Assembly: GCA_022712895.1 (NCBI GenBank)
Contig: JAFLJS010000037.1
Span: 1-64,000 of the forward strand
Origin: Desulfocapsa sp.
GTDB taxonomy: Bacteria; Desulfobacterota; Desulfobulbia; Desulfobulbales; Desulfocapsaceae
Direction of reading: 5' to 3'
Length of the DNA: 64,000 bases
A model generated the notes under the pieces. The model worked only from the letters and a program-made list of their open reading frames with translations, did not search any database and was not told where the DNA came from. This document shows positions 1 to 64,000 of the stretch, piece after piece (within the stretch, counting starts at the first letter, position 1; every line of letters starts with the position of its first letter). A program made the position numbers and the translations under genes.

Positions 1-69
1 AGACGATTGAGTTGAATTACTCAAGTCTAAGGGGGAGTAATTTTCTAATATATAATTTTCTACGGCCAT
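1..69 (-). CDS. 5' end of a minus-strand gene running off the left edge
   Basis: Read on the minus strand, an ATG at 69 follows a strong ribosome binding site, AAGGAGG (complement of 75-81), at a spacing of 5 bases. It opens 23 codons without a stop up to the window edge; the product begins MAVENYILENYSPL. The visible part has no recognisable domain. The strong Shine-Dalgarno sequence and the open frame support a real gene divergent from the one at 256, but most of it lies outside the window. Confidence 0.5.
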   Translation of the reverse strand, partial: MAVENYILENYSPLDLSNSTQSS

Positions 70-255
70 ACGTTCCTCCTTCTTCTTTTGTAGAAAAAAC
101 AGGGTATTAATGACCTTATTATACCATAAGCTCGATCGTTATGTTATTACGTATATAGGGGAAATATATTGACTTTGGGGCGTGATAATTTCGTAACTGG
201 CTTAAAATAAGAATAAATAAATCTGTCCCTTTTTCACTTTTTTAAGGAGCTTAAT

Positions 256-519
256 ATGCGTTTCCAGCAGAAGTTTAAGGCATTGTCACTAGACAAGCAG
301 GTTGCCATTATTCTTGGGGGATTCGGGGTTGTTTTCGGCTCTTCATGGAAAGTATATACCTACTTTGAATCACAAGCAGTCGAGCTATCCATGCCTACTG
401 GTAGCACTGTTATTTTGTCACCTATTGTAATCCAGAAAACCACAGGTAAACAAAGCCCTGCAATCGTTTCTGACGAAGTCAATATTAATTTTAATTCTGG
501 GTCACAGCAAGAGGATTAA
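256..519 (+). CDS. small single-span membrane protein, function unknown
   Basis: An 87-residue protein with a basic N-terminus, one hydrophobic segment at about residues 16-37 and a polar C-terminal half. The start follows TTAAGGAGC at good spacing. The C-terminal segment (GKQSPAI, then alternating hydrophobic residues VNINFN) recurs in the next gene as GNQSPAIFIS, so the two products share a short motif. The stop lies 3 bases before the next ATG, which suggests an operon and perhaps a shared envelope location. I do not recognise a named family. It is real on RBS, composition and context; function is unknown. Confidence 0.6.
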   Translation: MRFQQKFKALSLDKQVAIILGGFGVVFGSSWKVYTYFESQAVELSMPTGSTVILSPIVIQKTTGKQSPAIVSDEVNINFNSGSQQED

Positions 520-522
520 AAA

Positions 523-1448
523 ATGAACAAGAAACTAATTGGTTCGATTTTGCTTTTGCATTCAGCTTTTTATATATCCAAACCTATGCGACTGAAAAAA
601 TTAACCAAACTAGTCAATCTACCCAAGGTAACCAAAGCCCCGCCATTTTTATTTCACCTGGAGGCACTTCAAACGTCACTTATAAAATCTCGCAAAAAGC
701 CATAGATGAGATGACACAAACGGCAGCGAATCATATGCGAGAGGAGTTTTTAAATTGCCTAAAAATTGCTGCTGAGTTTCAAACTGCTATATTGAACGAG
801 TTAAACGTCAAACTGTCAAAGTATCTTACGAAGCATACTCAAGTCAGTAATGTAGAGGCTGAAGCATGGGCACATAATATTCTGCAAACAGCCTCAGGAA
901 TCAAAAAAGCGCAGAAAGAGTTTGAAGACACAGCAAAAAAATATAATGAGGAAATCTCAAAAATGCTGGTGACTAGTAGCTATAATTACATCACTTTCGT
1001 TTTGGGGATTGTTGATACTAAACTTAATGCGTTACAGAAAATTGATCCCGAGATAACTGTAGAAAGAAATGATAAGCTTGTACTGTTTAGTGATGAGGAA
1101 CATCCTGTAAAACCTTATGTCATAAAGCAATTTAACCTACCTGGACACAATTCTATACAAGTAGTATGTTTTCCTGGAAAAACCAATCTTGGTTTAGTAG
1201 AAAAATGTCCAACTATCAAATTTGCTGAAGTCAAATCTAATACACTTGTACAACAATTTTCTTTCACACCAATACACCCAACAGGTAGTACTACCTCGGG
1301 GACGAAACTGCCCTATCAAGAGAATAGAATTAAACATGAAGATGTTATGTATCCTTTAACTGGACAGCCATCTTTGGATGAAAAAACAAAAAATGAATTC
1401 GAGAAAACTTTTGATAAGTTCTTTCAATTAGCTTACGGAAATCGGTAA
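523..1448 (+). pseudogene. exported protein of unknown function, frameshifted near its signal peptide
   Basis: An ATG at 523, behind AGAGGATT, opens a signal-peptide-like start (MNKKLIGSILLLHSAF). That frame then turns into unlikely sequence and stops at 705. The frame of the downstream ORF (ATG at 711) is open far upstream and reads LYIQTYATEKINQTSQ, then GNQSPAIFISPGG, matching the motif at the end of the preceding protein. The natural product is therefore one exported protein of about 308 residues, and a one-base slip is needed at the T run at 567-571. The mature part is hydrophilic, mostly helical to about residue 200, with no domain I recognise. The cause may be a true frameshift, a sequencing error in the homopolymer, or rare ribosomal slippage. 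If only the 711 start were used, the product would be a 245-residue cytoplasmic protein. Confidence 0.6.
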
Positions 1449-1483
1449 ATACTTTTTGGATTTTGTTTAGTGCTTGTAAGTCA

Positions 1484-1561
1484 GGCATCCGGCTAAGCTA
1501 TACTGCTGATTATTATTTTGTCTGCACCGACCTAGCCGGATGCCGGTAAATGGGGTCAGAG
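1484..1561. repeat. REP-like inverted repeat with conserved-looking flank
   Basis: Perfect 12-base arms, GGCATCCGGCTA at 1484-1495 and TAGCCGGATGCC at 1533-1544, enclose 37 bases. They are followed at 1551 by TGGGGTCAGAGTAAAAT. From memory, a TGGGGTCAGA-type tail beside a GC-rich hairpin is seen at the ends of REP/RAYT-associated repeats in many proteobacteria; that link is recollection, not a search. The hairpin may also serve as a terminator for the gene ending at 1448. No transposase lies nearby, so if it is a mobile repeat it is non-autonomous. Confidence 0.5.
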
Positions 1562-1659
1562 TAAAATACTCAAAAAAAACAGTGGTAGTCCTTAAAGACT
1601 ACGTGGATACTGAAAGTCAACATAGCGCCCCTAAATGAAAACATATCAAGAGTTTTCGT

Positions 1660-1809
1660 ATGGCTCGTAGATCACAAAGCACTATAGAAGATCTAATGGA
1701 CATAAGTTCCATTCTACCCTGGTGGGTAGGCCTGCCCTGGCAGTGGTTTCGTATGTTTGCAACGTTTGGGGAAATTATTTTACCAGTAAGGTGCTGCTCT
1801 ACTGAATGA
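1660..1809 (+). pseudogene. N-terminal remnant of a membrane-anchored Mrr-type restriction endonuclease
   Basis: The reading frame from ATG 1660 gives MARRSQSTIEDLMDI followed by LPWWVG, and a shifted frame continues with LAVVSYVC. This resembles the start of a family of small proteins with an N-terminal transmembrane hairpin and an Mrr-like nuclease domain (basic start, IEDL, LPWWVGV, then a hydrophobic span). Only the first 30-40 residues are recognisable, and a frameshift within about 1730-1745 is needed to join them. No catalytic domain follows: the next 60 bases lead into the 3' end of the opposite-strand helicase. I read it as a decayed defence gene; the short match limits certainty. 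Confidence 0.45.
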
Positions 1810-1871
1810 CCTCCTTTTTCGTTGCAAAAAGACATGTTTTCAAGTTCCTGATCCAGGCGGTAGGATTCTTT

Positions 1872-4157
1872 CTACACCGACAATAGCCTGGCAATTTCCG
1901 CCATAAGCACTTTCTCGCCATGATCGTTAAACAAGACGCGTATCTTCCCTGAACTGCGATCAAGCACTTGGGTAACTACTCCATTGCCAAAAAAAGCAGA
2001 ACGAACCAGCACTCCTTCGGCAAGATCATTTATACTGTAATGCCCTACAGGAGCAGGAACTGTGTGAAATGGAGAGACAGGAGAATCGACAGCCTTCAGG
2101 TAGCAATTGGCAATGTGTGATGTTTGTGCCTTCAGCTTTGTGCTGATTGTTGTATCCTCAACATGAACCGCCTCTCCCAGCAGATCACTCACCCTTAGGT
2201 TGCTCTCGTATAGAAAACGGCTGGCCAGTGGTGTCGCTTTGCTGTCTGCCTGTGGTGGGAAGGTAGCGTTTCCTGCCTTTTTCTGTCTGCTAAAAACAGC
2301 ATCAAAGGGATGGGTGAAAACCACTCTATTTATGGCTCTTGTCATGGCCACATAGAACAGGCGGCGTTCATCTTCCAGGTTGTCGAATGGCGTCTGTTTC
2401 TCCTCCAGCAAGGGGAACGCCCCATCCTCAAGGCCTGGAATAATCACCAGTGGCCATTCAAGTCCTTTGGCTCTATGAATTGAGGTAATCAGCAGTCGCT
2501 CCATTGCAGAGCTGGTATTGGCGTCATGTAATTGCTCTATTTTCTGGAGAAAGGGTACAACCTGCAGGTTCATCCTTTTGGCGAAGTGAAGAAATGCGAC
2601 ACAGGTTTTCACCCTGTTGACAGCAGTGGCTCTGCGTGTGGAAATGCGGTGATAGAATGAAAACAGATCAGATGTTTCGATGATTGTTTCTAATACCTCA
2701 TGGGCTTTTCCTGAAACAGGGAGTTTTATTATTTTATGCCATGTTTCGGCCCTTTTGTGTAGCTGCTCTTGCAAAAAGTAGGGCATTTTACTGGTGGTGG
2801 CAGAAATGATGTAGTCTGGAGATTTTGCGGGATTCTTCGCTATCCTACTGGCAATATAAGATATTTTGTCTCTTTTTAAACCGAGATGTGGATTGCTTAA
2901 CATGGCTTCGATGGTCTGCAGTCCGTTTTGCAGATCTCCCTGTCCAAGGCTGCCTTCGCAGAGCTGTAGAAATCCACAGAGTGCCATAATTTCCCGGCAT
3001 TCAAAGACTGGCTCATGTCCTTCAATGTGGTAGGGAATCATATGTTCCAGAAGAGCCAGTTCCACCGGGACTGCCATGGCATACAGCCGCACCAGCACGG
3101 CACAATCTTTCAGCTTGCGGCCCTCTTTTTTCCAGTTTTCCAGGATGGGGAGGAGTGGATGGTGATTGCTCTCTTCAAGACAGCGAATTTCACTGTCAGG
3201 CGTACCAGAAAAGGAAAGACACATCTTTCTGTCACGCATCCGATTGTTGCTGATAAGGTGGTTTGCTGCCAGTGACAGCCTGTGCCCATAGCGAAAGGTA
3301 TAGGAAAGTGTGTAGTTGACAGTTTTCGGAAAATCATGCTCAAAGCGGCTGCTAATATATTCGGGTTTTGCTCCTCGCCATTCATAAATACACTGATCCA
3401 CATCCCCAACTACCATGACACTGGCCTTGTCACCGGCTATGAACCTGAGAAGTTGCTGCTGGACTTCATTGATGTCCTGATACTCGTCAACAATGATATG
3501 ATCGACATGTCCGCCCACCCATTTCCCGATCTTTTCATTATCCAGCATGGCCATGACCGGTTCGTAGATCAAATCGGCATAAAATCGTATTTTTTGGGCT
3601 TTACGTTGTTTTTCAAAGAGCTTGAAGCCATGGATAAAGTAGTCAAAGCGTTTTTCCATATTTAGATTGGAAAAGATCTTTTCTGCTGACTGTGTGTCTG
3701 ATTTGACCAGGTCGATAAAGGTGATAAAATTTTCGATGTTTTCCTTGCTCAGCCATTCCTCGTTCCCGCCGCCCTGTTCAAGAATGAGTCGAATAGTGCT
3801 TTTAGCAAGTTTTTCCGCAAGAAATTCCTCTGTCTGTAGAACGCGATGCGGCAGATATCCTTGTTTGGTAAAGCTCTTGATCAGGCGTAGACCGAGGGAG
3901 TGAAAGGTGCGCACTTCAGGTATTTTTTGTTTTTGATGAGATATGCGGGAGAGTTTTTCCAGTTTTGCGGCAAAGGAATCCCGGGCAGATTTGTTGAACA
4001 TCAGGATCAGCAGTTTTCCCGGAGGCACCCCCTGTGCCAGTAAATGCTTCACTCTGGAAACCATGGTGGTGGTTTTTCCTGAGCCGGCCACCGCACTGAC
4101 TTTGGCGTGGGTGCCGGAGTGGCTGATGATTTGTTGTTGTTCTTTGGTTAACTGCAT
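1872..4157 (-). CDS. UvrD/Rep-family superfamily 1 DNA helicase
   Basis: A 761-residue ATP-dependent 3'-5' DNA helicase of the UvrD/Rep/PcrA family. From the chosen ATG, Walker A (AVAGSGKTTT) lies at about 22-31, motif II as DEYQD at 224-228, then GDVDQCIYEWRGA (motif III region), HRAKGLEWPLVIIPG near residue 580 and the motif VI signature FYVAMTRA near 640. The last 55 residues (FGNGVVTQVLDRSSGKIRVLF) look like the small Tudor-like tail of PcrA-type helicases. A TTG 17 codons upstream (4208) behind TAGGA is an alternative start; ATG 4157 places the Q-motif (LTKEQQQII) at the usual distance from the N-terminus. The product probably acts in repair or replication restart. The upstream gene is the DUF2293 protein at 4248, about 90 bases away on the same strand. 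Confidence 0.9.
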   Translation of the reverse strand: MQLTKEQQQIISHSGTHAKVSAVAGSGKTTTMVSRVKHLLAQGVPPGKLLILMFNKSARDSFAAKLEKLSRISHQKQKIPEVRTFHSLGLRLIKSFTKQGYLPHRVLQTEEFLAEKLAKSTIRLILEQGGGNEEWLSKENIENFITFIDLVKSDTQSAEKIFSNLNMEKRFDYFIHGFKLFEKQRKAQKIRFYADLIYEPVMAMLDNEKIGKWVGGHVDHIIVDEYQDINEVQQQLLRFIAGDKASVMVVGDVDQCIYEWRGAKPEYISSRFEHDFPKTVNYTLSYTFRYGHRLSLAANHLISNNRMRDRKMCLSFSGTPDSEIRCLEESNHHPLLPILENWKKEGRKLKDCAVLVRLYAMAVPVELALLEHMIPYHIEGHEPVFECREIMALCGFLQLCEGSLGQGDLQNGLQTIEAMLSNPHLGLKRDKISYIASRIAKNPAKSPDYIISATTSKMPYFLQEQLHKRAETWHKIIKLPVSGKAHEVLETIIETSDLFSFYHRISTRRATAVNRVKTCVAFLHFAKRMNLQVVPFLQKIEQLHDANTSSAMERLLITSIHRAKGLEWPLVIIPGLEDGAFPLLEEKQTPFDNLEDERRLFYVAMTRAINRVVFTHPFDAVFSRQKKAGNATFPPQADSKATPLASRFLYESNLRVSDLLGEAVHVEDTTISTKLKAQTSHIANCYLKAVDSPVSPFHTVPAPVGHYSINDLAEGVLVRSAFFGNGVVTQVLDRSSGKIRVLFNDHGEKVLMAEIARLLSV

Positions 4158-4247
4158 TGATGAGTTTTGGGGGATTATATGTCTTTGCTGTGTGCTGCGA
4201 TTCTGCAATGTCCTACACCCATCTTACCGCACAGGAACGAGATGTCA

Positions 4248-4934
4248 TCAGCCATCTGAAATGCACATCAATACCCTTCTCAGGGGGCAGTCTCCTGATG
4301 TTTCCAATCCATGGCGATAGGAATGCAGCAGCTCTACTGATTTTTTTGCGAGTTGTCTGCGGATCTCTCTTCTTTTACCCTTTACCCGTGCGATGCGCAT
4401 GGAGTCGTAGGCCGTGGTTGCATGGCGCATCCAGGCAATCACGGCAGCTTCGGCCCGTTTGGCGACGGGGATGCGGGTGGTTCTGGCCACGGTACCGCTG
4501 CCCACAGGAGTCGCATGGCTGGTGATCTTTTCGGCCAGAAGTTGTGCCTCCGGTCGGTATCTCTCATGAAAGGCCAGGAAGGAAAGTACTTCGTTGAAGA
4601 ATTCCTTTTCATAGGCCTTGTGTTTGGCCTGGCGGCGGGCAAGGTCATTGGACCGTTTTCGGGCATAGGCTGGGGTTGCCCGCATGGCGGTAACTTCTTC
4701 CTGTGCTGCCAGGATATCTGCCTTGTCGGCCCAGATCCCTTTAGCTATCAGTCTTCGGCCCATTTTGACCTGTACAACCCAGGTTGGGCCCTTGGCCTTG
4801 ACACTCCTGGTGATTGCCGCATCGCCGGCAGCCAGAAAGTCCCAGTTGTCAGGCGTTGCGAGGCTCTTGCCCGATTCCGACAAAACGGTTCCTTCACTAC
4901 GGCCGGGCCGTACAATTTGGTGGGTATGTGCCAT
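4248..4934 (-). CDS. DUF2293 domain protein
   Basis: A 228-residue basic protein. The C-terminal half carries the DUF2293 pattern as I know it: RIPVAKRAEAAVIAWMRH, then TTAYDSM, RVKGKRREIRRQLA and a final LL-SYR. The N-terminal part, with WVVQVKMGRRLIAKGIWA near residue 50, resembles the usual leader of this family. Molecular function is unknown. The gene sits just upstream of the helicase on the same strand, with a 90-base gap that includes the helicase's possible TTG start, so the two may be co-transcribed. Its own RBS is weak (TAAGAA). Confidence 0.8.
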   Translation of the reverse strand: MAHTHQIVRPGRSEGTVLSESGKSLATPDNWDFLAAGDAAITRSVKAKGPTWVVQVKMGRRLIAKGIWADKADILAAQEEVTAMRATPAYARKRSNDLARRQAKHKAYEKEFFNEVLSFLAFHERYRPEAQLLAEKITSHATPVGSGTVARTTRIPVAKRAEAAVIAWMRHATTAYDSMRIARVKGKRREIRRQLAKKSVELLHSYRHGLETSGDCPLRRVLMCISDG

Positions 4935-5047
4935 AGGTTCTTAAGATGGGGTGGTGGGTTGGTCGCGCCGTGTTGTATTCTGCTATGATTCTATAACACA
5001 GTCGGCCAAGAGAGGAAATATGGATTTGTGATTTCTTCCTGCTAGTA

Positions 5048-5090
5048 CAGCACAGAGCCCCCAACCGAAAGAGGGGAATTCTCTGTGCTG
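5048..5090 (-). terminator. strong two-part hairpin downstream of the zinc-ribbon gene
   Basis: Perfect outer arms CAGCACAGAG (5048-5057) and CTCTGTGCTG (5081-5090) enclose an inner CCCCC/GGGG pairing (5058-5062 with 5073-5076). It lies 11 bases past the stop of the minus-strand gene at 5102. There is no clear T run on either side, so it may be a 3'-end stabiliser rather than an intrinsic terminator. Confidence 0.5.
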
Positions 5091-5101
5091 CTATTTGTGC
5101 A

Positions 5102-5326
5102 TCAAGCAACAATTGCCTGTGGCGTACATAGATTGTCTTCTTCCGTGGCAACACGGCCACAGCCTCCACAGACGAACTTCATCTCTGAAAGCTTATCTTT
5201 ACAGACATGCCTGGCATCCACCTCTGGCGTTCCACAAAAACTACATTCCGATTTGTCGTCACAGGGGTTGCAGAGATGATTGGGAGCATCAGAAAGCGCT
5301 CCACAAGTTTTACATGTATAAGACAT
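5102..5326 (-). CDS. small cysteine-rich zinc-ribbon-like protein
   Basis: A 74-residue protein with four cysteine pairs or near-pairs: CKTC near residue 5, CNPC near 19, CSFC near 28 and CGGC near 53, plus HLC and HVC elements that could supply histidine ligands. This suggests two zinc-ribbon or rubredoxin-like knuckles. The start follows AAGGAGATCATT, a strong RBS. It is the last of four small minus-strand genes (6555 down to 5102). Small zinc-ribbon proteins of this kind occur in many anaerobic Desulfobacterota, but I cannot assign a role. Confidence 0.75.
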   Translation of the reverse strand: MSYTCKTCGALSDAPNHLCNPCDDKSECSFCGTPEVDARHVCKDKLSEMKFVCGGCGRVATEEDNLCTPQAIVA

Positions 5327-5466
5327 AATGATCTCCTTACCTAATTTTGGTGCGAGTTTATTTGCTATCAGGACAGATTCCCCATCACAAATAGCTTATA
5401 AAGCGAAATAGCCATTACTTTTTTTCATCATCCCCAAAGCGATGCAGGAGAACTCAGCCAAACAAC

Positions 5467-5823
5467 TTAACAACATTCTTCCATTTTATAATTTATGCCA
5501 TCCATGGAGATGAAATGAATCCCGCTGAGTTTCGGGAGACCTGCAACTTTCCATGCTTTTTCAGGATTAATAAATTGTTCGTTAACACATTTTCTTGATT
5601 GATGAACAATTTTACATAATTGGTTCAAGATGGGAAATACCTTAAACTTCAGGTAATATTTTCGCATAAAGGATATTATATCCATCTGTTCCTTGGATAA
5701 GGTGTCAATACCTTCACGTGACGCCAACTCTTGAGCGACATCTTCATTCCAATCCTCAAGCTTGGAAAGAAATCCGTCATCATCAATTTCTATTGTTTTT
5801 CCATCATATTTTATAGCAGACAT
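5467..5823 (-). CDS. DsrC/TusE-family protein lacking both conserved cysteines, with a CC tail
   Basis: A 118-residue DsrC/TusE-family protein. Family signatures visible are the start IKYDGKTIEIDDDGFL, WNEDVAQELA near residue 25 and the C-terminal motif KVAGLPKLSG at 92-101. In true DsrC the C-terminal arm reads CKIAGLPKPTGC, whose two cysteines form the sulfur-carrying trisulfide. Here the aligned residues are W91 and I102, so both are lost. The protein instead extends 16 residues further and ends in EECC. Cysteines also occur at 70 and 79. By the published scheme (DsrC, TusE, cysteine-free RspA-like) it falls nearest the regulatory or divergent group. ATG 5823 is chosen over the upstream ATG at 5862 because GAGAGG precedes it. 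Confidence 0.85.
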   Translation of the reverse strand: MSAIKYDGKTIEIDDDGFLSKLEDWNEDVAQELASREGIDTLSKEQMDIISFMRKYYLKFKVFPILNQLCKIVHQSRKCVNEQFINPEKAWKVAGLPKLSGIHFISMDGINYKMEECC

Positions 5824-5925
5824 TTCGCACCTCTCTGTTGAAGAAATCGTTGTTGAAATCACTCACAACAATCTAATAACAATTAGCTGGCTGCCGTTGC
5901 AGGCAACCAGTTTGTCATCCAAGGG

Positions 5926-6222
5926 TTAGGCGGCAACACCCTTATATTTTGCGTACAGATCGTGAACCTTGCGCCTTAAATCTTTAAGAACCTTTGAATC
6001 CTCGTCTGAAACCCAACGAGGTTCGCTGAGGGAAAAAATAAATTTGGTCAATTCGTCAAGAGTACTCTCTGTGGCTCTGCACCACTCGCCAGTACAAATT
6101 TTCCCAATTTCTTCAGCCTCGGTAAGCTCCTCCTCAATCAGTGCAAGTGAATTTTTTAGATTCGTCATAAATTCACGGTGCGCTATCAGAAATGAATCCA
6201 CCATCTCATCTTGTCTTTTCAT
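5926..6222 (-). CDS. small helical acidic protein, function unknown
   Basis: A 98-residue protein predicted to be almost wholly helical, with heptad-like stretches (SLALIEEELTEAEEIG) and a central ICTGEWC segment holding two cysteines six residues apart. The end is basic and amphipathic (LRRKVHDLYAKYKG). It starts behind AAGGAAACTATC. It lies between the DsrC-like gene and an 84-residue gene, same strand, with gaps of about 100 and 80 bases. I do not recognise a named family. The context suggests a role with the DsrC-like protein, which is inference only. Confidence 0.6.
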   Translation of the reverse strand: MKRQDEMVDSFLIAHREFMTNLKNSLALIEEELTEAEEIGKICTGEWCRATESTLDELTKFIFSLSEPRWVSDEDSKVLKDLRRKVHDLYAKYKGVAA

Positions 6223-6300
6223 GATAGTTTCCTTCGTTTTAAAAAGGTGATCTGCAACTGTTTTGTCTTTCAGTTTTACTATTATTACAGCGAATTTATA

Positions 6301-6555
6301 TCAGTATTGTTCACCTTTAACATTTTTAACAAGTTGTGCGATCTCAAGTCCAAGAGACACACATTGTTTATTATCCATACAGTTATCGGCATCAGGTTCC
6401 TCCAGGTAATGAAGGAGTTCGTGCTTATCTTTTTTTAAATCAACCACCCAGACATTTTTATTTTCATTCCAATCCACCATGATGTCAATTTCGCACTGGC
6501 CTATTTCTGGGTATATTTCTACAATTTTATTGCACAGTTTTTGTCTATCATGCAT
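6301..6555 (-). CDS. small conserved-looking protein with CVSLGLEIAQL motif
   Basis: An 84-residue protein that begins HDRQKLCNKIVEIYPEIG, has a central beta-rich part (VDWNENKNVWVVDLKKD) and ends with DADNCMDNKQCVSLGLEIAQL. It has cysteines at about 8, 21, 59 and 65. The pattern looks like a family I associate with sulfate-reducing bacteria, without known function; that is recollection, not a search. AAAGGAGGACGCC before the ATG is an excellent RBS. It is the first gene of the four-gene minus-strand set, so any promoter should lie in 6556-6860. Confidence 0.65.
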   Translation of the reverse strand: MHDRQKLCNKIVEIYPEIGQCEIDIMVDWNENKNVWVVDLKKDKHELLHYLEEPDADNCMDNKQCVSLGLEIAQLVKNVKGEQY

Positions 6556-7045
6556 GGCGTCCTCCTTTTATTCGTTATTCCATCTCCACTTCTGTGAAGC
6601 GTCCTCTAAGTTGTTTTATCGATCACAAAGGACTTTGACACTCAATTACCCTTTTGCAGTCGCTAATTGGAATGGAATGAAGGAGTTTCCTCCTTATCAG
6701 TAATATAATACCACAATGTGGCATTGCAAGTGGGCAAACCTTTAATAGAAGAGGCCCCCATAATTTGAACATGGTTGTAAGTGGATAATCTGCTACTTTT
6801 AACAGTCTCCCATGGGCTATTGTTTTTAACCATGCTCTCTATTTCGGGTAGGGCGTGGAGCACTGTAGGGTTGGAAAAAGTTCAGGCCCTACTTGTACTT
6901 CATCTATGCAGATCAGCTTATTCCTGTGGGTAAGAAAAAAACGCTGAGGGTCTGTGAGTTTTAGTAGATCGGAGGGGCTTGAACAAAGTTCTCCTTACCA
7001 CCTCAGTTCAATGGTGGTGCTACATAGGGGATTAAGCCATCAATA
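6556..7045. other. 490-base intergenic stretch
   Basis: This separates the minus-strand small-gene cluster from the 3' end of the ABC transporter operon. It should contain the cluster's promoter and the operon's 3' end. A 66-codon minus-strand ORF (6663-6863) has no convincing start or protein-like composition. I see no strong hairpin, repeat or RNA gene. Confidence 0.4.
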
Positions 7046-7723
7046 TTAGGATTCCTGGTGCCCAAACCCTGGTACATGTAACCACTGCTCAACCTTTTTC
7101 AGGATCAGCATGGCACAGGAGACCAGCACCAGATAATATAACCCCACCATCATAAACACCTCAGTAAATCTGAAATATTCGGTGGCGATGGTATTGCCTT
7201 CACCGGTAAGCTCCATGCAGGTAACGATGTAAGCAAGAGAAGAATATTTTATAAGATAGATGATTTCATTCCCGCAGCCATGTAATGCACGTCTCATTGC
7301 CTGGGGGATGATGATCCAGAATACGGTTTGAAACGAAGAAAAACCTAAGGCTTGTGCCCCCCAATACTGGCCACGTTTAATAGAAAGCAAAGCCCCTCTA
7401 ACATATTCAGACTGATAAGCACCACTGCATAGCATGAATCCGGTAACAGCAGCACCATATGGGGAAAAATAAATCCCAAGGTTGGGTAAACCGTAGTAGA
7501 GAACAAACAATTGAATAACAAGCGGAGTACCACGAAAGACCGCTGCATACCCATCACATAATTTCCGAATAAACTTCGGTCCATAGGTACGAAGTGAACC
7601 AGCAGCAATACCTATACAAACCCCACCAAGAGCGGAAGGAATGATAAGGGCAATACTCATGATCACGCCTTTATTTAAGGCTGGCAGAAGATCCTGATAG
7701 AATTGAGACAACTCCACTATCAA
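7046..7723 (-). CDS. polar amino acid ABC transporter permease (second of pair)
   Basis: A 225-residue HisM/GlnP-type inner-membrane permease with about five hydrophobic segments. The family loop that contacts the ATPase is visible as GAYQSEYVRGALLSIKRGQYWGAQALGFS (short form: EYVRGALLSI..GQ..AAxALG) near residues 100-130, followed by PQAMRRALHGCGNEIIYLIK. It is the last gene of the operon and overlaps the ATPase gene by 4 bases (ATGA), a sign of translational coupling. It should form a heterodimer with the permease at 8481. The substrate cannot be read from sequence beyond 'polar amino acid'. Confidence 0.88.
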   Translation of the reverse strand: MIVELSQFYQDLLPALNKGVIMSIALIIPSALGGVCIGIAAGSLRTYGPKFIRKLCDGYAAVFRGTPLVIQLFVLYYGLPNLGIYFSPYGAAVTGFMLCSGAYQSEYVRGALLSIKRGQYWGAQALGFSSFQTVFWIIIPQAMRRALHGCGNEIIYLIKYSSLAYIVTCMELTGEGNTIATEYFRFTEVFMMVGLYYLVLVSCAMLILKKVEQWLHVPGFGHQES

Positions 7724-8484
7724 CTCCCCCCTTCACCCAGATCGCTGAGCCTATCACAAAAACCTTGAGTCCGTGTCTGTTTCCCTGCACCAAGAAGTTC
7801 CTTAGGGCTTCCCTGCTCTGCAATGACTCCATTTTCCATGAACAGTACATTCTGAGCAAGACCAGATATCAGGCTGATCTGGTGTGTTGCCATAATCATG
7901 GTCATCCCCTTGGCAGCTAAGGCCTTAATCACAGCAATGACTTCTCCTACAAGTTCAGGATCTAAGGCTGAAGTGGGTTCGTCCAAAAGCAAAACCTCCG
8001 GATCCATTGCAAGGGTCCTTGCGATGGCAACTCTCTGCTTCTGCCCCCCTGAAAGTTGTGCTGGATACAGATCGGTTTTATCACCAAGGCCTACCTGCTC
8101 AAGCTCAAGCCGAGCACGTTTCTCTGCACTCACTTTACTAAAGTTTTTCACCTTCCGAAGAGCGATGGTGACATTTTCAAGCGCAGTGAGATGGTCAAAG
8201 AGGTTAAATTCCTGGAAAATCATACCTACCCGCTGTCTCAACTGGTAGAGCTCTTTTTTGTTTTCCAAGTTGACTGTATTGCCATGAAGACTGATGGTTC
8301 CGGACTCTGGAGTAACCAGGCAATTTATACATTGTAGCAGTGTACTCTTCCCCCCGCCGGACGGGCCAATCAGTACCTTTATTTCGCCTTCTTTAAGGGT
8401 AAGACTCACGCCTTTTAAGATAGTGTTATCACCAAAAGACTTGTGAAGGCCTTCAACCTCAAGAATTGTTTTTGCAGCTGTCAT
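7720..8484 (-). CDS. polar amino acid ABC transporter ATPase
   Basis: A 254-residue GlnQ/HisP-type ATP-binding subunit. Walker A is GPSGGGKSTL at about residue 39, the Q-loop is MIFQEFNLF, the signature is LSGGQKQRVAIAR near 145, Walker B is VLLLDEPTSALDPE and the H-loop is MATHQISL. The third Walker A glycine replaces a more usual serine (GSGKST), which is tolerated in the family. It drives uptake through the two flanking permeases and overlaps both neighbouring genes by 4 bases. Confidence 0.93.
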   Translation of the reverse strand: MTAAKTILEVEGLHKSFGDNTILKGVSLTLKEGEIKVLIGPSGGGKSTLLQCINCLVTPESGTISLHGNTVNLENKKELYQLRQRVGMIFQEFNLFDHLTALENVTIALRKVKNFSKVSAEKRARLELEQVGLGDKTDLYPAQLSGGQKQRVAIARTLAMDPEVLLLDEPTSALDPELVGEVIAVIKALAAKGMTMIMATHQISLISGLAQNVLFMENGVIAEQGSPKELLGAGKQTRTQGFCDRLSDLGEGGS

Positions 8485-9164
8485 GGGTTTGTACCGTGAT
8501 CGGAGTATCCAGGAATACGGACACTTTTTTCAAGTTGTAAGAGTAGCCGTACACCAAGCCAAGTGAGAACAAAATAAATAATTCCAGCGGTAATGTAGAG
8601 CGGTAGATGCTGATAGGTTCTGGAGGCAATAAACTGGGTTCTTGCCATTATTTCCGGTGCACCGATAACAAAAGCAAGGGCAGAATCCTTTAAAATGATA
8701 GAGTATTCGTTAGACCACGCTGGTATGGACATACGCAGAGCTTGAGGCAAAAGAATACTTTTAATGGCTTGTATATCGCTCATTCCAAGTGAGGATGCAG
8801 CCAGAAACTGTCCCCGTGGTAATGAGAGAATTGCTCCTTTAAAAATATTTGCCTGGTACGCTGCTGTTGTAAGCCCAAGGACGATAGCAACAGAGGCAAA
8901 GGCGCTGAGATTTAACCCGAGATAAGTAAGCAGTCCGAAATAAAAAAGAAAGAGCAGGACAAGTACCGGAACTCCCCGGAAAATCCAGAGATACAGGTTC
9001 AACAGATAACGAAGCGGTCGCGGGCCATAGATAATGCCAATCGCAATACACACACCCAGAACAAGCCCAAAGAGCATAGCACAGACGACAATACCCGCTG
9101 TAATAAAAGCTCCCTGGATTAGATAGGGAAAGGAATCAATAATAACTGCAAAGCTTGCGTACAT
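8481..9164 (-). CDS. polar amino acid ABC transporter permease (first of pair)
   Basis: A 227-residue integral membrane permease of the HisMQ family, with an N-terminal span at about 10-35, several later spans and the ATPase-contacting loop AAYQANIFKGAILSLPRGQ followed by AASSLGMS near residue 120-145. It follows the solute-binding protein gene by about 100 bases and overlaps the ATPase gene by an ATGA junction. It pairs with the permease at 7046. Confidence 0.88.
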   Translation of the reverse strand: MYASFAVIIDSFPYLIQGAFITAGIVVCAMLFGLVLGVCIAIGIIYGPRPLRYLLNLYLWIFRGVPVLVLLFLFYFGLLTYLGLNLSAFASVAIVLGLTTAAYQANIFKGAILSLPRGQFLAASSLGMSDIQAIKSILLPQALRMSIPAWSNEYSIILKDSALAFVIGAPEIMARTQFIASRTYQHLPLYITAGIIYFVLTWLGVRLLLQLEKSVRIPGYSDHGTNP

Positions 9165-9265
9165 GACAGGTACTCAGGTAAGAGGAAAATACTTTTCACT
9201 CTTTTAGGTATCAGTGATACTAACAACCGGGCCAGCTTGTCAACAAGAAGACCCGGTGATATGAC

Positions 9266-10012
9266 TTACTTTGCCAGGTCGTATTTCTTAATCAATGTAT
9301 CCCATTCAGGAGATACCATGAATTTTGCCAGAGCAGCATTTACTTTGGCGAGTAATTCGGGGTTATCTTTACGAATTGCATAACCGAATTCTTCAGAGTG
9401 CATTCCAAAATTACCAATCACCTGAACGTCTTTTTTCGAAGCAGCATCCTTGGCTGGAGCATCGTTCATAGCAGCCCCTGCGATTCTACCGTTAAGAATA
9501 TCTTCAACAGCTAAAGGAGACGAATTATAGTATCGAAGGGTAAAATTCCAACCATTCTGTTCTTTTTCTTTTTTGAGCCATTTAGCCTCAGGAGTTCCCT
9601 GTTGAACACCAAGCACTTTCTTCTCATTGAGAATCTCTTTAACAGTGAGGGTAGAATCTTTCTTAACCACCATCACCTGCTCAATGACCCAGTAAGGGGT
9701 AGTAAAGTTAACCTTCTTGGCACGCTCTTCGGTAATACTCATACCAGAAGCAATGATATCAATTTTTTTGCTTAACAGGCTCTGAATAATACCGGACCAT
9801 TCGATGGGCTGATGGGTAACTTCTTCTCCAATCTCTTTCGCAATCCACTCCATAGCCTCAACATCAAATCCACTTGGGACTCCGGTCTTATCAATATAGG
9901 CAAATGGAGGATAGTTTGCATCAATCCCATTCACCAGTCCCTTTTTAGCAAAAGCACTTGTCGCAAAAGACAGCCCAAGTACACATAGTAAAAGAATCAA
10001 ACCATTACGCAT
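9266..10012 (-). CDS. periplasmic polar amino acid-binding protein
   Basis: A 248-residue family 3 extracellular solute-binding protein. A signal peptide (MRNGLILLLCVLGLSFATSAFA) is cut at about residue 22. The lobe I signature is NYPPFAYIDKTGVPSGFDVEAM, which covers the ligand site, and GMSITEERAKKVNFTTPY lies near residue 90. ATG 10012 is preferred to the upstream in-frame ATG at 10057 because it has GAGGGG at proper spacing and leaves a clean signal peptide. It is the first gene of a four-gene operon (binding protein, permease, ATPase, permease), delivering ligand to the complex. A good sigma-70-type promoter lies about 95 bases upstream. Confidence 0.9.
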   Translation of the reverse strand: MRNGLILLLCVLGLSFATSAFAKKGLVNGIDANYPPFAYIDKTGVPSGFDVEAMEWIAKEIGEEVTHQPIEWSGIIQSLLSKKIDIIASGMSITEERAKKVNFTTPYWVIEQVMVVKKDSTLTVKEILNEKKVLGVQQGTPEAKWLKKEKEQNGWNFTLRYYNSSPLAVEDILNGRIAGAAMNDAPAKDAASKKDVQVIGNFGMHSEEFGYAIRKDNPELLAKVNAALAKFMVSPEWDTLIKKYDLAK

Positions 10013-10105
10013 CTTTTTCCCCTCAATTAACGATAAAATTTTAGGCACAACGCCCATATTTCAACCCGCAGAATACCGGATTATATTACTTACCCACGGA
10101 TGCCT

Positions 10106-10134
10106 GGTATAAAGAAAAAAAGGGAGTGTGTCAA
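10106..10134 (-). promoter_or_regulatory. sigma-70-type promoter for the amino acid ABC operon
   Basis: On the minus strand, TTGACA (10134-10129) is separated by exactly 17 bases from TATACC (10111-10106). Transcription from it would enter the binding-protein gene after a leader of roughly 85 bases. Confidence 0.65.
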
Positions 10135-10604
10135 CGACATTTGATAATATCAAATACTGATTAATCCCCCTTGGGTCTGGAATTAGACCGTTGCGTACAA
10201 TTAATCCATTGAAAGTGGTAACAAATGTTCAAGTAAATGAAATCTTTCTTTGCACTGAACACAATCGAACCAATATTTTCTTTGCTAGTATTGCCATAAA
10301 AAAAGTAACTATTCAGCGTAATCGTTAACTCTTCAAATTTAATTCGCGAAATCTGGCAATTCATCTTGGCTGTTCTCAAGCGAAACGCTGTAAGAATACT
10401 AATGCAGGGCTATGGATAATAGTTTCTTTGTTCATAAACTGTTTTCTGATTACCACTGAAGCTCAGGTAACGACAATTTCTATTGTAGGACGCCGTCCCT
10501 GCTGGCATATCCTGGGCTAGCGTCCAGTCAAAAAGGTGATGCATTTGATCCTTTTTTTATAGGGTGCTCACTATATGAGTACCCATGTGTAGTATAGTAC
10601 TTTC
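10135..10604. other. 470-base intergenic stretch with an imperfect hairpin
   Basis: No convincing gene. A 72-codon minus-strand ORF (10161-10379) has no clear RBS or recognisable product. Near the right end, GGGTGCTCA (10562-10570) and TGAGTACCC (10576-10584) form a 9-pair hairpin with one G-T pair and a 5-base loop; it could be an operator or attenuator for the gene after it, or the mark of a lost 5' end. Confidence 0.4.
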
Positions 10605-11468
10605 ATGTTGAGAGAAGTATTCTTTGATGAAGTTGTCCAGGCAATTGCAGATGGTTGTGTTGTTAATGATATGTGGCACTGGAATAAGGAAAAAATGAGA
10701 CATCAGTATCCATTACAACAGGTGCTGGCAAAAGCTGATAAAAAGATTCTTATTGGCCTTGTTGAACACCTTGCGAATATAAGCCCCGAAACGCGACGAA
10801 AATGTTTCGAATATTTGAAAGAACATGTCAAGTTATCGCCAGATCAGAAGGAAACCTCTGATGGAGAGGCTGTTTTCGCACTCTGGGGTGAACTTGAACC
10901 TGATTTTGCCGAATTGGATGACTATGGCGGAGGTGATTACCGTTTGTCCGATCATGTGGAAGAACTCCTCTCTCAGGTTCAGTAAAAACTCGAAGAAAAG
11001 ACTGTGCCCGCAGACTATCGAACTGAATTACTGGATGAAATACTATCATGTATCCAAAGTTCTAATAAGAGGGCCCAAGAAACTGGGGATAGTAAAGGAT
11101 ACCTACAGCTGTATTTTGAACAGGCCATTGCCCAACTTACCCTGAAAACATACCAGGAATTTAAGAAATTCTGCACAAAGGATGAATGGGTGTATTATGA
11201 GGAAACCATCCTTAAAAAACTTGATAAAGCATGGGGATGTGAAAGGCTCCTGATACATATGTATAGGAAGGAATATGATAAGGCCATGACCCTTCTTTTG
11301 CAGGAGAGATATCCCTATAATACGTATGGTGGTGAGCCGTATGTCGACATTGTGCAAACCCCAGAAAAATGGGAAAGTTTTGCCCGGAAAGTGAAAGTAG
11401 ACAACAAAAAACGCCCAGCTTTTCAGGAAGAGTTCGGGGGTGTTGTACCCGGCTGGAAGACGATATAG
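10605..11468 (+). pseudogene. helical-repeat protein gene split by an in-frame TAA, just upstream of Wadjet
   Basis: Two ORFs, 10605-10985 (126 aa) and 11004-11468 (154 aa), lie in the same reading frame and are separated only by one TAA at 10983-10985. The sequence across it (SQVQ, stop, KLEEKTVPADYRTELL) reads as one protein, so a single base change, for example GAA to TAA, would explain the break. The first half has FALWGELEPDFAELDDYGGGDY; the second has repeats of the form W..YEE.IL..L and LLIHMYRKEYDKAMTLL. These resemble the helical C-terminal region of SWIM zinc-finger or similar bacterial proteins, with low certainty. The start at 10605 has no RBS and an in-frame TAG precedes it at 10590, so the N-terminus may also be lost. 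It lies 46 bases before jetA on the same strand. Confidence 0.6.
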
Positions 11469-11514
11469 AGAACGTATGATGAATTGCGATTAACAAGGAT
11501 ACGCGAGAGATAAA

Positions 11515-12975
11515 TTGAGCTTTCAAGGCTTACAAGCAAAATACAGACGTCTGCATCAGAAAAGTGCAGCCTGGAGACTATTGAGAGCCGGAAATGCACC
11601 TCTGATTGTAGCGTTTCTAGCTGATTTGTTTTCGGAAGAGAGTGAGATCCCTTTCAGTCGTGCTCGTATCTCTCTTGACGCTGAATTAATTCGCTGTCAG
11701 GAACTTGGTATCTGGGAAACAGAAACCAGTGCTGGGACGTACCTCAACCAGTGGATAAAGGCTGGCTGGCTACGGGAAATGGATGATATACTGACCAAGA
11801 CAGATGCCAGTGAAATTGCGCTGCGCTTTTGTCTTGGGCTTGATGATCGTAACACTGGAACAACGGCGTCTCATCTGCGAATTGTCCAGGAAGCCGTGCG
11901 AGACTTTGCTGTGGCACTTAGCCCCAGTATCGATGAACGAGTCGGCCTCTTAGAGCAGAAAAAATCTGAGATACAGCAAGAAATTGACAATCTGCAGGCT
12001 GGTGTTCTCGTTGAACTTACAGAGTCTGAGCAGCGGGAGCGAATACGAGAAATCTACCAACTGGCCTCAGTTCTAACTGGTGATTTTCGTCGTGTTGAAG
12101 ATGAAATTCGCCAGCTTGATCAAGAACTCCGAGTCCAAATCATTGAGGGCGGCGCAAATAGAGGTGACATCCTGCTCTCGGTAATGAAAAAAGAAGCAAT
12201 ACTGGCGTCAACCGATGCGGGTAGCGCTTTTGAAGGTTTTTTTCAGTTACTCTGTGACCAGGATAGATCGCTGGAACTTCGAGAACAGTTACGATCCATT
12301 TTAAATCGGCCGGTGGCTCGGCAATTAAGTTCCCAGCAGCAACAATTTTTAGGCCAGCTCATGAGAGAACTGAGCCGAGAGAGTGATAGAGTTTTTCAGA
12401 TAAGACGAAGAACTGAAGAAGGTTTACGTGCCTATATTGAGAGTGGTGCTGCAGGGGAAAATCTTGCTGTCGATAAACTGTTGAGCAAGCTTGAACGAAT
12501 AGCCGTTGAACTGAAGAAGGTAGAATGTAAGTTACAGACGACAACAACATTGACACTACCTGTTGGTGCAGTAACGATCACTTCTCCTGAGACCATGCGT
12601 CTGAAAACGGTTGATGAGAAATTGGATTGTTCGGGCGTTGAAGAACACGTTAACGCAATAGAACCAAGCCTGAAGATGCTCAGCTGCCTTGACAGCGTAC
12701 AGGTTCGGGCCGTGGCAGAACAAGCTATTGTGACATTAAAAAAGCATGGCCCCATGACTATTGCTTCGCTCGCCACCAGACATCCTTTAGATTCAGGACT
12801 TGAAGAGTTAATTGCTTATTTACGTGTTGCCAAATCAGTGGGTGCAGCCTTATTACCGGAAAAGGAGTCTGTTGCGATTAAAGACCAACAAGGCATCTGG
12901 CTACAGGCATCCATCCCTGCCTTCTTGCTGAGCGCTGATCTATTTCCGGAAAACCTGGATGAGTTAGTGTTGTAA
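11515..12975 (+). CDS. jetA: Wadjet subunit JetA (DUF3375, kleisin-like)
   Basis: A 486-residue JetA of the Wadjet anti-plasmid system. The start MSFQGLQAKYRRLHQKSAAWRLLRA (short core: WRLLRA.NAPLIVAFL) is typical of DUF3375, as is the central coiled-coil region at about 145-215 (SEIQQEIDNLQAG, then REIYQLASVLTGDFRRVEDEIRQL). In characterised Wadjet systems JetA is the kleisin, comparable to MukF, that bridges the heads of the JetC dimer and recruits JetB. The TTG start is supported by GAGAG 6-7 bases upstream. It is first in the jetABCD order, with a 20-base gap to jetB. Length fits the family. No missing parts are apparent. Confidence 0.92.
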   Translation: MSFQGLQAKYRRLHQKSAAWRLLRAGNAPLIVAFLADLFSEESEIPFSRARISLDAELIRCQELGIWETETSAGTYLNQWIKAGWLREMDDILTKTDASEIALRFCLGLDDRNTGTTASHLRIVQEAVRDFAVALSPSIDERVGLLEQKKSEIQQEIDNLQAGVLVELTESEQRERIREIYQLASVLTGDFRRVEDEIRQLDQELRVQIIEGGANRGDILLSVMKKEAILASTDAGSAFEGFFQLLCDQDRSLELREQLRSILNRPVARQLSSQQQQFLGQLMRELSRESDRVFQIRRRTEEGLRAYIESGAAGENLAVDKLLSKLERIAVELKKVECKLQTTTTLTLPVGAVTITSPETMRLKTVDEKLDCSGVEEHVNAIEPSLKMLSCLDSVQVRAVAEQAIVTLKKHGPMTIASLATRHPLDSGLEELIAYLRVAKSVGAALLPEKESVAIKDQQGIWLQASIPAFLLSADLFPENLDELVL

Positions 12976-12995
12976 TACCAAAGATGAGGGTTGAT

Positions 12996-13865
12996 ATGAA
13001 TGAGAACAAACAACTAAATACAGAAAAAGATTCTGCCGGATTATTTGACAAATTGCGAAGAAAGCATCCAGTGTCAGAACATGATAAGCAAGTTGTTGGT
13101 CTGCCTTCCCTTGACCTTGGTGATCTTTTTACCACTGGAGATAAGCAAACTGCAGAGGAGTCAATAATTGCGGAAAATGTGTCATCAGCAGCCTCTGAAT
13201 CTGATACTGTTAGCAGCAGTATGCCGCCAGAAGCCCGACGGGCGTTAGTCAGCCTGCTTCGCCAGGGTGTTATTCTGTCTTCCCAGAAGGTCAAACTTTT
13301 TGAGTCTCTTTGTCGGCATCAGCCTGCTGTCCGACGTCATCTGTCGGAAGTTTATTTGAAGTTAGTACTCGATGAGAAAGCAGGTGTTGCTTTTGTGGCC
13401 AGTATTCAGAAAGAGGAAGATACTGAACTGGATAATTTTGCTGATAATGAGATCGTCTCATTGCTTAGCAGAAGGACACTTTCTTTATACGACACACTGC
13501 TACTATTAGTACTTCGCAAACATTACCAGGATAGAGAAACTTCTGGTGAGCAACTGATCGTGATTGATAGGGAGCGAGTGGAGTCATATTTGACCCCTTT
13601 TTTATCACTGACAAACAGCACGAAAGCGGATCGACGCAAACTTGGTGCGGCATTGGAGAGAATGGTAAAAAAGAAGCTTCTCCGAAAAATAAGAGGCAGT
13701 AAGGATCGCTACGAGATTACCCCGGTGATTCGTTATGTGGTCAGCGCTGAATTTCTCGAAAACATGCTTGAGGAATATCTCAGGATCGCTGCTGAGAACG
13801 ATATTGATATGAGTAGTAGCGTCAGTAGTAGTATTGAATTGGCAAAAGGTGATGGTGATGACTAA
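12996..13865 (+). CDS. jetB: Wadjet subunit JetB (DUF4194, KITE-like)
   Basis: A 289-residue JetB of the DUF4194 family, the MukE/KITE-like partner that binds the JetA kleisin. The N-terminal 70 residues are polar and of low complexity. The conserved region starts near residue 75 (RRALVSLLRQGVILSSQK) and includes the strongly conserved LSLYDTLLLLVLRKHYQDRE followed by a winged-helix stretch (DRERVESYLTPFL, KLGAALERMVKKKLLRKI, YEITPVIRYVVSAEFL). ATG 12996 is chosen over 12984 because GAGGG lies 5 bases before it. The 3' end overlaps jetC: jetB's TAA sits inside ATGACTAA, which contains the likely jetC start. Confidence 0.92.
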   Translation: MNENKQLNTEKDSAGLFDKLRRKHPVSEHDKQVVGLPSLDLGDLFTTGDKQTAEESIIAENVSSAASESDTVSSSMPPEARRALVSLLRQGVILSSQKVKLFESLCRHQPAVRRHLSEVYLKLVLDEKAGVAFVASIQKEEDTELDNFADNEIVSLLSRRTLSLYDTLLLLVLRKHYQDRETSGEQLIVIDRERVESYLTPFLSLTNSTKADRRKLGAALERMVKKKLLRKIRGSKDRYEITPVIRYVVSAEFLENMLEEYLRIAAENDIDMSSSVSSSIELAKGDGDD

Positions 13866-16800
13866 GCAATCTCCTCAAGCAAATACGTTGTCCCAGATTC
13901 GCCTGGCAGAGCTCTCTGTTTACAACTGGGGATCATTCAACGGTTTGCATAGCGCGGCCATAGACCCCATGGGAACACTTATTACCGGAGATAATGGCTC
14001 AGGGAAATCTACTCTTATTGATGGCCTTATGGCTCTGCTCCTTCCGGCTGGGAAAGCGACCTTTAATGTTGCAGCGGCACAGGGTGATCGTGCTGACCGA
14101 ACTTTACTCTCCTATATGAGGGGAAGCTATGGTTCAACTCACGATGGCGCTGGGACGCGGGTTAAAAGCAAGAGAGAATCTGCTGTGGTCACCGGCCTTC
14201 GTGCTTTTTATCGTGGCGATGATGGTTCAGCTATTACACTGGCAGCACTTTTCTGGACAACGCAACCGACCAATGCATTGGCTGACGTGAAACGGGTTTA
14301 CGTTGTGGCCAAAAGAAATCTTGCTCTTAAAGAAATACTTGACGCCTTTGGGGAAGGCAATGCCCGAGCCCTTAAACAGTGGTTGCGTGATGACCCGGCT
14401 ATTACCTGCTGTGATGACAGCTTTTCCAACTATCAGGAGTTGTATCGCAAACTCCTCTATATGGATAATAAAAATGGCCCGGTCTTGCTGTCACGAGCTT
14501 TGGGTTTAAAGAAAATTGATGACTTAACCAGACTTATTCGAGAACTTGTTCTAGAGCCGAGTCTGGTTAAAGATGATGCCAGGAAGGTAGTTGCAGAATT
14601 TACTGATCTTGTGGCAATCCACAGCCAGCTGGTTGATGCAAGGGCCCAGAAAGAGCAGTTATTACCGTTACCAAAGCTCAGTGCTGCCATCAAAAAAGCT
14701 AGTGTTAAGCTTAGAGAACTTGCTACTGAAAAGAATGGTTTGCCTGTCTATATTGGTGAGGTTTCGGTGCAATTATGGAGTGAGCGGATTTCCGAAATCA
14801 AGGAGAAGCTCTCAGAACTTGGTCGTCAAATAAAACAGTCCGAAAAACAGAAGTCCGATAGTGTCAAGCTGGTGGAGCGCCGACATGAGGAGTATCTTCA
14901 AATTGGCGGTGATAAAATCGAGTCATTGCAAAAAGAGATAGATCACAGCCAGCAACGACTGGGCCGAGTAATCAGAGATTCATCCCAATACCAGGAGGAT
15001 GCCAAGGCTCTGACACTTAAAATCCTTTTAGACGAAGCAGTATTTGACCACAATCAAATCGAGGCAGAGGCCACACTTGCCAATGCAGAGAGCAGCAACA
15101 AAAAGGTTCAGGACCGGGTTGTTGATATCAGCGTAAAATACAGTCGATTGCAGGATAGTATAAAAGAGATTTCCCACGAAATTCAGGAAATCCAAGCACG
15201 GCCTGATTCAAATATTGACGTGAGATTTCAGAAACTTCGAGACGAGCTGGTCGCTTCCCTGAAATTAAGAAAAAACCAATGCGTTTTTATTGGGGAACTC
15301 ATTGATGTAAATGAAGAGGAGAAGAAGTGGCAGGGAGCGATTGAACGTGCTCTGGGAGGGTTACCCACAACTCTTGCTGTGCCGCACAATTGTTATTCAA
15401 TGGTTACACGCTGGTTGAATGTTCGCCATACGGGTCTCCATGTTCGGGTGCAGGTTGTGGGGAAACCCCGGATGAGTCGGGATCAGAAACCAGGATTTAA
15501 AGGAAACGGTTATTTACAAAAATTGCTCTGGCGTGATCATCCTTATAAAGAATGGCTCAAACAGCACCTGCAGCGTTTTGATCTCCAATGTGTTGCCAAC
15601 ACTGAAGAGTTGGACAAGACTCCATTCTCCCTGACCCAACAGGGACTGATACACATGAACAAGGGCCGCTTTGAGAAAAAAGATCTGCACAGGATAGATG
15701 ACAGGAGACGCTGGTCTCTGGGATTTTCAAATAAATCCCATTTGGCAATTCTGGGTAATGATAAGAATGAGTTAAACCAGAAGCTGGCAGATACAGAAAA
15801 ACTGGTAAATGTTGCCAGGCAGGAGTTTGAATCATTTACCAGGCAAAAGCAACTCTGGGAAAGAATTCTAGGGTACCACTGGGATGATATCAATGCTCCG
15901 TACTGGCAGAAACAACTCGTAAATCTGGAATCTGACCTCAAGGAGCTTGTCCGGTCAGGCGGCGATCTTGACAAGGCGAAATTGCGCTGGGAATCAGCAA
16001 AGTCCCAAGAGAACACGGTTCAAGCTGAGTTAATAAAGCTCGCCTCTGATGAGGGGAGTGTAAAAAACTCATTGAATGATGCCGATACCAAATGTAGTAA
16101 AGCCAAATCAGCAGCAGCAAAAGGTCTACTGGGCGAAACAAGAAAACTCCTTGCAGCCCGTATTGGAGTTCTTGGTAAAGACGACCTGGGTCAGATTTCT
16201 GAATTGATATTAAAAGTTGATAAAACCCTGGATCACCTTTTAGATATGAGCCGCGGCAAGAAAAATAGCGCTGAAAAATCAGCCATCGGCATCATGTCGT
16301 CCTTTAGATCCAACGACAAATGGCAGGTCTTTACGGTTGACTGGCAAAGCGATGTGGGCAGCCTGCCAGACTATCTCAGCCATTTGCAACAACTGGAAGA
16401 TGAGGGGCTACCTAACCTGGTGGAACAGTTCACCACACGCTTAAACAAACATGCTACCCAGTCACTGGCTCGGATCAAGACAAAGCTTGAATCTGAACGA
16501 GAAGATATTCTTGAACGGATAGATATTATCAATCGAGTTCTGAAACGCACCGAATTTAAACAAGGTTCACATCTGCAATTGGGCTCCAAAAAAGAAAAAT
16601 TTCCCCATGTCCAAGTATTTGAGCAACATTTACGTAAGGTGCTCAGTCAAGTGACCAGTGATGATCACGAAGCGCGGTTCCAGCAGTTGGCCCTAGTGGT
16701 TGAGATACTGGAAAAGGCCAGTGCGCCGACCACCGCCAATACAATGGAAAGTTTAAGGCTTCTTGACCCCCGTTTTCAAATGTCATTTTACGCAGAAGAG

Positions 16801-17265
16801 CTTGATAGTAAAAGCGGTGAAATTCGTGATGTTTTGGAGTCATCCAGCGGTAAGTCTGGTGGCGAAAAAGAGTCCTTTGCCGGAACCATTGTCGCAGCCA
16901 GTTTAGCCTATGTACTGACGCCGGATGGCCATGACCGGCCGGTTTACTGCACTGTTTTTCTGGATGAGGCCTTCTCCAATACTGCCGAAGCTGTGAGCAG
17001 GCGAGTGCTCAGGGTATTCAAGGAACTTCATATTCATGTGAACCTGATTACTCCATATAAAAACCTGAATCTTGCCCGGGAATCTGCTCGCTCGCTGCTT
17101 ATTGCCGAACGCGATCAGGAAAAGCATGAAAGCACACTATGTGAGGTCACCTGGACAGAGATTGATCGCAGAATGGCTGAAGAAAGAGAGAAGATAATAC
17201 ACACTGAGGCCACCCATTTAGGCATTAAGTTGGAAACAGAGACTCAAGCTGAGTTGATCAAATAG
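13858..17265 (+). CDS. jetC: Wadjet subunit JetC (SMC/MukB-like ATPase)
   Basis: A 1135-residue SMC-like ATPase, the motor of Wadjet. Walker A is GDNGSGKST at about 44-52. The family's N-terminal signature around it reads YNWGSFNG and then LIDGLMALLLPAGK. Two long coiled-coil arms, at about 275-450 and 650-960, flank a central insertion (near residues 470-600) that includes WLNVRHTGLHVRVQVVG. The C-terminal head has the ABC signature SSGKSGGEKESFAGT at about 990-1005 and Walker B FLDEAFSNT with D1036/E1037. Known JetC dimers extrude DNA loops and sense small circular plasmids. ATG 13858 has AAAGGTG upstream; an ATG two codons earlier is less well spaced. Coupled to jetB by overlap, and 7 bases before jetD. 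Confidence 0.93.
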   Translation: MTKQSPQANTLSQIRLAELSVYNWGSFNGLHSAAIDPMGTLITGDNGSGKSTLIDGLMALLLPAGKATFNVAAAQGDRADRTLLSYMRGSYGSTHDGAGTRVKSKRESAVVTGLRAFYRGDDGSAITLAALFWTTQPTNALADVKRVYVVAKRNLALKEILDAFGEGNARALKQWLRDDPAITCCDDSFSNYQELYRKLLYMDNKNGPVLLSRALGLKKIDDLTRLIRELVLEPSLVKDDARKVVAEFTDLVAIHSQLVDARAQKEQLLPLPKLSAAIKKASVKLRELATEKNGLPVYIGEVSVQLWSERISEIKEKLSELGRQIKQSEKQKSDSVKLVERRHEEYLQIGGDKIESLQKEIDHSQQRLGRVIRDSSQYQEDAKALTLKILLDEAVFDHNQIEAEATLANAESSNKKVQDRVVDISVKYSRLQDSIKEISHEIQEIQARPDSNIDVRFQKLRDELVASLKLRKNQCVFIGELIDVNEEEKKWQGAIERALGGLPTTLAVPHNCYSMVTRWLNVRHTGLHVRVQVVGKPRMSRDQKPGFKGNGYLQKLLWRDHPYKEWLKQHLQRFDLQCVANTEELDKTPFSLTQQGLIHMNKGRFEKKDLHRIDDRRRWSLGFSNKSHLAILGNDKNELNQKLADTEKLVNVARQEFESFTRQKQLWERILGYHWDDINAPYWQKQLVNLESDLKELVRSGGDLDKAKLRWESAKSQENTVQAELIKLASDEGSVKNSLNDADTKCSKAKSAAAKGLLGETRKLLAARIGVLGKDDLGQISELILKVDKTLDHLLDMSRGKKNSAEKSAIGIMSSFRSNDKWQVFTVDWQSDVGSLPDYLSHLQQLEDEGLPNLVEQFTTRLNKHATQSLARIKTKLESEREDILERIDIINRVLKRTEFKQGSHLQLGSKKEKFPHVQVFEQHLRKVLSQVTSDDHEARFQQLALVVEILEKASAPTTANTMESLRLLDPRFQMSFYAEELDSKSGEIRDVLESSSGKSGGEKESFAGTIVAASLAYVLTPDGHDRPVYCTVFLDEAFSNTAEAVSRRVLRVFKELHIHVNLITPYKNLNLARESARSLLIAERDQEKHESTLCEVTWTEIDRRMAEEREKIIHTEATHLGIKLETETQAELIK

Positions 17266-17272
17266 AACTGCG

Positions 17273-18523
17273 ATGAGCAAAGAATCCAAAGGGAAAGCAG
17301 AGCATTCATCCTGGGGAATATTACCAGGAGAAGCAAAAGACATTATCCGGCGGCGGGAGTGGGATAAACCCGCGTCCTTGAAAGGTAGGCTGTCAGGAGC
17401 TAAAGAATTTCCCATTCGTCTTGGTTTAAAACCACCAAAAGCTAATGCTGCTTTAGCAGATATGGCTCATTTTCAAGAATTTATTTACAAGTGGAAGGCT
17501 TTTCCCCATCAGGAGCTGATCCAATGGTCTACTAAAACATTTCGTGATTTATCTGAACAGCTCATTCCAGCTTTTATTGTCATACCTTCCATCCAGAGTT
17601 TAATCACTTTTTTAGGAAGTGAGGCCCTCGCTCGCAGCAGAAAATGGGAGGACAATATGATGCCTTTGCTGCAAATGGATGATCGCCTGTATCCTGTCTT
17701 GGTCAAACATCTTGAGAGCATCGAAAAACTCTGTAGCTCAGAGGTTGAATCGTTGGTGGGGCTGATCCCACAATTAAAACCAGGGATGGGAGAAGGGCTC
17801 TACCAGAGGGCATTGCCACTCATTGGGATCGATACTAAATTTTTAGAACAGCACGAGATTCTGGTGACGGAATTAACAAACATGATTCACCACGGCGCGG
17901 TTTTGGCGGCTGGTGGTCTTAGCTCCTGGCTGCACTGTACAAAAGCACCTAAGGATTGGTTAACAATCAGGCCTCTATGTCTCGACACAAGCAGCAGGCT
18001 TGGTGGTATTCCCATACTGAAAATGGCCAGTAATATGCTCAGAGAATATGAGCTTCCTGCCTCAAACATATTGGTGGTTGAAAATATGCAGTCTGGTTTG
18101 GCATTACCGGAGATGCCTGATACTATTGCCGTTGTTGGAGGAGGAAAAAACGTTGCCTGGATGGATGCTCCCTGGTTAAAAAGTAAACGTTTGGGCTATT
18201 GGGGAGATATTGATACCTGGGGTCTGTCAATTCTCAGCGATGCTCGAGAAAAGGGAGTAACGATCCAACCTTTGATGATGGATCATAAAACAGTTAGACT
18301 CCATGAAGAGCGAATGGTGGTTGAATTGAAATCCGTAGAAAAATGCCCGGCCTCGTTAGTTGAAGATGAAGTTAAACTTTTTAACGACTTGCTCTCCGGG
18401 CAGTTTCAATCCTCTCGTTTGGAGCAGGAGCGCCTTTCCGCCGACTACATCAACAGCAATCTTATGGAATGGTTATCTGGAATAAATTGTAAGTGCAGCA
18501 AGGTGCAAATACCTGACGGGTAA
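17273..18523 (+). CDS. jetD: Wadjet nuclease subunit JetD (DUF3322-DUF2220, Toprim)
   Basis: A 416-residue JetD. The N-terminal part (about 15-200, DUF3322) begins WGILPGEAKDIIRRREWDKP. The C-terminal part (DUF2220) holds a Toprim fold like topoisomerase VI: the metal-binding glutamate is E270 in ILVVEN, followed by AVVGGGKNVAW, and the DxD pair is D312/D314 in YWGDIDTWG. In studied Wadjet systems JetD is the endonuclease that cuts the plasmid once JetABC has entrapped it. All expected catalytic residues are present. It is the last gene of the operon, 7 bases after jetC. No obvious terminator follows, and the next gene, a threonine ammonia-lyase, starts 90 bases on. Confidence 0.93.
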   Translation: MSKESKGKAEHSSWGILPGEAKDIIRRREWDKPASLKGRLSGAKEFPIRLGLKPPKANAALADMAHFQEFIYKWKAFPHQELIQWSTKTFRDLSEQLIPAFIVIPSIQSLITFLGSEALARSRKWEDNMMPLLQMDDRLYPVLVKHLESIEKLCSSEVESLVGLIPQLKPGMGEGLYQRALPLIGIDTKFLEQHEILVTELTNMIHHGAVLAAGGLSSWLHCTKAPKDWLTIRPLCLDTSSRLGGIPILKMASNMLREYELPASNILVVENMQSGLALPEMPDTIAVVGGGKNVAWMDAPWLKSKRLGYWGDIDTWGLSILSDAREKGVTIQPLMMDHKTVRLHEERMVVELKSVEKCPASLVEDEVKLFNDLLSGQFQSSRLEQERLSADYINSNLMEWLSGINCKCSKVQIPDG

Positions 18524-18527
18524 GCTT

Positions 18528-18558
18528 TTGTTTCTTCCAGGTAGTTTCATGCTATACT
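18528..18558 (+). promoter_or_regulatory. possible promoter for the threonine ammonia-lyase gene
   Basis: TTGTTT at 18528-18533 and TATACT at 18553-18558 are separated by 19 bases, slightly long. Position, 56 bases before the start codon, is suitable. Without it the gene would depend on read-through from the jet operon. Confidence 0.35.
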
Positions 18559-18613
18559 CGAAAAGATATCTGTAGAAGTTGAACAACAGTCAGAGTGGGA
18601 AAATAAAAATTCT

Positions 18614-19831
18614 ATGACAATTCCATTAAAGCAGTTTCAGGAAGCTAGAGAACGGCTCAAAAAAATCACGAAACCAACTCCACTTATCTATAGTGAGTTT
18701 TTGAGTGAAGAGTATGAAGCCGATATTTACATTAAACCAGAAAATCTTCAACGAACTGGTTCGTTTAAGATTCGGGGGGCTTTTAATCGAATTGCCGGCC
18801 TATCACCCGAGCAGCGACAAAATGGTATTGTTACTGCTTCGGCCGGAAACCATGCCCAGGGAGTGGCCTTGGCAGCCCAACTCTTCTGCACCATGGATGC
18901 GGACTGTTGTACTCGCGCGACCATCGTAATGCCGGAGACAACACCATTAATCAAGGTTGAGGCTACCCAAAAGCTTGGCGCTACGATTATCCTTCATGGG
19001 GATAGTTATGATGAGGCGTATGTAGAAGCCCGCCGCATCGAGAAAGAACAAGGGGCAGTTTTTGTACATCCTTTTAATGATCTTGAGGTGATCATAGGCC
19101 AGGGAACCATTGGTCTCGAGATATTAGAGGACTGTAGCGATGTTGAGGTGGTTCTCGTTCCTGTGGGCGGTGGTGGTTTACTTGCCGGTGTTGCTGCTGC
19201 CATTAAATCGGTTAATTCTTCGGTGCAGGTAATTGGTGTTGAACCAGATGGTGCTGCTGGGATCACAGAGTCGCAACGTGAGGGAACGCTGGTTGAACTG
19301 GATCATGTGGATACCATTGCTGATGGCGTGGCTGTGAAAACTTCAGGGGATCTCTGTCTTGAGATTATTCAGGATACAGTTGATGGCATGGTGACAGCAC
19401 CTGATACCGGAATTATGCAGGCCCTGCTCATTTTAATGGAACGTCAGAAACTTGTTGCGGAGAATGCGGGAGCACTTTCAGTGGCTGGCCTTGCCCATTT
19501 TGACGTGAAAGGTAAAAAAGTAGTCTGCCTTGTGAGTGGCGGAAATATCGATGTGCTAACACTTTCGGAAATGATCAACCGTGGTCTTGTGTCCCGGGGG
19601 AGACTGTTTAGTTTTGCTGTGGAACTCCTGCATAAACCTGGGGAACTTCTGAAGATATCAACTATTCTGGCAGCACATAAGGCAAATGTCGTTAAACTTG
19701 ATCACGATCAGTTCCATAATCCATCACGGTTTAAAAGTGTGCGTCTTGACGTAACTGTTGAGACCAATGGTCGTGCACATGTTGATGTGATTGTGGGAGC
19801 TCTCTTGGAGGCTGGTTATGATATTATCTGA
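18614..19831 (+). CDS. ilvA: threonine ammonia-lyase (threonine dehydratase) with C-terminal ACT domain
   Basis: A 405-residue PLP enzyme that converts threonine to 2-oxobutanoate and ammonia. The PLP lysine is K52 in TGSFKIRGAFNR, the asparagine loop is SAGNHAQGVALA at about 76-87, the phosphate loop is VPVGGGGLLAG near 188 and SGGN lies near 316. An ACT-like domain fills about residues 330-405 (FAVELLHKPGELLKIS). Length fits the catabolic/short type. Odd: at 90-101 the usual loop (KLLGIKATIVMPE type) is replaced by a longer one with C92, C98 and C99 (LFCTMDADCCTRATI). Whether this serves isoleucine synthesis (IlvA) or threonine breakdown (TdcB) is not decided by sequence; no other branched-chain genes are nearby. 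Confidence 0.9.
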   Translation: MTIPLKQFQEARERLKKITKPTPLIYSEFLSEEYEADIYIKPENLQRTGSFKIRGAFNRIAGLSPEQRQNGIVTASAGNHAQGVALAAQLFCTMDADCCTRATIVMPETTPLIKVEATQKLGATIILHGDSYDEAYVEARRIEKEQGAVFVHPFNDLEVIIGQGTIGLEILEDCSDVEVVLVPVGGGGLLAGVAAAIKSVNSSVQVIGVEPDGAAGITESQREGTLVELDHVDTIADGVAVKTSGDLCLEIIQDTVDGMVTAPDTGIMQALLILMERQKLVAENAGALSVAGLAHFDVKGKKVVCLVSGGNIDVLTLSEMINRGLVSRGRLFSFAVELLHKPGELLKISTILAAHKANVVKLDHDQFHNPSRFKSVRLDVTVETNGRAHVDVIVGALLEAGYDII

Positions 19832-19845
19832 ATTGATATCAATTC
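19830..19845. repeat. 16-base perfect palindrome at the ilvA stop codon
   Basis: GAATTGATATCAATTC equals its own reverse complement and includes the last bases of the ilvA stop codon. It could be a regulator site or part of a weak 3' structure. No U run follows. Confidence 0.45.
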
Positions 19846-19956
19846 CCGTAACTTTTGTTAATCCAGCCTCTGTTGCCAATGAATGTCATTGATCGTTGTA
19901 ATAATCGACTGCCTCAACAAACTGCCTGATCGGCAGCCGATAAAGTTTCCTTAACA

Positions 19957-20445
19957 TTACATGGGAACGTAGGCATATCCTCTGTTTTGATACCCGGCAA
20001 TTGACACAAAACTGTTTTTAACAACTCTCACTTCAGGCAGGAAGTCCTCCAGATCAATCTCGAACAGTTCCGCACTGAGATTGCATTGCTCCAGAACGAT
20101 TCCTATTTTTTGAAAATGCCGTAACCAATTCTCGATCTTCTCTTTGTTGGCACCCTCGCCCTCATCAATATAATCATCTCCTTTTGTGACAAAAAAGCTG
20201 GCATGACTTCGAAAACCTATGACAAAGCTTGCCTTCAGGCCTTGTTGAGTTGCCTGGTTATACGTGTCCTGTATCCACTGCATTCGTTTCTCAACTTTAG
20301 CTGCAGAATCTGCTTTTACATCAAAGTACACCTTTAACTCAGAAAGATTGGTAAGCGCCTGGAGATCCCTCTGGTTTTCCGAAAAGACTGATTGCGGTAC
20401 AAATAAAACAACACAAAGCAGAACAAAATATATTCTGTAGAGCAT
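19957..20445 (-). CDS. exported DsrE-family-like protein
   Basis: A 162-residue protein with an N-terminal signal peptide (LYRIYFVLLCVVLFVP, cut after VFS near residue 20). The mature part fits the DsrE/F-like fold: LKVYFDVKADSAAKVEKRMQWI at the first strand and helix, FVIGFRSHASFFV in the middle, then IVLEQCNLSAELFEI with the single cysteine where small-molecule or sulfur-carrier DsrE proteins keep theirs, and a C-terminal SFVSIAGYQNRGYAYVPM. ATG 20445 is chosen because GGAGGG lies 6 bases before it; two further in-frame starts lie upstream. Periplasmic DsrE-like proteins occur in sulfur bacteria, mostly without assigned role. It stands alone, facing away from the gene at 20653. Confidence 0.75.
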   Translation of the reverse strand: MLYRIYFVLLCVVLFVPQSVFSENQRDLQALTNLSELKVYFDVKADSAAKVEKRMQWIQDTYNQATQQGLKASFVIGFRSHASFFVTKGDDYIDEGEGANKEKIENWLRHFQKIGIVLEQCNLSAELFEIDLEDFLPEVRVVKNSFVSIAGYQNRGYAYVPM

Positions 20446-20652
20446 GTCCATCCCTCCAGTACTGATATTTTTGGAATTATCCACAAGCCAACGACCACAA
20501 AGTAATATACTGAAGAAAGTAAGCATTTCCCTCGGCCATACAAGTAGAAAGGAAAATAGTGAGAACTGTTATCGTTGACAGCGGCGATCCTGTTACTATA
20601 TTTTAAAGATACTTTTCAAATGTAATACCCTCACACGGCTGGAGGCAAGAAT

Positions 20653-21870
20653 ATGGAAGATTCAAAAAGAAGCAAAATCCTATTGATCAGTACCATCGTG
20701 GCGTACTGTCTTATCGGCATTGAAATTATAATAATGATCTCTCCTTTTGCCCTCTATTTCTACTCCGTCTATGCGCCAATATTACAGTTTTTCTCTTCTT
20801 CACCTTATTTAAGCTGGAGCACAGAGTTTTTCCTCCCCCATATGGTCTTTACTCAAGATCCTGTTATTGTCGGTATCTCCTATCTTCAGGTTTTTCTGGT
20901 TATTGGCCTGGTACTGTTCTTTTCGGCTGCCGTTCCACTCTATTATGGTCGCTTCACTAAGAAGGGGGTTGTACTGTTCAGTTTTTATGCAAAAATTCGT
21001 CATCCGCAATACCTCTTTCTAGCCATCTCAGGTTTTGGCTTGCTCCTTTACTGGCCACGATTTTTAATCCTTATTATGTACGTAACCATGCTCTTTGTTT
21101 ATTATTTTCTTGCCCGCAATGAAGAGTGGCGGATGAAACAGGAAGTTCCGATAGTTTACGAAGAGTATATGAAAAACACGCCCATGTTTCTCCCAGGGGA
21201 ACCTGGAGGAAAGATATACAAGGCACTGTTTGGATGGATACAACCCAGATGGTTGGGTATGGTAACAGTGTATTGTACGAGTCTGTTCCTTGCTATCTCC
21301 CTTGGCATGGTTCTCAGAAACTACACAGTGAAGCAGCTTGACACAGTGTTCACAGAGGATATCACCCTGCTTTCTGTCTTTCCTCGTGACAGCAATGAAA
21401 TAAGGGAACTTTACAAAGCAGTCGCAGCGTCCCAGGAGTTCAAGGATTTCACCTCAGAAGAAGTACCAATGAACCTTGTCTATATTTTTCCTGGGGATTT
21501 TTTTCTAACTGCCATTGTTACAGATGAAAACAGACGTTTTTCACCTGAAACTACGGCACGTTTTCCGGAAGTACTGGAATGGCACAGGCATAAATTCAAC
21601 GGAGGGCTCGGTAAGTTCTTCAGGATTTTTCATAATTACACGAAAATGCTTGGAAAAATAGCGACGGATTATGACGTGGATCGTCTTGTTTTTGTTCACG
21701 TGGAAAACAGTAAAGGAAAGCCATCAACAACAGACGAACTATTTGCCATAGGGAAAAAAAGACGCCCTGTCCTGATTGTGGATGTGGACAGCTTCAGTCA
21801 CGAAATACTTGCAATAGCAAAGGCCTCTGGTCAACATAAATGGGGCAGTGTGCCCATGCCTTCATTTTAG
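20653..21870 (+). CDS. PEMT/ICMT-like membrane methyltransferase with extra C-terminal domain
   Basis: A 405-residue protein. About five hydrophobic segments in the first 190 residues contain the signature of the phospholipid/isoprenylcysteine methyltransferase fold: YAKIRHPQYLFLAISGFGLLL near 115, then FLARNEEWRMKQEVPIVYEEYM near 155-175, where the RHP and EE motifs bind SAM. A further span at about 205-225 is followed by a 180-residue soluble domain (from TVKQLDTVFTEDITLL to the end), which I do not recognise and which may lie outside the membrane. RBS GGAGGCAAG is good. Substrate unknown: a lipid or a prenylated or otherwise modified small molecule. The extra domain is unusual for the family. 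Confidence 0.7.
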   Translation: MEDSKRSKILLISTIVAYCLIGIEIIIMISPFALYFYSVYAPILQFFSSSPYLSWSTEFFLPHMVFTQDPVIVGISYLQVFLVIGLVLFFSAAVPLYYGRFTKKGVVLFSFYAKIRHPQYLFLAISGFGLLLYWPRFLILIMYVTMLFVYYFLARNEEWRMKQEVPIVYEEYMKNTPMFLPGEPGGKIYKALFGWIQPRWLGMVTVYCTSLFLAISLGMVLRNYTVKQLDTVFTEDITLLSVFPRDSNEIRELYKAVAASQEFKDFTSEEVPMNLVYIFPGDFFLTAIVTDENRRFSPETTARFPEVLEWHRHKFNGGLGKFFRIFHNYTKMLGKIATDYDVDRLVFVHVENSKGKPSTTDELFAIGKKRRPVLIVDVDSFSHEILAIAKASGQHKWGSVPMPSF

Positions 21871-21973
21871 AATAGTAACCGCTGTTCATTGTAATTCTAG
21901 GTACCTATGCGGTTCTGTTGGAAAAAAATAAATACCTATAATAAACAATAAAAACAAACAAGGAGAACGTATT

Positions 21974-22333
21974 ATGACAAATAAAACTCATAACAAAAGA
22001 TTAAAGCTATGGTTAAGCGTACTTATTGGAGTTATCCTGATTTCAGGAGGTTCGATTTCATTTGCCCAGGCTGACACATCAGTCCTGTCTGATGATGGTC
22101 TGCTGACTCTCCAGGGAATTGTCCGAAAGGTCTCAGTGGAAAACAATTCATTCCTTGTAAAGATCAGCAAGGGAAAGAGACTGCAAATAGTGTTTTCCTC
22201 ACAAACCGAAACAATAGGCTTGCCCTCACCTGCCATATTGAAAAAAGGAGAGCGCGTCAAGGTGTGGTACAATCATACAGGAAAAGAAAATAGAGCTGTA
22301 AAAGTTGAGCTGCTCCCAGTGTTAGGCTGTTGA
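21974..22333 (+). CDS. small exported beta-rich protein, function unknown
   Basis: A 119-residue protein with a signal peptide at about 10-32 (LKLWLSVLIGVILISGG, then SFAQA). The mature 85 residues alternate hydrophobic strands (LQGIVRKVSVENNSFLVKI, GERVKVWY) and look like an OB- or SH3-like barrel, of the sort seen in small periplasmic proteins with unknown ligands. RBS AAGGAGAA is strong. It follows the membrane methyltransferase by 100 bases and ends before a hairpin at 22421. Confidence 0.65.
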   Translation: MTNKTHNKRLKLWLSVLIGVILISGGSISFAQADTSVLSDDGLLTLQGIVRKVSVENNSFLVKISKGKRLQIVFSSQTETIGLPSPAILKKGERVKVWYNHTGKENRAVKVELLPVLGC

Positions 22334-22420
22334 TTGATACAAAACATTTGGTAAAAAAGCGCGACACTAAAGCATGACGTTTCCACCTATATCCCAAGGT
22401 GCCAAATTTACGTTACACAG

Positions 22421-22451
22421 GCCCCTATCATTTGCACTTTATGATGGGGGC
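22421..22451. terminator. hairpin between two convergent genes
   Basis: GCCCCTATCAT (22421-22431) pairs with ATGATGGGGGC (22441-22451) over 11 pairs with one G-T, loop 9 bases, then TTATTTGT. It lies between the convergent genes ending at 22333 and 22459 and probably ends the plus-strand transcript. Confidence 0.5.
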
Positions 22452-22458
22452 TTATTTG

Positions 22459-23466
22459 TCAGATATCCCCTCTCAAAAACCAAGGTTTCTGCTCTCCGGT
22501 TAGAATGTCAACTCCATTCCTGGTCACTAGGACAGTGTGTTCAAACTGGGCACTGAGTGCAAGATCCATGGTAACTATCGTCCAATTGTCAGACCATGAT
22601 TTACTGCCAGGGCCTCCCGCATTGATCATTGGCTCTATGGTGAAGGTCATGCCTTCCTCCATGATAGTCTGGTTTTCCGGTTCGTAGTAATGAGCGATGT
22701 AAGGATCCATATGAAAGTTTTGTCCAATGCCATGGCCGCCAAATTGGCGAAAAACACTATAGCCTGATTTGTTGGCGTGACTCTCAATAACCCGACCGAT
22801 CTCATTGAAGTGTTGACCGGGGCTGACAACTTCGATGCCCTTCATCATACATTCCCAGGTGGTTTGAACCAGAGAATGGGCACGGTCGCTTACTTTGCCA
22901 ACTAGGACTGTTTCTGAGCAGTCACCATGCATGCCGTCAATGTAAACAGTCACATCACAGTTAATAATATCCCCACGCTGTAGCTTCCTGTTATCAGGGA
23001 TACCGTGCAATATCACTTCATTAACCGAAGTACAGATTGATTTAGGGAATCCCATGTAATGCAACGGACTCGGATATGCTCCGAAGGAGATTGCCGCCAG
23101 GTGAGCAATTTCATCCAGTGCATCGGTAGTGATACCTGGTTTTACGGCCGCCAGTACACTATCGAGTACCCCTCTTGCGACCTTCCCGGCCCTTCGCATT
23201 CGACTGATTTCGTCTTCAGTTTCTTTTTGACAACTGATCCCGCGGCCACCAGGTTTCCTTGATTTTGTATATTCAGGGAGGGCCATATTGTCAGGAACTT
23301 GTCGTGGAGGACTTATGATGCCAGGAGTAACAGTTGGATGCCGAATAACTTGTTGAGTGACTCCAGGAGGAGCTGTTTCTCCATTTTCGTCCGAGCGCAA
23401 ATGACACTTCTTGTATTTTTTCCCACTATTGCACCAACAATTTTCATTTCTTCCGGGTAGTTTCAT
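22459..23466 (-). CDS. map: type I methionine aminopeptidase with N-terminal SEC-C zinc motif
   Basis: A 335-residue enzyme that removes N-terminal methionine from new proteins. The first 25 residues form a SEC-C zinc knuckle (NENCWCNSGKKYKKCH; ligands C10, C12, C21, H22), as at the C-terminus of SecA, which probably helps ribosome binding. After a linker of about 60 residues comes the pita-bread domain: INCDVTVYIDGMHGDCSETV gives the two metal aspartates, GGHGIGQNFHMDP the histidine, FTIEPMIN and QFEHTVLVT the two glutamates. All five ligands are present. Long SEC-C forms occur beside a short MAP in many bacteria. No strong RBS is visible before the ATG. Confidence 0.92.
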   Translation of the reverse strand: MKLPGRNENCWCNSGKKYKKCHLRSDENGETAPPGVTQQVIRHPTVTPGIISPPRQVPDNMALPEYTKSRKPGGRGISCQKETEDEISRMRRAGKVARGVLDSVLAAVKPGITTDALDEIAHLAAISFGAYPSPLHYMGFPKSICTSVNEVILHGIPDNRKLQRGDIINCDVTVYIDGMHGDCSETVLVGKVSDRAHSLVQTTWECMMKGIEVVSPGQHFNEIGRVIESHANKSGYSVFRQFGGHGIGQNFHMDPYIAHYYEPENQTIMEEGMTFTIEPMINAGGPGSKSWSDNWTIVTMDLALSAQFEHTVLVTRNGVDILTGEQKPWFLRGDI

Positions 23467-23498
23467 GCGTATCGTTTGTCAGTTTTCTGTTTCAGATT

Positions 23499-24560
23499 TC
23501 ACTCATTCTGCTTCTGTCGTTCTTGTAACGTATCAAGTTTCTCAATGATTTTTTGAGTTCTTTCAGATTTTCTCAGAACTGCCCCATGCTCTGGAAGTAA
23601 ATCGAGGACGTTTTGCCATGTCTTCTGGGCCTGTTCATATTTTCCAGCACGGTAAAAGGCGTCTCCCGTGGAGATTTCTCTAGTTACCCATTCGCTAATG
23701 GCGGTATCCAAGCGTTCAACCATCAGTCTAACGAGAGTGGTTTCTTTCATTGAGCGGCTGAGGGTTGCGAGTTGACGGCGGGATTCTTTGAGATCACCCA
23801 AGGCCATGGCCCTGTTAAAGGCCTCGATTGTAAGCTTGTCCTGTTTCTTTTCAATCTGGCGTCTACTCTTTTGTCTTCTGGTCTTTTTTTTCTGCAGAGT
23901 TTTTTTCAGGTTGGCTACAGCGGCTTCTGTTCTCGGGTCTGGGTAGAGCTCTGCTGCTAGTGGCAGGAGACGTTGAGCCATGGTGAGGTTGTTTTTTTCG
24001 AGCATATCTTCGCCAGCTTTCAGGAGTTTCAGGGCTACATCTTTGGCCGCACCCTTCGTTCGGAAGTAGGTCCATTGGGTGGTGAGATCGTTCGGGTCGT
24101 TTTCGTTTAAACGACGCTCCAGGGGAATTCTTTTTTTGAGTGATTCGCCGGTTACGATGAGTTTCTCAAATTCCAGTATACTTACCCTCTCTTGAAAGCG
24201 TTGCAGCATGGAGGCCTGTTTTGTTTCAAGGATTTTGGAGTGATTGAGTTTCTGTAAGGCATCTTCATAAGTCTGTTTAGCCTCGGGCCAGTCCCTTTTT
24301 CGTTCCTGTTTGAGGGCAGTGGCAATTGTCCGCTGTTCAAAATTTTCTAGATTAGCAAGGATTGTGCGACGTTTTTTTTCAAGTTGTTGAGCCTGAGGGT
24401 CGTTTTTTTGGGTGGCCGCAATGAGGGCGAGGGCCTTGCTGTATTCTTCCCGACTCAGGTATAAATCAACTTGTTCGACCGGGTTGCCTCGAAGGTTGAG
24501 GGTATCGATCACAGCACAGCCGTGGAGGAGTAACAGTGAGAGGAGGAAAACGTACTTCAT
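23499..24560 (-). CDS. lipoprotein with TPR-like helical repeats
   Basis: A 353-residue protein with a lipoprotein signal (LLLLHGC, lipid cysteine at about 15). The rest is hydrophilic and helical, with TPR-like units: YLSREEYSKALALIAATQKNDP, DWPEAKQTYEDALQKL, and near the end GDAFYRAGKYEQAQKTWQNVLDLLPEHG. A lysine/arginine-rich stretch (about 215-235, KKKTRRQKSRRQIEKK) links them. It starts 6 bases after the adenylate cyclase stop, so the two are almost certainly co-transcribed. It is probably anchored in the envelope as a scaffold, with no known partner. Confidence 0.75.
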   Translation of the reverse strand: MKYVFLLSLLLLHGCAVIDTLNLRGNPVEQVDLYLSREEYSKALALIAATQKNDPQAQQLEKKRRTILANLENFEQRTIATALKQERKRDWPEAKQTYEDALQKLNHSKILETKQASMLQRFQERVSILEFEKLIVTGESLKKRIPLERRLNENDPNDLTTQWTYFRTKGAAKDVALKLLKAGEDMLEKNNLTMAQRLLPLAAELYPDPRTEAAVANLKKTLQKKKTRRQKSRRQIEKKQDKLTIEAFNRAMALGDLKESRRQLATLSRSMKETTLVRLMVERLDTAISEWVTREISTGDAFYRAGKYEQAQKTWQNVLDLLPEHGAVLRKSERTQKIIEKLDTLQERQKQNE

Positions 24561-24566
24561 GATGTG

Positions 24567-26048
24567 TCAGTGGATCATATGTGAAGGAAGAGTCGATATG
24601 GTTTCGACCTTGAGAATATCTTCTGTCTGTATGTGATCCATAATCTGCCAAATTTCAACAGATTTTGCCTTGCCGCGCAATTTAGTGGTACTTAAATATC
24701 TGGTCGTGAAGAGGGTGGCAAGGTCAAGGGCGTCGTGCAGTTTTTTAGTAACGATGATTTGCCCTGCGCTGGCTACTGAGGATAGGCGCGAGGCCAGATT
24801 CACAGCATTACCTACGACAGTGTATTCCATGCGTTTTTCAGATCCCATGTTTCCGGCAAGCATGGTGCCACTGTTTATGCCGATACAAAACTCAACAGTG
24901 AGAAGTTCCTGCTGTTGGCGTTCCAGATTAAATTGGCAGAGAAGGCGCTGGATCTCCACGGCACATTTTACTGCGTTGAGAGAATGTTCTTTATCGGCAT
25001 GGGGGGCTCCAAAGAGGATCATGGCACAATCACCGATATATTTATCAATATGACCACTAAATTCGCCGGCAACCTTATCGATGAGAGTAAAATAATCATT
25101 CAGTAGATTGTTAATGGTCATCGGCTCAAGTCCTTCACTGAGGGAGGTAAAGCCGGAAATGTCGGCAAAGAGAACGGTGGCCTGCACATGGCTGCCGCCC
25201 AGATGTATTTTTTCCAGATCATTCATCAGGCTCCCGGCTACATTTGGGGAGACGTAACGAGAAAAAGTCTTTTCCACCTGTTCTTTTCGGAGCAACCCTT
25301 CGGTCATATCATTTAAGGAGTTCATGAGTTGTCCCAGCTCATCGGTACGACATTCCTTAAAGCGAAATTGATGGTTTCCCTGGGCAATTTCCCGGCTCCC
25401 CTCTACTATCTCTTGAATGGGGCGGGATATGCGTTTGCTGATAAAGAAGGCTATCACAATTCCGAGTGCAACCATAAGAAAGGTGATGGCGCTAATGGTA
25501 CGAATGGTGTTGCCGTAGGCGGTATTCATAAAAGAACGGTCAAAGGTAATGATATAGTAGCCTACGGTCAGATCTCGAAAACGGATGGTATTGGTGTAGG
25601 AGATCAGGTTCATCTCTTTGTTCGTGGTATTGCTCTGCCATTGCAGAGGCTGTCGCTGGATAAGTTGGGCCGGCTTCTTTTTCGGGATAACACCAACTGT
25701 GGAGAGGAGGACTAACTGGTCAGAGAATATGGCGACTCCTTCAATACCTTCGTTATCGGCCAGATTGAAGGTGAGTTGATCTGTGATCTGAAGGTCACTG
25801 GCGAGGAGTGGCTCAATGGCAGCTGCAGAGAGTTGATTGCCAAGAGCTTTGGCGTAGGCATCTGTCTGTTGATTAAATACACTACTCTGATTGCCAAGGA
25901 TAAAGAGGCTGAGCAGTCCCATTCCTATGATGGTTACAGTGGTGAGAACTAGAGCAAGTTTGGCTGCAATGGACAATGATCCGACTTTTGAGAAAAGTCT
26001 GGATGAAACCCATTTCTTACTACAAGTTTGAGGAAAATTGAGTGCCAT
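24567..26048 (-). CDS. class III adenylate/guanylate cyclase with HAMP domain
   Basis: A 493-residue membrane signalling protein. There are transmembrane segments at about 28-50 and 183-203 with an extracytoplasmic sensor of 130 residues between, HAMP at about 204-257 (KRISRPIQEIVEGSREIAQGN) and a cyclase domain at about 285-460. The two metal aspartates are in LFADISGFTSLSEG and YIGDCAMILFGAP. NMGSEKRMEYTVVGNAVNLASRL matches the substrate-binding part of the bacterial class IIIb type, and the lysine in this segment suggests ATP, hence cAMP. The sensory input is unknown. A lipoprotein gene follows immediately and may be part of the sensing. Confidence 0.9.
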   Translation of the reverse strand: MALNFPQTCSKKWVSSRLFSKVGSLSIAAKLALVLTTVTIIGMGLLSLFILGNQSSVFNQQTDAYAKALGNQLSAAAIEPLLASDLQITDQLTFNLADNEGIEGVAIFSDQLVLLSTVGVIPKKKPAQLIQRQPLQWQSNTTNKEMNLISYTNTIRFRDLTVGYYIITFDRSFMNTAYGNTIRTISAITFLMVALGIVIAFFISKRISRPIQEIVEGSREIAQGNHQFRFKECRTDELGQLMNSLNDMTEGLLRKEQVEKTFSRYVSPNVAGSLMNDLEKIHLGGSHVQATVLFADISGFTSLSEGLEPMTINNLLNDYFTLIDKVAGEFSGHIDKYIGDCAMILFGAPHADKEHSLNAVKCAVEIQRLLCQFNLERQQQELLTVEFCIGINSGTMLAGNMGSEKRMEYTVVGNAVNLASRLSSVASAGQIIVTKKLHDALDLATLFTTRYLSTTKLRGKAKSVEIWQIMDHIQTEDILKVETISTLPSHMIH

Positions 26049-26531
26049 AAAAGGGTATGTTCCGATTCTTACTTCGTTTTCATAGGGTAAAAGCAGTCAA
26101 CAGTTCTATCTGACCGACCTGTAATATGAGATTGATTCACGACTTTTTTGTACACTAGTAGCTCTGAGAGGAATTTACAAATCGTATTCTTGCGTGCAGC
26201 ATTGAGTGAATAACGTAAATGAGGTTGGAGTAAAAAATATAAAAAGAAACAGTAATAGGTTTTGAGATATCATTTTTATTCTGTCCACTCTGCTTTAAGC
26301 GTACCAATGGATATAGCTTCCATTTGGTCGACCTCTTTCACTTCCCTGATAACCGAACAAAAAATCAGTTTCACACCCAGCGTTTTTTGTGATAGTCTTT
26401 TTTAATAGCATTTGATCCCTATATGTATCTGGGAGTGATTATCTCTCGAAGCGAGTTGCGATTAGTATAGATCCCATGCTTTCTTTCTAAAAAGATAAAT
26501 ACCTGAAAACACCTTTTGTAAGTTGTATATA
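26049..26531. other. 480-base divergent intergenic region
   Basis: This lies between the cyclase (leftward) and hybrid kinase (rightward) genes and must hold both promoters. I find no well-spaced sigma-70 pair, strong repeat, small ORF or RNA gene in it. Confidence 0.4.
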
Positions 26532-29039
26532 ATGAAAAATGGAAAACGATTTCTACGTACTCTTAGCATTTACCTGGCGTTTGCTTTGTTTCTCGCCCCA
26601 CACACAATATTAGCTCAATCGCTACATACAAAGACCTTTAAATTGGTAGGCGCATCAACCAATAGTTTTCCTCCTATGAATATGCTGGATAAGGGAGCGA
26701 ACCTTATCGGGTTTGGCCGTGAACTGGCTGATGCTGTTATCAAAGAAGTAGGAGGATCTATTGAACATATCCACTCGTCGCAGTGGGTAGAAGTGCTTGA
26801 TTGGCTGGATAAAGGCAAAGCTGATTTTATTCATGATACCGGTTTCACGTACGAAAGAGACAAGTTTCTCGACTACACTGATCCTATTCTTGAAATGCCA
26901 GAGATGATTTTTGTTAGACCTGATGAGTTTTCAATAACAGATATTGATTCGCTCAAAGGAAAGACCGTGGCTTGTGTCGATCAACACATCTCGCATCTTT
27001 ATTTACAACAGTTTCCTGAGATTTCCATATTTGTCGTAAAAACTCCAGTTGAAGGCATGTATGAGCTAATTAGCGGAAATGTTGATTCTTTTGTCTACCC
27101 AAAACAGATTGTCCTTTACCTTAGCCAACGCCTGCGATTGCATGATAAGCTAAAATCTACAGGAAAGCCTTTAAGGACTCTGTCTTGGTCGATGGTGGTA
27201 AAGGAAGGGAATAGTGAAGTTTTACAGTTGCTGAATGAAGGGATTGCGCAGGTGCGGAAAAGTGGAGAATATGATCGTATTTATAATAAATGGTGGGGGG
27301 ATAGAGTACTAAGCGGATATACCAAACGTGAACTTTTTATAATTACTGGTGTTTCAACCGGAGCAGTATTAGCAGTTTTGATGTCAATAAGCCTACTTTT
27401 GTTTTCTCGAGGTGTTCGAAGAAAGCAAAAGATGCTGGAAATTGAAATATATGAACGTAAGCAGACTGAGGAGAAACTTCGCACAAGCGAAGAGAAGTTC
27501 CGGCTAATTGCCGAAACAATCAAAGAGGTGTTTTGGATCGGAGCGGCTGGCTGGGGTGAAGTCTACTACGTTAGCCCTGCATATCAAGAAGTTTGGGGAC
27601 GCTCAACCCAGAGTCTCGTGGATGACCCTCAGTCTTGGCTTGACTCTGTTCACCCAGAAGATCGCAATTTTCTACGAAGAATTATTCAAAAGAAGGTGCC
27701 AGGAAACCTCAAAAAAGTTGAGTTTCCTCCGTACCGTGTGGTAAGGCCGGATGGAACAATTCGCTGGGTTTTGGCTCGTGCATTTCCAGTTTGTGATAAA
27801 AACAATCAAGTTATTCGTATAGTTGGTATCGCTGAGGATATCACTGACCGCAAGAACAGTGAAGAGGAAAAGAAGAAGTTGGAGGCTGAACTCCTGCAAG
27901 CCCATAAGATGGAGGCAGTTGGTACTCTGGCTGGCGGCATTGCCCATGACTTCAACAATCTTCTCTCCGGGATAATAGGTTATGCCGAGCTTATACAATA
28001 TCGTGTGGCACCGGACAGCGGTATAGGGAAAGATATTGCAGAAGTTGTTGGTGCCGGAAAACGGGCGGCAGATCTCGTTAAACAGATCCTTACCTTTAGT
28101 CGTAAAACAGCTATTGAGAAAAAACCTCTCCAGCCTCACCTGATCGTCAAAGAGGCATTGAGAATGTTGCGAGCAAGCTTTCCTTCGACTCTCAACTTGC
28201 AGGAAAATATTGATTCTGCCTGTGGTTCTATCCTAATCGATCCCACTAACCTCCATCAGGTTGTTGTCAATCTCTGTACCAATGCCAGTCAGGCCATGCC
28301 CAAAGAAAAGGGAACTCTTGATGTCAATCTGCAACAGCTTGAGGTCAAGCCTGAAGACGTCAGCAAAGAGAGCGGTATTGCTCCAGGCTCCTTTATTATC
28401 CTCTCTGTGAGTGATACAGGGATAGGCATGGATAAGGCAACCATTGAGAGAATATTTGAACCATATTTTACTACCAAGGAAGTCGGATCTGGTACAGGAC
28501 TTGGGCTCGCTGTAACCCACGGCATTGTTCAGGATGCTGGTGGGTTCATCAGAGTGGCAAGCACTCCAGGCCTGGGAACGACCTTTGATATATACTTTCC
28601 TGTATTAAAGAAGGAAGAAACTGATGACACTGATATTGGAGAAGAAGGCAGTGATCTCCTAAAGGGGAGAGAGCATATCCTGGTGGTTGACGATGAGCCT
28701 TTTCTTGTCCGGGTAATACAGCGACAGCTTGAGGAGCGTGGGTATGAGGTTACGGCAACTTCAGACAGCAGGGATGCATTGAGGAAGGTTCAGGCCCATC
28801 CGGAGCAGTTTGATCTGATTATCACCGATCAGACAATGCCTGGCCTCACCGGAGTTGAGCTTGTTTCGGCAATCAGTGAGGTAAGTCCGGATTTGCCGGT
28901 GATACTCTGCACCGGCCATAGCCAAGTAGTTTCCAGGCATGAGGTGTTGGAGATGGGTATTGAAGATTTTGTGGCTAAGCCGATTAGCGGTAACACACTC
29001 CTTACTGCTGTGAGGTCGGTACTTGACAAGAAGAAGTGA
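26532..29039 (+). CDS. hybrid sensor histidine kinase with periplasmic family 3 solute-binding sensor
   Basis: An 835-residue membrane kinase. There is a signal-like N-terminal span, then a family 3 solute-binding domain at about 35-260 ([36 protein letters not shown]), the same fold as amino acid ABC binding proteins. A transmembrane segment at about 268-292 is followed by a PAS domain (about 320-440, ending [13 protein letters not shown]). Then come HisKA with the phospho-histidine at about 472 ([16 protein letters not shown]), HATPase with [12 protein letters not shown] and [13 protein letters not shown], and a C-terminal REC domain with its aspartate in [10 protein letters not shown] near 766. 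It probably senses a small ligand in the periplasm and passes phosphate to an unlinked output protein. ATG 26532 is chosen over TTG 26523; neither has a strong RBS. Confidence 0.9.
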
Positions 29040-29141
29040 GCCAGGTGAAAGGGGTTGAATATTGCTCTACCAAATTTGTAGGTAACTCCATCATCTTTTC
29101 TGTTGTAATGATAGACAAGTTTATAAAATGCCCTGCATGCA

Positions 29142-29495
29142 GTGGACGCTATTCATTACTCTATCGATCATGATGATGGGAATAGCACCAAGGATTATGA
29201 TGAGGCTGAGATTATTCTTGTGGGCGTATCCCGTTCCTGTAAAACCCCGGTATCCGTTTTTCTAGCTACTCAGATGGGTATTAAAATGGCCAATTACCCA
29301 CTTGTTCGAGATGAACTGGATTCTTTTCGAGTACCATCGTACCTTATCAGGAATAAAAAGAAGATCGTTGCTTTAACTGCGAGTCCGCAACTTCTTCATC
29401 AGATTCCGATCGTCATGAGTGATGGGAAATCGATTGAGGAAACGGCAACACAGGTAACTCAGAAACTCAACCTGAAAAGCAAGGCAATCCTTTAG
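29142..29495 (+). pseudogene. remnant of PEP synthase/PPDK regulatory protein (PpsR/DUF299)
   Basis: A 117-codon ORF matching only the C-terminal third of the bifunctional kinase/pyrophosphorylase that controls PEP synthase or pyruvate phosphate dikinase (about 270 aa). Aligned parts are HYSIDHDDGN, then EIILVGVSRSCKTPVSVFLATQMGIKMANYP, VALTASPQLLHQ and finally IPIVMSDGKSIEETA. About 145 N-terminal residues are absent. A further 35 or so are missing between LLHQ and IPIV, where the family has its R-E-R and YAS segment. The P-loop reads SRSCKTP in place of SRSGKTP or SRCGKTP. A stop lies 5 codons upstream of the likely GTG start. It is a decayed gene. Confidence 0.75.
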
Positions 29496-29540
29496 CACGA
29501 TATGCATTTTTGATGCTGCTACTACAGTGGGGGAAAACCG

Positions 29541-30575
29541 CTATGGTGCTCCTATCACTTGATTTCTCCCCTGGTGTTTTGCCTGGTACAATCGTTTGTC
29601 GGCAAGGGCAAGCAGGTCATTCATTGAACTCTTAGAGATGTCCTCTGTGGAGGCCACTCCGACAGATATGGTGATCCTAATATCAGTGTTCTTGTAGGCA
29701 AAGAGGCGGTCTTCAACGTTTTTGCGTATTCTTTCCGCAAATTTTACACCGCACTGAGTGTCTCCCCGGCATATTCCGTAAAATTCTTCTCCGCCATAGC
29801 GGCCAATATTTTCTTCTTTTCGTTTTAATGAAATCATGAGTGACGCAATTTCTTTGAGGATGGAATCGCCGGCCTGGTGACCATAGGTGTCATTTACCGA
29901 CTTGAAATGATCTATGTCTATCATTAGAATAGAGAATTCCTTGATATAGCCCCTTTCTTTTTCCCCTGTTCGGATTTCAAAGAGCTTTTTCAATATGTTT
30001 CTTTTGGGAAGGTCTGTGAGGTCGTCAAAATAGCCTATTTTTTCCAGGAATAATTTTTGTTCCATTTCCTTGGTGACATCGGTGAGGCATCCAAAAGTCA
30101 ATGTGATGTTATCGCTTGGGAAAAGCTCAACCTTTCCACGATCTTTAAGCCATATTTTTTTCCCGGAGGGCAAGGCGACCTGGTATACCGCTTCGATCTC
30201 TCGTTTTTTCTGAACATTTTCCCGTAAGCTATGACGTTTAGTGGAGAGCTGATTGCGAGTTATGACTTCTTCTTCCACTGTTGATTGTGCCTGATCGCTA
30301 TAGTGGAATATTCGCTGATCCTGAATAGAATCTCTGAAAACTTTGGAAATATCTTCGATTGTTGTATCCAGCAGCTCAATGAACTGGTACCCCACAAACT
30401 CATACCATATGGTGTTATCTTCCTGGTTCCAGGCGGTAATGTAGTGCATCATCGGAAAACTGTAGCCATCAATTGCTTCCGATGCCTGAATGGCAGAAAG
30501 TGTTCGGTCTTGTAGAGCGCGACTGTAGGCACCTGTAAGAATTCGCCCGGCATAGGTGGCTGGTAGGTGTTTCAT
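29541..30575 (-). CDS. diguanylate cyclase with N-terminal sensory region
   Basis: A 344-residue protein that should make c-di-GMP. The GGDEF domain covers about 170-342, with DIDHFKSVNDTYGHQAGDSILKEIA before the active site RYGGEEFYGI near 262; GGEEF is a functional variant. The N-terminal 165 residues have PAS-like features (HYITAWNQEDNTIWYEFVGYQFIELLD, VALPSGKKIWLKDRGKVELF, then LTDVTKEMEQKLFLEKI, a typical PAS-to-output linker). No transmembrane segment, so cytoplasmic. No RxxD I-site is evident ahead of the active site. RBS weak. A stand-alone gene. Confidence 0.9.
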   Translation of the reverse strand: MKHLPATYAGRILTGAYSRALQDRTLSAIQASEAIDGYSFPMMHYITAWNQEDNTIWYEFVGYQFIELLDTTIEDISKVFRDSIQDQRIFHYSDQAQSTVEEEVITRNQLSTKRHSLRENVQKKREIEAVYQVALPSGKKIWLKDRGKVELFPSDNITLTFGCLTDVTKEMEQKLFLEKIGYFDDLTDLPKRNILKKLFEIRTGEKERGYIKEFSILMIDIDHFKSVNDTYGHQAGDSILKEIASLMISLKRKEENIGRYGGEEFYGICRGDTQCGVKFAERIRKNVEDRLFAYKNTDIRITISVGVASTEDISKSSMNDLLALADKRLYQAKHQGRNQVIGAP

Positions 30576-30778
30576 TTTGATTGGTTGTAAGGGTAAAGAA
30601 CTCTTTTACTGATAAATGATCCCGGCAAAAAAACTAGAGACACGAACATTATCGATGCAATGATATTGAGTTTGCATACAGTCTCTCATATACTAGGCTT
30701 AGCTCAGGGAGCGATCCATGTCAAATACCAAATAGTAAAATTCTTCTTTTCAAGGTGAAAGCAGAAGAATGGTTCTGG

Positions 30779-31708
30779 TCACAGTAGCATCCTTCTGGAT
30801 CTTCGCTGACGAAATATTCGAATTAGTTCATTTGTGATAAGTGCCCCCAATACCAGTGAACCTCCACTCAGGGTGTTCACTGAAAGATTTTCTCCTGCCC
30901 ACAGCCACGCCCATGTTACTCCGAAGATGACTTCAAGTTGAGCCAGTAATGAGATTTCCGGTGCCGAAAGTTCTTTGGTCAGACGCACAACAAGAAGGCA
31001 GGGAAGGGCAAGTTGAAAAATCCCGAGGAGTGAGAGGAGACCGAGGTCGTGGACTGATGCCTGGAATGGCCATGACAGCGGCAGGGTTACAAGAGTAGAG
31101 AGTATGGCGCCAATTAATACAGCTGGCAGCATATCCTGTCCATGACCGTCACCTGGAACGATAGTCCTGTTTTTCCTGTTCAGGCCAACATTTTGCAAGA
31201 TTGTAAAGTTTGCTGCAGCTGCTATCGGTACTGCAAGAGCAACTAGAGAACCTACCAGGGAGAAGGCACTATTCTCGCCACAAAGGAACATCCAGACTAT
31301 TCCCAGCCCGGCAACAGCAATTGCTAACCAGGTTGTTGCCGGTAATTGGTGCTTGAGAAAAAAGCGGGCAAAAAGTGCTGTAATCAGAGGGCTGAGCGCC
31401 ATAACGATAAGAACATTGGCCACCGTAGTCAGTGTGATTGCCACCATGAAGGCGGTGAACATGATGGCCCAGCAGGCTCCTGATATCCAGATAATTTGGG
31501 GAGAGTGCAGCAGTCTGCGCCAGAGGCCGTAACCACGCATCATGGTGAGGGTTATTGCGAGAGTGAGGGCGGTAAATGCACTGCGCCAGAAGGTTACCTC
31601 AAAGCCCTGTACCGATTCCAGTTGTCGTGTGACTACTCCAGCCGTGCTCCAGAGCAGGGTTACCAAAATCATGAGAGAGACAGCCTGGGGGCGTGACATG
31701 GTATTCAT
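30779..31708 (-). CDS. EamA/DMT-family membrane transporter
   Basis: A 309-residue protein with ten predicted membrane spans in two EamA repeats (first from about 8, second from about 155). Landmarks are TLLWSTAGVVTRQLESVQGFEVTFWRS in repeat 1 and LTKELSAPEISLLAQLEVIFGVTWAWLWAGE in repeat 2. These are drug/metabolite transporters, often amino acid or nucleoside exporters; the substrate cannot be predicted. It is transcribed away from the AOR gene, with 413 bases between them. Start MNTMSRPQ follows a poor RBS; the second ATG, three codons on, is equally possible. Confidence 0.85.
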   Translation of the reverse strand: MNTMSRPQAVSLMILVTLLWSTAGVVTRQLESVQGFEVTFWRSAFTALTLAITLTMMRGYGLWRRLLHSPQIIWISGACWAIMFTAFMVAITLTTVANVLIVMALSPLITALFARFFLKHQLPATTWLAIAVAGLGIVWMFLCGENSAFSLVGSLVALAVPIAAAANFTILQNVGLNRKNRTIVPGDGHGQDMLPAVLIGAILSTLVTLPLSWPFQASVHDLGLLSLLGIFQLALPCLLVVRLTKELSAPEISLLAQLEVIFGVTWAWLWAGENLSVNTLSGGSLVLGALITNELIRIFRQRRSRRMLL

Positions 31709-31772
31709 AAGGTAAACACGACGTTTCTTTTTTTTGATAGTGCATTGTTCTAAAATAATGACCCTTGTTACA

Positions 31773-31817
31773 TTAACTTGGTTTATGTAACTCGAACTAC
31801 AAAAATCACCAAGTTAA
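31773..31817. repeat. perfect 10-base inverted repeat upstream of the AOR gene
   Basis: TTAACTTGGT (31773-31782) and ACCAAGTTAA (31808-31817) are exact inverted copies, 25 bases apart. They lie in the 413-base divergent region between the DMT transporter and the aldehyde oxidoreductase, where a regulator of either gene could bind. The remaining part of the region (31818-32121) is AT-rich and shows nothing else I can name. Confidence 0.45.
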
Positions 31818-32121
31818 AATGGATTGTAAATAAACATTTGTCATTTTCCCGTATAAGAATATCGTGCGAGTATAGGTGGAAAATAGAACTTTCTCAGAAA
31901 TTGTAGCGATTGCGATTTGGATTTTTCTGAGATGACAGAGTACAAAGTGACTTTTAATTTTGTGTTTTACCTGTGTTTGATAAGCGAATATTCAGAATGG
32001 GTATTGCGTGTAATTCATGGTTACAATTTGTGCATGGGTTGATCGGGCATGAGTAATATATTATGGTTCTGGCAGAACATAACCTGAATCCCTCTCACTA
32101 CTACTTTGTGTAAACGATATC

Positions 32122-33906
32122 GTGCCTACTTCTTTAAACGGCTGGACTGGAAAAATTCTTCATATTGATCTTGATAAGGTCTCTATTGATGTTGTCAGAC
32201 CAGCGACCGAAATTTATCATAAATACATAGGTGGCAAGGGGCTTGCGGGTTTTTACCTGAGACCCAAGGTGACACTGCCATGGAATCATCCGCGTATGCC
32301 GCTGCTTATCTTTACAGGACCTCTGGTTGGTACGGCAGCTCCTACTTCCGGTCGTTCAACTATCATGTCACGATCACCACTTACCGGAACAATTGCGGAC
32401 ACCTCCGTGGGGGGGCGTCTTGGTTTTCAACTAAAACGGGCAGGCTGGGATGGCATTATTATCACCGGTCAATCGGAAACGCCATGCGGTATTGAAATAG
32501 AAGATGACAAGGTTCGGATCGTTACTGCCCAAAAACTTTGGGGAAAGGATACGGCAACGATTTTCAGTTCTCTGGCCAATGGGACTCGATCAGTTGCCAC
32601 CATAGGTCCGGCTGCGGAAAATGGAGTCTGTTTTTCAGCCCTTGTGGTTGATAAACATCATGTTGCCGGACGATCAGGTATAGGGCTCTGTTTTGCAGCC
32701 AAAAACCTCAAATATCTGTCCGTGCAGGGCAGCGGCAAAGTCAAGATTCATGATAAGGAAAAACTGCATGCCGCTCGTGAGGAAATTCTCAGGCTCACCG
32801 CAGCATCTCCAATTCTTATGGGACAGCACGGGTTTTCCTGCTTTGGCACAGGATCCATTTATGATCTGATGGATTCACGGCGTATGATGCCAACGGATAA
32901 CTTCCGTAAGACCCATTTTGACCGAGCCTCCGAGCTCAATGCCCATGCTTACAAGAATAAATATGACCCGGGCAAGCATGGCTGCATGGGCTGCCATATC
33001 CGTTGTAAAAAAATTGGTCGCAGCGAGGAGCATGTTGGTGCTTCGATGCCTGAGTTTGAAACCATGTCGCATTTCACTGCGCTCATTAACAATACCGACA
33101 TGGATCTTGTGATGCAGGCCAATGCGCTTTGCAATCACTACGGTATGGATACAATTTCTGCTGCTGCAACCCTGGCCTGTCATAAAGAAATATCCGGCAT
33201 TAAGGATCTTTCCGGCCAGCTTGTGCAACTGCTGGAGGAAATCGGCCAGGGATGCACGGAAATCGGCCGACAGCTCGGCAAGGGATCTTTACATTACGCC
33301 TCAAGTCATAACGAGCAAACTGCATCAATGAGTGTTAAAGGATTGGAACTGCCTGCCTATGATCCAAGGGGAGCATATGGCATGTCTTTGGCCTACGCCC
33401 TTGCCACCCGTGGAGGCTGTCATTTGAGAGCTTATCCGATCAGTCATGAAATCCTGCGAAAACCCGTTGCCACCGACCGTTTTACCTTTAGTGGTAAGGC
33501 GAGAATAATTAAGATCGCAGAGGATCAGAACGCAATTGTTGATTCGCTCACTGCCTGTAAGTTCATTTTTCTAGGAGCCGGACTTGAAGAGTATGCCGGA
33601 GCATTCAGCGCTGTCACCGGAGTAACTGCTACAGCTCAGGATCTACTAAAGGTTGGTGAGCGTATCTATTACCATGAGCGTTTGATGAACAGTCTGAATG
33701 GATTTGAGGCTAAGGATGATGATTTGCCCAGCAGGTTTTTTGATGAAGCAGGAACAAGCGGTAATGGTATAGAGGTCAAAGCCCTCGATCGGGAAGCCTT
33801 TCTTGAGGCTCGCAGTCGTTATTACAGGATTCGCGGTCTTGATGAAAATGGCGGAGCAATACAAGAAAAGGCAGAAGAACTGGGTCTTGCATGGAACAAC
33901 TCGTAA
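32122..33906 (+). CDS. aldehyde:ferredoxin oxidoreductase (tungstopterin type)
   Basis: A 594-residue AOR-family enzyme that oxidises aldehydes to acids with ferredoxin, using tungsten (or molybdenum) bis-pterin and one 4Fe-4S cluster. The N-terminal domain shows YIGGKGLAGFYL and TGPLVGTAAPTSGRSTIMSRSPLTG (pterin binding). The cluster ligands are C288, C291 and C295 in KHGCMGCHIRC plus C479 in SLTACKF, the same numbering as the archaeal prototype for the first three. It starts at a GTG with weak RBS. The last 16 bases overlap the class II aldolase-like gene, so the two are translationally coupled. The substrate aldehyde is unknown; the neighbour suggests a hydroxy- or sugar-derived aldehyde. 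Confidence 0.92.
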   Translation: MPTSLNGWTGKILHIDLDKVSIDVVRPATEIYHKYIGGKGLAGFYLRPKVTLPWNHPRMPLLIFTGPLVGTAAPTSGRSTIMSRSPLTGTIADTSVGGRLGFQLKRAGWDGIIITGQSETPCGIEIEDDKVRIVTAQKLWGKDTATIFSSLANGTRSVATIGPAAENGVCFSALVVDKHHVAGRSGIGLCFAAKNLKYLSVQGSGKVKIHDKEKLHAAREEILRLTAASPILMGQHGFSCFGTGSIYDLMDSRRMMPTDNFRKTHFDRASELNAHAYKNKYDPGKHGCMGCHIRCKKIGRSEEHVGASMPEFETMSHFTALINNTDMDLVMQANALCNHYGMDTISAAATLACHKEISGIKDLSGQLVQLLEEIGQGCTEIGRQLGKGSLHYASSHNEQTASMSVKGLELPAYDPRGAYGMSLAYALATRGGCHLRAYPISHEILRKPVATDRFTFSGKARIIKIAEDQNAIVDSLTACKFIFLGAGLEEYAGAFSAVTGVTATAQDLLKVGERIYYHERLMNSLNGFEAKDDDLPSRFFDEAGTSGNGIEVKALDREAFLEARSRYYRIRGLDENGGAIQEKAEELGLAWNNS

Positions 33907-35060
33907 AGAAATATGTGCGGAAAATAATTGCAGCTGGACTAGCAGAGAATCCTCTGGTCTGCGGTATGGATGATGAGGTGATCTGGAATCGGCCTGATGA
34001 CGATATTCCGGTTTTAGAGCAGGTTCTGGATGGTATGAACATAAACTCTTTAATCTGTGTTGAACCTACCTCCCACTATCTGGCGATTTTTCGGTTTCTG
34101 ACCAGTCGATATCCCGAGACCATAACTCCCGGTGACTGCGAAACACGTACCTTTCTCCATGATGTGCCGGTGATCAGAGACTTTGTATCGGCATCAATCC
34201 TTACCCATCTCCGCAGACGAAAAGCTGTTGTGGTTGATTCAGGTGATTGCATCCGTCTGATTACCTTTGGTGGCGTTAGCCCTGAGCAGGCTTTTGTCAG
34301 TCTCAGCTCCGTCTGTTTCAGTGCCTTTGTCCTTTTCTTTACAGACTATCTGGCCGATTGTAGACAGGGCACCATTACGAAGGAACAGCAGCAGGCTTTT
34401 GATAAGGTGATTGCGCTGCTTGAACCGTCACAGAGGACAACACCAGCATTGGTAACAGGCCCCTTTAGCAGTGAACAGCAAGTCTACCAGGCAATTATTG
34501 AGGCTGGTCGTTTTACGGTGGAGTATGGATTGGTTGATTCCTATTTTGGAAATATATCCTACCGTCTTGATCAAACAATTTATATCAGCCAGACTGGTAG
34601 CTCCCTCGATGAACTAGCCGGTTGTATAGACCCATGTCCCATGGATGAATCATCCTGTGCAGGCATAACTGCCTCCAGTGAACTGGTAGCACATGATGAA
34701 ATTTATAAGAATACAGATAATCGGGCCATCCTCCATGGGCATCCAACGTTTGCAGTGATCTTATCCATGGATTGCAGTGATTTTGACTGTATTAACCGCG
34801 ATCATTGCCATACCAAGTGCACTAAGAAGCGATTTGTGGAGGATGTTCCCATTGTTCCTGGTGAAGTGGGCACTGGTCCCACTGGTCTCTGTCATACCTT
34901 GCCCCCTGCAATTCAAAACAAACGGGGTGTTATTGTGTGGGGGCATGGCCTGTTTACAGTGGCGACTGATGATTTTAATGAGGCCTTCAAGCATCTTCTC
35001 GAAATTGAAAATATGTGCCGAGAGGAATTCTTTGCCAGAGTCAGGTATTTAAAAACATAG
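33891..35060 (+). CDS. class II aldolase-like protein with two cysteine clusters
   Basis: A 389-residue protein. The C-terminal domain (about 195-385) is of the class II aldolase/adducin type: [24 protein letters not shown] at 216-238, the metal pair H282/H284 in [10 protein letters not shown] and H352 in [11 protein letters not shown]. The N-terminal 180 residues form a separate alpha/beta domain ([16 protein letters not shown] near 115) that I do not recognise. Odd: two cysteine-rich inserts, C245/C249/C256 and C295/C300/C306/C310, which could bind zinc or an Fe-S cluster; ordinary class II aldolases lack them. ATG 33891 lies inside the AOR gene. Likely joint action with AOR, cleaving or isomerising a sugar-like substrate to an aldehyde; that is inference. 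Confidence 0.75.
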
Positions 35061-35071
35061 AGGAAGCTGTC

Positions 35072-35290
35072 ATGTCTGTAATTCTATCTACAACCACAGG
35101 GAAATCGGTTGAAATCAGACCAAGTAAGATCATTGCCTTTGTCTCCATGAATTTTACAATGGAGCCTGGAGATATTATTGTAACCGGTACTCCAAGCGGT
35201 GTCGGTCCCCTCAAGCACGGAGACCAGGTTGAGGTGGAGATAGAAAATATTGGTACGTTGGTGAACCCGGTTCAAAGTGAGTCAGCGTAG
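35072..35290 (+). pseudogene. fumarylacetoacetate hydrolase-family gene with its middle deleted
   Basis: A 72-residue ORF that joins the two ends of an FAH-family protein of normally 220-250 residues. The start ([23 protein letters not shown]) is the usual N-terminal hairpin of short FAH enzymes. From residue 23 it jumps to the C-terminal motif [22 protein letters not shown] followed by [14 protein letters not shown]. About 150 residues between them, with all the metal-binding glutamates and the aspartate, are absent, so it cannot be an active hydrolase. The frame is intact and a good RBS (GAGGAAG) precedes ATG 35072, so a small protein may still be made. It lies 12 bases after the class II aldolase-like gene in the same operon. 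Confidence 0.75.
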
Positions 35291-35391
35291 ACTGAAGCTC
35301 CATACAGAGCTGAAATAAGTACACTGTTCCTGGGCTTTCTTCCGAAAGTCCTGTTTTTGCTTCCTGAAAGTTGCGAGCAATGCAAAATATC

Positions 35392-35420
35392 TTGACTCGC
35401 AACGGATCATTCTGTATTAG
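35392..35420 (+). promoter_or_regulatory. sigma-70-type promoter for the SulP gene, with an inverted repeat
   Basis: TTGACT (35392-35397) and TATTAG (35415-35420) are 17 bases apart, about 130 bases before the SulP start. Arms TTGCGAG (35371-35377) and CTCGCAA (35396-35402) form an inverted repeat that overlaps the -35 box and could be an operator. Confidence 0.5.
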
Positions 35421-35552
35421 TCTCTGCCTGTTCTGCTGTTTAGAGAATTTTGTAGTTTCCTCTTCCTAAGATATTTCCTTTGAGTGTTCAGCTTTGCGCG
35501 TTCTGGCTTCCTTTCTGTGCAGGTGAGATCATAAGAATTATTATATTACGAT

Positions 35553-37148
35553 ATGAAAAGATTTACATGGATTGAAGCCAAAGCCGCTTCAGTTAAAGAT
35601 GATGTTTTGTCCGGATTTACTGTGGCCATCGCCCTGGTCCCGGAAGCGGTTGCTTTTGCCTTTATCGCCGGAGTTTCCCCTGTCGTTGGGTTATATGGCG
35701 CTTTTATGATGGGAATTGTCACCGCCATCATTGGTGGTCGGCCGGGGATGATTTCCGGTGCCACTGGAGCCACTGCCATTGTTATGGTTTCTCTTGTGAA
35801 AATTGGTACTGAGATGGGTGGTGCCGGGGCTGGTTTACAGTACCTCTTTGCCACGTTGCTACTTGCAGGGAGTATTCAGATCATGGCGGGTGTATTTCGT
35901 TTTGGCAAGTTTGTTCGTCTCATACCCCACCCTGTTATGATGGGATTTGTTAATGGTCTGGCCATTGTTATCTTCATGGCTCAACTTGGTATGTTTAAGG
36001 TGAATGACTTGTGGATGCAGGGGACTGATCTTTATACCATGCTTGCCCTTGTTGCGTTAACCATGTTTGTTTTAGTTACTTTTCCAAAGATTACGACCAA
36101 GATTCCGGCAGCATTGGTGGCTATTGTTTCTGTTACCCTCTTAGTTTTCTGGGCAGGAATTGATACCCAAACGGTATTGTCCTTTATTCAGTCAAAGGGA
36201 GGGACGGGAATAGAAGCAGGTCTGCCGGTATTCAATGTTCCCATGATTCCCTTTAGTCTCGAAACGCTGTATTTCATTACCCCTTACGCTGCAATTATTG
36301 CAGCCATCGGCTTAATTGAGTCACTTATGACTTTGAATCTTATTGACGAGCTGACGAATACCCATGGGAACGCCAATAAGGAGAGTATTGCCCAGGGAAC
36401 CGCAAATATTGTTAACGGTTTTATGGGTGGTATGGGTGGTTGTGCCATGATTGGACAGTCTATTATCAATATTAAATCAGGTGGTCGTGGTCGCTTGTCC
36501 GGTATTGTTGCAGCGTTGTCCCTGCTTGTCTTTATTCTCTTTGGCTCTTCTTATATTGAGATGATTCCCTTGGCAGCACTTGTGGGCCTTATGTTTATGG
36601 TGGTTGTGGGAACCTTTGCCTGGTCAACCTTCAGCGTTTTGGACAAGATTCCCATGTCTGATGCCATTGTCATCCTTCTGGTGACTGTTACCACCGTGGT
36701 ATATGATCTTGCCATAGCCGTTATTGCCGGTGTGATTGTTTCGGCTCTGGTTTTTGCGTGGGAAAATGCTTTGCGTATTCGTGCACGAAAGCATATCGAT
36801 GAAAATGGAGTAAAATATTACGAGATTTTCGGGCCACTTTTTTTTGGCTCAGTACAGTTGTTCACCAGTAAATTTGATGTGGAAAATGATCCCGATGAAG
36901 TTGTTGTGGATTTTGGTGAATCACGGGTTGCTGATCATTCCGGTATCGAGGCTATAAATAAACTTGCAAAGAAATATGAGCAAGCTGGCAAGAAATTTCG
37001 CTTAACACACCTGAGCCCCGATTGCCGAAAACTCATTGACCGGGCCGACAAGCTGGTTCGCGTGGATATCCTTGAAGATCCTGAATATACTGTTGTTGTG
37101 CAGGGGTTTGAGGACTATAGCGTCGAGATTGAGGCAACGTCTAAATGA
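35553..37148 (+). CDS. SulP-family anion transporter with STAS domain
   Basis: A 531-residue SLC26/SulP inner-membrane transporter. Roughly 12-14 hydrophobic segments fill residues 15-405, with the family start DDVLSGFTVAIALVPEAVAFAFIAGVSPVVGLYG and GGRPGMISGATGATAIV. The conserved block near 295 reads ANIVNGFMGGMGGCAMIGQSIINIKSGGRGRLSG. A STAS domain occupies about 420-520 (VVVDFGESRVADHSGIEAINKL). Substrate may be sulfate, bicarbonate or another anion; members of this GGMGGCAMIGQS subgroup are common in marine bacteria and often thought to carry bicarbonate or dicarboxylates, so sulfate is not assured. A monocistronic gene with its own promoter. Confidence 0.9.
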   Translation: MKRFTWIEAKAASVKDDVLSGFTVAIALVPEAVAFAFIAGVSPVVGLYGAFMMGIVTAIIGGRPGMISGATGATAIVMVSLVKIGTEMGGAGAGLQYLFATLLLAGSIQIMAGVFRFGKFVRLIPHPVMMGFVNGLAIVIFMAQLGMFKVNDLWMQGTDLYTMLALVALTMFVLVTFPKITTKIPAALVAIVSVTLLVFWAGIDTQTVLSFIQSKGGTGIEAGLPVFNVPMIPFSLETLYFITPYAAIIAAIGLIESLMTLNLIDELTNTHGNANKESIAQGTANIVNGFMGGMGGCAMIGQSIINIKSGGRGRLSGIVAALSLLVFILFGSSYIEMIPLAALVGLMFMVVVGTFAWSTFSVLDKIPMSDAIVILLVTVTTVVYDLAIAVIAGVIVSALVFAWENALRIRARKHIDENGVKYYEIFGPLFFGSVQLFTSKFDVENDPDEVVVDFGESRVADHSGIEAINKLAKKYEQAGKKFRLTHLSPDCRKLIDRADKLVRVDILEDPEYTVVVQGFEDYSVEIEATSK

Positions 37149-37212
37149 TATTGCTCTCCAGCTGAGGTGCTAAAAAACACTCAAGAAAATATCTTAACAC
37201 CGAACAAAAAAA

Positions 37213-37410
37213 CGAATTTTCCAAGGTGGCCCTAATCTAGCGCTGGATGTTCGAGACAGCGATGCTCTGGAAAAGGCAGTCCAACACTACAAGATAGGTA
37301 CCATCTATCATCTGGCAGCCCTACAACCACTGTTTGCCTGGCAAGTAGAGGCGTTGGCTTCATTATTCTCCCGAATCGCTGTCAAAATTCTTACAATTGT
37401 GATTGAATAA
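37213..37410 (+). pseudogene. remnant of an L-threonine 3-dehydrogenase-like epimerase
   Basis: The frame ending in TAA at 37408-37410 reads ALDVRDSDALEKAVQHYK, then IGTIYHLAALQ and FAWQVEALASLF. This matches the second beta-alpha unit of NAD-dependent epimerase-type threonine dehydrogenases (LDV.D..AL...V..Y.I.TIYHLAALLSA, then LAW.VN). The N-terminal Rossmann glycine loop is absent, the GEKNP-like segment after LAAL is lost, and nothing of the following 200 residues remains. There is no start codon with RBS. The rest of the 37149-37495 interval shows nothing else. A decayed gene. Confidence 0.6.
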
Positions 37411-37495
37411 ATAGTGAAGGGTATATGAGTTGCTGATCCAAGAGTGTCCCCAAATATAAATAATCGCATGCGGTCTTACCGTTAAGAGGGAGAAA

Positions 37496-38062
37496 ATGAT
37501 GAGGCAATACAACGTTGCTGTTTTTACCGTTTCTTTTTTGTTGTTGCTCGCAACTTTTTCTGTAGCCGCCGAACTTCAGGATGGTTTTATGGGATACAAA
37601 TGGGGAGGGGATATCTCTCAATATGAGGGATTGACCAAGCTGTACGCTAAAGGAGATGTAAGCTATTACAGCAATCCAGGTGAGTCATACACTCTTGACG
37701 ACATATCTATAAATGATGTTGTTTTTGGTTTTTATAAGGAGCGTCTTTTTGCCGTGTATGTAGGTATTGATACCCTCGATATCTACGATAGAATCAAGCA
37801 GCATATGAACGTGAAATATGGCTTTCCTGATCACAAAACAGTCGGCAAAGAGCATTTGATTTTGAAATGGAAATATAAGGATGTTGCTATCAAGCTGAAA
37901 ACTGATGAAATGAAAGGTAAGATGAAGCTGGCATTCTATTACAGCCTACTTTCACGTGATTTAAAGAAAACGCAATTGGATGAAATCGATAGTACATCAT
38001 TTCGGTTTTTCCCCATTGAGAAAAATAAAAAGCCTGAACGATTTCGGCTTCTGCAGTTTTAA
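37496..38062 (+). CDS. exported protein of unknown function
   Basis: A 188-residue protein with a clear signal peptide (about 1-25, VFTVSFLLLLATFSVAA). The mature part starts LQDGFMGYKWGGDISQYEG, a feature of small periplasmic proteins of unknown role whose first motif is 'G..WG.....' followed by mixed strands (VFGFYKERLFAVYVGID, YDRIKQHMNVKYGFPD, LILKWKYKDVAIKLK). RBS GAGGGAG is good; either of two consecutive ATGs may start it. The last 20 residues are basic. Converges on the DUF808 gene with 22 bases between stops. Confidence 0.65.
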   Translation: MMRQYNVAVFTVSFLLLLATFSVAAELQDGFMGYKWGGDISQYEGLTKLYAKGDVSYYSNPGESYTLDDISINDVVFGFYKERLFAVYVGIDTLDIYDRIKQHMNVKYGFPDHKTVGKEHLILKWKYKDVAIKLKTDEMKGKMKLAFYYSLLSRDLKKTQLDEIDSTSFRFFPIEKNKKPERFRLLQF

Positions 38063-38084
38063 AAGTATTACGGAACCCTGCTTT

Positions 38085-38987
38085 CTATTTCCCCGCGTGC
38101 GTGACCGGTTCTCTGGCCCTGATTTTTTGTACTGAAAGTTGCACGGCCAACACCATTCCGCCAACCACGATCCCAAGCAGCAGATTTGCCAGAAGTAACG
38201 GCATAAAATCAAGTGCATGATGGATTGCCGGGATATTATGGCTATACATTCCCCCACCGACAAGTAGCATCGCAATGGTACCGACAATACCAAGTGTACG
38301 AATTACGATCGGTAGTGAAGTGACCAGTAGCATTCCCATTTGGGCCACGATCCCCTGCAACATTCCCTGCAACTCTTTTGCACGTTCAATAAGGTAGAGG
38401 CCAATATCGTCCATGCGTACAATCAGTGCTACCAGTCCGTATACCCCAACCGTAGCCAGTATGGCAATCAGAGTGACTACAATAATTCTCATTGGTAGTG
38501 ATTGCTCCATGACAGTGCCCAGAGCGATTACCACAATTTCAATGGAGAGGATGAAATCGGTGCGTACTGCTGATTTTATCTTGTTTTCTTCGACCTTAAG
38601 GAGCTCACTCTTGTCGCTGATAGTTTGCGCCTTCGGATGATTGGGGTGCGATTTGCGGGTGAGCAGATGGAAAACTTTCTCGGTTCCCTCATAACTCAGA
38701 TATGCGCCACCCAGCAGTAGTACGGGTACAATCAGCCACGGGGCAAATGCGCTGAGGAGAAGTGCTAATGGCACAATAATCAGCTTATTGAGAAAAGAAC
38801 CCTTAGTGATGGCCCAGAGTACAGGCAATTCCCGTGATGCTTGAAAGCCTGTTGCCTTTTCAGCGTTCACTGCCAGGTCGTCACCCAGTATGCCTGCCGT
38901 TTTCTTTGCCGCAATTTTAGTCATTGTCGCGGCATCATCAAGTAGCGTTGCGATATCATCCAGAACTGCGAAAAGTCCACCTGTCAT
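38085..38987 (-). CDS. DUF808 family inner-membrane protein (YedI-like)
   Basis: A 300-residue membrane protein of the DUF808/YedI family. The signature start GGLFAVLDDIATLLDDAATMTKIAAKKTAGILGDDLAVNAEK is nearly diagnostic; then come GAYLSYEGTEKV, the acidic/basic VRTDFILSIEIVVIALG and several hydrophobic spans to the end. Function is unknown in all members. RBS AGAGGATTCAACA precedes the ATG. It stands alone. Confidence 0.9.
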   Translation of the reverse strand: MTGGLFAVLDDIATLLDDAATMTKIAAKKTAGILGDDLAVNAEKATGFQASRELPVLWAITKGSFLNKLIIVPLALLLSAFAPWLIVPVLLLGGAYLSYEGTEKVFHLLTRKSHPNHPKAQTISDKSELLKVEENKIKSAVRTDFILSIEIVVIALGTVMEQSLPMRIIVVTLIAILATVGVYGLVALIVRMDDIGLYLIERAKELQGMLQGIVAQMGMLLVTSLPIVIRTLGIVGTIAMLLVGGGMYSHNIPAIHHALDFMPLLLANLLLGIVVGGMVLAVQLSVQKIRAREPVTHAGK

Positions 38988-39115
38988 TGTTGAATCCTCT
39001 GGGTATTTACGAGTTTATCATGCTTGGGAAGAGATCCTGGCGGACTTATGTATGTTGCCAGTAATAAGTATTGTTTTTACCAGAATAGTTGTTTTGAAGT
39101 CAATACTCTTCCCGA

Positions 39116-39868
39116 TTACTCTTTCTGCTCTAGCTGCCACTCTTTCTTCAAATGGTCAATACCCTGGTGGTTTGTCAAATCGAGGTGGATGGGAGTAACA
39201 GAAATAAAACCGTTATTGACAGCGTATACATCTGTGTCTTCACTTAAATCAGGGCTGGGAGTACCGCCTCCGATCCAGTAGTGTTTACGGCCCCAGGGGT
39301 CACGAGTTTCCTGAATGGCATTGTCCCAGAGCCGTCTTCCCTGGCGTGTGACCTTTATTCCTTTTATTGGATCGGTTTGCGGAATATTGGCATTGAGAAG
39401 AGTATCTTTGGGTAACCCTTTTTGTAGTATCAGTCTTGCAAGCTTTGCCGCGATCTCTGCAGCACTGGTAAAATCGTACGGTGCCTCCCCGGCAAGAGAA
39501 ATAGCCAGCGATGGAATGCCATACATTGTGCCTTCTACAGCTGCTGAGACGGTACCTGAGTAGGAAATATCATCACCAAGATTGGGGCCTGGGTTAATAC
39601 CTGAAACCAGCAGATCCGGTTTCTTTCTGATTATCTTATTTAATCCAATCGCCACACAATCTGTGGGAGTGCCATCCAGGGTATAAAACCCGTTTCTGAT
39701 TTTTGTGACTCGCAGGGGACGATTCATGGTGAGTGAGTGCGATACGGCTGAATTGTCCCGGTCTGGTGCGATAACCAAACATTCTGCCTGACTGCTGAGT
39801 GCCTGCACAAGAGCTTCAAGGCCGGGGCTGTGACTCCCGTCATCGTTGGTGATAAGGAAAAGTGGCAT
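39116..39868 (-). CDS. surE: 5'/3'-nucleotidase SurE
   Basis: A 250-residue metal-dependent phosphatase acting on nucleoside monophosphates. The N-terminal metal site is LITNDDGSHSPG (two aspartates near 8-9), the serine/asparagine ligands are in DRDNSAVSHSLTMNRPLRV near 43 and ISGINPGPNLGDDISYSGTVSAA near 92. LNANIPQTDPIKGIKVTRQG lies near 170. ATG 39868 is chosen rather than the upstream in-frame ATG at 39952: it is preceded by TTGGAA and puts the metal motif at its normal place. Often found beside pcm or map genes; here it stands alone. Confidence 0.93.
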   Translation of the reverse strand: MPLFLITNDDGSHSPGLEALVQALSSQAECLVIAPDRDNSAVSHSLTMNRPLRVTKIRNGFYTLDGTPTDCVAIGLNKIIRKKPDLLVSGINPGPNLGDDISYSGTVSAAVEGTMYGIPSLAISLAGEAPYDFTSAAEIAAKLARLILQKGLPKDTLLNANIPQTDPIKGIKVTRQGRRLWDNAIQETRDPWGRKHYWIGGGTPSPDLSEDTDVYAVNNGFISVTPIHLDLTNHQGIDHLKKEWQLEQKE

Positions 39869-40003
39869 AATTTCCAACTGTAATGGTTGTTGTTCTGTAG
39901 TTAAACAGTATATGGTGAACCCTAAGGTAAACAAATTCCGGACAGAGGCCAAACCATTTTACTATTTTGACTATTCCACTGAATGGATACAATAGGAATT
40001 CCC

Positions 40004-40258
40004 ATGACATTAACAGCAAAACAGTTTGGATTGCCAGCAAGAACCGTTCTGGAACAGATAGACGACAAGACCATTGCCATTGTGATAAACAGAAAAAGCC
40101 GGATTATTATGGCAGATGGGAAAAAGATTGCTGAAAAATCTCAGAAGATACAGGAGGCTCTACCAGCAATAGCAGTTGTTTTAAAAACCTCGGCCCCGGT
40201 TTGCAGCAAGACAGTCAAATTTTTACAAAGCATTGACGTCAGGTTGCTCGATTCGTGA
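40004..40258 (+). CDS. small protein of unknown function
   Basis: An 84-residue protein beginning TLTAKQFGLPARTVLEQ. It is mixed alpha/beta with a central KTIAIVINRKSRIIMADGKKI and a conserved-looking AVVLKTSAPVCSKTVKFL. The AGGAATTCCC RBS favours ATG 40004 over the upstream 39983 ATG. Divergent from surE. I do not recognise a family. Confidence 0.5.
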   Translation: MTLTAKQFGLPARTVLEQIDDKTIAIVINRKSRIIMADGKKIAEKSQKIQEALPAIAVVLKTSAPVCSKTVKFLQSIDVRLLDS

Positions 40259-40310
40259 AAGAGAACAACAAGTCAATTGTGTTGGTAAAAATCTGATTCC
40301 AAAGGTGAAC

Positions 40311-40499
40311 ATGATAACCCATGACATAAGAAAATTAGAAAGAACACTTGAAGAACATGGTGTTGACTATGATACCAGAGTTTCAATAGTTGAGGCCTCA
40401 ATAAACCATAACCATGTTCAACTGCTTGAAAAATTTGAGAATACCCTGGAAAAGATACCAGTGGCGTCTCTCAAGCGCTCTCAGTTGTCACGATCGTGA
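40311..40499 (+). CDS. small helical ORF, possible protein of unknown function
   Basis: A 62-residue ORF from ATG 40311, preceded by AAAGGTGAAC. The sequence THDIRKLERTLEEHGVDYDTRVSIVEASIN is strongly helical and protein-like. The last ten residues (VASLKRSQLSRS) overlap a palindrome at 40487 and look less natural, so the gene may be truncated. It follows the 84-residue gene by 52 bases. Low certainty. Confidence 0.4.
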   Translation: MITHDIRKLERTLEEHGVDYDTRVSIVEASINHNHVQLLEKFENTLEKIPVASLKRSQLSRS

Positions 40500-40500
40500 C
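40487..40500. repeat. 14-base perfect palindrome
   Basis: GTCACGATCGTGAC is its own reverse complement. It covers the stop codon of the small ORF ending at 40499, about 210 bases before the methyltransferase gene. It could be a regulator site; its partner is unknown. Confidence 0.4.
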
Positions 40501-40709
40501 CTGGGAATTGATTCGTCTCTCGGTAACCTTATACAGACAAGATCCCGTTCATGAATTTTGCATGAAGAATTCATGCTGTCCCAAGTGAGTAGGTCTTAGC
40601 TGAAGCAATTATATTGTTCATTGACGGTGTGAGATACTCTGCTAATATACTGTTTCGTAACTTGTGAAAAAGTATTCTGCAAAAGAAGAAGGAAGACAGG
40701 AGTGACGGC

Positions 40710-41438
40710 ATGTCCACAGCACTTGAAAACAAATCATCGCCAGGTGAGATAAGAAAACGATTTGATGGAGATGTTGAACGGTTCTCAAATCTTGAAACCG
40801 GACAATCTGCAACCATCGATGCACCGCTTGCAATGGATCTGATTACCAGTGCTGCATTTCAATCAAGCTCCACCATTAACAGAGTTTTGGATATCGGTTG
40901 TGGGGCTGGCAACAATACTCTTAAGCTCGCTCAGTATGTGACGACTTTTGACTGTGATCTGGTGGATCTCAGCCTTCCCATGCTTAGTCGAGCACGGGCA
41001 CGTATTGTGGAAGAAATCACAGGTAAGGTTGAAATATTTCATGGGGATTTTCGTGCAATTGAGTTAGCAGCCGGGAGTTATGACGTTATTCTTGCAGCAG
41101 CTGTTTTACATCATCTGCGTGATGATCAGGATTGGGAGAAAGCATTTCAAAAACTCTATGAGCTGACAGCTCCTGGGGGCAGTGTCTGGATAACAGATCT
41201 GGTTTCCCATGAGACGGAAGCTGTTCAGGGTCTGATGTGGCAACGGTATGGTGAGTATCTTAGCTCTGTGGGGGGCGCAAAGTATCGGGATAACGTTTTT
41301 GAATATATTGATATAGAAGATTCACCCCGACCCGTGACGTATCAATTGGAACTTTTACGTACCGTGGGGTTTGATCATGTTGAGTTGTTACATAAGAATT
41401 CCTGTTTTGCAGCATTTGGCGGCATTAAATCCAGTTGA
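40710..41438 (+). CDS. SAM-dependent class I methyltransferase
   Basis: A 242-residue soluble protein with the Rossmann-type SAM motifs in order: VLDIGCGAGNNTLKLA (motif I, about 53-68), CDLVDLSLPMLSRA (motif II acidic), GDFRAIELAAGSYDVILAAAVLHHL (near 110-130) and LTAPGGSVWITDL (near 155). The N-terminal FDGDVERFSNLETGQSATIDAPL suggests a small-molecule type. RBS AGGAG is good. Substrate unknown; it is not obviously linked to the neighbouring genes. Confidence 0.88.
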   Translation: MSTALENKSSPGEIRKRFDGDVERFSNLETGQSATIDAPLAMDLITSAAFQSSSTINRVLDIGCGAGNNTLKLAQYVTTFDCDLVDLSLPMLSRARARIVEEITGKVEIFHGDFRAIELAAGSYDVILAAAVLHHLRDDQDWEKAFQKLYELTAPGGSVWITDLVSHETEAVQGLMWQRYGEYLSSVGGAKYRDNVFEYIDIEDSPRPVTYQLELLRTVGFDHVELLHKNSCFAAFGGIKSS

Positions 41439-41500
41439 CTGTTAAAACATGGAGAGATTGATCTGAAATTTGTCACCTTTTAACCTAATGGAGGTTTTTC

Positions 41501-41723
41501 GTGACTCTTCTTGGTACCACTATTAAACATATGCGTCAGGAAAAGGCATGGCAGAATGAGCATAATCCAAAGGCTCCCCGGAAGGGTGGTTTGGCTCCTG
41601 AGTTTGAACTGCTGAGCGTTGATGGTCTCTCACCATTTCGTCTATGCCGGTGCTGGCGGCCCGATGGGATTTAAACTGGCAAAGTTTGGTGATGCAATAA
41701 AGAACTATAAGGCAGAAGAATAA
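41501..41723 (+). pseudogene. redoxin/deiodinase-like gene with its middle deleted
   Basis: A GTG at 41501 behind GGAGG starts MTLLGTTIKHMRQEKAW and reaches LAPEFELLSVDG, the usual opening of AhpC/TSA-like or iodothyronine-deiodinase-like redoxins. It then runs into a stop at about 41674. In another frame, from about 41637 to the TAA at 41721, comes HFVYAGAGGPMGFKLAKFGDAI, close to the deiodinase-family C-terminus (VY.GG.GP.GF). The catalytic centre and some 100 residues between are missing and the frames do not join. The stop is directly followed by the ATG of the LysE gene. The family call rests on short motifs. Confidence 0.45.
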
Positions 41724-42362
41724 ATGTTGAATCAGTACTTACCTGAATTTATAACAATTGCACTGGTACACCTACTGGCCGTTGCTAGTCCGGGGCCCGA
41801 TTTTGCAATAATTGTCCGCCAGTCTCTTATCTATGGAAAGAGCACCGCTCTTTGGTCAAGTCTTGGGGTGGGTTGTGGAATACTGATTCACGTCTTTTAT
41901 TCTCTGCTGGGTATTGGGTTGATTATATCCCAATCGGTTGTGGCTTTTTCCATTTTGAAATATATGGGCGCTTTGTATCTTGTTTATATCGGAGTGAAGG
42001 CAATTCGGGCGAAACCCCTTGCTGGTGGTCTGCAACTTGAGCCGGAGGCACAGCCTGCCCTCGGTCGCTTGCGTTCGATCTGGATTGGGTTTCTCACAAA
42101 TGGTTTGAATCCCAAAGCCACTCTGTTTTTCCTTTCTCTTTTTACCGTGGTCATCAATCCCGAAACACCACGGCTGATTCAAAGTTTTTACGGAATTTAT
42201 ATGGCTGTAGCCACTGCACTCTGGTTTTCTGGGGTTTCTTTATTCTTCGGGCACCCCCGGATACGAAATTCATTTCAAAAACTGGGCCATTGGTTGGAGC
42301 GTTTAACCGGTCTTGTTCTAATTGGCCTTGGTATAAAACTGGCCACAGCCAATCTGGATTGA
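41724..42362 (+). CDS. LysE/RhtB-family amino acid exporter
   Basis: A 212-residue inner-membrane protein with about six spans. The family signature is AVASPGPDFAIIVRQSLIYGKSTALWSSLGVGCG at 19-51, then YLVYIGVKAIRA near 84 and GFLTNGLNPKATLFFLSLFT near 124. Members export amino acids such as homoserine, threonine or lysine. It starts right at the stop of the preceding redoxin remnant, whose tail (GCAGAAGAATAA) supplies the RBS. The aldo/keto reductase gene follows 30 bases on. Confidence 0.9.
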   Translation: MLNQYLPEFITIALVHLLAVASPGPDFAIIVRQSLIYGKSTALWSSLGVGCGILIHVFYSLLGIGLIISQSVVAFSILKYMGALYLVYIGVKAIRAKPLAGGLQLEPEAQPALGRLRSIWIGFLTNGLNPKATLFFLSLFTVVINPETPRLIQSFYGIYMAVATALWFSGVSLFFGHPRIRNSFQKLGHWLERLTGLVLIGLGIKLATANLD

Positions 42363-42392
42363 TCTTTATAAGAATTTGTAGAGGAGTTAAAA

Positions 42393-43409
42393 ATGGAATA
42401 CCGATATATCGGGAAGAGTGGTTTACGAGTGAGCCCTATTTGTCTTGGAACGATGACCTTTGGGTCTTTTTGCGACAAGAAGACAGCTTTTGCGATTATG
42501 GATAAGGCCTACGATGCTGGTATTAATTTCTTTGATACGGCTGAAGTGTATCCGGTTCCGCCACGTGCTGAGACTGTAGGTATTACGGAAGAAATTGTCG
42601 GGGAATGGTTGCAGGGGAAGAACAGAGATTCTTTAATTCTTGCAACCAAAGTTGCCGGTGCCGCGTCAGGCTGGTTCGTGCCGCCGATACGTGCTGGCCT
42701 CACTGCCATTGACTCGCACCATATCATACAAGGAGTTGAGGGGAGTCTTCGGCGCTTAAAGTGTGACTATATCGATCTTTATCAGATGCACTGGCCGGAT
42801 AGTGTAGTGCCAAGGGAAGAGTCCATGGAGGCTTTTGATCGTCTGGTACGTTCCGGGAAGGTGCGGTATCTGGGGACGTCCAATGATACTGCCTATGGAA
42901 CTACAAAATCCAATATGGTGGCAAAATATAAGGGCTATAAACGATTTGAATCGATACAGAATAATTTTTCTTTACTGAATCGCAGGTTTTTGGATGAAAT
43001 GACTGAGATGTGCAGGGTCGAAAAGATATCTCTACTACCATATTCCCCGATGGCGGGTGGAGTATTGACCGGAAAATACAATAAAGATATAAACGTGACA
43101 GGCCGTTTTAACAGTTACTTGAAGTCAGATGAGCAGAGAATAAAAGCAATGGTAAGTCGTTTTTTAAATGAAAAAACCCTTGCCGCTACTGTCCGTTACG
43201 CTGAAATTGCTGAAGAGATAGGAATTAGTTCTGCGACATTGGCAGTTGCCTGGAGTAAGCAGTTTGATTTTGTCGCCTCAACGATTATTGGAGTGACAAG
43301 CGTCGAACAGCTTGATGACTCTTTGGCGGCAATGGATCTGGAATTATCCAGTGATGTATTAGCTAAGTGCGACGATGTGCATAATGATATTTTATATCCC
43401 ATGGGCTAG
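42393..43409 (+). CDS. aldo/keto reductase
   Basis: A 338-residue NADP(H)-dependent oxidoreductase with a TIM-barrel fold. Catalytic tetrad: D in AGINFFDTAEVYP (D48 region), Y53, K in LILATKVAG near 86 and H in YQMHWPD near 130. The NADP-binding C-terminal stretch SSATLAVAWSKQFDFVASTIIGVTSVEQLDDSL is complete. It resembles the Tas/YajO type (GLRVSPICLGTMTFG start, loop with EEIVGEWLQGK). RBS GAGGAG is good. Probably co-transcribed with the LysE exporter upstream. Confidence 0.92.
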   Translation: MEYRYIGKSGLRVSPICLGTMTFGSFCDKKTAFAIMDKAYDAGINFFDTAEVYPVPPRAETVGITEEIVGEWLQGKNRDSLILATKVAGAASGWFVPPIRAGLTAIDSHHIIQGVEGSLRRLKCDYIDLYQMHWPDSVVPREESMEAFDRLVRSGKVRYLGTSNDTAYGTTKSNMVAKYKGYKRFESIQNNFSLLNRRFLDEMTEMCRVEKISLLPYSPMAGGVLTGKYNKDINVTGRFNSYLKSDEQRIKAMVSRFLNEKTLAATVRYAEIAEEIGISSATLAVAWSKQFDFVASTIIGVTSVEQLDDSLAAMDLELSSDVLAKCDDVHNDILYPMG

Positions 43410-43483
43410 GCTTGCAGACCCGCAGACTTTCGTCTCAGGTCCGTAGTGTTTGTTGTTTCGAACAAAAAATAATAGGAAAAATT

Positions 43484-44314
43484 ATGTTACAAGTTGGCAA
43501 AATGAATAGCTTGAAAATTAAAACAATTCAGAGCGCTGGTGTTTATCTCGATACTGGAGGAGCCACAGATCTTTTTCTTCCGAAAAGGTCTGTCCCTGAC
43601 ACAAGTCAGGTGGGTGATGCAATTGAGGTCTTTGTGTATGTAGATAAAGAAAATGCATTGCGAGCCACAACCCAAAAGCCCATCGCTACTGTTGGTGAAT
43701 ACGCCATCCTGAAGGCTGTTTCTGATTCAGAAGCCGGGGCCTTTCTGGACTGGGGAATGGAAAATGATATCCTTGTACCAAAGGCGGAACAACAGCAAAG
43801 AATGGTCCCCGGTCAGTCATATGTTGTCTTTATCTTCTTGAGCGAAAAGACGAACCGTATCGTAGCCTCTTCCAAACTTGATAAATTCCTCAGCACAGAA
43901 TCTCCAGACTACAAAGAGGGAGAGAAAGTGGATCTGATTCTTTTTGAGAAAACAGATCTGGGATACAGGGCACTGATTAACCGGATGCATGCCGGTATGA
44001 TCTATTCCAATGAAGTGTTTCAACAGCTACAGATCGGTCAGCAGGTAAAAGGTTATATACATAAGGTACGAGAAGATAAAAAGATTGATCTGATTTTACA
44101 ACAAGCAGGGTATCAGGGTGTTGATGGGGTTTCCCAAGCCATACTCGATATTATTCAGGAACATGGCGGTAACATTTCCGTTACTGACAAGAGTCCGCCT
44201 GATGATATCTATGCTCTGTTTTCAGTGAGTAAGAAAGTGTTTAAAAAGGCCATAGGCGCCCTCTATAAAAAAAGAATTATTCGTATTGATGCGGATGGTA
44301 TTTATCTTACCTAA
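43484..44314 (+). CDS. cvfB: CvfB/YitL-like S1 RNA-binding protein
   Basis: A 276-residue protein built of three S1-like OB folds and a C-terminal winged helix, as in CvfB. Unit starts are GKMNSLKIKTIQSAGVYLDTGGATDLFLPKRSVP, then AILKAVSDSEAGAFLDWGMENDILVPKAEQ, and DLGYRALINRMHAGMIYSNEVFQ with IHKVREDKKIDLILQ. The tail (YALFSVSKKVFKKAIGALYKKRII) is the winged helix. AGGAAAAATT before ATG 43484 fixes the start; an upstream in-frame ATG at 43412 has no RBS. Probably binds RNA in gene regulation. The 3' end overlaps the MFS gene by 26 bases. Confidence 0.9.
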   Translation: MLQVGKMNSLKIKTIQSAGVYLDTGGATDLFLPKRSVPDTSQVGDAIEVFVYVDKENALRATTQKPIATVGEYAILKAVSDSEAGAFLDWGMENDILVPKAEQQQRMVPGQSYVVFIFLSEKTNRIVASSKLDKFLSTESPDYKEGEKVDLILFEKTDLGYRALINRMHAGMIYSNEVFQQLQIGQQVKGYIHKVREDKKIDLILQQAGYQGVDGVSQAILDIIQEHGGNISVTDKSPPDDIYALFSVSKKVFKKAIGALYKKRIIRIDADGIYLT

Positions 44315-45530
44315 GCTGCATTATGGCTGGTATGTCGTCTTAGCCGGCACGTTAACCATTGTTGCAGTGCTGGGCCTTGGTCGCTTCTCGCTTGGGATGC
44401 TGTTACCCTCCATGGGCAGTGACCTTGGGCTCGGATACAGCAGGATGGGTTTTATTGGTACGGGAAATTTCTCAGGATATTTGCTTGGCGTACTCTTGAG
44501 CAGCAGGCTTGTGAAACGTTTTGATTACAGGCGTGTCATCACCAGTGGGATTTTTCTGGTTGGAATCTCGATGATTATTGTGGGCAGGGCCAATGGCTTC
44601 TGGCTGGTACTGACTGCTTTCTTCTTTACAGGTGTTGGCAGTGGGCTTGCCAATGTGCCAGTTATGGGGCTGGTTTCTCAATGGTTTGGCTCAACGCTTC
44701 GTGGTCGTGCCGCCGGGCTTATGGTTTCTGGGATTGGGTTGGGTATTATGCTCACCGGGCTGTTGATCCCTTCTGTCAACAACTGGGTCGGGCAGGGGCA
44801 GGGGTGGCGGACAAACTGGATGATTCTTGGTGCTCTAGTCCTTTTCATCGCTGTACTTTGCTCTTTTCTTATTCGAAATAGGCCTGCGGAACTGGGATTA
44901 CAACTTGTAGAAAGAGCCGAAAAGAACGGAGAAAGAAAACAATCAAAATTCTCTGGTGATACACCGTTTGCAACAGGAAAATGGACACTCTTCCACCTTG
45001 GCGGGATCTATTTTTGCTTTGGTTTTTCCGTAGTTATCTATGTTACCTTTGTGGTCACCAGTTTGATTAATGAGTATGGATTTAGTGAGGCCGTTGCTGG
45101 TCGCTTCTGGGTATGGTTTGGGTTCTTGGGTATGTTTGCAGGACCTATTTTTGGATCTCTTTCCGATCTCGCCGGCAGGCCTCGGACCCTGGCTCTTGTC
45201 TATAGCTTGCAAGGGATTTCCTTGTTACTCCTCGCTTTGAATCCATTTAACGGGAGTATCTATTTATCCATTGCTCTTTTTGCCCTTTGTGCCTGGAGTG
45301 TTCCTTCTATTATGGCCGCAGCCATTGGGGATTACCTGGGGCCTTTAAAGGCTGCCGTTGGATTTGCGACGCTTACTCTGTTTTTCAGTGTCGGACAGAT
45401 CAGTGGCCCGGCGCTTGCGGGGGTTATGGCTGAACAGAGTGGAAGCTTTTCAAATGCGTATCTTCTGGCCGGGTTACTGATGGCTGTTGGTGCTGTCTCA
45501 AGTCTGTTTCTTCCCCCAATGGAGTCATAA
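44289..45530 (+). CDS. MFS transporter
   Basis: A 413-residue major facilitator protein with 12 predicted spans. The start LHYGWYVVLAGTLTIVAVLGLGRFSLGMLLPSM resembles the YbfB/monocarboxylate-type branch. The loop 2-3 motif is SRLVKRFDYRRVI, the middle loop is about 195-225 and the second half has GSLSDLAGRPRTLALVYSLQG. The substrate is probably a small acid or drug and cannot be set. Start codon is one of three closely spaced options (TTG 44286, ATG 44289, ATG 44295), all inside the end of cvfB, so translation is probably coupled. Confidence 0.87.
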   Translation: MRMVFILPKLHYGWYVVLAGTLTIVAVLGLGRFSLGMLLPSMGSDLGLGYSRMGFIGTGNFSGYLLGVLLSSRLVKRFDYRRVITSGIFLVGISMIIVGRANGFWLVLTAFFFTGVGSGLANVPVMGLVSQWFGSTLRGRAAGLMVSGIGLGIMLTGLLIPSVNNWVGQGQGWRTNWMILGALVLFIAVLCSFLIRNRPAELGLQLVERAEKNGERKQSKFSGDTPFATGKWTLFHLGGIYFCFGFSVVIYVTFVVTSLINEYGFSEAVAGRFWVWFGFLGMFAGPIFGSLSDLAGRPRTLALVYSLQGISLLLLALNPFNGSIYLSIALFALCAWSVPSIMAAAIGDYLGPLKAAVGFATLTLFFSVGQISGPALAGVMAEQSGSFSNAYLLAGLLMAVGAVSSLFLPPMES

Positions 45531-45540
45531 TTAAGGTTGT

Positions 45541-46413
45541 TTATTTGATTCGCTGACAGAGAAGCCCAAGGACAATCAAAGTCAGGCCGATAAAGGTTGC
45601 CGGTAGAATGTCTTCCCCCAGCAGAAAGTGGATAAAGATCAAAGAAAGAAAAGGGGAGAGAAATATCAGGTTGCTGATCCGGGCCGTATTGTCTGTCAGT
45701 TTCATGGCCAGCAGCCAAAAGACGAAACAGATCCCCATTTCAAATACTCCCACATAGGCAGCACCAAGTAGACCATTTATCGGTGGTATTCTCAGCTCAC
45801 TGCTTAAAAGGTAGTAGACCAGGATAAAGGGAAAGCTGAAGCAGAAGTTGACAAATAACCCTACCACTGGATCACGCTTGTCCCGGGTATTGAATATCCA
45901 GTAAAGTGCCCAGATAACAGTGCTGATTAGGGCCAGTGCAACGCCAAAAGGGTCGGTGAAGTGCAGGCTGAAGGGTTTACCTTCCGTTGAAATAACAACT
46001 ACTCCGCAATAGCTGATCACCAGTGCCAGCCATTGTTGCCATCTAATCTTTTGTTTGAGTAGAGGCACAGAGAGCAGGGAAAGGGTGATGGCCCAGGTGT
46101 AGTTAATTGGTTGCACCTGCTGAGCGGGCAGTAGATCATAAGCCTTGAATAAGATGAGATAGTAGAGAAAAGGGCTTAGCAGCCCAAGGAAAACCGAGAG
46201 TAGATATTCTTTACGGGAGCATTGAAAGACAAGATTAAACTTCCCTTGATAACAGAGAATTGCCCCGATCACCAGTGTTGAGAAAAAACTGGAGTAAAGC
46301 AGCAGCTCAATGGGGCTGAAGGAGCGTAGGGATAGCTTAAAAGCAGTGGCCACTGTGGACCAGAACAGTACGGCAACAAGAGCAAAAAGAAGTGCCTGGT
46401 GTTGTTGTTTCAA
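45541..46413 (-). CDS. EamA/DMT-family membrane transporter
   Basis: A 290-residue ten-span protein with two EamA repeats. Landmarks are ALLFALVAVLFWSTVATAFKLSLRSFSPIELLLYSS in repeat 1 and LLAMKLTDNTARISNLIFLSPFLSLIFIHFLLGEDI in repeat 2. Its start is a TTG at 46413 with GGATAT upstream. It lies 20 bases after the ABC ATPase stop on the same strand, so it may form the last gene of the amino acid ABC operon, giving export beside import. Converges with the MFS gene. Confidence 0.83.
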   Translation of the reverse strand: MKQQHQALLFALVAVLFWSTVATAFKLSLRSFSPIELLLYSSFFSTLVIGAILCYQGKFNLVFQCSRKEYLLSVFLGLLSPFLYYLILFKAYDLLPAQQVQPINYTWAITLSLLSVPLLKQKIRWQQWLALVISYCGVVVISTEGKPFSLHFTDPFGVALALISTVIWALYWIFNTRDKRDPVVGLFVNFCFSFPFILVYYLLSSELRIPPINGLLGAAYVGVFEMGICFVFWLLAMKLTDNTARISNLIFLSPFLSLIFIHFLLGEDILPATFIGLTLIVLGLLCQRIK

Positions 46414-46432
46414 CGTAAGATATCCGTAGGCA

Positions 46433-47158
46433 TTAATGGAGTACTTTACTTAAAAACTTCTGGGTGGTTTCTTTTTGCGGATTGGAAATAACCTGCTCAG
46501 GTGGTCCCATTTCTTCTATGATTCCTTCATGGAAAAATGCGACTTTGTCAGAGACTTCTCTGGCAAAGGCCATTTCATGAGTAACGCATATCATGGTCAT
46601 ACCATCATCACGGAGCATTCGCAGAGTGTCCAGCACTTCTCCTACCAGTTCCGGATCAAGGGCAGAGGTTACTTCGTCAAAGAGCATATAGTCCGGTTTC
46701 ATGGCAAGGGCTCTCGCTATGGCCAGTCTCTGCTGCTGGCCACCGGACATGCGGGTGGGGTACTCATCAAATTTATCACCAAGGCCAACGTGGTTGAGCT
46801 CTTCTTTTGCGATCTCCATGGCCCTTTTCTTATTCATCTTTTTGACGATTCGTGGGGCAAGCATCGCATTCTCAAGGACTGTGAGGTGGGGAAATGAATT
46901 CCACTGTTGAAATACCATGCCCAGTCGTTGTCTCAGTTTATCCCGATTGGTGCCTTTGGCATGGACGTCAATTTCATCGACAAGGATTCTTCCCTGCTGA
47001 ATTTTTTCTATTCCATTGATGCAGTAGAGCAGTGTTGACTTGCCACTGCCACTTCCGCCAATGACACTCACCACTTCGCCTTTTTTCACATCAAGATCGA
47101 TCCCTTTTAGCACTTTCAGGTCAGCAAAGGATTTGTGTACGTCTTGGATTTTGATCAT
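46433..47158 (-). CDS. polar amino acid ABC transporter ATPase (second system)
   Basis: A 241-residue GlnQ-type ATPase. Walker A GGSGSGKSTLLYCINGIE near 34, Q-loop MVFQQWNSFPHLTVLENA, signature MSGGQQQRLAIARALAM near 137, Walker B YMLFDEVTSALDPELVGEVL and H-loop ICVTHEMAFAREV. Walker B has DEVTSALD where the first operon's ATPase has DEPTSALD; both forms occur in the family. ATG overlaps the stop of the permease at 47155 (ATGA). Confidence 0.93.
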   Translation of the reverse strand: MIKIQDVHKSFADLKVLKGIDLDVKKGEVVSVIGGSGSGKSTLLYCINGIEKIQQGRILVDEIDVHAKGTNRDKLRQRLGMVFQQWNSFPHLTVLENAMLAPRIVKKMNKKRAMEIAKEELNHVGLGDKFDEYPTRMSGGQQQRLAIARALAMKPDYMLFDEVTSALDPELVGEVLDTLRMLRDDGMTMICVTHEMAFAREVSDKVAFFHEGIIEEMGPPEQVISNPQKETTQKFLSKVLH

Positions 47159-47811
47159 ATTGCCATTTTCCTTTCTACGTATTTGCCATACAACGAAAGC
47201 GGATACGATATTATAAAATAAAAAATTCCAACTCCTATTAGGATTTTAAGGGGCTGCTGGGTTCTGGAGATAAGCTGTTCTGATGTGCGGAGTAGTTCCA
47301 TATAACCGATCACGGAGACCAGCGCCGAATCTTTGATAACACTGAGGGCCACACCCAGCCAGGAAGGGAAAACGGCCCGCATACCAATTGGGAGCCGAAT
47401 GTAGACAACTGTCTGCCAGTAGCTCATCCCCAGGGATCGTCCTGCAATTATCATGGATTGAGGGACACTTTCAAAGCCGCCCCGAAACACTTCACTCATA
47501 AATGCCATGGTGTACAGGGAGAGTATAATTGAACCGGCGACAAAGGGATTAAGGGGGTGGCCCATGGCGCCAATATAGGTGCTGAAGAGTATAAGCTGAA
47601 TAATAAGAGGAACGCTACGCAGGATATCCAGTACTCCCCCCAGTAAAGTATTGGTAAATCTGTTGGCTTCAGCTCGTAGAAATCCCATAGCAAGTCCAAG
47701 GATTGTTCCGATGAGCACGGCTACTACAGATATATAGACTGTGTTTAGGACGCCGGTCAGGATAAAGCCCGAATCATTCCAGGATAAAGGAGTAAAAAAT
47801 GACATACCCAT
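47155..47811 (-). CDS. polar amino acid ABC transporter permease (second system, distal)
   Basis: A 218-residue HisM-type permease. The family loop is AFMSEVFRGGFESVPQSMIIAGRSLGMSYWQ near residues 105-135, followed by RLPIGMRAVFPSWLGVALSVIKDSALVSVIG. About five membrane spans. Its start overlaps the stop of the proximal permease (TGATG), and its stop overlaps the ATPase start, so the three are tightly coupled. Confidence 0.88.
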   Translation of the reverse strand: MGMSFFTPLSWNDSGFILTGVLNTVYISVVAVLIGTILGLAMGFLRAEANRFTNTLLGGVLDILRSVPLIIQLILFSTYIGAMGHPLNPFVAGSIILSLYTMAFMSEVFRGGFESVPQSMIIAGRSLGMSYWQTVVYIRLPIGMRAVFPSWLGVALSVIKDSALVSVIGYMELLRTSEQLISRTQQPLKILIGVGIFYFIISYPLSLYGKYVERKMAI

Positions 47812-48476
47812 CAGATATCTCCTTTAAACAGTCTTTTTGAAGCGAGTGAAGCGCATAACAGTACAAACTTGGTGATAATAAAGTACATGATTGCTGCAAC
47901 AATAAAAAATTCTAGTGTTCTGAAAGAGAGTGATTGCAGCCGTTGTGTCTCACCCGACAGCTCGTTCATACCCACTAGAATACCAAGGGAACTCATCAGG
48001 ATAGACCAGACAAACTGGTTGGTCATGGGGTGGTAAATACGCCTGAACATCTGGGGGAGAATGATATAGCGATAGATCTGTATACCGTTCATGCCCAGTG
48101 ACTTTGAGGCACTATACTGTGTTTTGGGTATGGACTGAAAGCCGCCTCTGAACGTTTCTGTAAGGTAGCCTGCATTGACAAAAATAAGGGCACTTAGTAC
48201 GGCGACATAGGGGGAGAGGTGGATGCCGAAGGCACCAAGACCAAAGTAGGCCATGTATATCTGAAAAAGTGCTGGTGTGTTTCTGGCAATTTCAACCCAG
48301 ATAGTGGCTGGGATAGAATAAATTCTGGAACTGGACATCTTGGCAATAGCCAGTAAGACAGCAATGACGATGCCAATGAGCATGGCAAAAACAGAGAGAT
48401 GCAAGGTGACAAATGCACCGTGTAACAACTGGGGCATTTTCTGGAAAACAATATTCCAGTGAAACTGATACTCCAT
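47811..48476 (-). CDS. polar amino acid ABC transporter permease (second system, proximal)
   Basis: A 221-residue permease. GAFVTLHLSVFAMLIGIVIAVLLAIAK forms the first conserved span. The ATPase-contact loop is GYLTETFRGGFQSIPKTQYSASKSLGMNG near 113-140, followed by ILPQMFRRIYHPMTNQFVWSIL. It pairs with the permease at 47155. The binding-protein gene stops about 80 bases upstream. Confidence 0.88.
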   Translation of the reverse strand: MEYQFHWNIVFQKMPQLLHGAFVTLHLSVFAMLIGIVIAVLLAIAKMSSSRIYSIPATIWVEIARNTPALFQIYMAYFGLGAFGIHLSPYVAVLSALIFVNAGYLTETFRGGFQSIPKTQYSASKSLGMNGIQIYRYIILPQMFRRIYHPMTNQFVWSILMSSLGILVGMNELSGETQRLQSLSFRTLEFFIVAAIMYFIITKFVLLCASLASKRLFKGDI

Positions 48477-48555
48477 GGAATTTTTTCTCCAGTGGAACCT
48501 TCAGAAGATAAACATGAGTCGCTCGTCAGGAGCGACCCATGTAGTTCGTAATGTT

Positions 48556-49383
48556 TTACTTATTATCTCTAAGAGCTTGGATAAGGTCAGCGGGTGCATC
48601 AGAACCAAAATGATGATTGTAACGTTCATTCATCTTGCCATCTCTGATCTGATGGACGAGAAAGAGGTTGATGTAGTTCATCCATGCCACTTCGCTTCTC
48701 TTGGTAATTATACCAACAACATCGTCATAATTCGGTACAAAGGGTCCTGCTACGAAATCTTTAAACTCGTTGGTTTGCAGTTTGGTGGCAATGTTTGTGT
48801 TGGTGGAGATGACGGCGTCAACCTTTCCCTGATAGAGTCCAAGATAGGCATCGTTTTCAGATTTGAAAGAGGTGTAGTTGGATTTTCCCCAGCCTTTTTT
48901 CTCTGCATAGGCAAGATATTCTGTTTCGTAGGTAGTGCCAAGGGCTGCGCCAACTTTAACATTTTTCAGGTCATCAAAGGAACTAATACCGCTGTCTTTT
49001 TTGGATATAACCTGAAACTTGAAGACAAAATAGGGGTAAGAGAAACCAACGGATTTTGCACGCTCTAAAGTGTCAGAGGTGGAACCGATAACAACATCTG
49101 TTTTTCCGGAGACCAGTGAAGGGATTCTGTCTCCCCAGGTAAGGTTCATAACTTCTACCTTCACTCCAAGGGCAGCTCCCAGGTCATTACAGTAGTCAAC
49201 ATCAAATCCTGCCGCTTTATTCTCTTTGTCAAAATAACCCATTGGTGGGAAGTCGAGAACAACACCGCAGTTTAACACACCTTTTTTGATCACACTGTCA
49301 AGCTGATCTGCCTGGGCTGTGGAAAAAGCAGTCACGGCTACAAGGGATGCAACAACTAAAGAAATCTTCTTTGTTAATTTCAT
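48556..49383 (-). CDS. periplasmic polar amino acid-binding protein (second system)
   Basis: A 275-residue family 3 solute-binding protein. Signal peptide about 1-26 (KISLVVASLVAVTAFSTAQA). Ligand-site motifs are VLDFPPMGYFDKENKAAGFDVDYCNDLGAALG near 45-75, GSTSDTLERAKSVGFSYPY near 103 and VGAALGTTYETEYLA near 145. ATG 49383 is preferred over the GTG three codons upstream because AAAGGTG gives proper spacing. First gene of a four- or five-gene minus-strand operon. Not close in detail to the first system's binding protein, so the ligand probably differs. Confidence 0.9.
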   Translation of the reverse strand: MKLTKKISLVVASLVAVTAFSTAQADQLDSVIKKGVLNCGVVLDFPPMGYFDKENKAAGFDVDYCNDLGAALGVKVEVMNLTWGDRIPSLVSGKTDVVIGSTSDTLERAKSVGFSYPYFVFKFQVISKKDSGISSFDDLKNVKVGAALGTTYETEYLAYAEKKGWGKSNYTSFKSENDAYLGLYQGKVDAVISTNTNIATKLQTNEFKDFVAGPFVPNYDDVVGIITKRSEVAWMNYINLFLVHQIRDGKMNERYNHHFGSDAPADLIQALRDNK

Positions 49384-49492
49384 TTTTTTCACCTTTGTTA
49401 AATGGTATTATGTTAAAAAATGGTTAGCGGGTTACAGAAATAAATATCGACTTGTAATGTTTAACCTCTCAGATACCACACAACGGGCTGAT

Positions 49493-49505
49493 TTGCAATT
49501 TGCAA
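49493..49505. repeat. double TTGCAA site in a divergent promoter region
   Basis: Two copies of the self-complementary hexamer TTGCAA (49493-49498 and 49500-49505) are one base apart, between the divergent binding-protein gene and flavoprotein gene. The second copy sits 29 bases before the flavoprotein ATG. Possibly a regulator site; the AraC-type gene at 50166 is a candidate but this is inference. Confidence 0.3.
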
Positions 49506-49533
49506 GCTCATCGGTCGAAAGGGAAAGGACAAA

Positions 49534-50133
49534 ATGAAAATTATTGGAATATCGGCAAGTGCAAGAAAGAATAAGTCTACTCATTTCCTGCTGGAACAAT
49601 GTCTACAGGAAGCCAGCACTACTGCTGAGGCTCTCGGAAAGAGTCTTGATGTAGAGTTAATTGATCTCGCTCCGTTGCAGATTAATGGTTGTGTCGCATG
49701 CGGTAAATGCAAAGATGCTGTGCTCTGTAGTCAGGAGGATGATTTTCAACCACTGATTGCTAAACTTGCTAACCCGGCAATAGTGGGAATCATCATCGCT
49801 ACTCCTGTATACATGGGATGTATGTCAGCCCAGGCTAAGGCATTTATTGACCGTACAGTTCTTTTCAGACGCAATGGTTTTATGTTTAAAAATAAACTTG
49901 GTGGTGCAATTGCTGTGGGTGGCTCAAGGAATGGCGGCCAAGAGTTAAGTATCCAGGCAATCCATGCCGGCATGATGATCCATGACATGATAATAGTCGG
50001 TGATGGCGATCATTTTGGCGGTGCTGCCTGGGGAAGTCATCCTGATGGGTACGAAGGGGATGAAACAGGAATTATCACTTCTCGAAATCTTGGAAAACGA
50101 ATGAGTGAAGTCGCTATTATGATGAATGTTTAG
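49534..50133 (+). CDS. iron-sulfur flavoprotein (NADPH-dependent FMN reductase family)
   Basis: A 199-residue flavodoxin-fold protein. The N-terminal phosphate loop is GISASARKNKSTHFLLEQ. A compact cysteine cluster C53-x2-C56-x2-C59-x5-C65 (NGCVACGKCKDAVLC) is that of Isf-type iron-sulfur flavoproteins, binding one 4Fe-4S cluster, and ATPVYMGCMSAQAKAFIDRT near 89 is the FMN-binding loop. In anaerobes such proteins reduce oxygen, peroxide or other small acceptors using ferredoxin. RBS AAAGGACAAA is good. The AraC regulator follows 32 bases on and probably controls it. Confidence 0.9.
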   Translation: MKIIGISASARKNKSTHFLLEQCLQEASTTAEALGKSLDVELIDLAPLQINGCVACGKCKDAVLCSQEDDFQPLIAKLANPAIVGIIIATPVYMGCMSAQAKAFIDRTVLFRRNGFMFKNKLGGAIAVGGSRNGGQELSIQAIHAGMMIHDMIIVGDGDHFGGAAWGSHPDGYEGDETGIITSRNLGKRMSEVAIMMNV

Positions 50134-50165
50134 GGAGAAATTCATTGCTGAAGATACTTTAAATC

Positions 50166-50975
50166 ATGCCAAGCGAGATCTTTTTCAAGGATCAGAAATT
50201 ACCATTCGTCGAGTGTCGCTATTCCACCGGTAGCAAACGTGAATATAAAGCTCATATGCACTCGACTTTCAGTATTGGTGCATTGGATTCTGGTCAGGTT
50301 GAATATAAAGTTGTTAACCAAAATTCCACTTTGACTGTTGGGTCGCTGGCTCTTATCAATCCTGAGGCATTGCATTCCTGTAATGCAATAACAGAGGAAG
50401 GGCGCAGCTATTTCATGCTCTATCTTGATGTAGCCTGGTGTCTTCAGGTGCAACAATCATTATGGAACATTGATGCTTTCATCCCTGTGCAACGGATTCG
50501 TCTTGACGATTCGGCTCTACACCAGCGGTACTGTCAAGCCATGGTACGGGTGATGGGAGAGGAGATGCATTTGATGGCAAAAGAGCAGTTGCTGGCTGAT
50601 CTTGTGTCTATTGTTTTTAAAAAGAGCTGTAGTAAACAGATTGTTGCGACGTATAGCAGGGAAACAGATATCGAGGAGTTGAAAAAACTTCTCGGTGCTT
50701 CTCTAAAGGATGATCTGACCCTGGAAGCTCTGGCAGGGAAATGTAATGTCAATCCTTATACTTTTCTTCGTCGCTTTAAAAGAGCCACCGGAATCACACC
50801 CCATGCTTATCGGACGACTTGCAGGATTGAGCAGGCAAAACATTATCTACAGCAAGGGATGGATATTACTGAAACTGCTTTAGAGTGTGGTTTTTTTGAC
50901 CAGAGTCATTTGCATCGTCATTTCAAAGCAATGACCGCTGTGACTCCTAAAGAATATCGTATCAATTTTATATAA
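50166..50975 (+). CDS. AraC-family transcriptional regulator with cupin-like sensor
   Basis: A 269-residue regulator. The N-terminal part is a cupin-like AraC sensor (HMHSTFSIGALDSGQVEYKV near 31-50, then LTVGSLALINPEALHSCNAI). The C-terminal part from about 170 has two helix-turn-helix units: LTLEALAGKCNVNPYTFLRRFKRATGITPHAYR and DITETALECGFFDQSHLHRHFKAMTAVTPKEYR. The latter matches the classical AraC signature. In family members with this arrangement a LysE-type exporter is often the neighbour; here it is the iron-sulfur flavoprotein and, divergently, an amino acid ABC operon. RBS weak. Confidence 0.92.
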   Translation: MPSEIFFKDQKLPFVECRYSTGSKREYKAHMHSTFSIGALDSGQVEYKVVNQNSTLTVGSLALINPEALHSCNAITEEGRSYFMLYLDVAWCLQVQQSLWNIDAFIPVQRIRLDDSALHQRYCQAMVRVMGEEMHLMAKEQLLADLVSIVFKKSCSKQIVATYSRETDIEELKKLLGASLKDDLTLEALAGKCNVNPYTFLRRFKRATGITPHAYRTTCRIEQAKHYLQQGMDITETALECGFFDQSHLHRHFKAMTAVTPKEYRINFI

Positions 50976-51059
50976 TAAAATCATTTCCATTGCGGTCGTT
51001 GACGTTGGCAGATTCTCAGGAGCTTAAGTCACTCCGCTACAACACAGAGGTTGCACGTA

Positions 51060-51536
51060 ATGCATACAATAGAACCAATAGGAATAATACATTCACCTTA
51101 TAAGACTGTTGATGATATGCCCATCCAGCCAAAAGGGTCACCCGCTGTTGAGGGACAAATAGTCGTAGAGGATAAGTACATTGATGGTTTGCAGGATCTT
51201 GATGGTTTTAGCCATATATATCTTCTCTACAGTTTTCATAAGGCCACTCGAACTGAAATGCTCGTGGTACCATTTATGGATACACAACCCAGAGGTGTCT
51301 TCGCTACTCGCTCACCGCTACGACCCAATCATATCGGTATCTCAATCGTTAAATTGTTACAAGTCGAAAAGAATACATTTACGGTAGGTGGAATTGATAT
51401 AATTGATGGAACTCCATTGCTGGATATTAAACCATATATAGAAAAATTTGACAGTGTGGCAGAGAGTCGATCAGGATGGTTAAAAGCCAGTGATGAAGAA
51501 ATCAGTAATCGGCGGTCTGACGGTAGGTTCAGGTAG
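51060..51536 (+). CDS. TrmO/TsaA-like tRNA methyltransferase
   Basis: A 158-residue protein of the TsaA/UPF0066 family, the beta-barrel SAM enzymes that N6-methylate t6A in tRNA-Thr (TrmO). Signature elements are EPIGIIHSPYKTVDDMPIQP at the start, DLDGFSHIYLLYSFHKA near 47, and RGVFATRSPLRPNHIGISIVKL near 80, followed by GIDIIDGTPLLDIKPYIEKFD. The SPxRPNxIG motif is intact. It lacks the C-terminal domain of the long E. coli form, as do archaeal and many bacterial members. Start: ATG 51060 with AGAGG upstream. Confidence 0.88.
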   Translation: MHTIEPIGIIHSPYKTVDDMPIQPKGSPAVEGQIVVEDKYIDGLQDLDGFSHIYLLYSFHKATRTEMLVVPFMDTQPRGVFATRSPLRPNHIGISIVKLLQVEKNTFTVGGIDIIDGTPLLDIKPYIEKFDSVAESRSGWLKASDEEISNRRSDGRFR

Positions 51537-51590
51537 TATAAAACGATTTGGTGTTTCATTATCCTGTAAAAGGCTTACAGAGAGAATAAT

Positions 51591-52652
51591 ATGATCCGGA
51601 AAATTCTGGTAGTAGATGATGATCAGGTTTTGCAGCTTACTCTTAAGCGGAAAATGATAGAGTTTGATGAACAGTTTCAGGTCGTGCAGGCCGTAGATGG
51701 GTTTGATGCTTTGCAAAAGCTTGAGGATTCAGCATTCTCTCTTGTTATCACAGATTTACTAATGCCGAGAATGGATGGAATGAATTTGATCAGTCATATT
51801 CAAAAAAAATATCCAGATCTTCCGGTCATTATTATTTCAGGGGTGAAGAGAAAAGATGTTCCAAATATTGAACAAGTTGATGGTATTATTGCATATATGG
51901 AGAAACCCATTGCTGTAAATAAACTACTGGAACTGATCTTAAGTACTTTAGAAGAGGAAACAAGGGGAGGCCTCATGCACAATATCTCTCCAACAATGTT
52001 TATGCAGTTAATGGAAATGGAAGAAAAGACATGCACCATACGGATGCTAGATAATGGTTCGGACGAAGGTGGCATACTCTATCTTAAAGATGGTCAGTTA
52101 CTTGACGCCAGAGTGGGGTCGTTAAAAGGTACTGAAGCAGCATTAAGAGTATTTTTCTGGAATGAAGTAACCGTGTTTTTTCGCCATGAGTGTGCGCCAC
52201 GAGAAAATGTGGTTAATCGTAAAATCCAATCGATAATTATGGTAGCACTGACAGCAAAAGATGAAGAGGATGATTTAGCTTCACCAGCAATGGCCGAGAA
52301 TCTTTCGCCTTCCGGAGAAATTGAGGAACAGAATGCAGTAAATAGTGCAGGCCAGACGATTGGAGTGACAGAACGTTCATCGCTCAAGGGTTTGAGATTA
52401 CTTTTGAGGGAAGAGTTTGGAGAGCAGTCCGGTATTGGTGCAATATATCATGCTGAGGGAATGAGCAGCGTTGTCAATAGACTGGATGAACTCGGAACAC
52501 GTTTAGGATTTGGCGAGTTGAAGGTGGGATGTATAGAAAAGAGGACAGGGGCACATACATTTCTGATACCAGGGACACCGCCAAGCCTACTGGAGACAGA
52601 ACTTCATTGTCCTGTTGAAAATATTTTTAAGGTGTTGACTAAGGGCAGCTGA
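51591..52652 (+). CDS. response regulator with DUF4388 (PatA-like) output domain
   Basis: A 353-residue protein. The REC domain is at 1-120: DDD at 8-10, phospho-acceptor aspartate in LVITDLLMPRMDG near 52 and lysine in YMEKPI near 104. The DUF4388 region follows at about 125-215 (ISPTMFMQLMEMEEKTCTIRM, then GILYLKDGQLLDARVGSLKGTEAAL), typical of gliding or polarity regulators such as PatA. The last 90 residues (from SLKGLRLLLREEFGEQSGIGAIYH) are unlike a DNA-binding domain and resemble a Roadblock-like alpha/beta unit. Converges with the cNMP/PilZ gene. Confidence 0.87.
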   Translation: MIRKILVVDDDQVLQLTLKRKMIEFDEQFQVVQAVDGFDALQKLEDSAFSLVITDLLMPRMDGMNLISHIQKKYPDLPVIIISGVKRKDVPNIEQVDGIIAYMEKPIAVNKLLELILSTLEEETRGGLMHNISPTMFMQLMEMEEKTCTIRMLDNGSDEGGILYLKDGQLLDARVGSLKGTEAALRVFFWNEVTVFFRHECAPRENVVNRKIQSIIMVALTAKDEEDDLASPAMAENLSPSGEIEEQNAVNSAGQTIGVTERSSLKGLRLLLREEFGEQSGIGAIYHAEGMSSVVNRLDELGTRLGFGELKVGCIEKRTGAHTFLIPGTPPSLLETELHCPVENIFKVLTKGS

Positions 52653-52656
52653 TACT

Positions 52657-54375
52657 TCAGGTTTCACTTCTGTGACTTCCAAGGATTTGCTGTACTTCCG
52701 AATTGCTCAATCGCTCGCTGAATTCGAGGTGCAGGGAATATTCGTTCCCGATACGATCCATATCCCGGACTGCTTGCACCGTACCTGTACGGACAATTAC
52801 TGTAGCCGTAATTCCAGCACTTATTGAGACTCTGAGCTGGCGTCCAAAAAGGGTTACGGCATTTTTTTTCTGGGAAGAATGAATAGAAAATGCCACCCCA
52901 CCCATTGAAATGTCCAGCAGATCTCCTTTTGCTTCTTTACTGATTTTTTTTCCACTTTTGTTAAGCACTGTAAAAGTCAGTCTTCCGGCGACATCCCTTC
53001 TCTTGAATTGCCTGCGATTGCTTTTGGATTTTTTCAGCTGGCTACTGGTTGACTGGACGCTGGAGCAGAAATCAAATAATTTGGCCTCGAGGGATGGATG
53101 GTGTTTTTTAAGGGATTCAAGTTTCGCTCTGGAAAGTAGAAATACTTCACAGCCTAAGCTTTTAGCACTAATTGTCCACACTGAAGCTTCAAAAAAGGTT
53201 TCTGCACCGACAATCTCTCCTGTTTTATATATGTTTAAGGGGATTAACAACTCTCGGCTGAGTACCTGGGTCTGTAGTTGCCCACTGTTGATGAACAGGA
53301 GTGTTCTGGCGTTTATCCCCTGCTGGACAATTGTTTTGCCGTTGGGGTACGTCTTAAGAGCCATGGCATGGTACAGAGATGAAAATTCTTCTATGCTCAA
53401 GATGTCAGTTAGCTCTTTCCATATTCCCAAATGTCTGATGTCGATTGCTGCCTGCTTTGCTTCTTCAATCAACTCCGCTGTCTGAATAATTTCAGTTAAC
53501 GCCATGGGGTTAACTGAAATAAGCCAATCACGTAATCTATATGCGGTATCAAATTGTTTCTTTGCAGAGCACTTGTTGATAAGTCGGATGATCAAGGCCA
53601 GTGCTTCATCTGTTTTTTTCTGAGCGAGTAAGTCGTTTATCTGCTGTTTGTGGGGAAGAATACCCGCTGGTGCTTTCTTCTGTGTGTTACTTTTATTTGG
53701 CGGTTCTGGTTGGCCATGTTTTGTTCCCTTCGTCTTGAAATGGTCTAGTTGTTCAATTGATATCCTGATAGCTTCTACAATTTCATGTGCAGGGGGATTT
53801 GCTTTTGCGCTTCGCTTTTCCAGAAAAGTTTTCAATACAGAGACAGCTTCGTAAGAGGAGCAGTTGCCCAGTGTCTGACAGATCAGCAGCAGTAGCCTCT
53901 CCTTTATTTCGGGGGTGAATTCATTTTCCTTACGAAGAAGAAAGATCAGTACGGCGGCAACTTCTTTATCAGCGTAGGGAAGGAGTGCTTTGATGATGTT
54001 TGGTTTGAGCTTGTCATCGGAGTTGGATAAGAGGTTTAGGAGCACACGTTTACAGAGAGTTGGCTCGGAAAGTTTTGTAAGAAGAGTAACGCAGGCCTGT
54101 TTTATCTTTCGAAGCGTTTTATCGTCCGTGAGCCCGATAATTACATACCCAATATCGGTACGAGTGAGATAATAACTTCCTTTGTTGAATGTAAATTCAG
54201 CCGCTTGTGGATGACCAAGCGATGCAATGATTTCACTCCAGTTAGAAAAGACTTTGACTTCTCCTCCAGCTGTAGGTCCTTTCTGGATGAAGAAAAGAAC
54301 TTCACCCTGAGTAGAGAGAAGGATTACATCCCGGACTGCATTAAGTTTCGAAATTTTGCTCAAAAAAGTGTTCAT
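52657..54375 (-). CDS. cyclic-nucleotide-binding and PilZ domain protein
   Basis: A 572-residue cytoplasmic protein. The N-terminal 80 residues (KISKLNAVRDVILLSTQGEVLFFIQ) resemble a Roadblock/LC7-like domain. Residues about 85-290 are helical repeats, HEAT- or TPR-like. A cNMP-binding domain covers about 325-445 (YHAMALKTYPNGKTIVQQGINARTLLFINSGQLQ, then GEIVGAETFFEA). A PilZ domain follows at about 465-565 (SNRRQFKRRDVAGRL, then GDLLDISMGGVAFSI), with the RxxxR and D/NxSxxG c-di-GMP motifs. It could integrate cAMP and c-di-GMP; the class III cyclase, GGDEF and PilT genes in this window are possible partners. Start uncertain: ATG 54375 or GTG 54438. Confidence 0.82.
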   Translation of the reverse strand: MNTFLSKISKLNAVRDVILLSTQGEVLFFIQKGPTAGGEVKVFSNWSEIIASLGHPQAAEFTFNKGSYYLTRTDIGYVIIGLTDDKTLRKIKQACVTLLTKLSEPTLCKRVLLNLLSNSDDKLKPNIIKALLPYADKEVAAVLIFLLRKENEFTPEIKERLLLLICQTLGNCSSYEAVSVLKTFLEKRSAKANPPAHEIVEAIRISIEQLDHFKTKGTKHGQPEPPNKSNTQKKAPAGILPHKQQINDLLAQKKTDEALALIIRLINKCSAKKQFDTAYRLRDWLISVNPMALTEIIQTAELIEEAKQAAIDIRHLGIWKELTDILSIEEFSSLYHAMALKTYPNGKTIVQQGINARTLLFINSGQLQTQVLSRELLIPLNIYKTGEIVGAETFFEASVWTISAKSLGCEVFLLSRAKLESLKKHHPSLEAKLFDFCSSVQSTSSQLKKSKSNRRQFKRRDVAGRLTFTVLNKSGKKISKEAKGDLLDISMGGVAFSIHSSQKKNAVTLFGRQLRVSISAGITATVIVRTGTVQAVRDMDRIGNEYSLHLEFSERLSNSEVQQILGSHRSET

Positions 54376-54550
54376 AAGTATATTAGGTAAACAATTTTTT
54401 GCGATAGGATAACGCCTGGTCAGGAAGTATATCGACACCTGTAATGTGTTGCTGGTAACAGTTCACTTCGCTAATTTTAAGAAAAATGAGGCTGGAAGTC
54501 AATACATTCCGCTTTGAAGTATTTATGGTTCAGGGGACAAATAGTTCCAG

Positions 54551-55441
54551 CTATTTGATATTGCGTTTTGTTCCAAAAGAGAAAGTTGTTATAAAAATGC
54601 CGGAAAATACAAGGGACATACCTTGAACATGATATCCCAGCAAAAATTCATCCAAAAAAATGATGGCTAGAATAGTACTGAATACGGGCATCAAGTGGAT
54701 AAAAGGGCCAGCACGGTTTGCCCCAACTTCCCTGATGGCACGAGTCCAGCAGATAAAGGCAAGGACAGATGCAAAAAGTGCTACATAAGTGATGGTAAGC
54801 ACTGTGGCTACATTAAGTTGCATATGTCTGCCGCTCTGTATTTCAAGCAGGTAGCAGGGGAGGATGAAAATTAAACCTATGACCATAATACTGGTGAGGT
54901 ACGCGATAGGGTGTAAGCCAACCGGGTAGTTTCTTAAGTTTGCGGAGTATAGTGCCCAAACCAGAGCGGCCGCCAGTACCAGTAGGTCGCCTCGGTTAAA
55001 TGTTAACTGTTGCAGGGTGGTTAGGTCACCCTTGGCAATAATTAACACTACGCCGCTAAGCGAAATCAAAACTCCAAGAGACTGTTTGAGACTCAAGCGT
55101 TCACGGTAGACAAGCCAGGATAGAACAACAATAATGATTGGGATGCAGGAGTTTACCAGAACAGCATTGATGGCAGTGGTGGATTGCAGAGCGAGATATA
55201 TAAGAGTGTTAAAACCGGTAACTCCAAGAATACCCTGAAACAGCATGAACCAGCGGTGCTCCTTGAGGAGCGCACGTTGTTCGTAGACTCGTCGTATTCC
55301 AAAAGGGGCGATGATTGCCAGTGCCAGAGCCCAGCGCCAGAATGAAAGACTTAGCGGTGGAATTTCAGCGTGCATTCCACGGCTTAAAACAAAGTTTCCG
55401 GACCAGAAGAGGGCGCTCAAGGTAAGTAGCAGGTATGGCAT
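54551..55441 (-). CDS. EamA/DMT-family membrane transporter
   Basis: A 296-residue ten-span protein, third DMT protein in the window. Repeat 1 begins LLLTLSALFWSGNFVLSRGMHAEIPPLSLSFWRW; repeat 2 begins near 150 and ends ANRAGPFIHLMPVFSTILAIIFLDEFLLGYHVQG. The WSGNF..R pattern is typical of the RhaT/PecM-like group. Substrate unknown. It stands alone. Confidence 0.87.
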   Translation of the reverse strand: MPYLLLTLSALFWSGNFVLSRGMHAEIPPLSLSFWRWALALAIIAPFGIRRVYEQRALLKEHRWFMLFQGILGVTGFNTLIYLALQSTTAINAVLVNSCIPIIIVVLSWLVYRERLSLKQSLGVLISLSGVVLIIAKGDLTTLQQLTFNRGDLLVLAAALVWALYSANLRNYPVGLHPIAYLTSIMVIGLIFILPCYLLEIQSGRHMQLNVATVLTITYVALFASVLAFICWTRAIREVGANRAGPFIHLMPVFSTILAIIFLDEFLLGYHVQGMSLVFSGIFITTFSFGTKRNIK

Positions 55442-55562
55442 AATGATAGCTTGTAGGTGGTGAAAAAAATGATATTGGAAAAAAAACAGGGTAGAACATT
55501 TCTACTGTTCATATACAATTTTTAGTAAAAATACACCCACCTTTTCTGTTCCCTTGTCGCGA

Positions 55563-56627
55563 TTACAGACCCAATTTTCCGGGATCGGAGAACAGTTTTT
55601 TATCCATGGCCTTTTCTCTTGCAGCATCTCTGGTGATCTTTCCTGAATCTACCAGTTCCTGTAGATGTTTGTCCATGCTTTGCATCCCCATGGCTGCTCC
55701 GGTTTGGATTAGTGAATCGATCTGGGTGATTTTTCCTTCTCTTATTATGGAGGCCAGGGCTGAGGAACCAATCAATACTTCAAGGGCGGCACATCGTCCC
55801 TTGCCATCACGTGTTTTTAACAGTTGCTGGGCAATTACAGCTTTGAGAGATTCTGAAAGCATGGTTCTACTCTGGGCCTGTTGGTCGGCCGGAAAAGCAT
55901 TGATAATCCGGTCGATTGTTTTTGCTGCACTGTTGGTATGGAGTGTTCCAAATACCAGGATTCCTAGTTCTGCACAGGTGAGGGCGAGGGAAATAGTCTC
56001 CAGATCCCGCATTTCGCCAACTAGAATAACGTCCGGATCTTCACGGTTAGCAACCATCAAGGCTGTGGCAAAACTCTCGGCATGGGTACCTATTTCTCTT
56101 TGGGAAAAAACACATTTTTTATTGCGGTGTACAAATTCCAGAGGGTCTTCAATGGTGATGATATGCTTGGGGTGGGTGTCGTTAATCATGTCGATAATGG
56201 CAGCCATGGTAGTTGACTTTCCGCTACCGGTTGGCCCGGTAACTAATACCAGCCCTCGTTCATAATTAGCGATTTTCCGGATAATAGTAGGCATGCCAAG
56301 CTGGTCGAGAGTGAGGATCGTGGTGGGGATAATACGAAAGACTGCGCCTATGCCCCGATGTTGATAGAGGAAATTGCAACGGAATCGTCCTACCCCGTCA
56401 AGCTCATAAGCCTTATCCAGGTCTTTAATCTTTTGAAGATCCTCTTGTTGTTTTGGTTCAAGGATCTCATAGAGAATTTCTTTATTGGATTCTGCGGTGA
56501 GGGTAGGTGCATCCATGGGAATCAGATCTCCGCGCAGGCGTAATAGTGGTGGAAAACCGACAACCATATGAAGATCGCTCGCACCGTGCTCCTTCATTTT
56601 TCTGAAAAATGTATCTATTTGAGCCAT
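55563..56627 (-). CDS. PilT-family type IV pilus retraction ATPase (PilU- or PilT2-like)
   Basis: A 354-residue secretion-superfamily ATPase. Walker A TGPTGSGKSTT at about 130-140, Asp box ITIEDPLEFVH near 163, Walker B DPDVILVGEMRDLETISLALT near 196 and the His box FGTLHTNSAAKTIDRIINAFP near 225. The C-terminal AIRAG-type motif (ASIIREGKITQIDSLIQTGAAMGMQSMD) is near 300. It resembles the second PilT of paired systems, lies 67 bases downstream of the other PilT, and both begin with the ASDLH/ASDVH motif. GGA precedes the ATG. Confidence 0.9.
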   Translation of the reverse strand: MAQIDTFFRKMKEHGASDLHMVVGFPPLLRLRGDLIPMDAPTLTAESNKEILYEILEPKQQEDLQKIKDLDKAYELDGVGRFRCNFLYQHRGIGAVFRIIPTTILTLDQLGMPTIIRKIANYERGLVLVTGPTGSGKSTTMAAIIDMINDTHPKHIITIEDPLEFVHRNKKCVFSQREIGTHAESFATALMVANREDPDVILVGEMRDLETISLALTCAELGILVFGTLHTNSAAKTIDRIINAFPADQQAQSRTMLSESLKAVIAQQLLKTRDGKGRCAALEVLIGSSALASIIREGKITQIDSLIQTGAAMGMQSMDKHLQELVDSGKITRDAAREKAMDKKLFSDPGKLGL

Positions 56628-56694
56628 TGTTTTTCCGTCCCTGCTATGAGTGAAATCGGTAATTGCATGTCAATTGAAGAAATAGTAAGAAATT

Positions 56695-57780
56695 TTATCC
56701 TTCTTCCTTCAGATCTCCAGAGTCAGGTGGCATAAAGCGTTTCAAAATACTTTTGTTGTTCACATTAGCGATTGCAGCCTGCAGTGAGATCTTTTCTGCT
56801 TCCAGAAGCTCTACTATGGAATCGTCCATGAGACGCATACCGATATTTTTCCCCATCTGCATGGTAGATTGGATCTGATAAGTTTTGTTGTCACGAATAA
56901 GGTTGGCAACAGATAAACTTCCTATCAAGACCTCCAGAGCCAGCCGCATGACCTTGCCGTCTACTGACGGTATAAGGCGCTGGGTTATTACAGCTTTCAA
57001 TGACTCGCTGAGCATGGCTCTTATCTGATTTTGTTCCCCTGGAGGATAGGAGTCAATAATTCGATCCACGGTTTTTGCTGCATTGGAAGTGGAAAGAGTA
57101 CCGATGACGAGATGCCCTGTTTCAGACGCTGAGATAGCAAGAGAAATGGTGTCAAGATCTCTCAGTTCGCCAATAACAATTACGTCAGGATCTTGCCGCA
57201 GGGCGCCCTTCAATGCATTCTGGTAGGAGAGGGTATTGCTTCCAAGCTGCCGTTGATTAACAATGCCTTTTTTAAGAGGATGGATAAACTCGATGGGGTC
57301 TTCAACTGTGAGGATATGATGGGCGCGTTGAGAGTTTATATAATCCACCATTGCCGCAAGCGTTGTGGTCTTTCCGTGTCCAGTGGCACCAGTTACCAGA
57401 ATGATACCTTGATGGTTGTCGAGGATCGAATAAATCACATCCGGTAACCCTAATTGGCTGAGCGTTGGGATTTCTGGAGGAATAATACGAAAGACACCAC
57501 TCACTCCATTGTTGTGTACCATGGCACTTCCTCGGAAGCGACCAACTCCTTCAATTTCATACGCAAAATCGAGTTGCTGGCGACGGGCCATAATTTCACG
57601 CTGTGCAGGTGTGAGAAGTTCATCCACCATCTTAAAAGTATGCTCAGCAGTAAGTGGCTGACTTTTCAAGCGTACAAGTTTTCCGGTATGGCGCACCATA
57701 AATGGTTCCCCAGGGATAATATGTACGTCTGAGGCGTTCATACTTATTGCGGCTTTAAAAACTTTATCAAGTATGGGCAT
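56695..57780 (-). CDS. pilT: PilT-family twitching ATPase
   Basis: A 361-residue hexameric ATPase that should retract type IV pili. N-terminal ASDVHIIPGEPFMVRHTG, Walker A TGATGHGKTTT at about 130-140 (His where the companion has Ser), Walker B DPDVIVIGELRDLDTI near 196 and His box IGTLSTSNAAKTVDRIIDSYPP with LSTSN in place of the companion's LHTNS. The His box histidine is thus lost, which could alter activity. First of the pair; a DUF6812-like gene lies 33 bases upstream. RBS AGGAGACTCG is good. Whether this copy or 55563 is the main PilT is open. Confidence 0.87.
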   Translation of the reverse strand: MPILDKVFKAAISMNASDVHIIPGEPFMVRHTGKLVRLKSQPLTAEHTFKMVDELLTPAQREIMARRQQLDFAYEIEGVGRFRGSAMVHNNGVSGVFRIIPPEIPTLSQLGLPDVIYSILDNHQGIILVTGATGHGKTTTLAAMVDYINSQRAHHILTVEDPIEFIHPLKKGIVNQRQLGSNTLSYQNALKGALRQDPDVIVIGELRDLDTISLAISASETGHLVIGTLSTSNAAKTVDRIIDSYPPGEQNQIRAMLSESLKAVITQRLIPSVDGKVMRLALEVLIGSLSVANLIRDNKTYQIQSTMQMGKNIGMRLMDDSIVELLEAEKISLQAAIANVNNKSILKRFMPPDSGDLKEEG

Positions 57781-57813
57781 ATGCGAGTCTCCTGATAAAC
57801 AGAAAAATCAAAT

Positions 57814-58050
57814 CTAGAGGCTACTGTCAGCAGGAAGAATGATTTCTATATTACTCACAAGTACATTGATGAAGTGACTTTGTAGGATCTCTTTATTGTC
57901 ATGATCTGTGACAATAGTATCGGTGACCACCATGAATTTTGTCGTCTGGTTCATGAAATCTGTTAATCTAGCTCCGGGAACAAGATCGATTTGCCCTTCA
58001 ATTCGAAAATCTTTTGTTAGAATAATTACCTCTGTCTTGAGAGTAGGCAT
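57814..58050 (-). CDS. small DUF6812-like protein at head of the pilT pair
   Basis: A 78-residue beta-rich protein: TEVIILTKDFRIEGQIDLVPGARLTDFMNQTTKFMVVTD near 5-43, then NVLVSNIEIILP. The pattern 'T..yrI.G.i.l.pG.RlsD.ln....F..Vtd' is that of DUF6812 proteins, small Sm/Hfq-sized barrels of unknown role. The start follows AGGAAACAGC. It lies 33 bases before pilT on the same strand and is probably in its operon, hinting at a role in pilus control. Confidence 0.72.
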   Translation of the reverse strand: MPTLKTEVIILTKDFRIEGQIDLVPGARLTDFMNQTTKFMVVTDTIVTDHDNKEILQSHFINVLVSNIEIILPADSSL

Positions 58051-58279
58051 GCTGTTTCCTGTGGGAGTTGTCGTGAAATTTCACCTCTATCGTAGAAATA
58101 GAGATTTATTTGGAATGTTAATTATCTAAGTATCTGTCACCAAGACTAAGATGTCAATTACTCTATTTTAACAGGATGGAAATTATTCTGACAAGTGGTT
58201 AAGGGAGTAGTAAGAAGAGCATGAGCGATTAATTCGCAAAATTACGTTTTCTCATAGAAATAGAAGAAAGAGGTGAATT

Positions 58280-58759
58280 ATGAAAATCCGGAAGGTTAGT
58301 CCTGACAGTCGTAACAAGGTCTACGGATTGTTTCGAAAAGGATTTCCAGGAAGTAACTTTGAGTTGAATATCCTCCAAAAGTTACATAAAAATGATAGAG
58401 ACCTATACGAATGGGCTTGTATTCATACGAACAAGGATATTGCGTATATTGCTTTTGCAAATGCCTACAATGGAAGAGATGTCTGTGGTGTACATCTGAT
58501 ACATTTCGTTGTGAAGCCAGAGTTTCAGGGGCGGGGAATAGGTACAGAGTTGTTACATTTTGCTTTGAGACAGGAAGAGTTGCAGGATAAAGCAATATAT
58601 GTCCTTGGTGATGCAAGGTTTTACACTCGTTTTGGGTTTGAAACATGTTCAAGCCCGAGCTGTCCGTTTGGTGAAAAGGGGAAACAGTTTTTGAGTCTTC
58701 ACAATATTCAAAAACCCCACTTTACTATTGGTTATGAACCTGAATTTAAAGCAGGCTGA
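58280..58759 (+). CDS. GNAT-family N-acetyltransferase
   Basis: A 159-residue GNAT acetyltransferase. The acetyl-CoA binding motif A is VHLIHFVVKPEFQGRGIGTELLHFALRQ near 72-100 (Q/RxxGxG as QGRGIG), followed by AIYVLGDARFYTRFGFETCSSP, which looks like the yhbS-type 'GDp.yY.rfGF' element. The target is unknown. RBS AGAGGTGAATT. Converges with the permease gene at 58768. Confidence 0.87.
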   Translation: MKIRKVSPDSRNKVYGLFRKGFPGSNFELNILQKLHKNDRDLYEWACIHTNKDIAYIAFANAYNGRDVCGVHLIHFVVKPEFQGRGIGTELLHFALRQEELQDKAIYVLGDARFYTRFGFETCSSPSCPFGEKGKQFLSLHNIQKPHFTIGYEPEFKAG

Positions 58760-58767
58760 ACAGTACC

Positions 58768-59886
58768 TTACATCGCACAATGACTGCCACAGCCGCAGTT
58801 AGATTCTTTTTTCGAAATAAGGTTCTTTATGCGTGTTATGGCAGGTCTAATGGAGAGGATGAGAAGTAAAAGAGCAGCTGCCAGAGATATGGAATGGGGG
58901 AGGACATCGCTGTGTGTACTCACAATTGCAGCTGCCGAAATTCCCAATGAAAAATAAATTAGATCAATCAGGAGACCGCACAATACAGCAACAGTAGCCA
59001 TTGAGACCACATAGAAGGCAGTGGCTTTTTTTCCAAGGATTCCAATTAAAACTGATAATGATGTTACATTGGTGGCAGGCCCAACAAGTAAAAATACAAG
59101 GGCAGTGCCAGGACTCACCCCTTTCATGATAAACGCAGCGGCGACGGGTGTTGAGGCGGTGGCACAAATATAGAGTGGGATACCAAGGCATAGCATTAGA
59201 AGCATGGAACCGAGGCCGCCACCAAGATAGTTTACTATCATCTCGTCAGGAATGAGTACGGTGATGACTCCTGCTGCGAGTAACCCTATGAAAAACCAAC
59301 CTGCCAGATCACCCCAGATATCAATAGCAGCATAACGAAGGATCTCTTTGAGCTTGTCAATGATTGTTCCGTTTTGCTTAATTTCTGTTGAGGAGCAGTT
59401 GTCTGTGCAACCACATGCTGTTGTACTACTAGCTATAGGTGGAGCAACGTTCACAGGCTCGACTGGAGGCTGGAAGGTATTGATGCCAATTCCAGCTGTT
59501 ATTGCTGATAAAAAGGCACTGACAGGGCGTGCAACTGTCATAATAGGGTCAAGTAAGGCGTAGGTGATAGATATTGAATCAACACCAGATTCAGGAGTTG
59601 AAATAAGAAAAGCGGCTGTAGCACCTTTGCTTGCCCCCTGTTTTTTAAGAGTTGATGCTGCAGGCAACACACCACAAGAGCAGAGTGGTATAGGGACTCC
59701 TAGTAGTGCAGCTTTAAACACTGAACGATAGCGGCCACTGCCCAGATGTTTAGCAACATAATCAGGTGAGAGGAAAATCTTTAATAAACCAGCAACAAAC
59801 AGTCCAAATATCATATATGGCGCTGATTGAACGAGAAGCTGCCAACTGGACGATAATACATCTACTATAAAGGTGGTTATATTCAT
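58768..59886 (-). CDS. metal efflux permease, SO_0444/DUF318 family
   Basis: A 372-residue membrane protein with about 8-9 spans. Family motifs are APYMIFGLFVAGLLKIFLSPDYVAKHLG at 20-47, GVPIPLCSCGVLPAASTLKKQGASKGATAAFLISTPESGVDSI near 70-112 and the repeat LGIPLYICATASTPVAAAFIMKGVSPGTALVFLLVGPATN near 240. Between the halves lies a loop with TTACGCTDNCSS, and the C-terminus ends NCGCGSHCAM. These cysteine/histidine clusters suit soft-metal binding. Known members export copper/zinc or organic arsenicals. It follows the ArsR gene by 4 bases, so metal-controlled expression is very likely. Confidence 0.88.
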   Translation of the reverse strand: MNITTFIVDVLSSSWQLLVQSAPYMIFGLFVAGLLKIFLSPDYVAKHLGSGRYRSVFKAALLGVPIPLCSCGVLPAASTLKKQGASKGATAAFLISTPESGVDSISITYALLDPIMTVARPVSAFLSAITAGIGINTFQPPVEPVNVAPPIASSTTACGCTDNCSSTEIKQNGTIIDKLKEILRYAAIDIWGDLAGWFFIGLLAAGVITVLIPDEMIVNYLGGGLGSMLLMLCLGIPLYICATASTPVAAAFIMKGVSPGTALVFLLVGPATNVTSLSVLIGILGKKATAFYVVSMATVAVLCGLLIDLIYFSLGISAAAIVSTHSDVLPHSISLAAALLLLILSIRPAITRIKNLISKKESNCGCGSHCAM

Positions 59887-59890
59887 TTTC

Positions 59891-60253
59891 TTACTCTTTG
59901 CTATGCTCCAGGGCGATTTGAAGGAGCTTTGTTACGTGGTGATCGTTGAGCCTGTAATAGAGGATCGGGCCAACCCGGCGGTTGCTGACAAGTTTTAATT
60001 GTCTTAGGAGACGAAGCTGATGGCTTACTGCTGATTCCGAAAGTCTCAGGAAGGCCGCAATATCACACACACACATTTCGTCTTGCTCAAGAGCGTGAAG
60101 AACTTTGAGCCGGTTTGCATCTCCCATGGCTTTGAACAGTTGTGCCATGTTGTGGTTGTCTGCGTCGGAGAGTGCTTCCTCATTGGCGGTGTGGATACGT
60201 TTTTGGTTGATACAACGAGTAGTACAGCGATCATAAGTGTTTGCTGTTTGCAT
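59891..60253 (-). CDS. ArsR/SmtB-family metal-responsive repressor
   Basis: A 120-residue winged-helix repressor. The metal-box ELCVCD appears here as DEMCVCDIAAFLRLSESAVSHQLRLLRQLKLVSNRRVG at about 58-95, with cysteines 61 and 63 in the alpha-3 helix. The N-terminus has further cysteines (RCTTRC), as in CadC-type sensors. It should release its operator when a soft metal binds, letting the permease at 58768 be made. GGAGG precedes the ATG; a palindrome 25 bases upstream is a candidate operator. Confidence 0.9.
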   Translation of the reverse strand: MQTANTYDRCTTRCINQKRIHTANEEALSDADNHNMAQLFKAMGDANRLKVLHALEQDEMCVCDIAAFLRLSESAVSHQLRLLRQLKLVSNRRVGPILYYRLNDHHVTKLLQIALEHSKE

Positions 60254-60277
60254 AGAAAAAAACCTCCATATGTGAGC

Positions 60278-60287
60278 GTCTGTACAG
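60278..60287. promoter_or_regulatory. candidate ArsR operator
   Basis: The 10-base palindrome TCTGTACAGA lies 25 bases upstream of the arsR-type start codon, between it and secB. Symmetry and position suit a metalloregulator site; the usual SmtB half-site is longer, so this is tentative. Confidence 0.4.
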
Positions 60288-60463
60288 ATACTAATTCTGT
60301 GTAAGGTATTTGCAAGGAAAATTTGCTGTAGCTTACTTGATTTGTATAACCATCATGTATAGTATTGGTTGATTGATAATTTCGTAATTTAAAGTACACC
60401 GCATGATTTGTAATTTAGCATTGGCGGTTGTATTAAATCTTAAGAGTACAAAGGTGAGCCACT

Positions 60464-60940
60464 ATGGCAGAAGAGCAAGCGAACAACGACCCAGCTGAGA
60501 ACAGTCCAGTATTTCGGATGCAAAAGATGTACATTAAGGATTTTTCATTTGAAAATCCCAATGCACCTGCAGTTTTCCAGGCACCAAATCAGGAGCCTAA
60601 AGTTGAAGTGAATCTGAAATTGAACAATACCAAACTGGATGATGATCACTATGAGGTTGGATTACAGATAACAGCGAAAATCGTAGATAAGAATGCCAAT
60701 GATAAAACAATGTTTATCATGGAAATTGAACACGCAGCTGCCTTTTTGATGAAAAACATCCCTGCTGAGCATCAGGAGATGGTTCTTGGAGTTGATTGTC
60801 CAACACTTCTCTTTCCATTCACCAGACAGATCGTCAGCCAGATCTCAGTGGATGGAGGGTTTATTCCTTTCTTGATGGAACCAATTAATTTCATGGCATT
60901 GTACCAGAATTCAAAGAATGAGGTTCAGGAAGCTCACTAA
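60464..60940 (+). CDS. secB: preprotein translocase chaperone SecB
   Basis: A 158-residue tetrameric export chaperone that keeps preproteins unfolded and passes them to SecA. Family blocks are FRMQKMYIKDFSFENPNAPAVFQ at 17-39, VEVNLKLNNTKLDDDHYEVGLQITAKI near 48-74, and the diagnostic CPTLLFPFTRQIVSQISVDGGFIPFLMEPINFMALY near 111-146. Length is normal and the RBS (AAAGGTGAG) good. A 21-pair terminator follows 50 bases after the stop. Confidence 0.95.
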   Translation: MAEEQANNDPAENSPVFRMQKMYIKDFSFENPNAPAVFQAPNQEPKVEVNLKLNNTKLDDDHYEVGLQITAKIVDKNANDKTMFIMEIEHAAAFLMKNIPAEHQEMVLGVDCPTLLFPFTRQIVSQISVDGGFIPFLMEPINFMALYQNSKNEVQEAH

Positions 60941-60991
60941 AACGTTGTGAGTTTTACTCTCCTAGGTTGTTGTGTTCCATGATAGCTGGAT

Positions 60992-61038
60992 AAAAGAAAA
61001 GGCCCTGAAAGCAGATTGCTTTCAGGGCCTTTTCTTTT
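60992..61038. terminator. bidirectional intrinsic terminator after secB
   Basis: A perfect 21-pair stem (60992-61012 with 61018-61038) with a 5-base loop AGATT. The GC core GGCCCTGAAAGC is flanked by AAAAGAAAA and TTTTCTTTT, giving a T run in both directions. It lies between the convergent secB and the lipoprotein gene at 61062. Confidence 0.93.
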
Positions 61039-61061
61039 GGATAATTTGGGACGAATTGTTC

Positions 61062-62048
61062 TTACAGGCCAGTGGCGACAAAATTGTCAATCAGGGTATT
61101 CACACCTTTATGGATGGCGGTGTCAAAAAGCACGTCGTACTGACGATCACTGTAAATAGACTCAGGAGAAACCTTAACCTCAACCCGATTGGTCCAGACA
61201 AGGTTCCCGGTTGCAGCTTCCTGTACCCATATACGCAGTTGAACAACTGCCTGATCGATCTGGCCACCATTTTTGGCCATTTCACCAAGGCCAGCACCCA
61301 CAGCCCCCCAGAGCATGGCATTTCCAACACCGTCAAGCCCACTCGTTGATCCATTGTAACCAATAATCGCGCCAATGGTCGCGGGTAACAACATATGTCC
61401 ATAGGAGTCATATGTGTCACTCCTGGCAAATCCATTGAGAGTCTGACTACTGAGGCCAAATGAAAAGGGGAGGAGACCTTTCTTCATAATATTCCATGAA
61501 GTTTCTTCACGAGTTTTAAATTCAAGGATACGTCCACGAAGAATATAATCAGCATTGAATCTACGACCAAGTTTGGCCACGGTCATTTGATCAAGTGCAT
61601 GGGTACCAGGACTCTCAGAAACGGTATGTCCAGAGTTCATTTTCTGCTGCTGGATATAGCCCCTTAAATGTTGTTTCATAACATCAGACCACTCATTATT
61701 TAGTTCATCGGAAAGGCTGGAAGTGGAATTCTCATCATAAGGTAAAATAGAAATAATTTCCTCATCCACAAGATATCCTAAAACATCTTCCTGAATGACC
61801 GTGCTAAACCCATTTGCAACGATTCTATCTGTAAGAGCCTCTGAAACAGAAAGGTTTCGTCTATATGCACCCGCGATTGAATCTGCGTAGGTGTAGTCAG
61901 CAAAGGGGAGAATGACCATGGTCATGCCTTTGCCTGGGGCATTTGGCCCAGGGGCATCCGGTACATGGAGGGTCTCCACAACGGTCTGGCCGCATCCCAT
62001 AAAGAGAACTGCTGTCAGCAGGTAGAGTAGATATTTGCACTTCGTCAT
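61062..62048 (-). CDS. CsgG-like outer-membrane-associated lipoprotein
   Basis: A 328-residue protein with a lipoprotein signal (LTAVLFMGC, lipid cysteine 19). The mature part has features of the CsgG/LpoB-like fold: TMVILPFADYTYADSIAGAY near 43, SEALTDRIVANGFSTVIQEDVL near 70-90, then LGRRFNADYILRGRILEF near 165 and VQLRIWVQEAATGNLVWTNRVEV near 270. Between lies a Gly-rich, hydrophobic segment (TIGAIIGYNGST, MLWGAVGAGLGEMA) that could insert in a membrane. It lies 80 bases downstream of the secretin on the same strand and probably assists pilus or secretion assembly. Role inferred from context. Confidence 0.75.
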   Translation of the reverse strand: MTKCKYLLYLLTAVLFMGCGQTVVETLHVPDAPGPNAPGKGMTMVILPFADYTYADSIAGAYRRNLSVSEALTDRIVANGFSTVIQEDVLGYLVDEEIISILPYDENSTSSLSDELNNEWSDVMKQHLRGYIQQQKMNSGHTVSESPGTHALDQMTVAKLGRRFNADYILRGRILEFKTREETSWNIMKKGLLPFSFGLSSQTLNGFARSDTYDSYGHMLLPATIGAIIGYNGSTSGLDGVGNAMLWGAVGAGLGEMAKNGGQIDQAVVQLRIWVQEAATGNLVWTNRVEVKVSPESIYSDRQYDVLFDTAIHKGVNTLIDNFVATGL

Positions 62049-62129
62049 GATTAATTCTCCCTGAAATTCTGTTTAATTCTTGCAGGTAATTAGTGGTTAT
62101 TAGGCGATTATTTTTTAACTGAAAATAGG

Positions 62130-63932
62130 CTAATTAATAATCCGTGGTCTTAAGAGTATGATTAATTCTCGTTTACGGCTGACTTTTTCTTCATACCCAA
62201 AGAGATACTTAAAAAAACCGAGGTTACTGGTTCCAGGGATAAATGTTCCTTCTTCCTGCTCGACATTGCTGATGAGTCCACCGATTACCAGCATTTCACC
62301 GTCTCTTACCTTAACGGTAGTACTCATTTCTCTTACATTAATAATGGGTAGGCCAATAGTTCCTAACCCAACATCCCTATATTCAATCGGTTCTTCAAGC
62401 TCAGAGGTGACAGGAACAAGATTTAAAATGATTTGATCATCATCAAGAATGTTAGCTGTTAAAGCCATGCCTACTCCAGAAAGAACACGCTCAGTTTCTA
62501 CAGTGTAGGATATTGTGCCAGTCTCATTGTTAACATCAGATTCAATGGAGTCTATGTAGGTAACATTTCGTCCAACGGTTATAAGTGCAGGCTGTCCGTT
62601 TAACACACTCAGTTTAGGGTTAGAAAGAATAGTAGTCTGGCCTTGCTCTTTTACAGCATTTATAAATGAGTCGAAGGTAAAGGCAGCTAGGGAGATAGCA
62701 GCACCACCAGCACTGGTGATGAGTTTTCCAACAGTAGCGCCTGCCGTAGTAGCAGCGTTCACGGTGTCAAGTGCGGTTAGTACAGTATTTGTTGTTCTGT
62801 CATCACCGGAAAGAGAGTCGGCTGCGGTATAATCGAAGGTCCGATCTCGGATGTCCGTGGTCTGGTATGAACGGTTATTTACTGTATTATTATTGCTTGT
62901 ATTATCATATGTTTTATCTTGCCCTTCGTAAAACTGATATCCCCCACTTGAAACCGACAAACTCTTAAGAAGCAAATTCCAGTTGAGTCCTATTGAAGAA
63001 CTATCATTCAAATGAACTTCAATTATTTTAGCTTCGATGGAAATTTGTTTATACAATTCTCTTTTAAGATTCTTGAAATACATCTCAAGCTTATTGAGCA
63101 GTGGTCGTGGAGCGTGGACAGTAATAAGTCCAACAGGTTTATCGATGGTGTACCTATTACCAGATGCTGAAACCTGTCTGGTGACAGTCGCTGTTGAGTT
63201 GCTTGTATCGTTGTCTGAGCTAGCTGTAGCAGGTGATGCAGAGGTCGCTGCAGTTGACCAGGTATCAAGAATAGCGTCCATATTATCTTGAATATTTTGC
63301 CAGATATTAAACTCATTTTCTCTGGAATCAAGTCGTATTGTTCCTTCAATATTAGCTGATGCATCGTTACTGCCTAAAACATTGCCACCTACTGCTGTTT
63401 CGTAGAGTGATTTAGTGAACGGCATTGCGACATGAAACTGTCTGGTCTCTTTGTACCGGACAACAATGGTAGAACCTTCCATCTCGTGATAAAAGTCAAC
63501 TTGGCGAAGTAGATTTTTTACTGCATCATAAAAATCATCATCAGCATTAATATCAACATCAACAAGTACATTTTGATCAACATCACTTGCCCAGGAGACA
63601 CTCATTTTTTTGAGTGCAGCTAAACGTTTGAGGATATCCCAAAGTGGTTGTGGGCCCTGTGTCGAACGAATGGACGCACCTACCTTGATTGCGACATCGG
63701 CAGCGACTTCGTCAAGGCTGTCATTACTGGCACTGCCTACTTGATACGATGGTTTTCGATACTGAACAGGAAGTTGAATCTGTTTTTCAACTTTTTCAAC
63801 TTTTTCAACAGGAGCAACATGTTCAGCAACTGGATCAATTTCAGTTTCAGTCTCCTGGGGAACACAGGAAACGAAAAACAACAGAAAAATAGATAGGCAG
63901 CTTAACGTAGCACCTGAGATTGGTCGTTTCAT
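62130..63932 (-). CDS. mshL: MshL-type secretin (type IV pilus / type II secretion outer-membrane ring)
   Basis: A 600-residue outer-membrane secretin with a lipoprotein signal (FLLFFVSC, lipid cysteine 23). A proline/valine linker has the repeat VEKVEKVEKQIQ near 45-57. An N-domain follows (SWASDVDQNVLVDVDINADDDFYDAVKNLLRQVDFY near 115-150), then a serine/threonine/asparagine-rich insertion at about 215-255. The secretin core from about 290 has QISIEAKIIEVHLNDSSSIGLNW, GQTTILSNPKLSVLNGQPALITVGRNV near 435, and ends VRDGEMLVIGGLISN...RKRELIILLRPRI. The order fits pilus (MSHA-type) MshL. ATG 63932 has AAGGGG upstream; ATG 63965 is worse. It probably starts or continues a pilus operon to the right. 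Confidence 0.9.
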   Translation of the reverse strand: MKRPISGATLSCLSIFLLFFVSCVPQETETEIDPVAEHVAPVEKVEKVEKQIQLPVQYRKPSYQVGSASNDSLDEVAADVAIKVGASIRSTQGPQPLWDILKRLAALKKMSVSWASDVDQNVLVDVDINADDDFYDAVKNLLRQVDFYHEMEGSTIVVRYKETRQFHVAMPFTKSLYETAVGGNVLGSNDASANIEGTIRLDSRENEFNIWQNIQDNMDAILDTWSTAATSASPATASSDNDTSNSTATVTRQVSASGNRYTIDKPVGLITVHAPRPLLNKLEMYFKNLKRELYKQISIEAKIIEVHLNDSSSIGLNWNLLLKSLSVSSGGYQFYEGQDKTYDNTSNNNTVNNRSYQTTDIRDRTFDYTAADSLSGDDRTTNTVLTALDTVNAATTAGATVGKLITSAGGAAISLAAFTFDSFINAVKEQGQTTILSNPKLSVLNGQPALITVGRNVTYIDSIESDVNNETGTISYTVETERVLSGVGMALTANILDDDQIILNLVPVTSELEEPIEYRDVGLGTIGLPIINVREMSTTVKVRDGEMLVIGGLISNVEQEEGTFIPGTSNLGFFKYLFGYEEKVSRKRELIILLRPRIIN

Positions 63933-64000
63933 GAAACACCCCTTGGGCAATGAAAAAAATAGCATGTTTATTTGTCAGTTAATTGTTGTTCATGGTCAGT

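Follow-up and report, generated by a model that had tools for sequence, protein, structure and literature searches.

Enzymes of the AOR/WOR family of aldehyde oxidoreductases fall into 92 clades, only five of which have a known physiological role (PMC13328260). In Class I of that scheme, a lone WorL-type large subunit with 4Fe-4S ligands is encoded without an adjacent Fe-S subunit, and the word aldolase is absent from the survey's main text (PMC13328260). Class II aldolases have been described in several settings. In the L-fuculose-phosphate aldolase FucA (2fk5, 1fua), phosphate is bound by Asn29, Thr43, Gly44, Ser71 and Ser72, and Tyr113 works in the active site of the neighbouring subunit together with Glu73 (PMC11841055). 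Ald2/DrdA (6btd) is a one-domain enzyme encoded in a kinase/isomerase/aldolase cluster, with no AOR partner described (PMC6079011); it belongs to the DHAP shunt, the products of which are DHAP and acetaldehyde or methylthioacetaldehyde (PMC10986504; PMC6079011). In PRK08324, fusion to a short-chain dehydrogenase gives a class II aldolase a redox partner, and PRK08660 (NF006413) comprises single-domain aldolases.

Here, we analyse a gene pair of Desulfocapsa sp. that encodes a tungsten-type aldehyde:ferredoxin oxidoreductase (AOR) and a tandem class II aldolase. Both copies of the aldolase share the FucA fold, and the C-terminal copy has the HxH...H metal ligands and equivalents of Glu73, Asn29, Ser71 and Ser72; in contrast to FucA, the protein is a tandem fusion with a metal-less N-terminal copy, a P-x-D-x-E loop in place of the neighbouring subunit's Tyr113, a four-cysteine (Cys4) loop and an AOR partner. 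Like DrdA, it is a class II aldolase that would yield DHAP and an aldehyde. It shares the P-x-D-x-E motif with PRK08660, most over-cut-off members of which also have an AOR directly upstream, but there a single copy bears both metal site and loop and lacks the Cys4 loop. Whereas PRK08324 is a fusion to a short-chain dehydrogenase, the redox partner here is an AOR and the arrangement an operon. The AOR resembles Class I enzymes as a lone large subunit with 4Fe-4S ligands, but differs from them in its near-constant aldolase neighbour.

An AOR gene that overlaps an aldolase gene

The window, the whole 64,000-nucleotide stretch of DNA that was analysed, is contig C70 of a 3.68 Mb genome. It carries both genes on the forward strand.

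32122..33906, + strand: AOR (tungsten-type aldehyde:ferredoxin oxidoreductase, single large subunit), 594 aa, GTG start; AFOR_N and AFOR_C domains; nearest solved structures 1aor (E 1e-100) and 9g7j
33891..35060, + strand: tandem class II aldolase, 389 aa, ATG start at 33891; from the open reading frame, Pfam and predicted structure
33891..33906, + strand: 16-base overlap of the AOR end (stop at 33906) and the aldolase start; recurs as 4, 13 or 16 bases in relatives

As the initial annotation had noted, the aldolase gene begins inside the AOR gene. Overlaps of 4, 13 or 16 bases recur in nearly all AOR-linked loci opened in the phylum and the pair is conserved across several phyla, so the overlap is not due to chance.

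Pfam domains cover the whole AOR (AFOR_N, E 9e-59; AFOR_C, E 5e-102), and the alignment to 1aor spans its full length. The CxxCxxxC...C cluster ligands and the active-site Glu and His characteristic of the AOR/WOR family are all present, and each is invariant among 13 AORs.

32983..33006, + strand: C288-x2-C291-x3-C295, three of the four presumed [4Fe-4S] ligands
33556..33558, + strand: Cys479, the presumed fourth [4Fe-4S] ligand
33058..33060, + strand: Glu313, aligned to residue 313 of 1aor and equivalent to Glu313 of P. furiosus AOR
33421..33423, + strand: His434, aligned to 1aor and equivalent to His448 of P. furiosus AOR

In the P. furiosus enzyme, Glu313 lies near the tungsten, and His448 is likewise an active-site residue. 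From its family, the AOR is predicted to contain tungsten and to oxidize aldehydes. The flanking open reading frames encode an EamA transporter and a fumarylacetoacetate hydrolase (FAH) fragment, with no WorS or WorN subunit adjacent; the lack of a neighbouring Fe-S or flavin subunit gene fits Class I (PMC13328260). The same genome holds three further AOR-family genes of other clades, on contigs C19 and C44 outside the window. Some AOR matches showed in-frame stops; the one checked proved to be the ordinary termination codon of the gene.

The pair is conserved across anaerobic bacteria

Among 84,980 species genomes, a scan for the aldolase found 13 relatives (48–88% identity), hosted by Desulfocapsa, Pseudodesulfovibrio, Desulfovibrionaceae, Fermentibacteria/Aegiribacteria, a Spirochaetia MAG and a contig binned as Nanohalarchaeota. 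At all 13 loci, which were found by sequence, an AOR gene lies directly upstream on the same strand. The aldolase on the contig binned as Nanohalarchaeota groups with bacterial ones, indicating either transfer or misbinning. A profile search of 395 genomes of the phylum found the tandem aldolase in 36, and an AOR is immediately upstream at 26 of the 30 loci opened. The translationally coupled pair of the initial annotation is supported, with intact catalytic residues on both sides, and the search for it elsewhere that the annotation had called for finds it in several phyla. The AOR–aldolase pair is widespread, occurring in many sulfate-reducing and other anaerobic bacteria.

Three of the four exceptions (genomes G079, G205 and G296) have an AOR of the same clade elsewhere in the genome, and in the AOR tree these unlinked proteins fall inside the pair-linked clade. 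The sister of that clade (support 100/100) is made up of the AORs that accompany single-domain aldolases from family f31. With clade membership set at E <= 1e-160, the aldolase occurs in 36 of the 395 genomes, the AOR clade in 33 and both in 30 (Fisher p ~1e-35, uncorrected for kinship), a result readable only as strong co-occurrence, since the genomes are related and the threshold was chosen after the list had been seen. Four tandem aldolases without this AOR clade, which count against the paired function proposed below, are found in G187, G209, G257 and G378. In G187 (L056, 4861-8341), a divergent tandem aldolase overlaps genes for a MadB-like AAA ATPase and a MadC-like VWA protein, not an AOR. 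Two of the four lie in a row with an LsrF-like aldolase and a Zn-dehydrogenase (L068, 5831-8890; L069, 6831-9891), in genomes of family f80, which lack an AOR of the pair-linked clade. The ADH synthase score of that f80 neighbour aldolase had raised an archaeal-type aromatic pathway (DKFP), which we rejected: the match is LsrF-like, and the Desulfocapsa genome under study lacks DHQS II.

Comparison of neighbourhoods across the family found no conserved third gene beyond the pair, and the neighbouring genes (M23 peptidase, ManC-type enzymes and others) point to no pathway. In several genomes (L057, 6886-7716; L059, 6709-7530; L067, 4197-5726), the gene directly upstream of the tandem aldolase, or of its AOR, encodes an M23 peptidase. 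In the window, a 72-residue open reading frame directly after the pair (35072-35290) corresponds to the C-terminal third of FAH and has an apparent internal deletion that joins an N-terminal start to the C-terminal part; no such fragment adjoins the pair in any relative examined.

A literature search returned no paper joining class II aldolase, aldehyde ferredoxin oxidoreductase and tungsten, and none linking AOR with aldolase and methylthio; its coverage was incomplete, so that both absences carry little weight.

The aldolase consists of two copies of one domain

Pfam recognizes Aldolase_II (PF00596) only at residues 200-377 of the downstream protein (E 5e-24; 85.6 bits against a cut-off of 22.2), in agreement with the class II aldolase domain of the initial annotation. 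The remaining N-terminal part, which that annotation had called unknown, is a second, degenerate copy of the same domain.

34467..35057, + strand: C-terminal catalytic class II aldolase copy, residues 193-389; PF00596; VIA against FucA 1e47, Z 21.6, rmsd 2.2, 173 residues aligned
33891..34370, + strand: N-terminal degenerate class II aldolase copy, residues 1-160, without HxH; hhalign of N against C, VIA against 2fk5_B

The AlphaFold2 model of the full aldolase (14 window/locus sequences) has a pLDDT of 86.5 and a pTM of 0.88, and the N-terminal half modelled alone (42 sequences) reaches a pLDDT of 92.6. The N-terminal half matches the FucA-type aldolase 2fk5_B (Z 17.9, rmsd 1.9 Å, 151 residues aligned) and the C-terminal half also matches the DrdA (5-deoxyribulose-1-phosphate aldolase) structures 6btg and 6btd (Z 20.9 and 20.7), in Foldseek/VIA match lists that are compatible with other families as well. 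Aligned with each other by hhalign, the two halves give a probability of 90 (E 1.5e-6), with a score of 45 against at most 18 in 20 column shuffles. In the tree, all N-terminal copies form one group and all C-terminal copies another, each fully supported, as one duplication would give.

Against the model of the single-domain family PRK08660, the tandem aldolase scores 137 bits (cut-off 203); single-domain relatives exceed this cut-off. Such matches occur in 17 of the 395 genomes, with an AOR directly upstream in 15 clear cases and one fragmentary one (L107); no AOR directly precedes L103 or any of nine matches below the cut-off. The pairing of single-domain aldolases with AORs indicates that the partnership is probably older than the duplication. 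The single-domain set has 27 rows, comprising 26 loci and L071s, which is identical to the L101 gene. All 27 rows have the metal HxH, and all but one have [P/A]-x-D-x-E, the exception having His for Asp. The tandem aldolase would have arisen by duplication of a PRK08660-like single-domain enzyme.

Reciprocal degeneration suggests a composite active site

The two copies have lost complementary parts of the active site, as seen in an alignment of 45 tandem proteins.

34734..34742, + strand: metal ligands H282-G-H284; HxHP in 45/45 C-terminal copies
34944..34946, + strand: third metal ligand, His352; 45/45
34680..34682, + strand: Glu264, equivalent of the FucA catalytic Glu73; 45/45
34128..34169, + strand: loop motif P80-x-D82-x-E84-T-R-T-F-x-H90-D91-x-P93 at the FucA Tyr113 position; PxDxE in 45/45 N-terminal copies

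HxH is found in none of the 45 N-terminal copies, and P-x-D-x-E, the best-conserved part of the N-terminal copy, in none of the 45 C-terminal ones. The C-terminal copy has the three-His metal site and catalytic Glu of a class II aldolase in every protein; Asn221 and Ser262 are as invariant as Glu264 and His352 (45/45), position 263 always holds Ser or Thr (45/45), and position 235 holds Thr or Ser in all but three proteins (42/45). We placed the P-x-D-x-E loop at FucA Tyr113 by alignment to a FucA-like enzyme that bears the 'HYM' signature and by its distance in residues from the metal His, using the FucA numbering of the 'HYM'/Tyr113 stretch.

As the metal is kept in the C-terminal copy and the loop is kept in the N-terminal copy at the place of FucA Tyr113, we infer composite active sites, with metal from one copy and loop from the other. 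The economical reading starts from a homotetrameric ancestor whose loops worked in trans, and which after duplication would have turned into alternating loop-donor and metal-bearing copies. The C-terminal copy would then retain the metal and phosphate site and the N-terminal copy only the loop lent between subunits; the protein would assemble as a pseudo-tetramer of alternating N-terminal and C-terminal copies, and each active site would combine a C-terminal metal site with an N-terminal P-x-D-x-E loop.

A Cys4 loop, present entirely or not at all

The initial annotation had listed seven cysteines in two clusters as possible metal or cluster sites. All seven (C245, C249, C256, C295, C300, C306 and C310) are present, and the clusters fare differently across the 45 proteins.

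34773..34820, + strand: Cys4 loop C295/C300/C306/C310, 16 residues; all four in 37/45
34623..34658, + strand: C245/C249/C256, not a conserved site; 27, 18 and 15 of 45, respectively

The first cluster is too variable to count as a site and fails the test of conservation in close homologues that the initial annotation had set, and we rejected it as part of a metal site; its region is also the lowest-confidence part of the AlphaFold2 model. The second, which begins 11 residues after H282-G-H284, is a genuine conserved site, with four conserved cysteines in one compact loop. Its cysteines are all-or-none: the eight proteins without all four have none, the loop being deleted. These eight all belong to family f46, consistent with a single loss. 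A further cysteine, C376, occurs in 43/45.

The Cys4 loop aligns to the Tyr113 position of the C-terminal copy, that is, to the loop that FucA lends to the neighbouring subunit. At this position it may face the dead N-terminal site and not the live one, and facing a metal-less site in the proposed assembly would fit its dispensability. The freed loop of the C-terminal copy may have become a putative [4Fe-4S] or Zn site, probably with a structural or regulatory role. The class II aldolase fold is not known to carry such a metal site.

The compactness of the four-cysteine loop, together with the tight pairing and co-phylogeny with the AOR and the one relative that adjoins MadB/MadC-like ATPase and VWA genes, could also suggest that the main role of the aldolase-like protein is not catalysis and that it serves the AOR as an accessory subunit, either in maturation or as an electron carrier with a Cys4 Fe-S cluster. 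We regard this as distinctly improbable, however, as the catalytic residues are all kept in 45/45 proteins, the whole of family f46 lacks the Cys4 loop and still keeps the AOR pair, and the single-domain versions have no such loop.

Function and candidate substrates

We consider it probable that the two genes form an aldehyde-handling unit, in which a composite-site, DHAP-type tandem aldolase releases an aldehyde and the AOR oxidizes it. The intact DHAP-type active site and the near-constant AOR neighbour support release and oxidation, and an enzyme pair that produces and oxidizes an aldehyde, as the initial annotation put it, is the best reading of a coupled pair with catalytic residues intact on both sides. 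The tandem aldolase is predicted to catalyse a metal-dependent aldol cleavage, splitting a ketose 1-phosphate into DHAP and an aldehyde; the co-translated tungsten-type AOR would oxidize this aldehyde to the acid, with reduction of ferredoxin. Such an arrangement suggests that the two enzymes act as one unit, in which the aldehyde is removed as soon as it is made.

The reverse direction, in which the AOR reduces an acid to an aldehyde for condensation with DHAP, draws on the reversibility of class II aldolases and on the reduction of non-activated acids by AORs (PMC9295118). It is very unlikely, given the very low potential that acid reduction by an AOR requires and the lack of biosynthetic gene context among the neighbourhoods examined.

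For the cleavage direction, we tentatively name 5-deoxyribulose 1-phosphate or 5-methylthioribulose 1-phosphate as the most likely substrate, which would place the pair on a DHAP-shunt branch with the AOR as aldehyde sink; the aldehydes of the shunt could be oxidized by an AOR. The clustering of Ald2/DrdA with MtnA/MtnK or MtnP is not seen here: MtnA is encoded away from the pair, on C75 of the same genome, and no clear MTAP was found in this genome (best match 80 bits against a cut-off of 275). MtnA is present in 365 of the 395 genomes of the phylum (92%), and we set its presence aside as uninformative about the shunt. In a genome of the same order (G045; L091, 4884-9137), MtnA, a metallohydrolase, a FucA-like aldolase and an NAD(P)-type aldehyde dehydrogenase are encoded in a row, possibly a DHAP shunt with NAD-linked aldehyde oxidation and, by analogy, a parallel to the pair.

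The same pair might instead act on a deoxyhexose-derived or other ketose 1-phosphate, cleaving fuculose- or rhamnulose-1-phosphate to DHAP and lactaldehyde for oxidation by the AOR. The best solved neighbours of the aldolase are FucA enzymes, and pair-less genus-mates carry a RhaD-like aldolase/dehydrogenase fusion as their sole class II aldolase; but the FucA model TIGR01086 gives only 16.8 bits against a cut-off of 400.25, no sugar kinase, isomerase or transporter was recognized among the annotated neighbours, and no neighbour beyond the pair is conserved, which leaves this route unlikely, though not negligible. The fusion of the genus-mates is of the PRK08324 type (L087, 1598-3739; L088, 3030-5132; L089, 156-2273) and offers a further analogy in support of aldehyde release and oxidation by the pair. 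A single class II aldolase, its type varying from genome to genome, was found in 23 of 24 genomes tested.

With the DHAP-shunt substrates, the pair would possibly form an anaerobic branch of 5'-deoxynucleoside salvage. A fuller scheme, in which a [4Fe-4S] Cys4 aldolase docks on the tungsten AOR and hands a toxic aldehyde directly over from its composite site in a ferredoxin-reducing version of that branch, seems to us rather improbable.

Implications

The conserved aldolase partner points to where the aldehyde of an entire AOR clade is likely to come from, in a form open to testing. The aldolase itself offers a clear natural example of a duplicated domain whose copies degenerated reciprocally, which predicts a composite active site shared by a pseudo-enzyme copy and a catalytic one, and its Cys4 loop could add a metal site to this enzyme fold.
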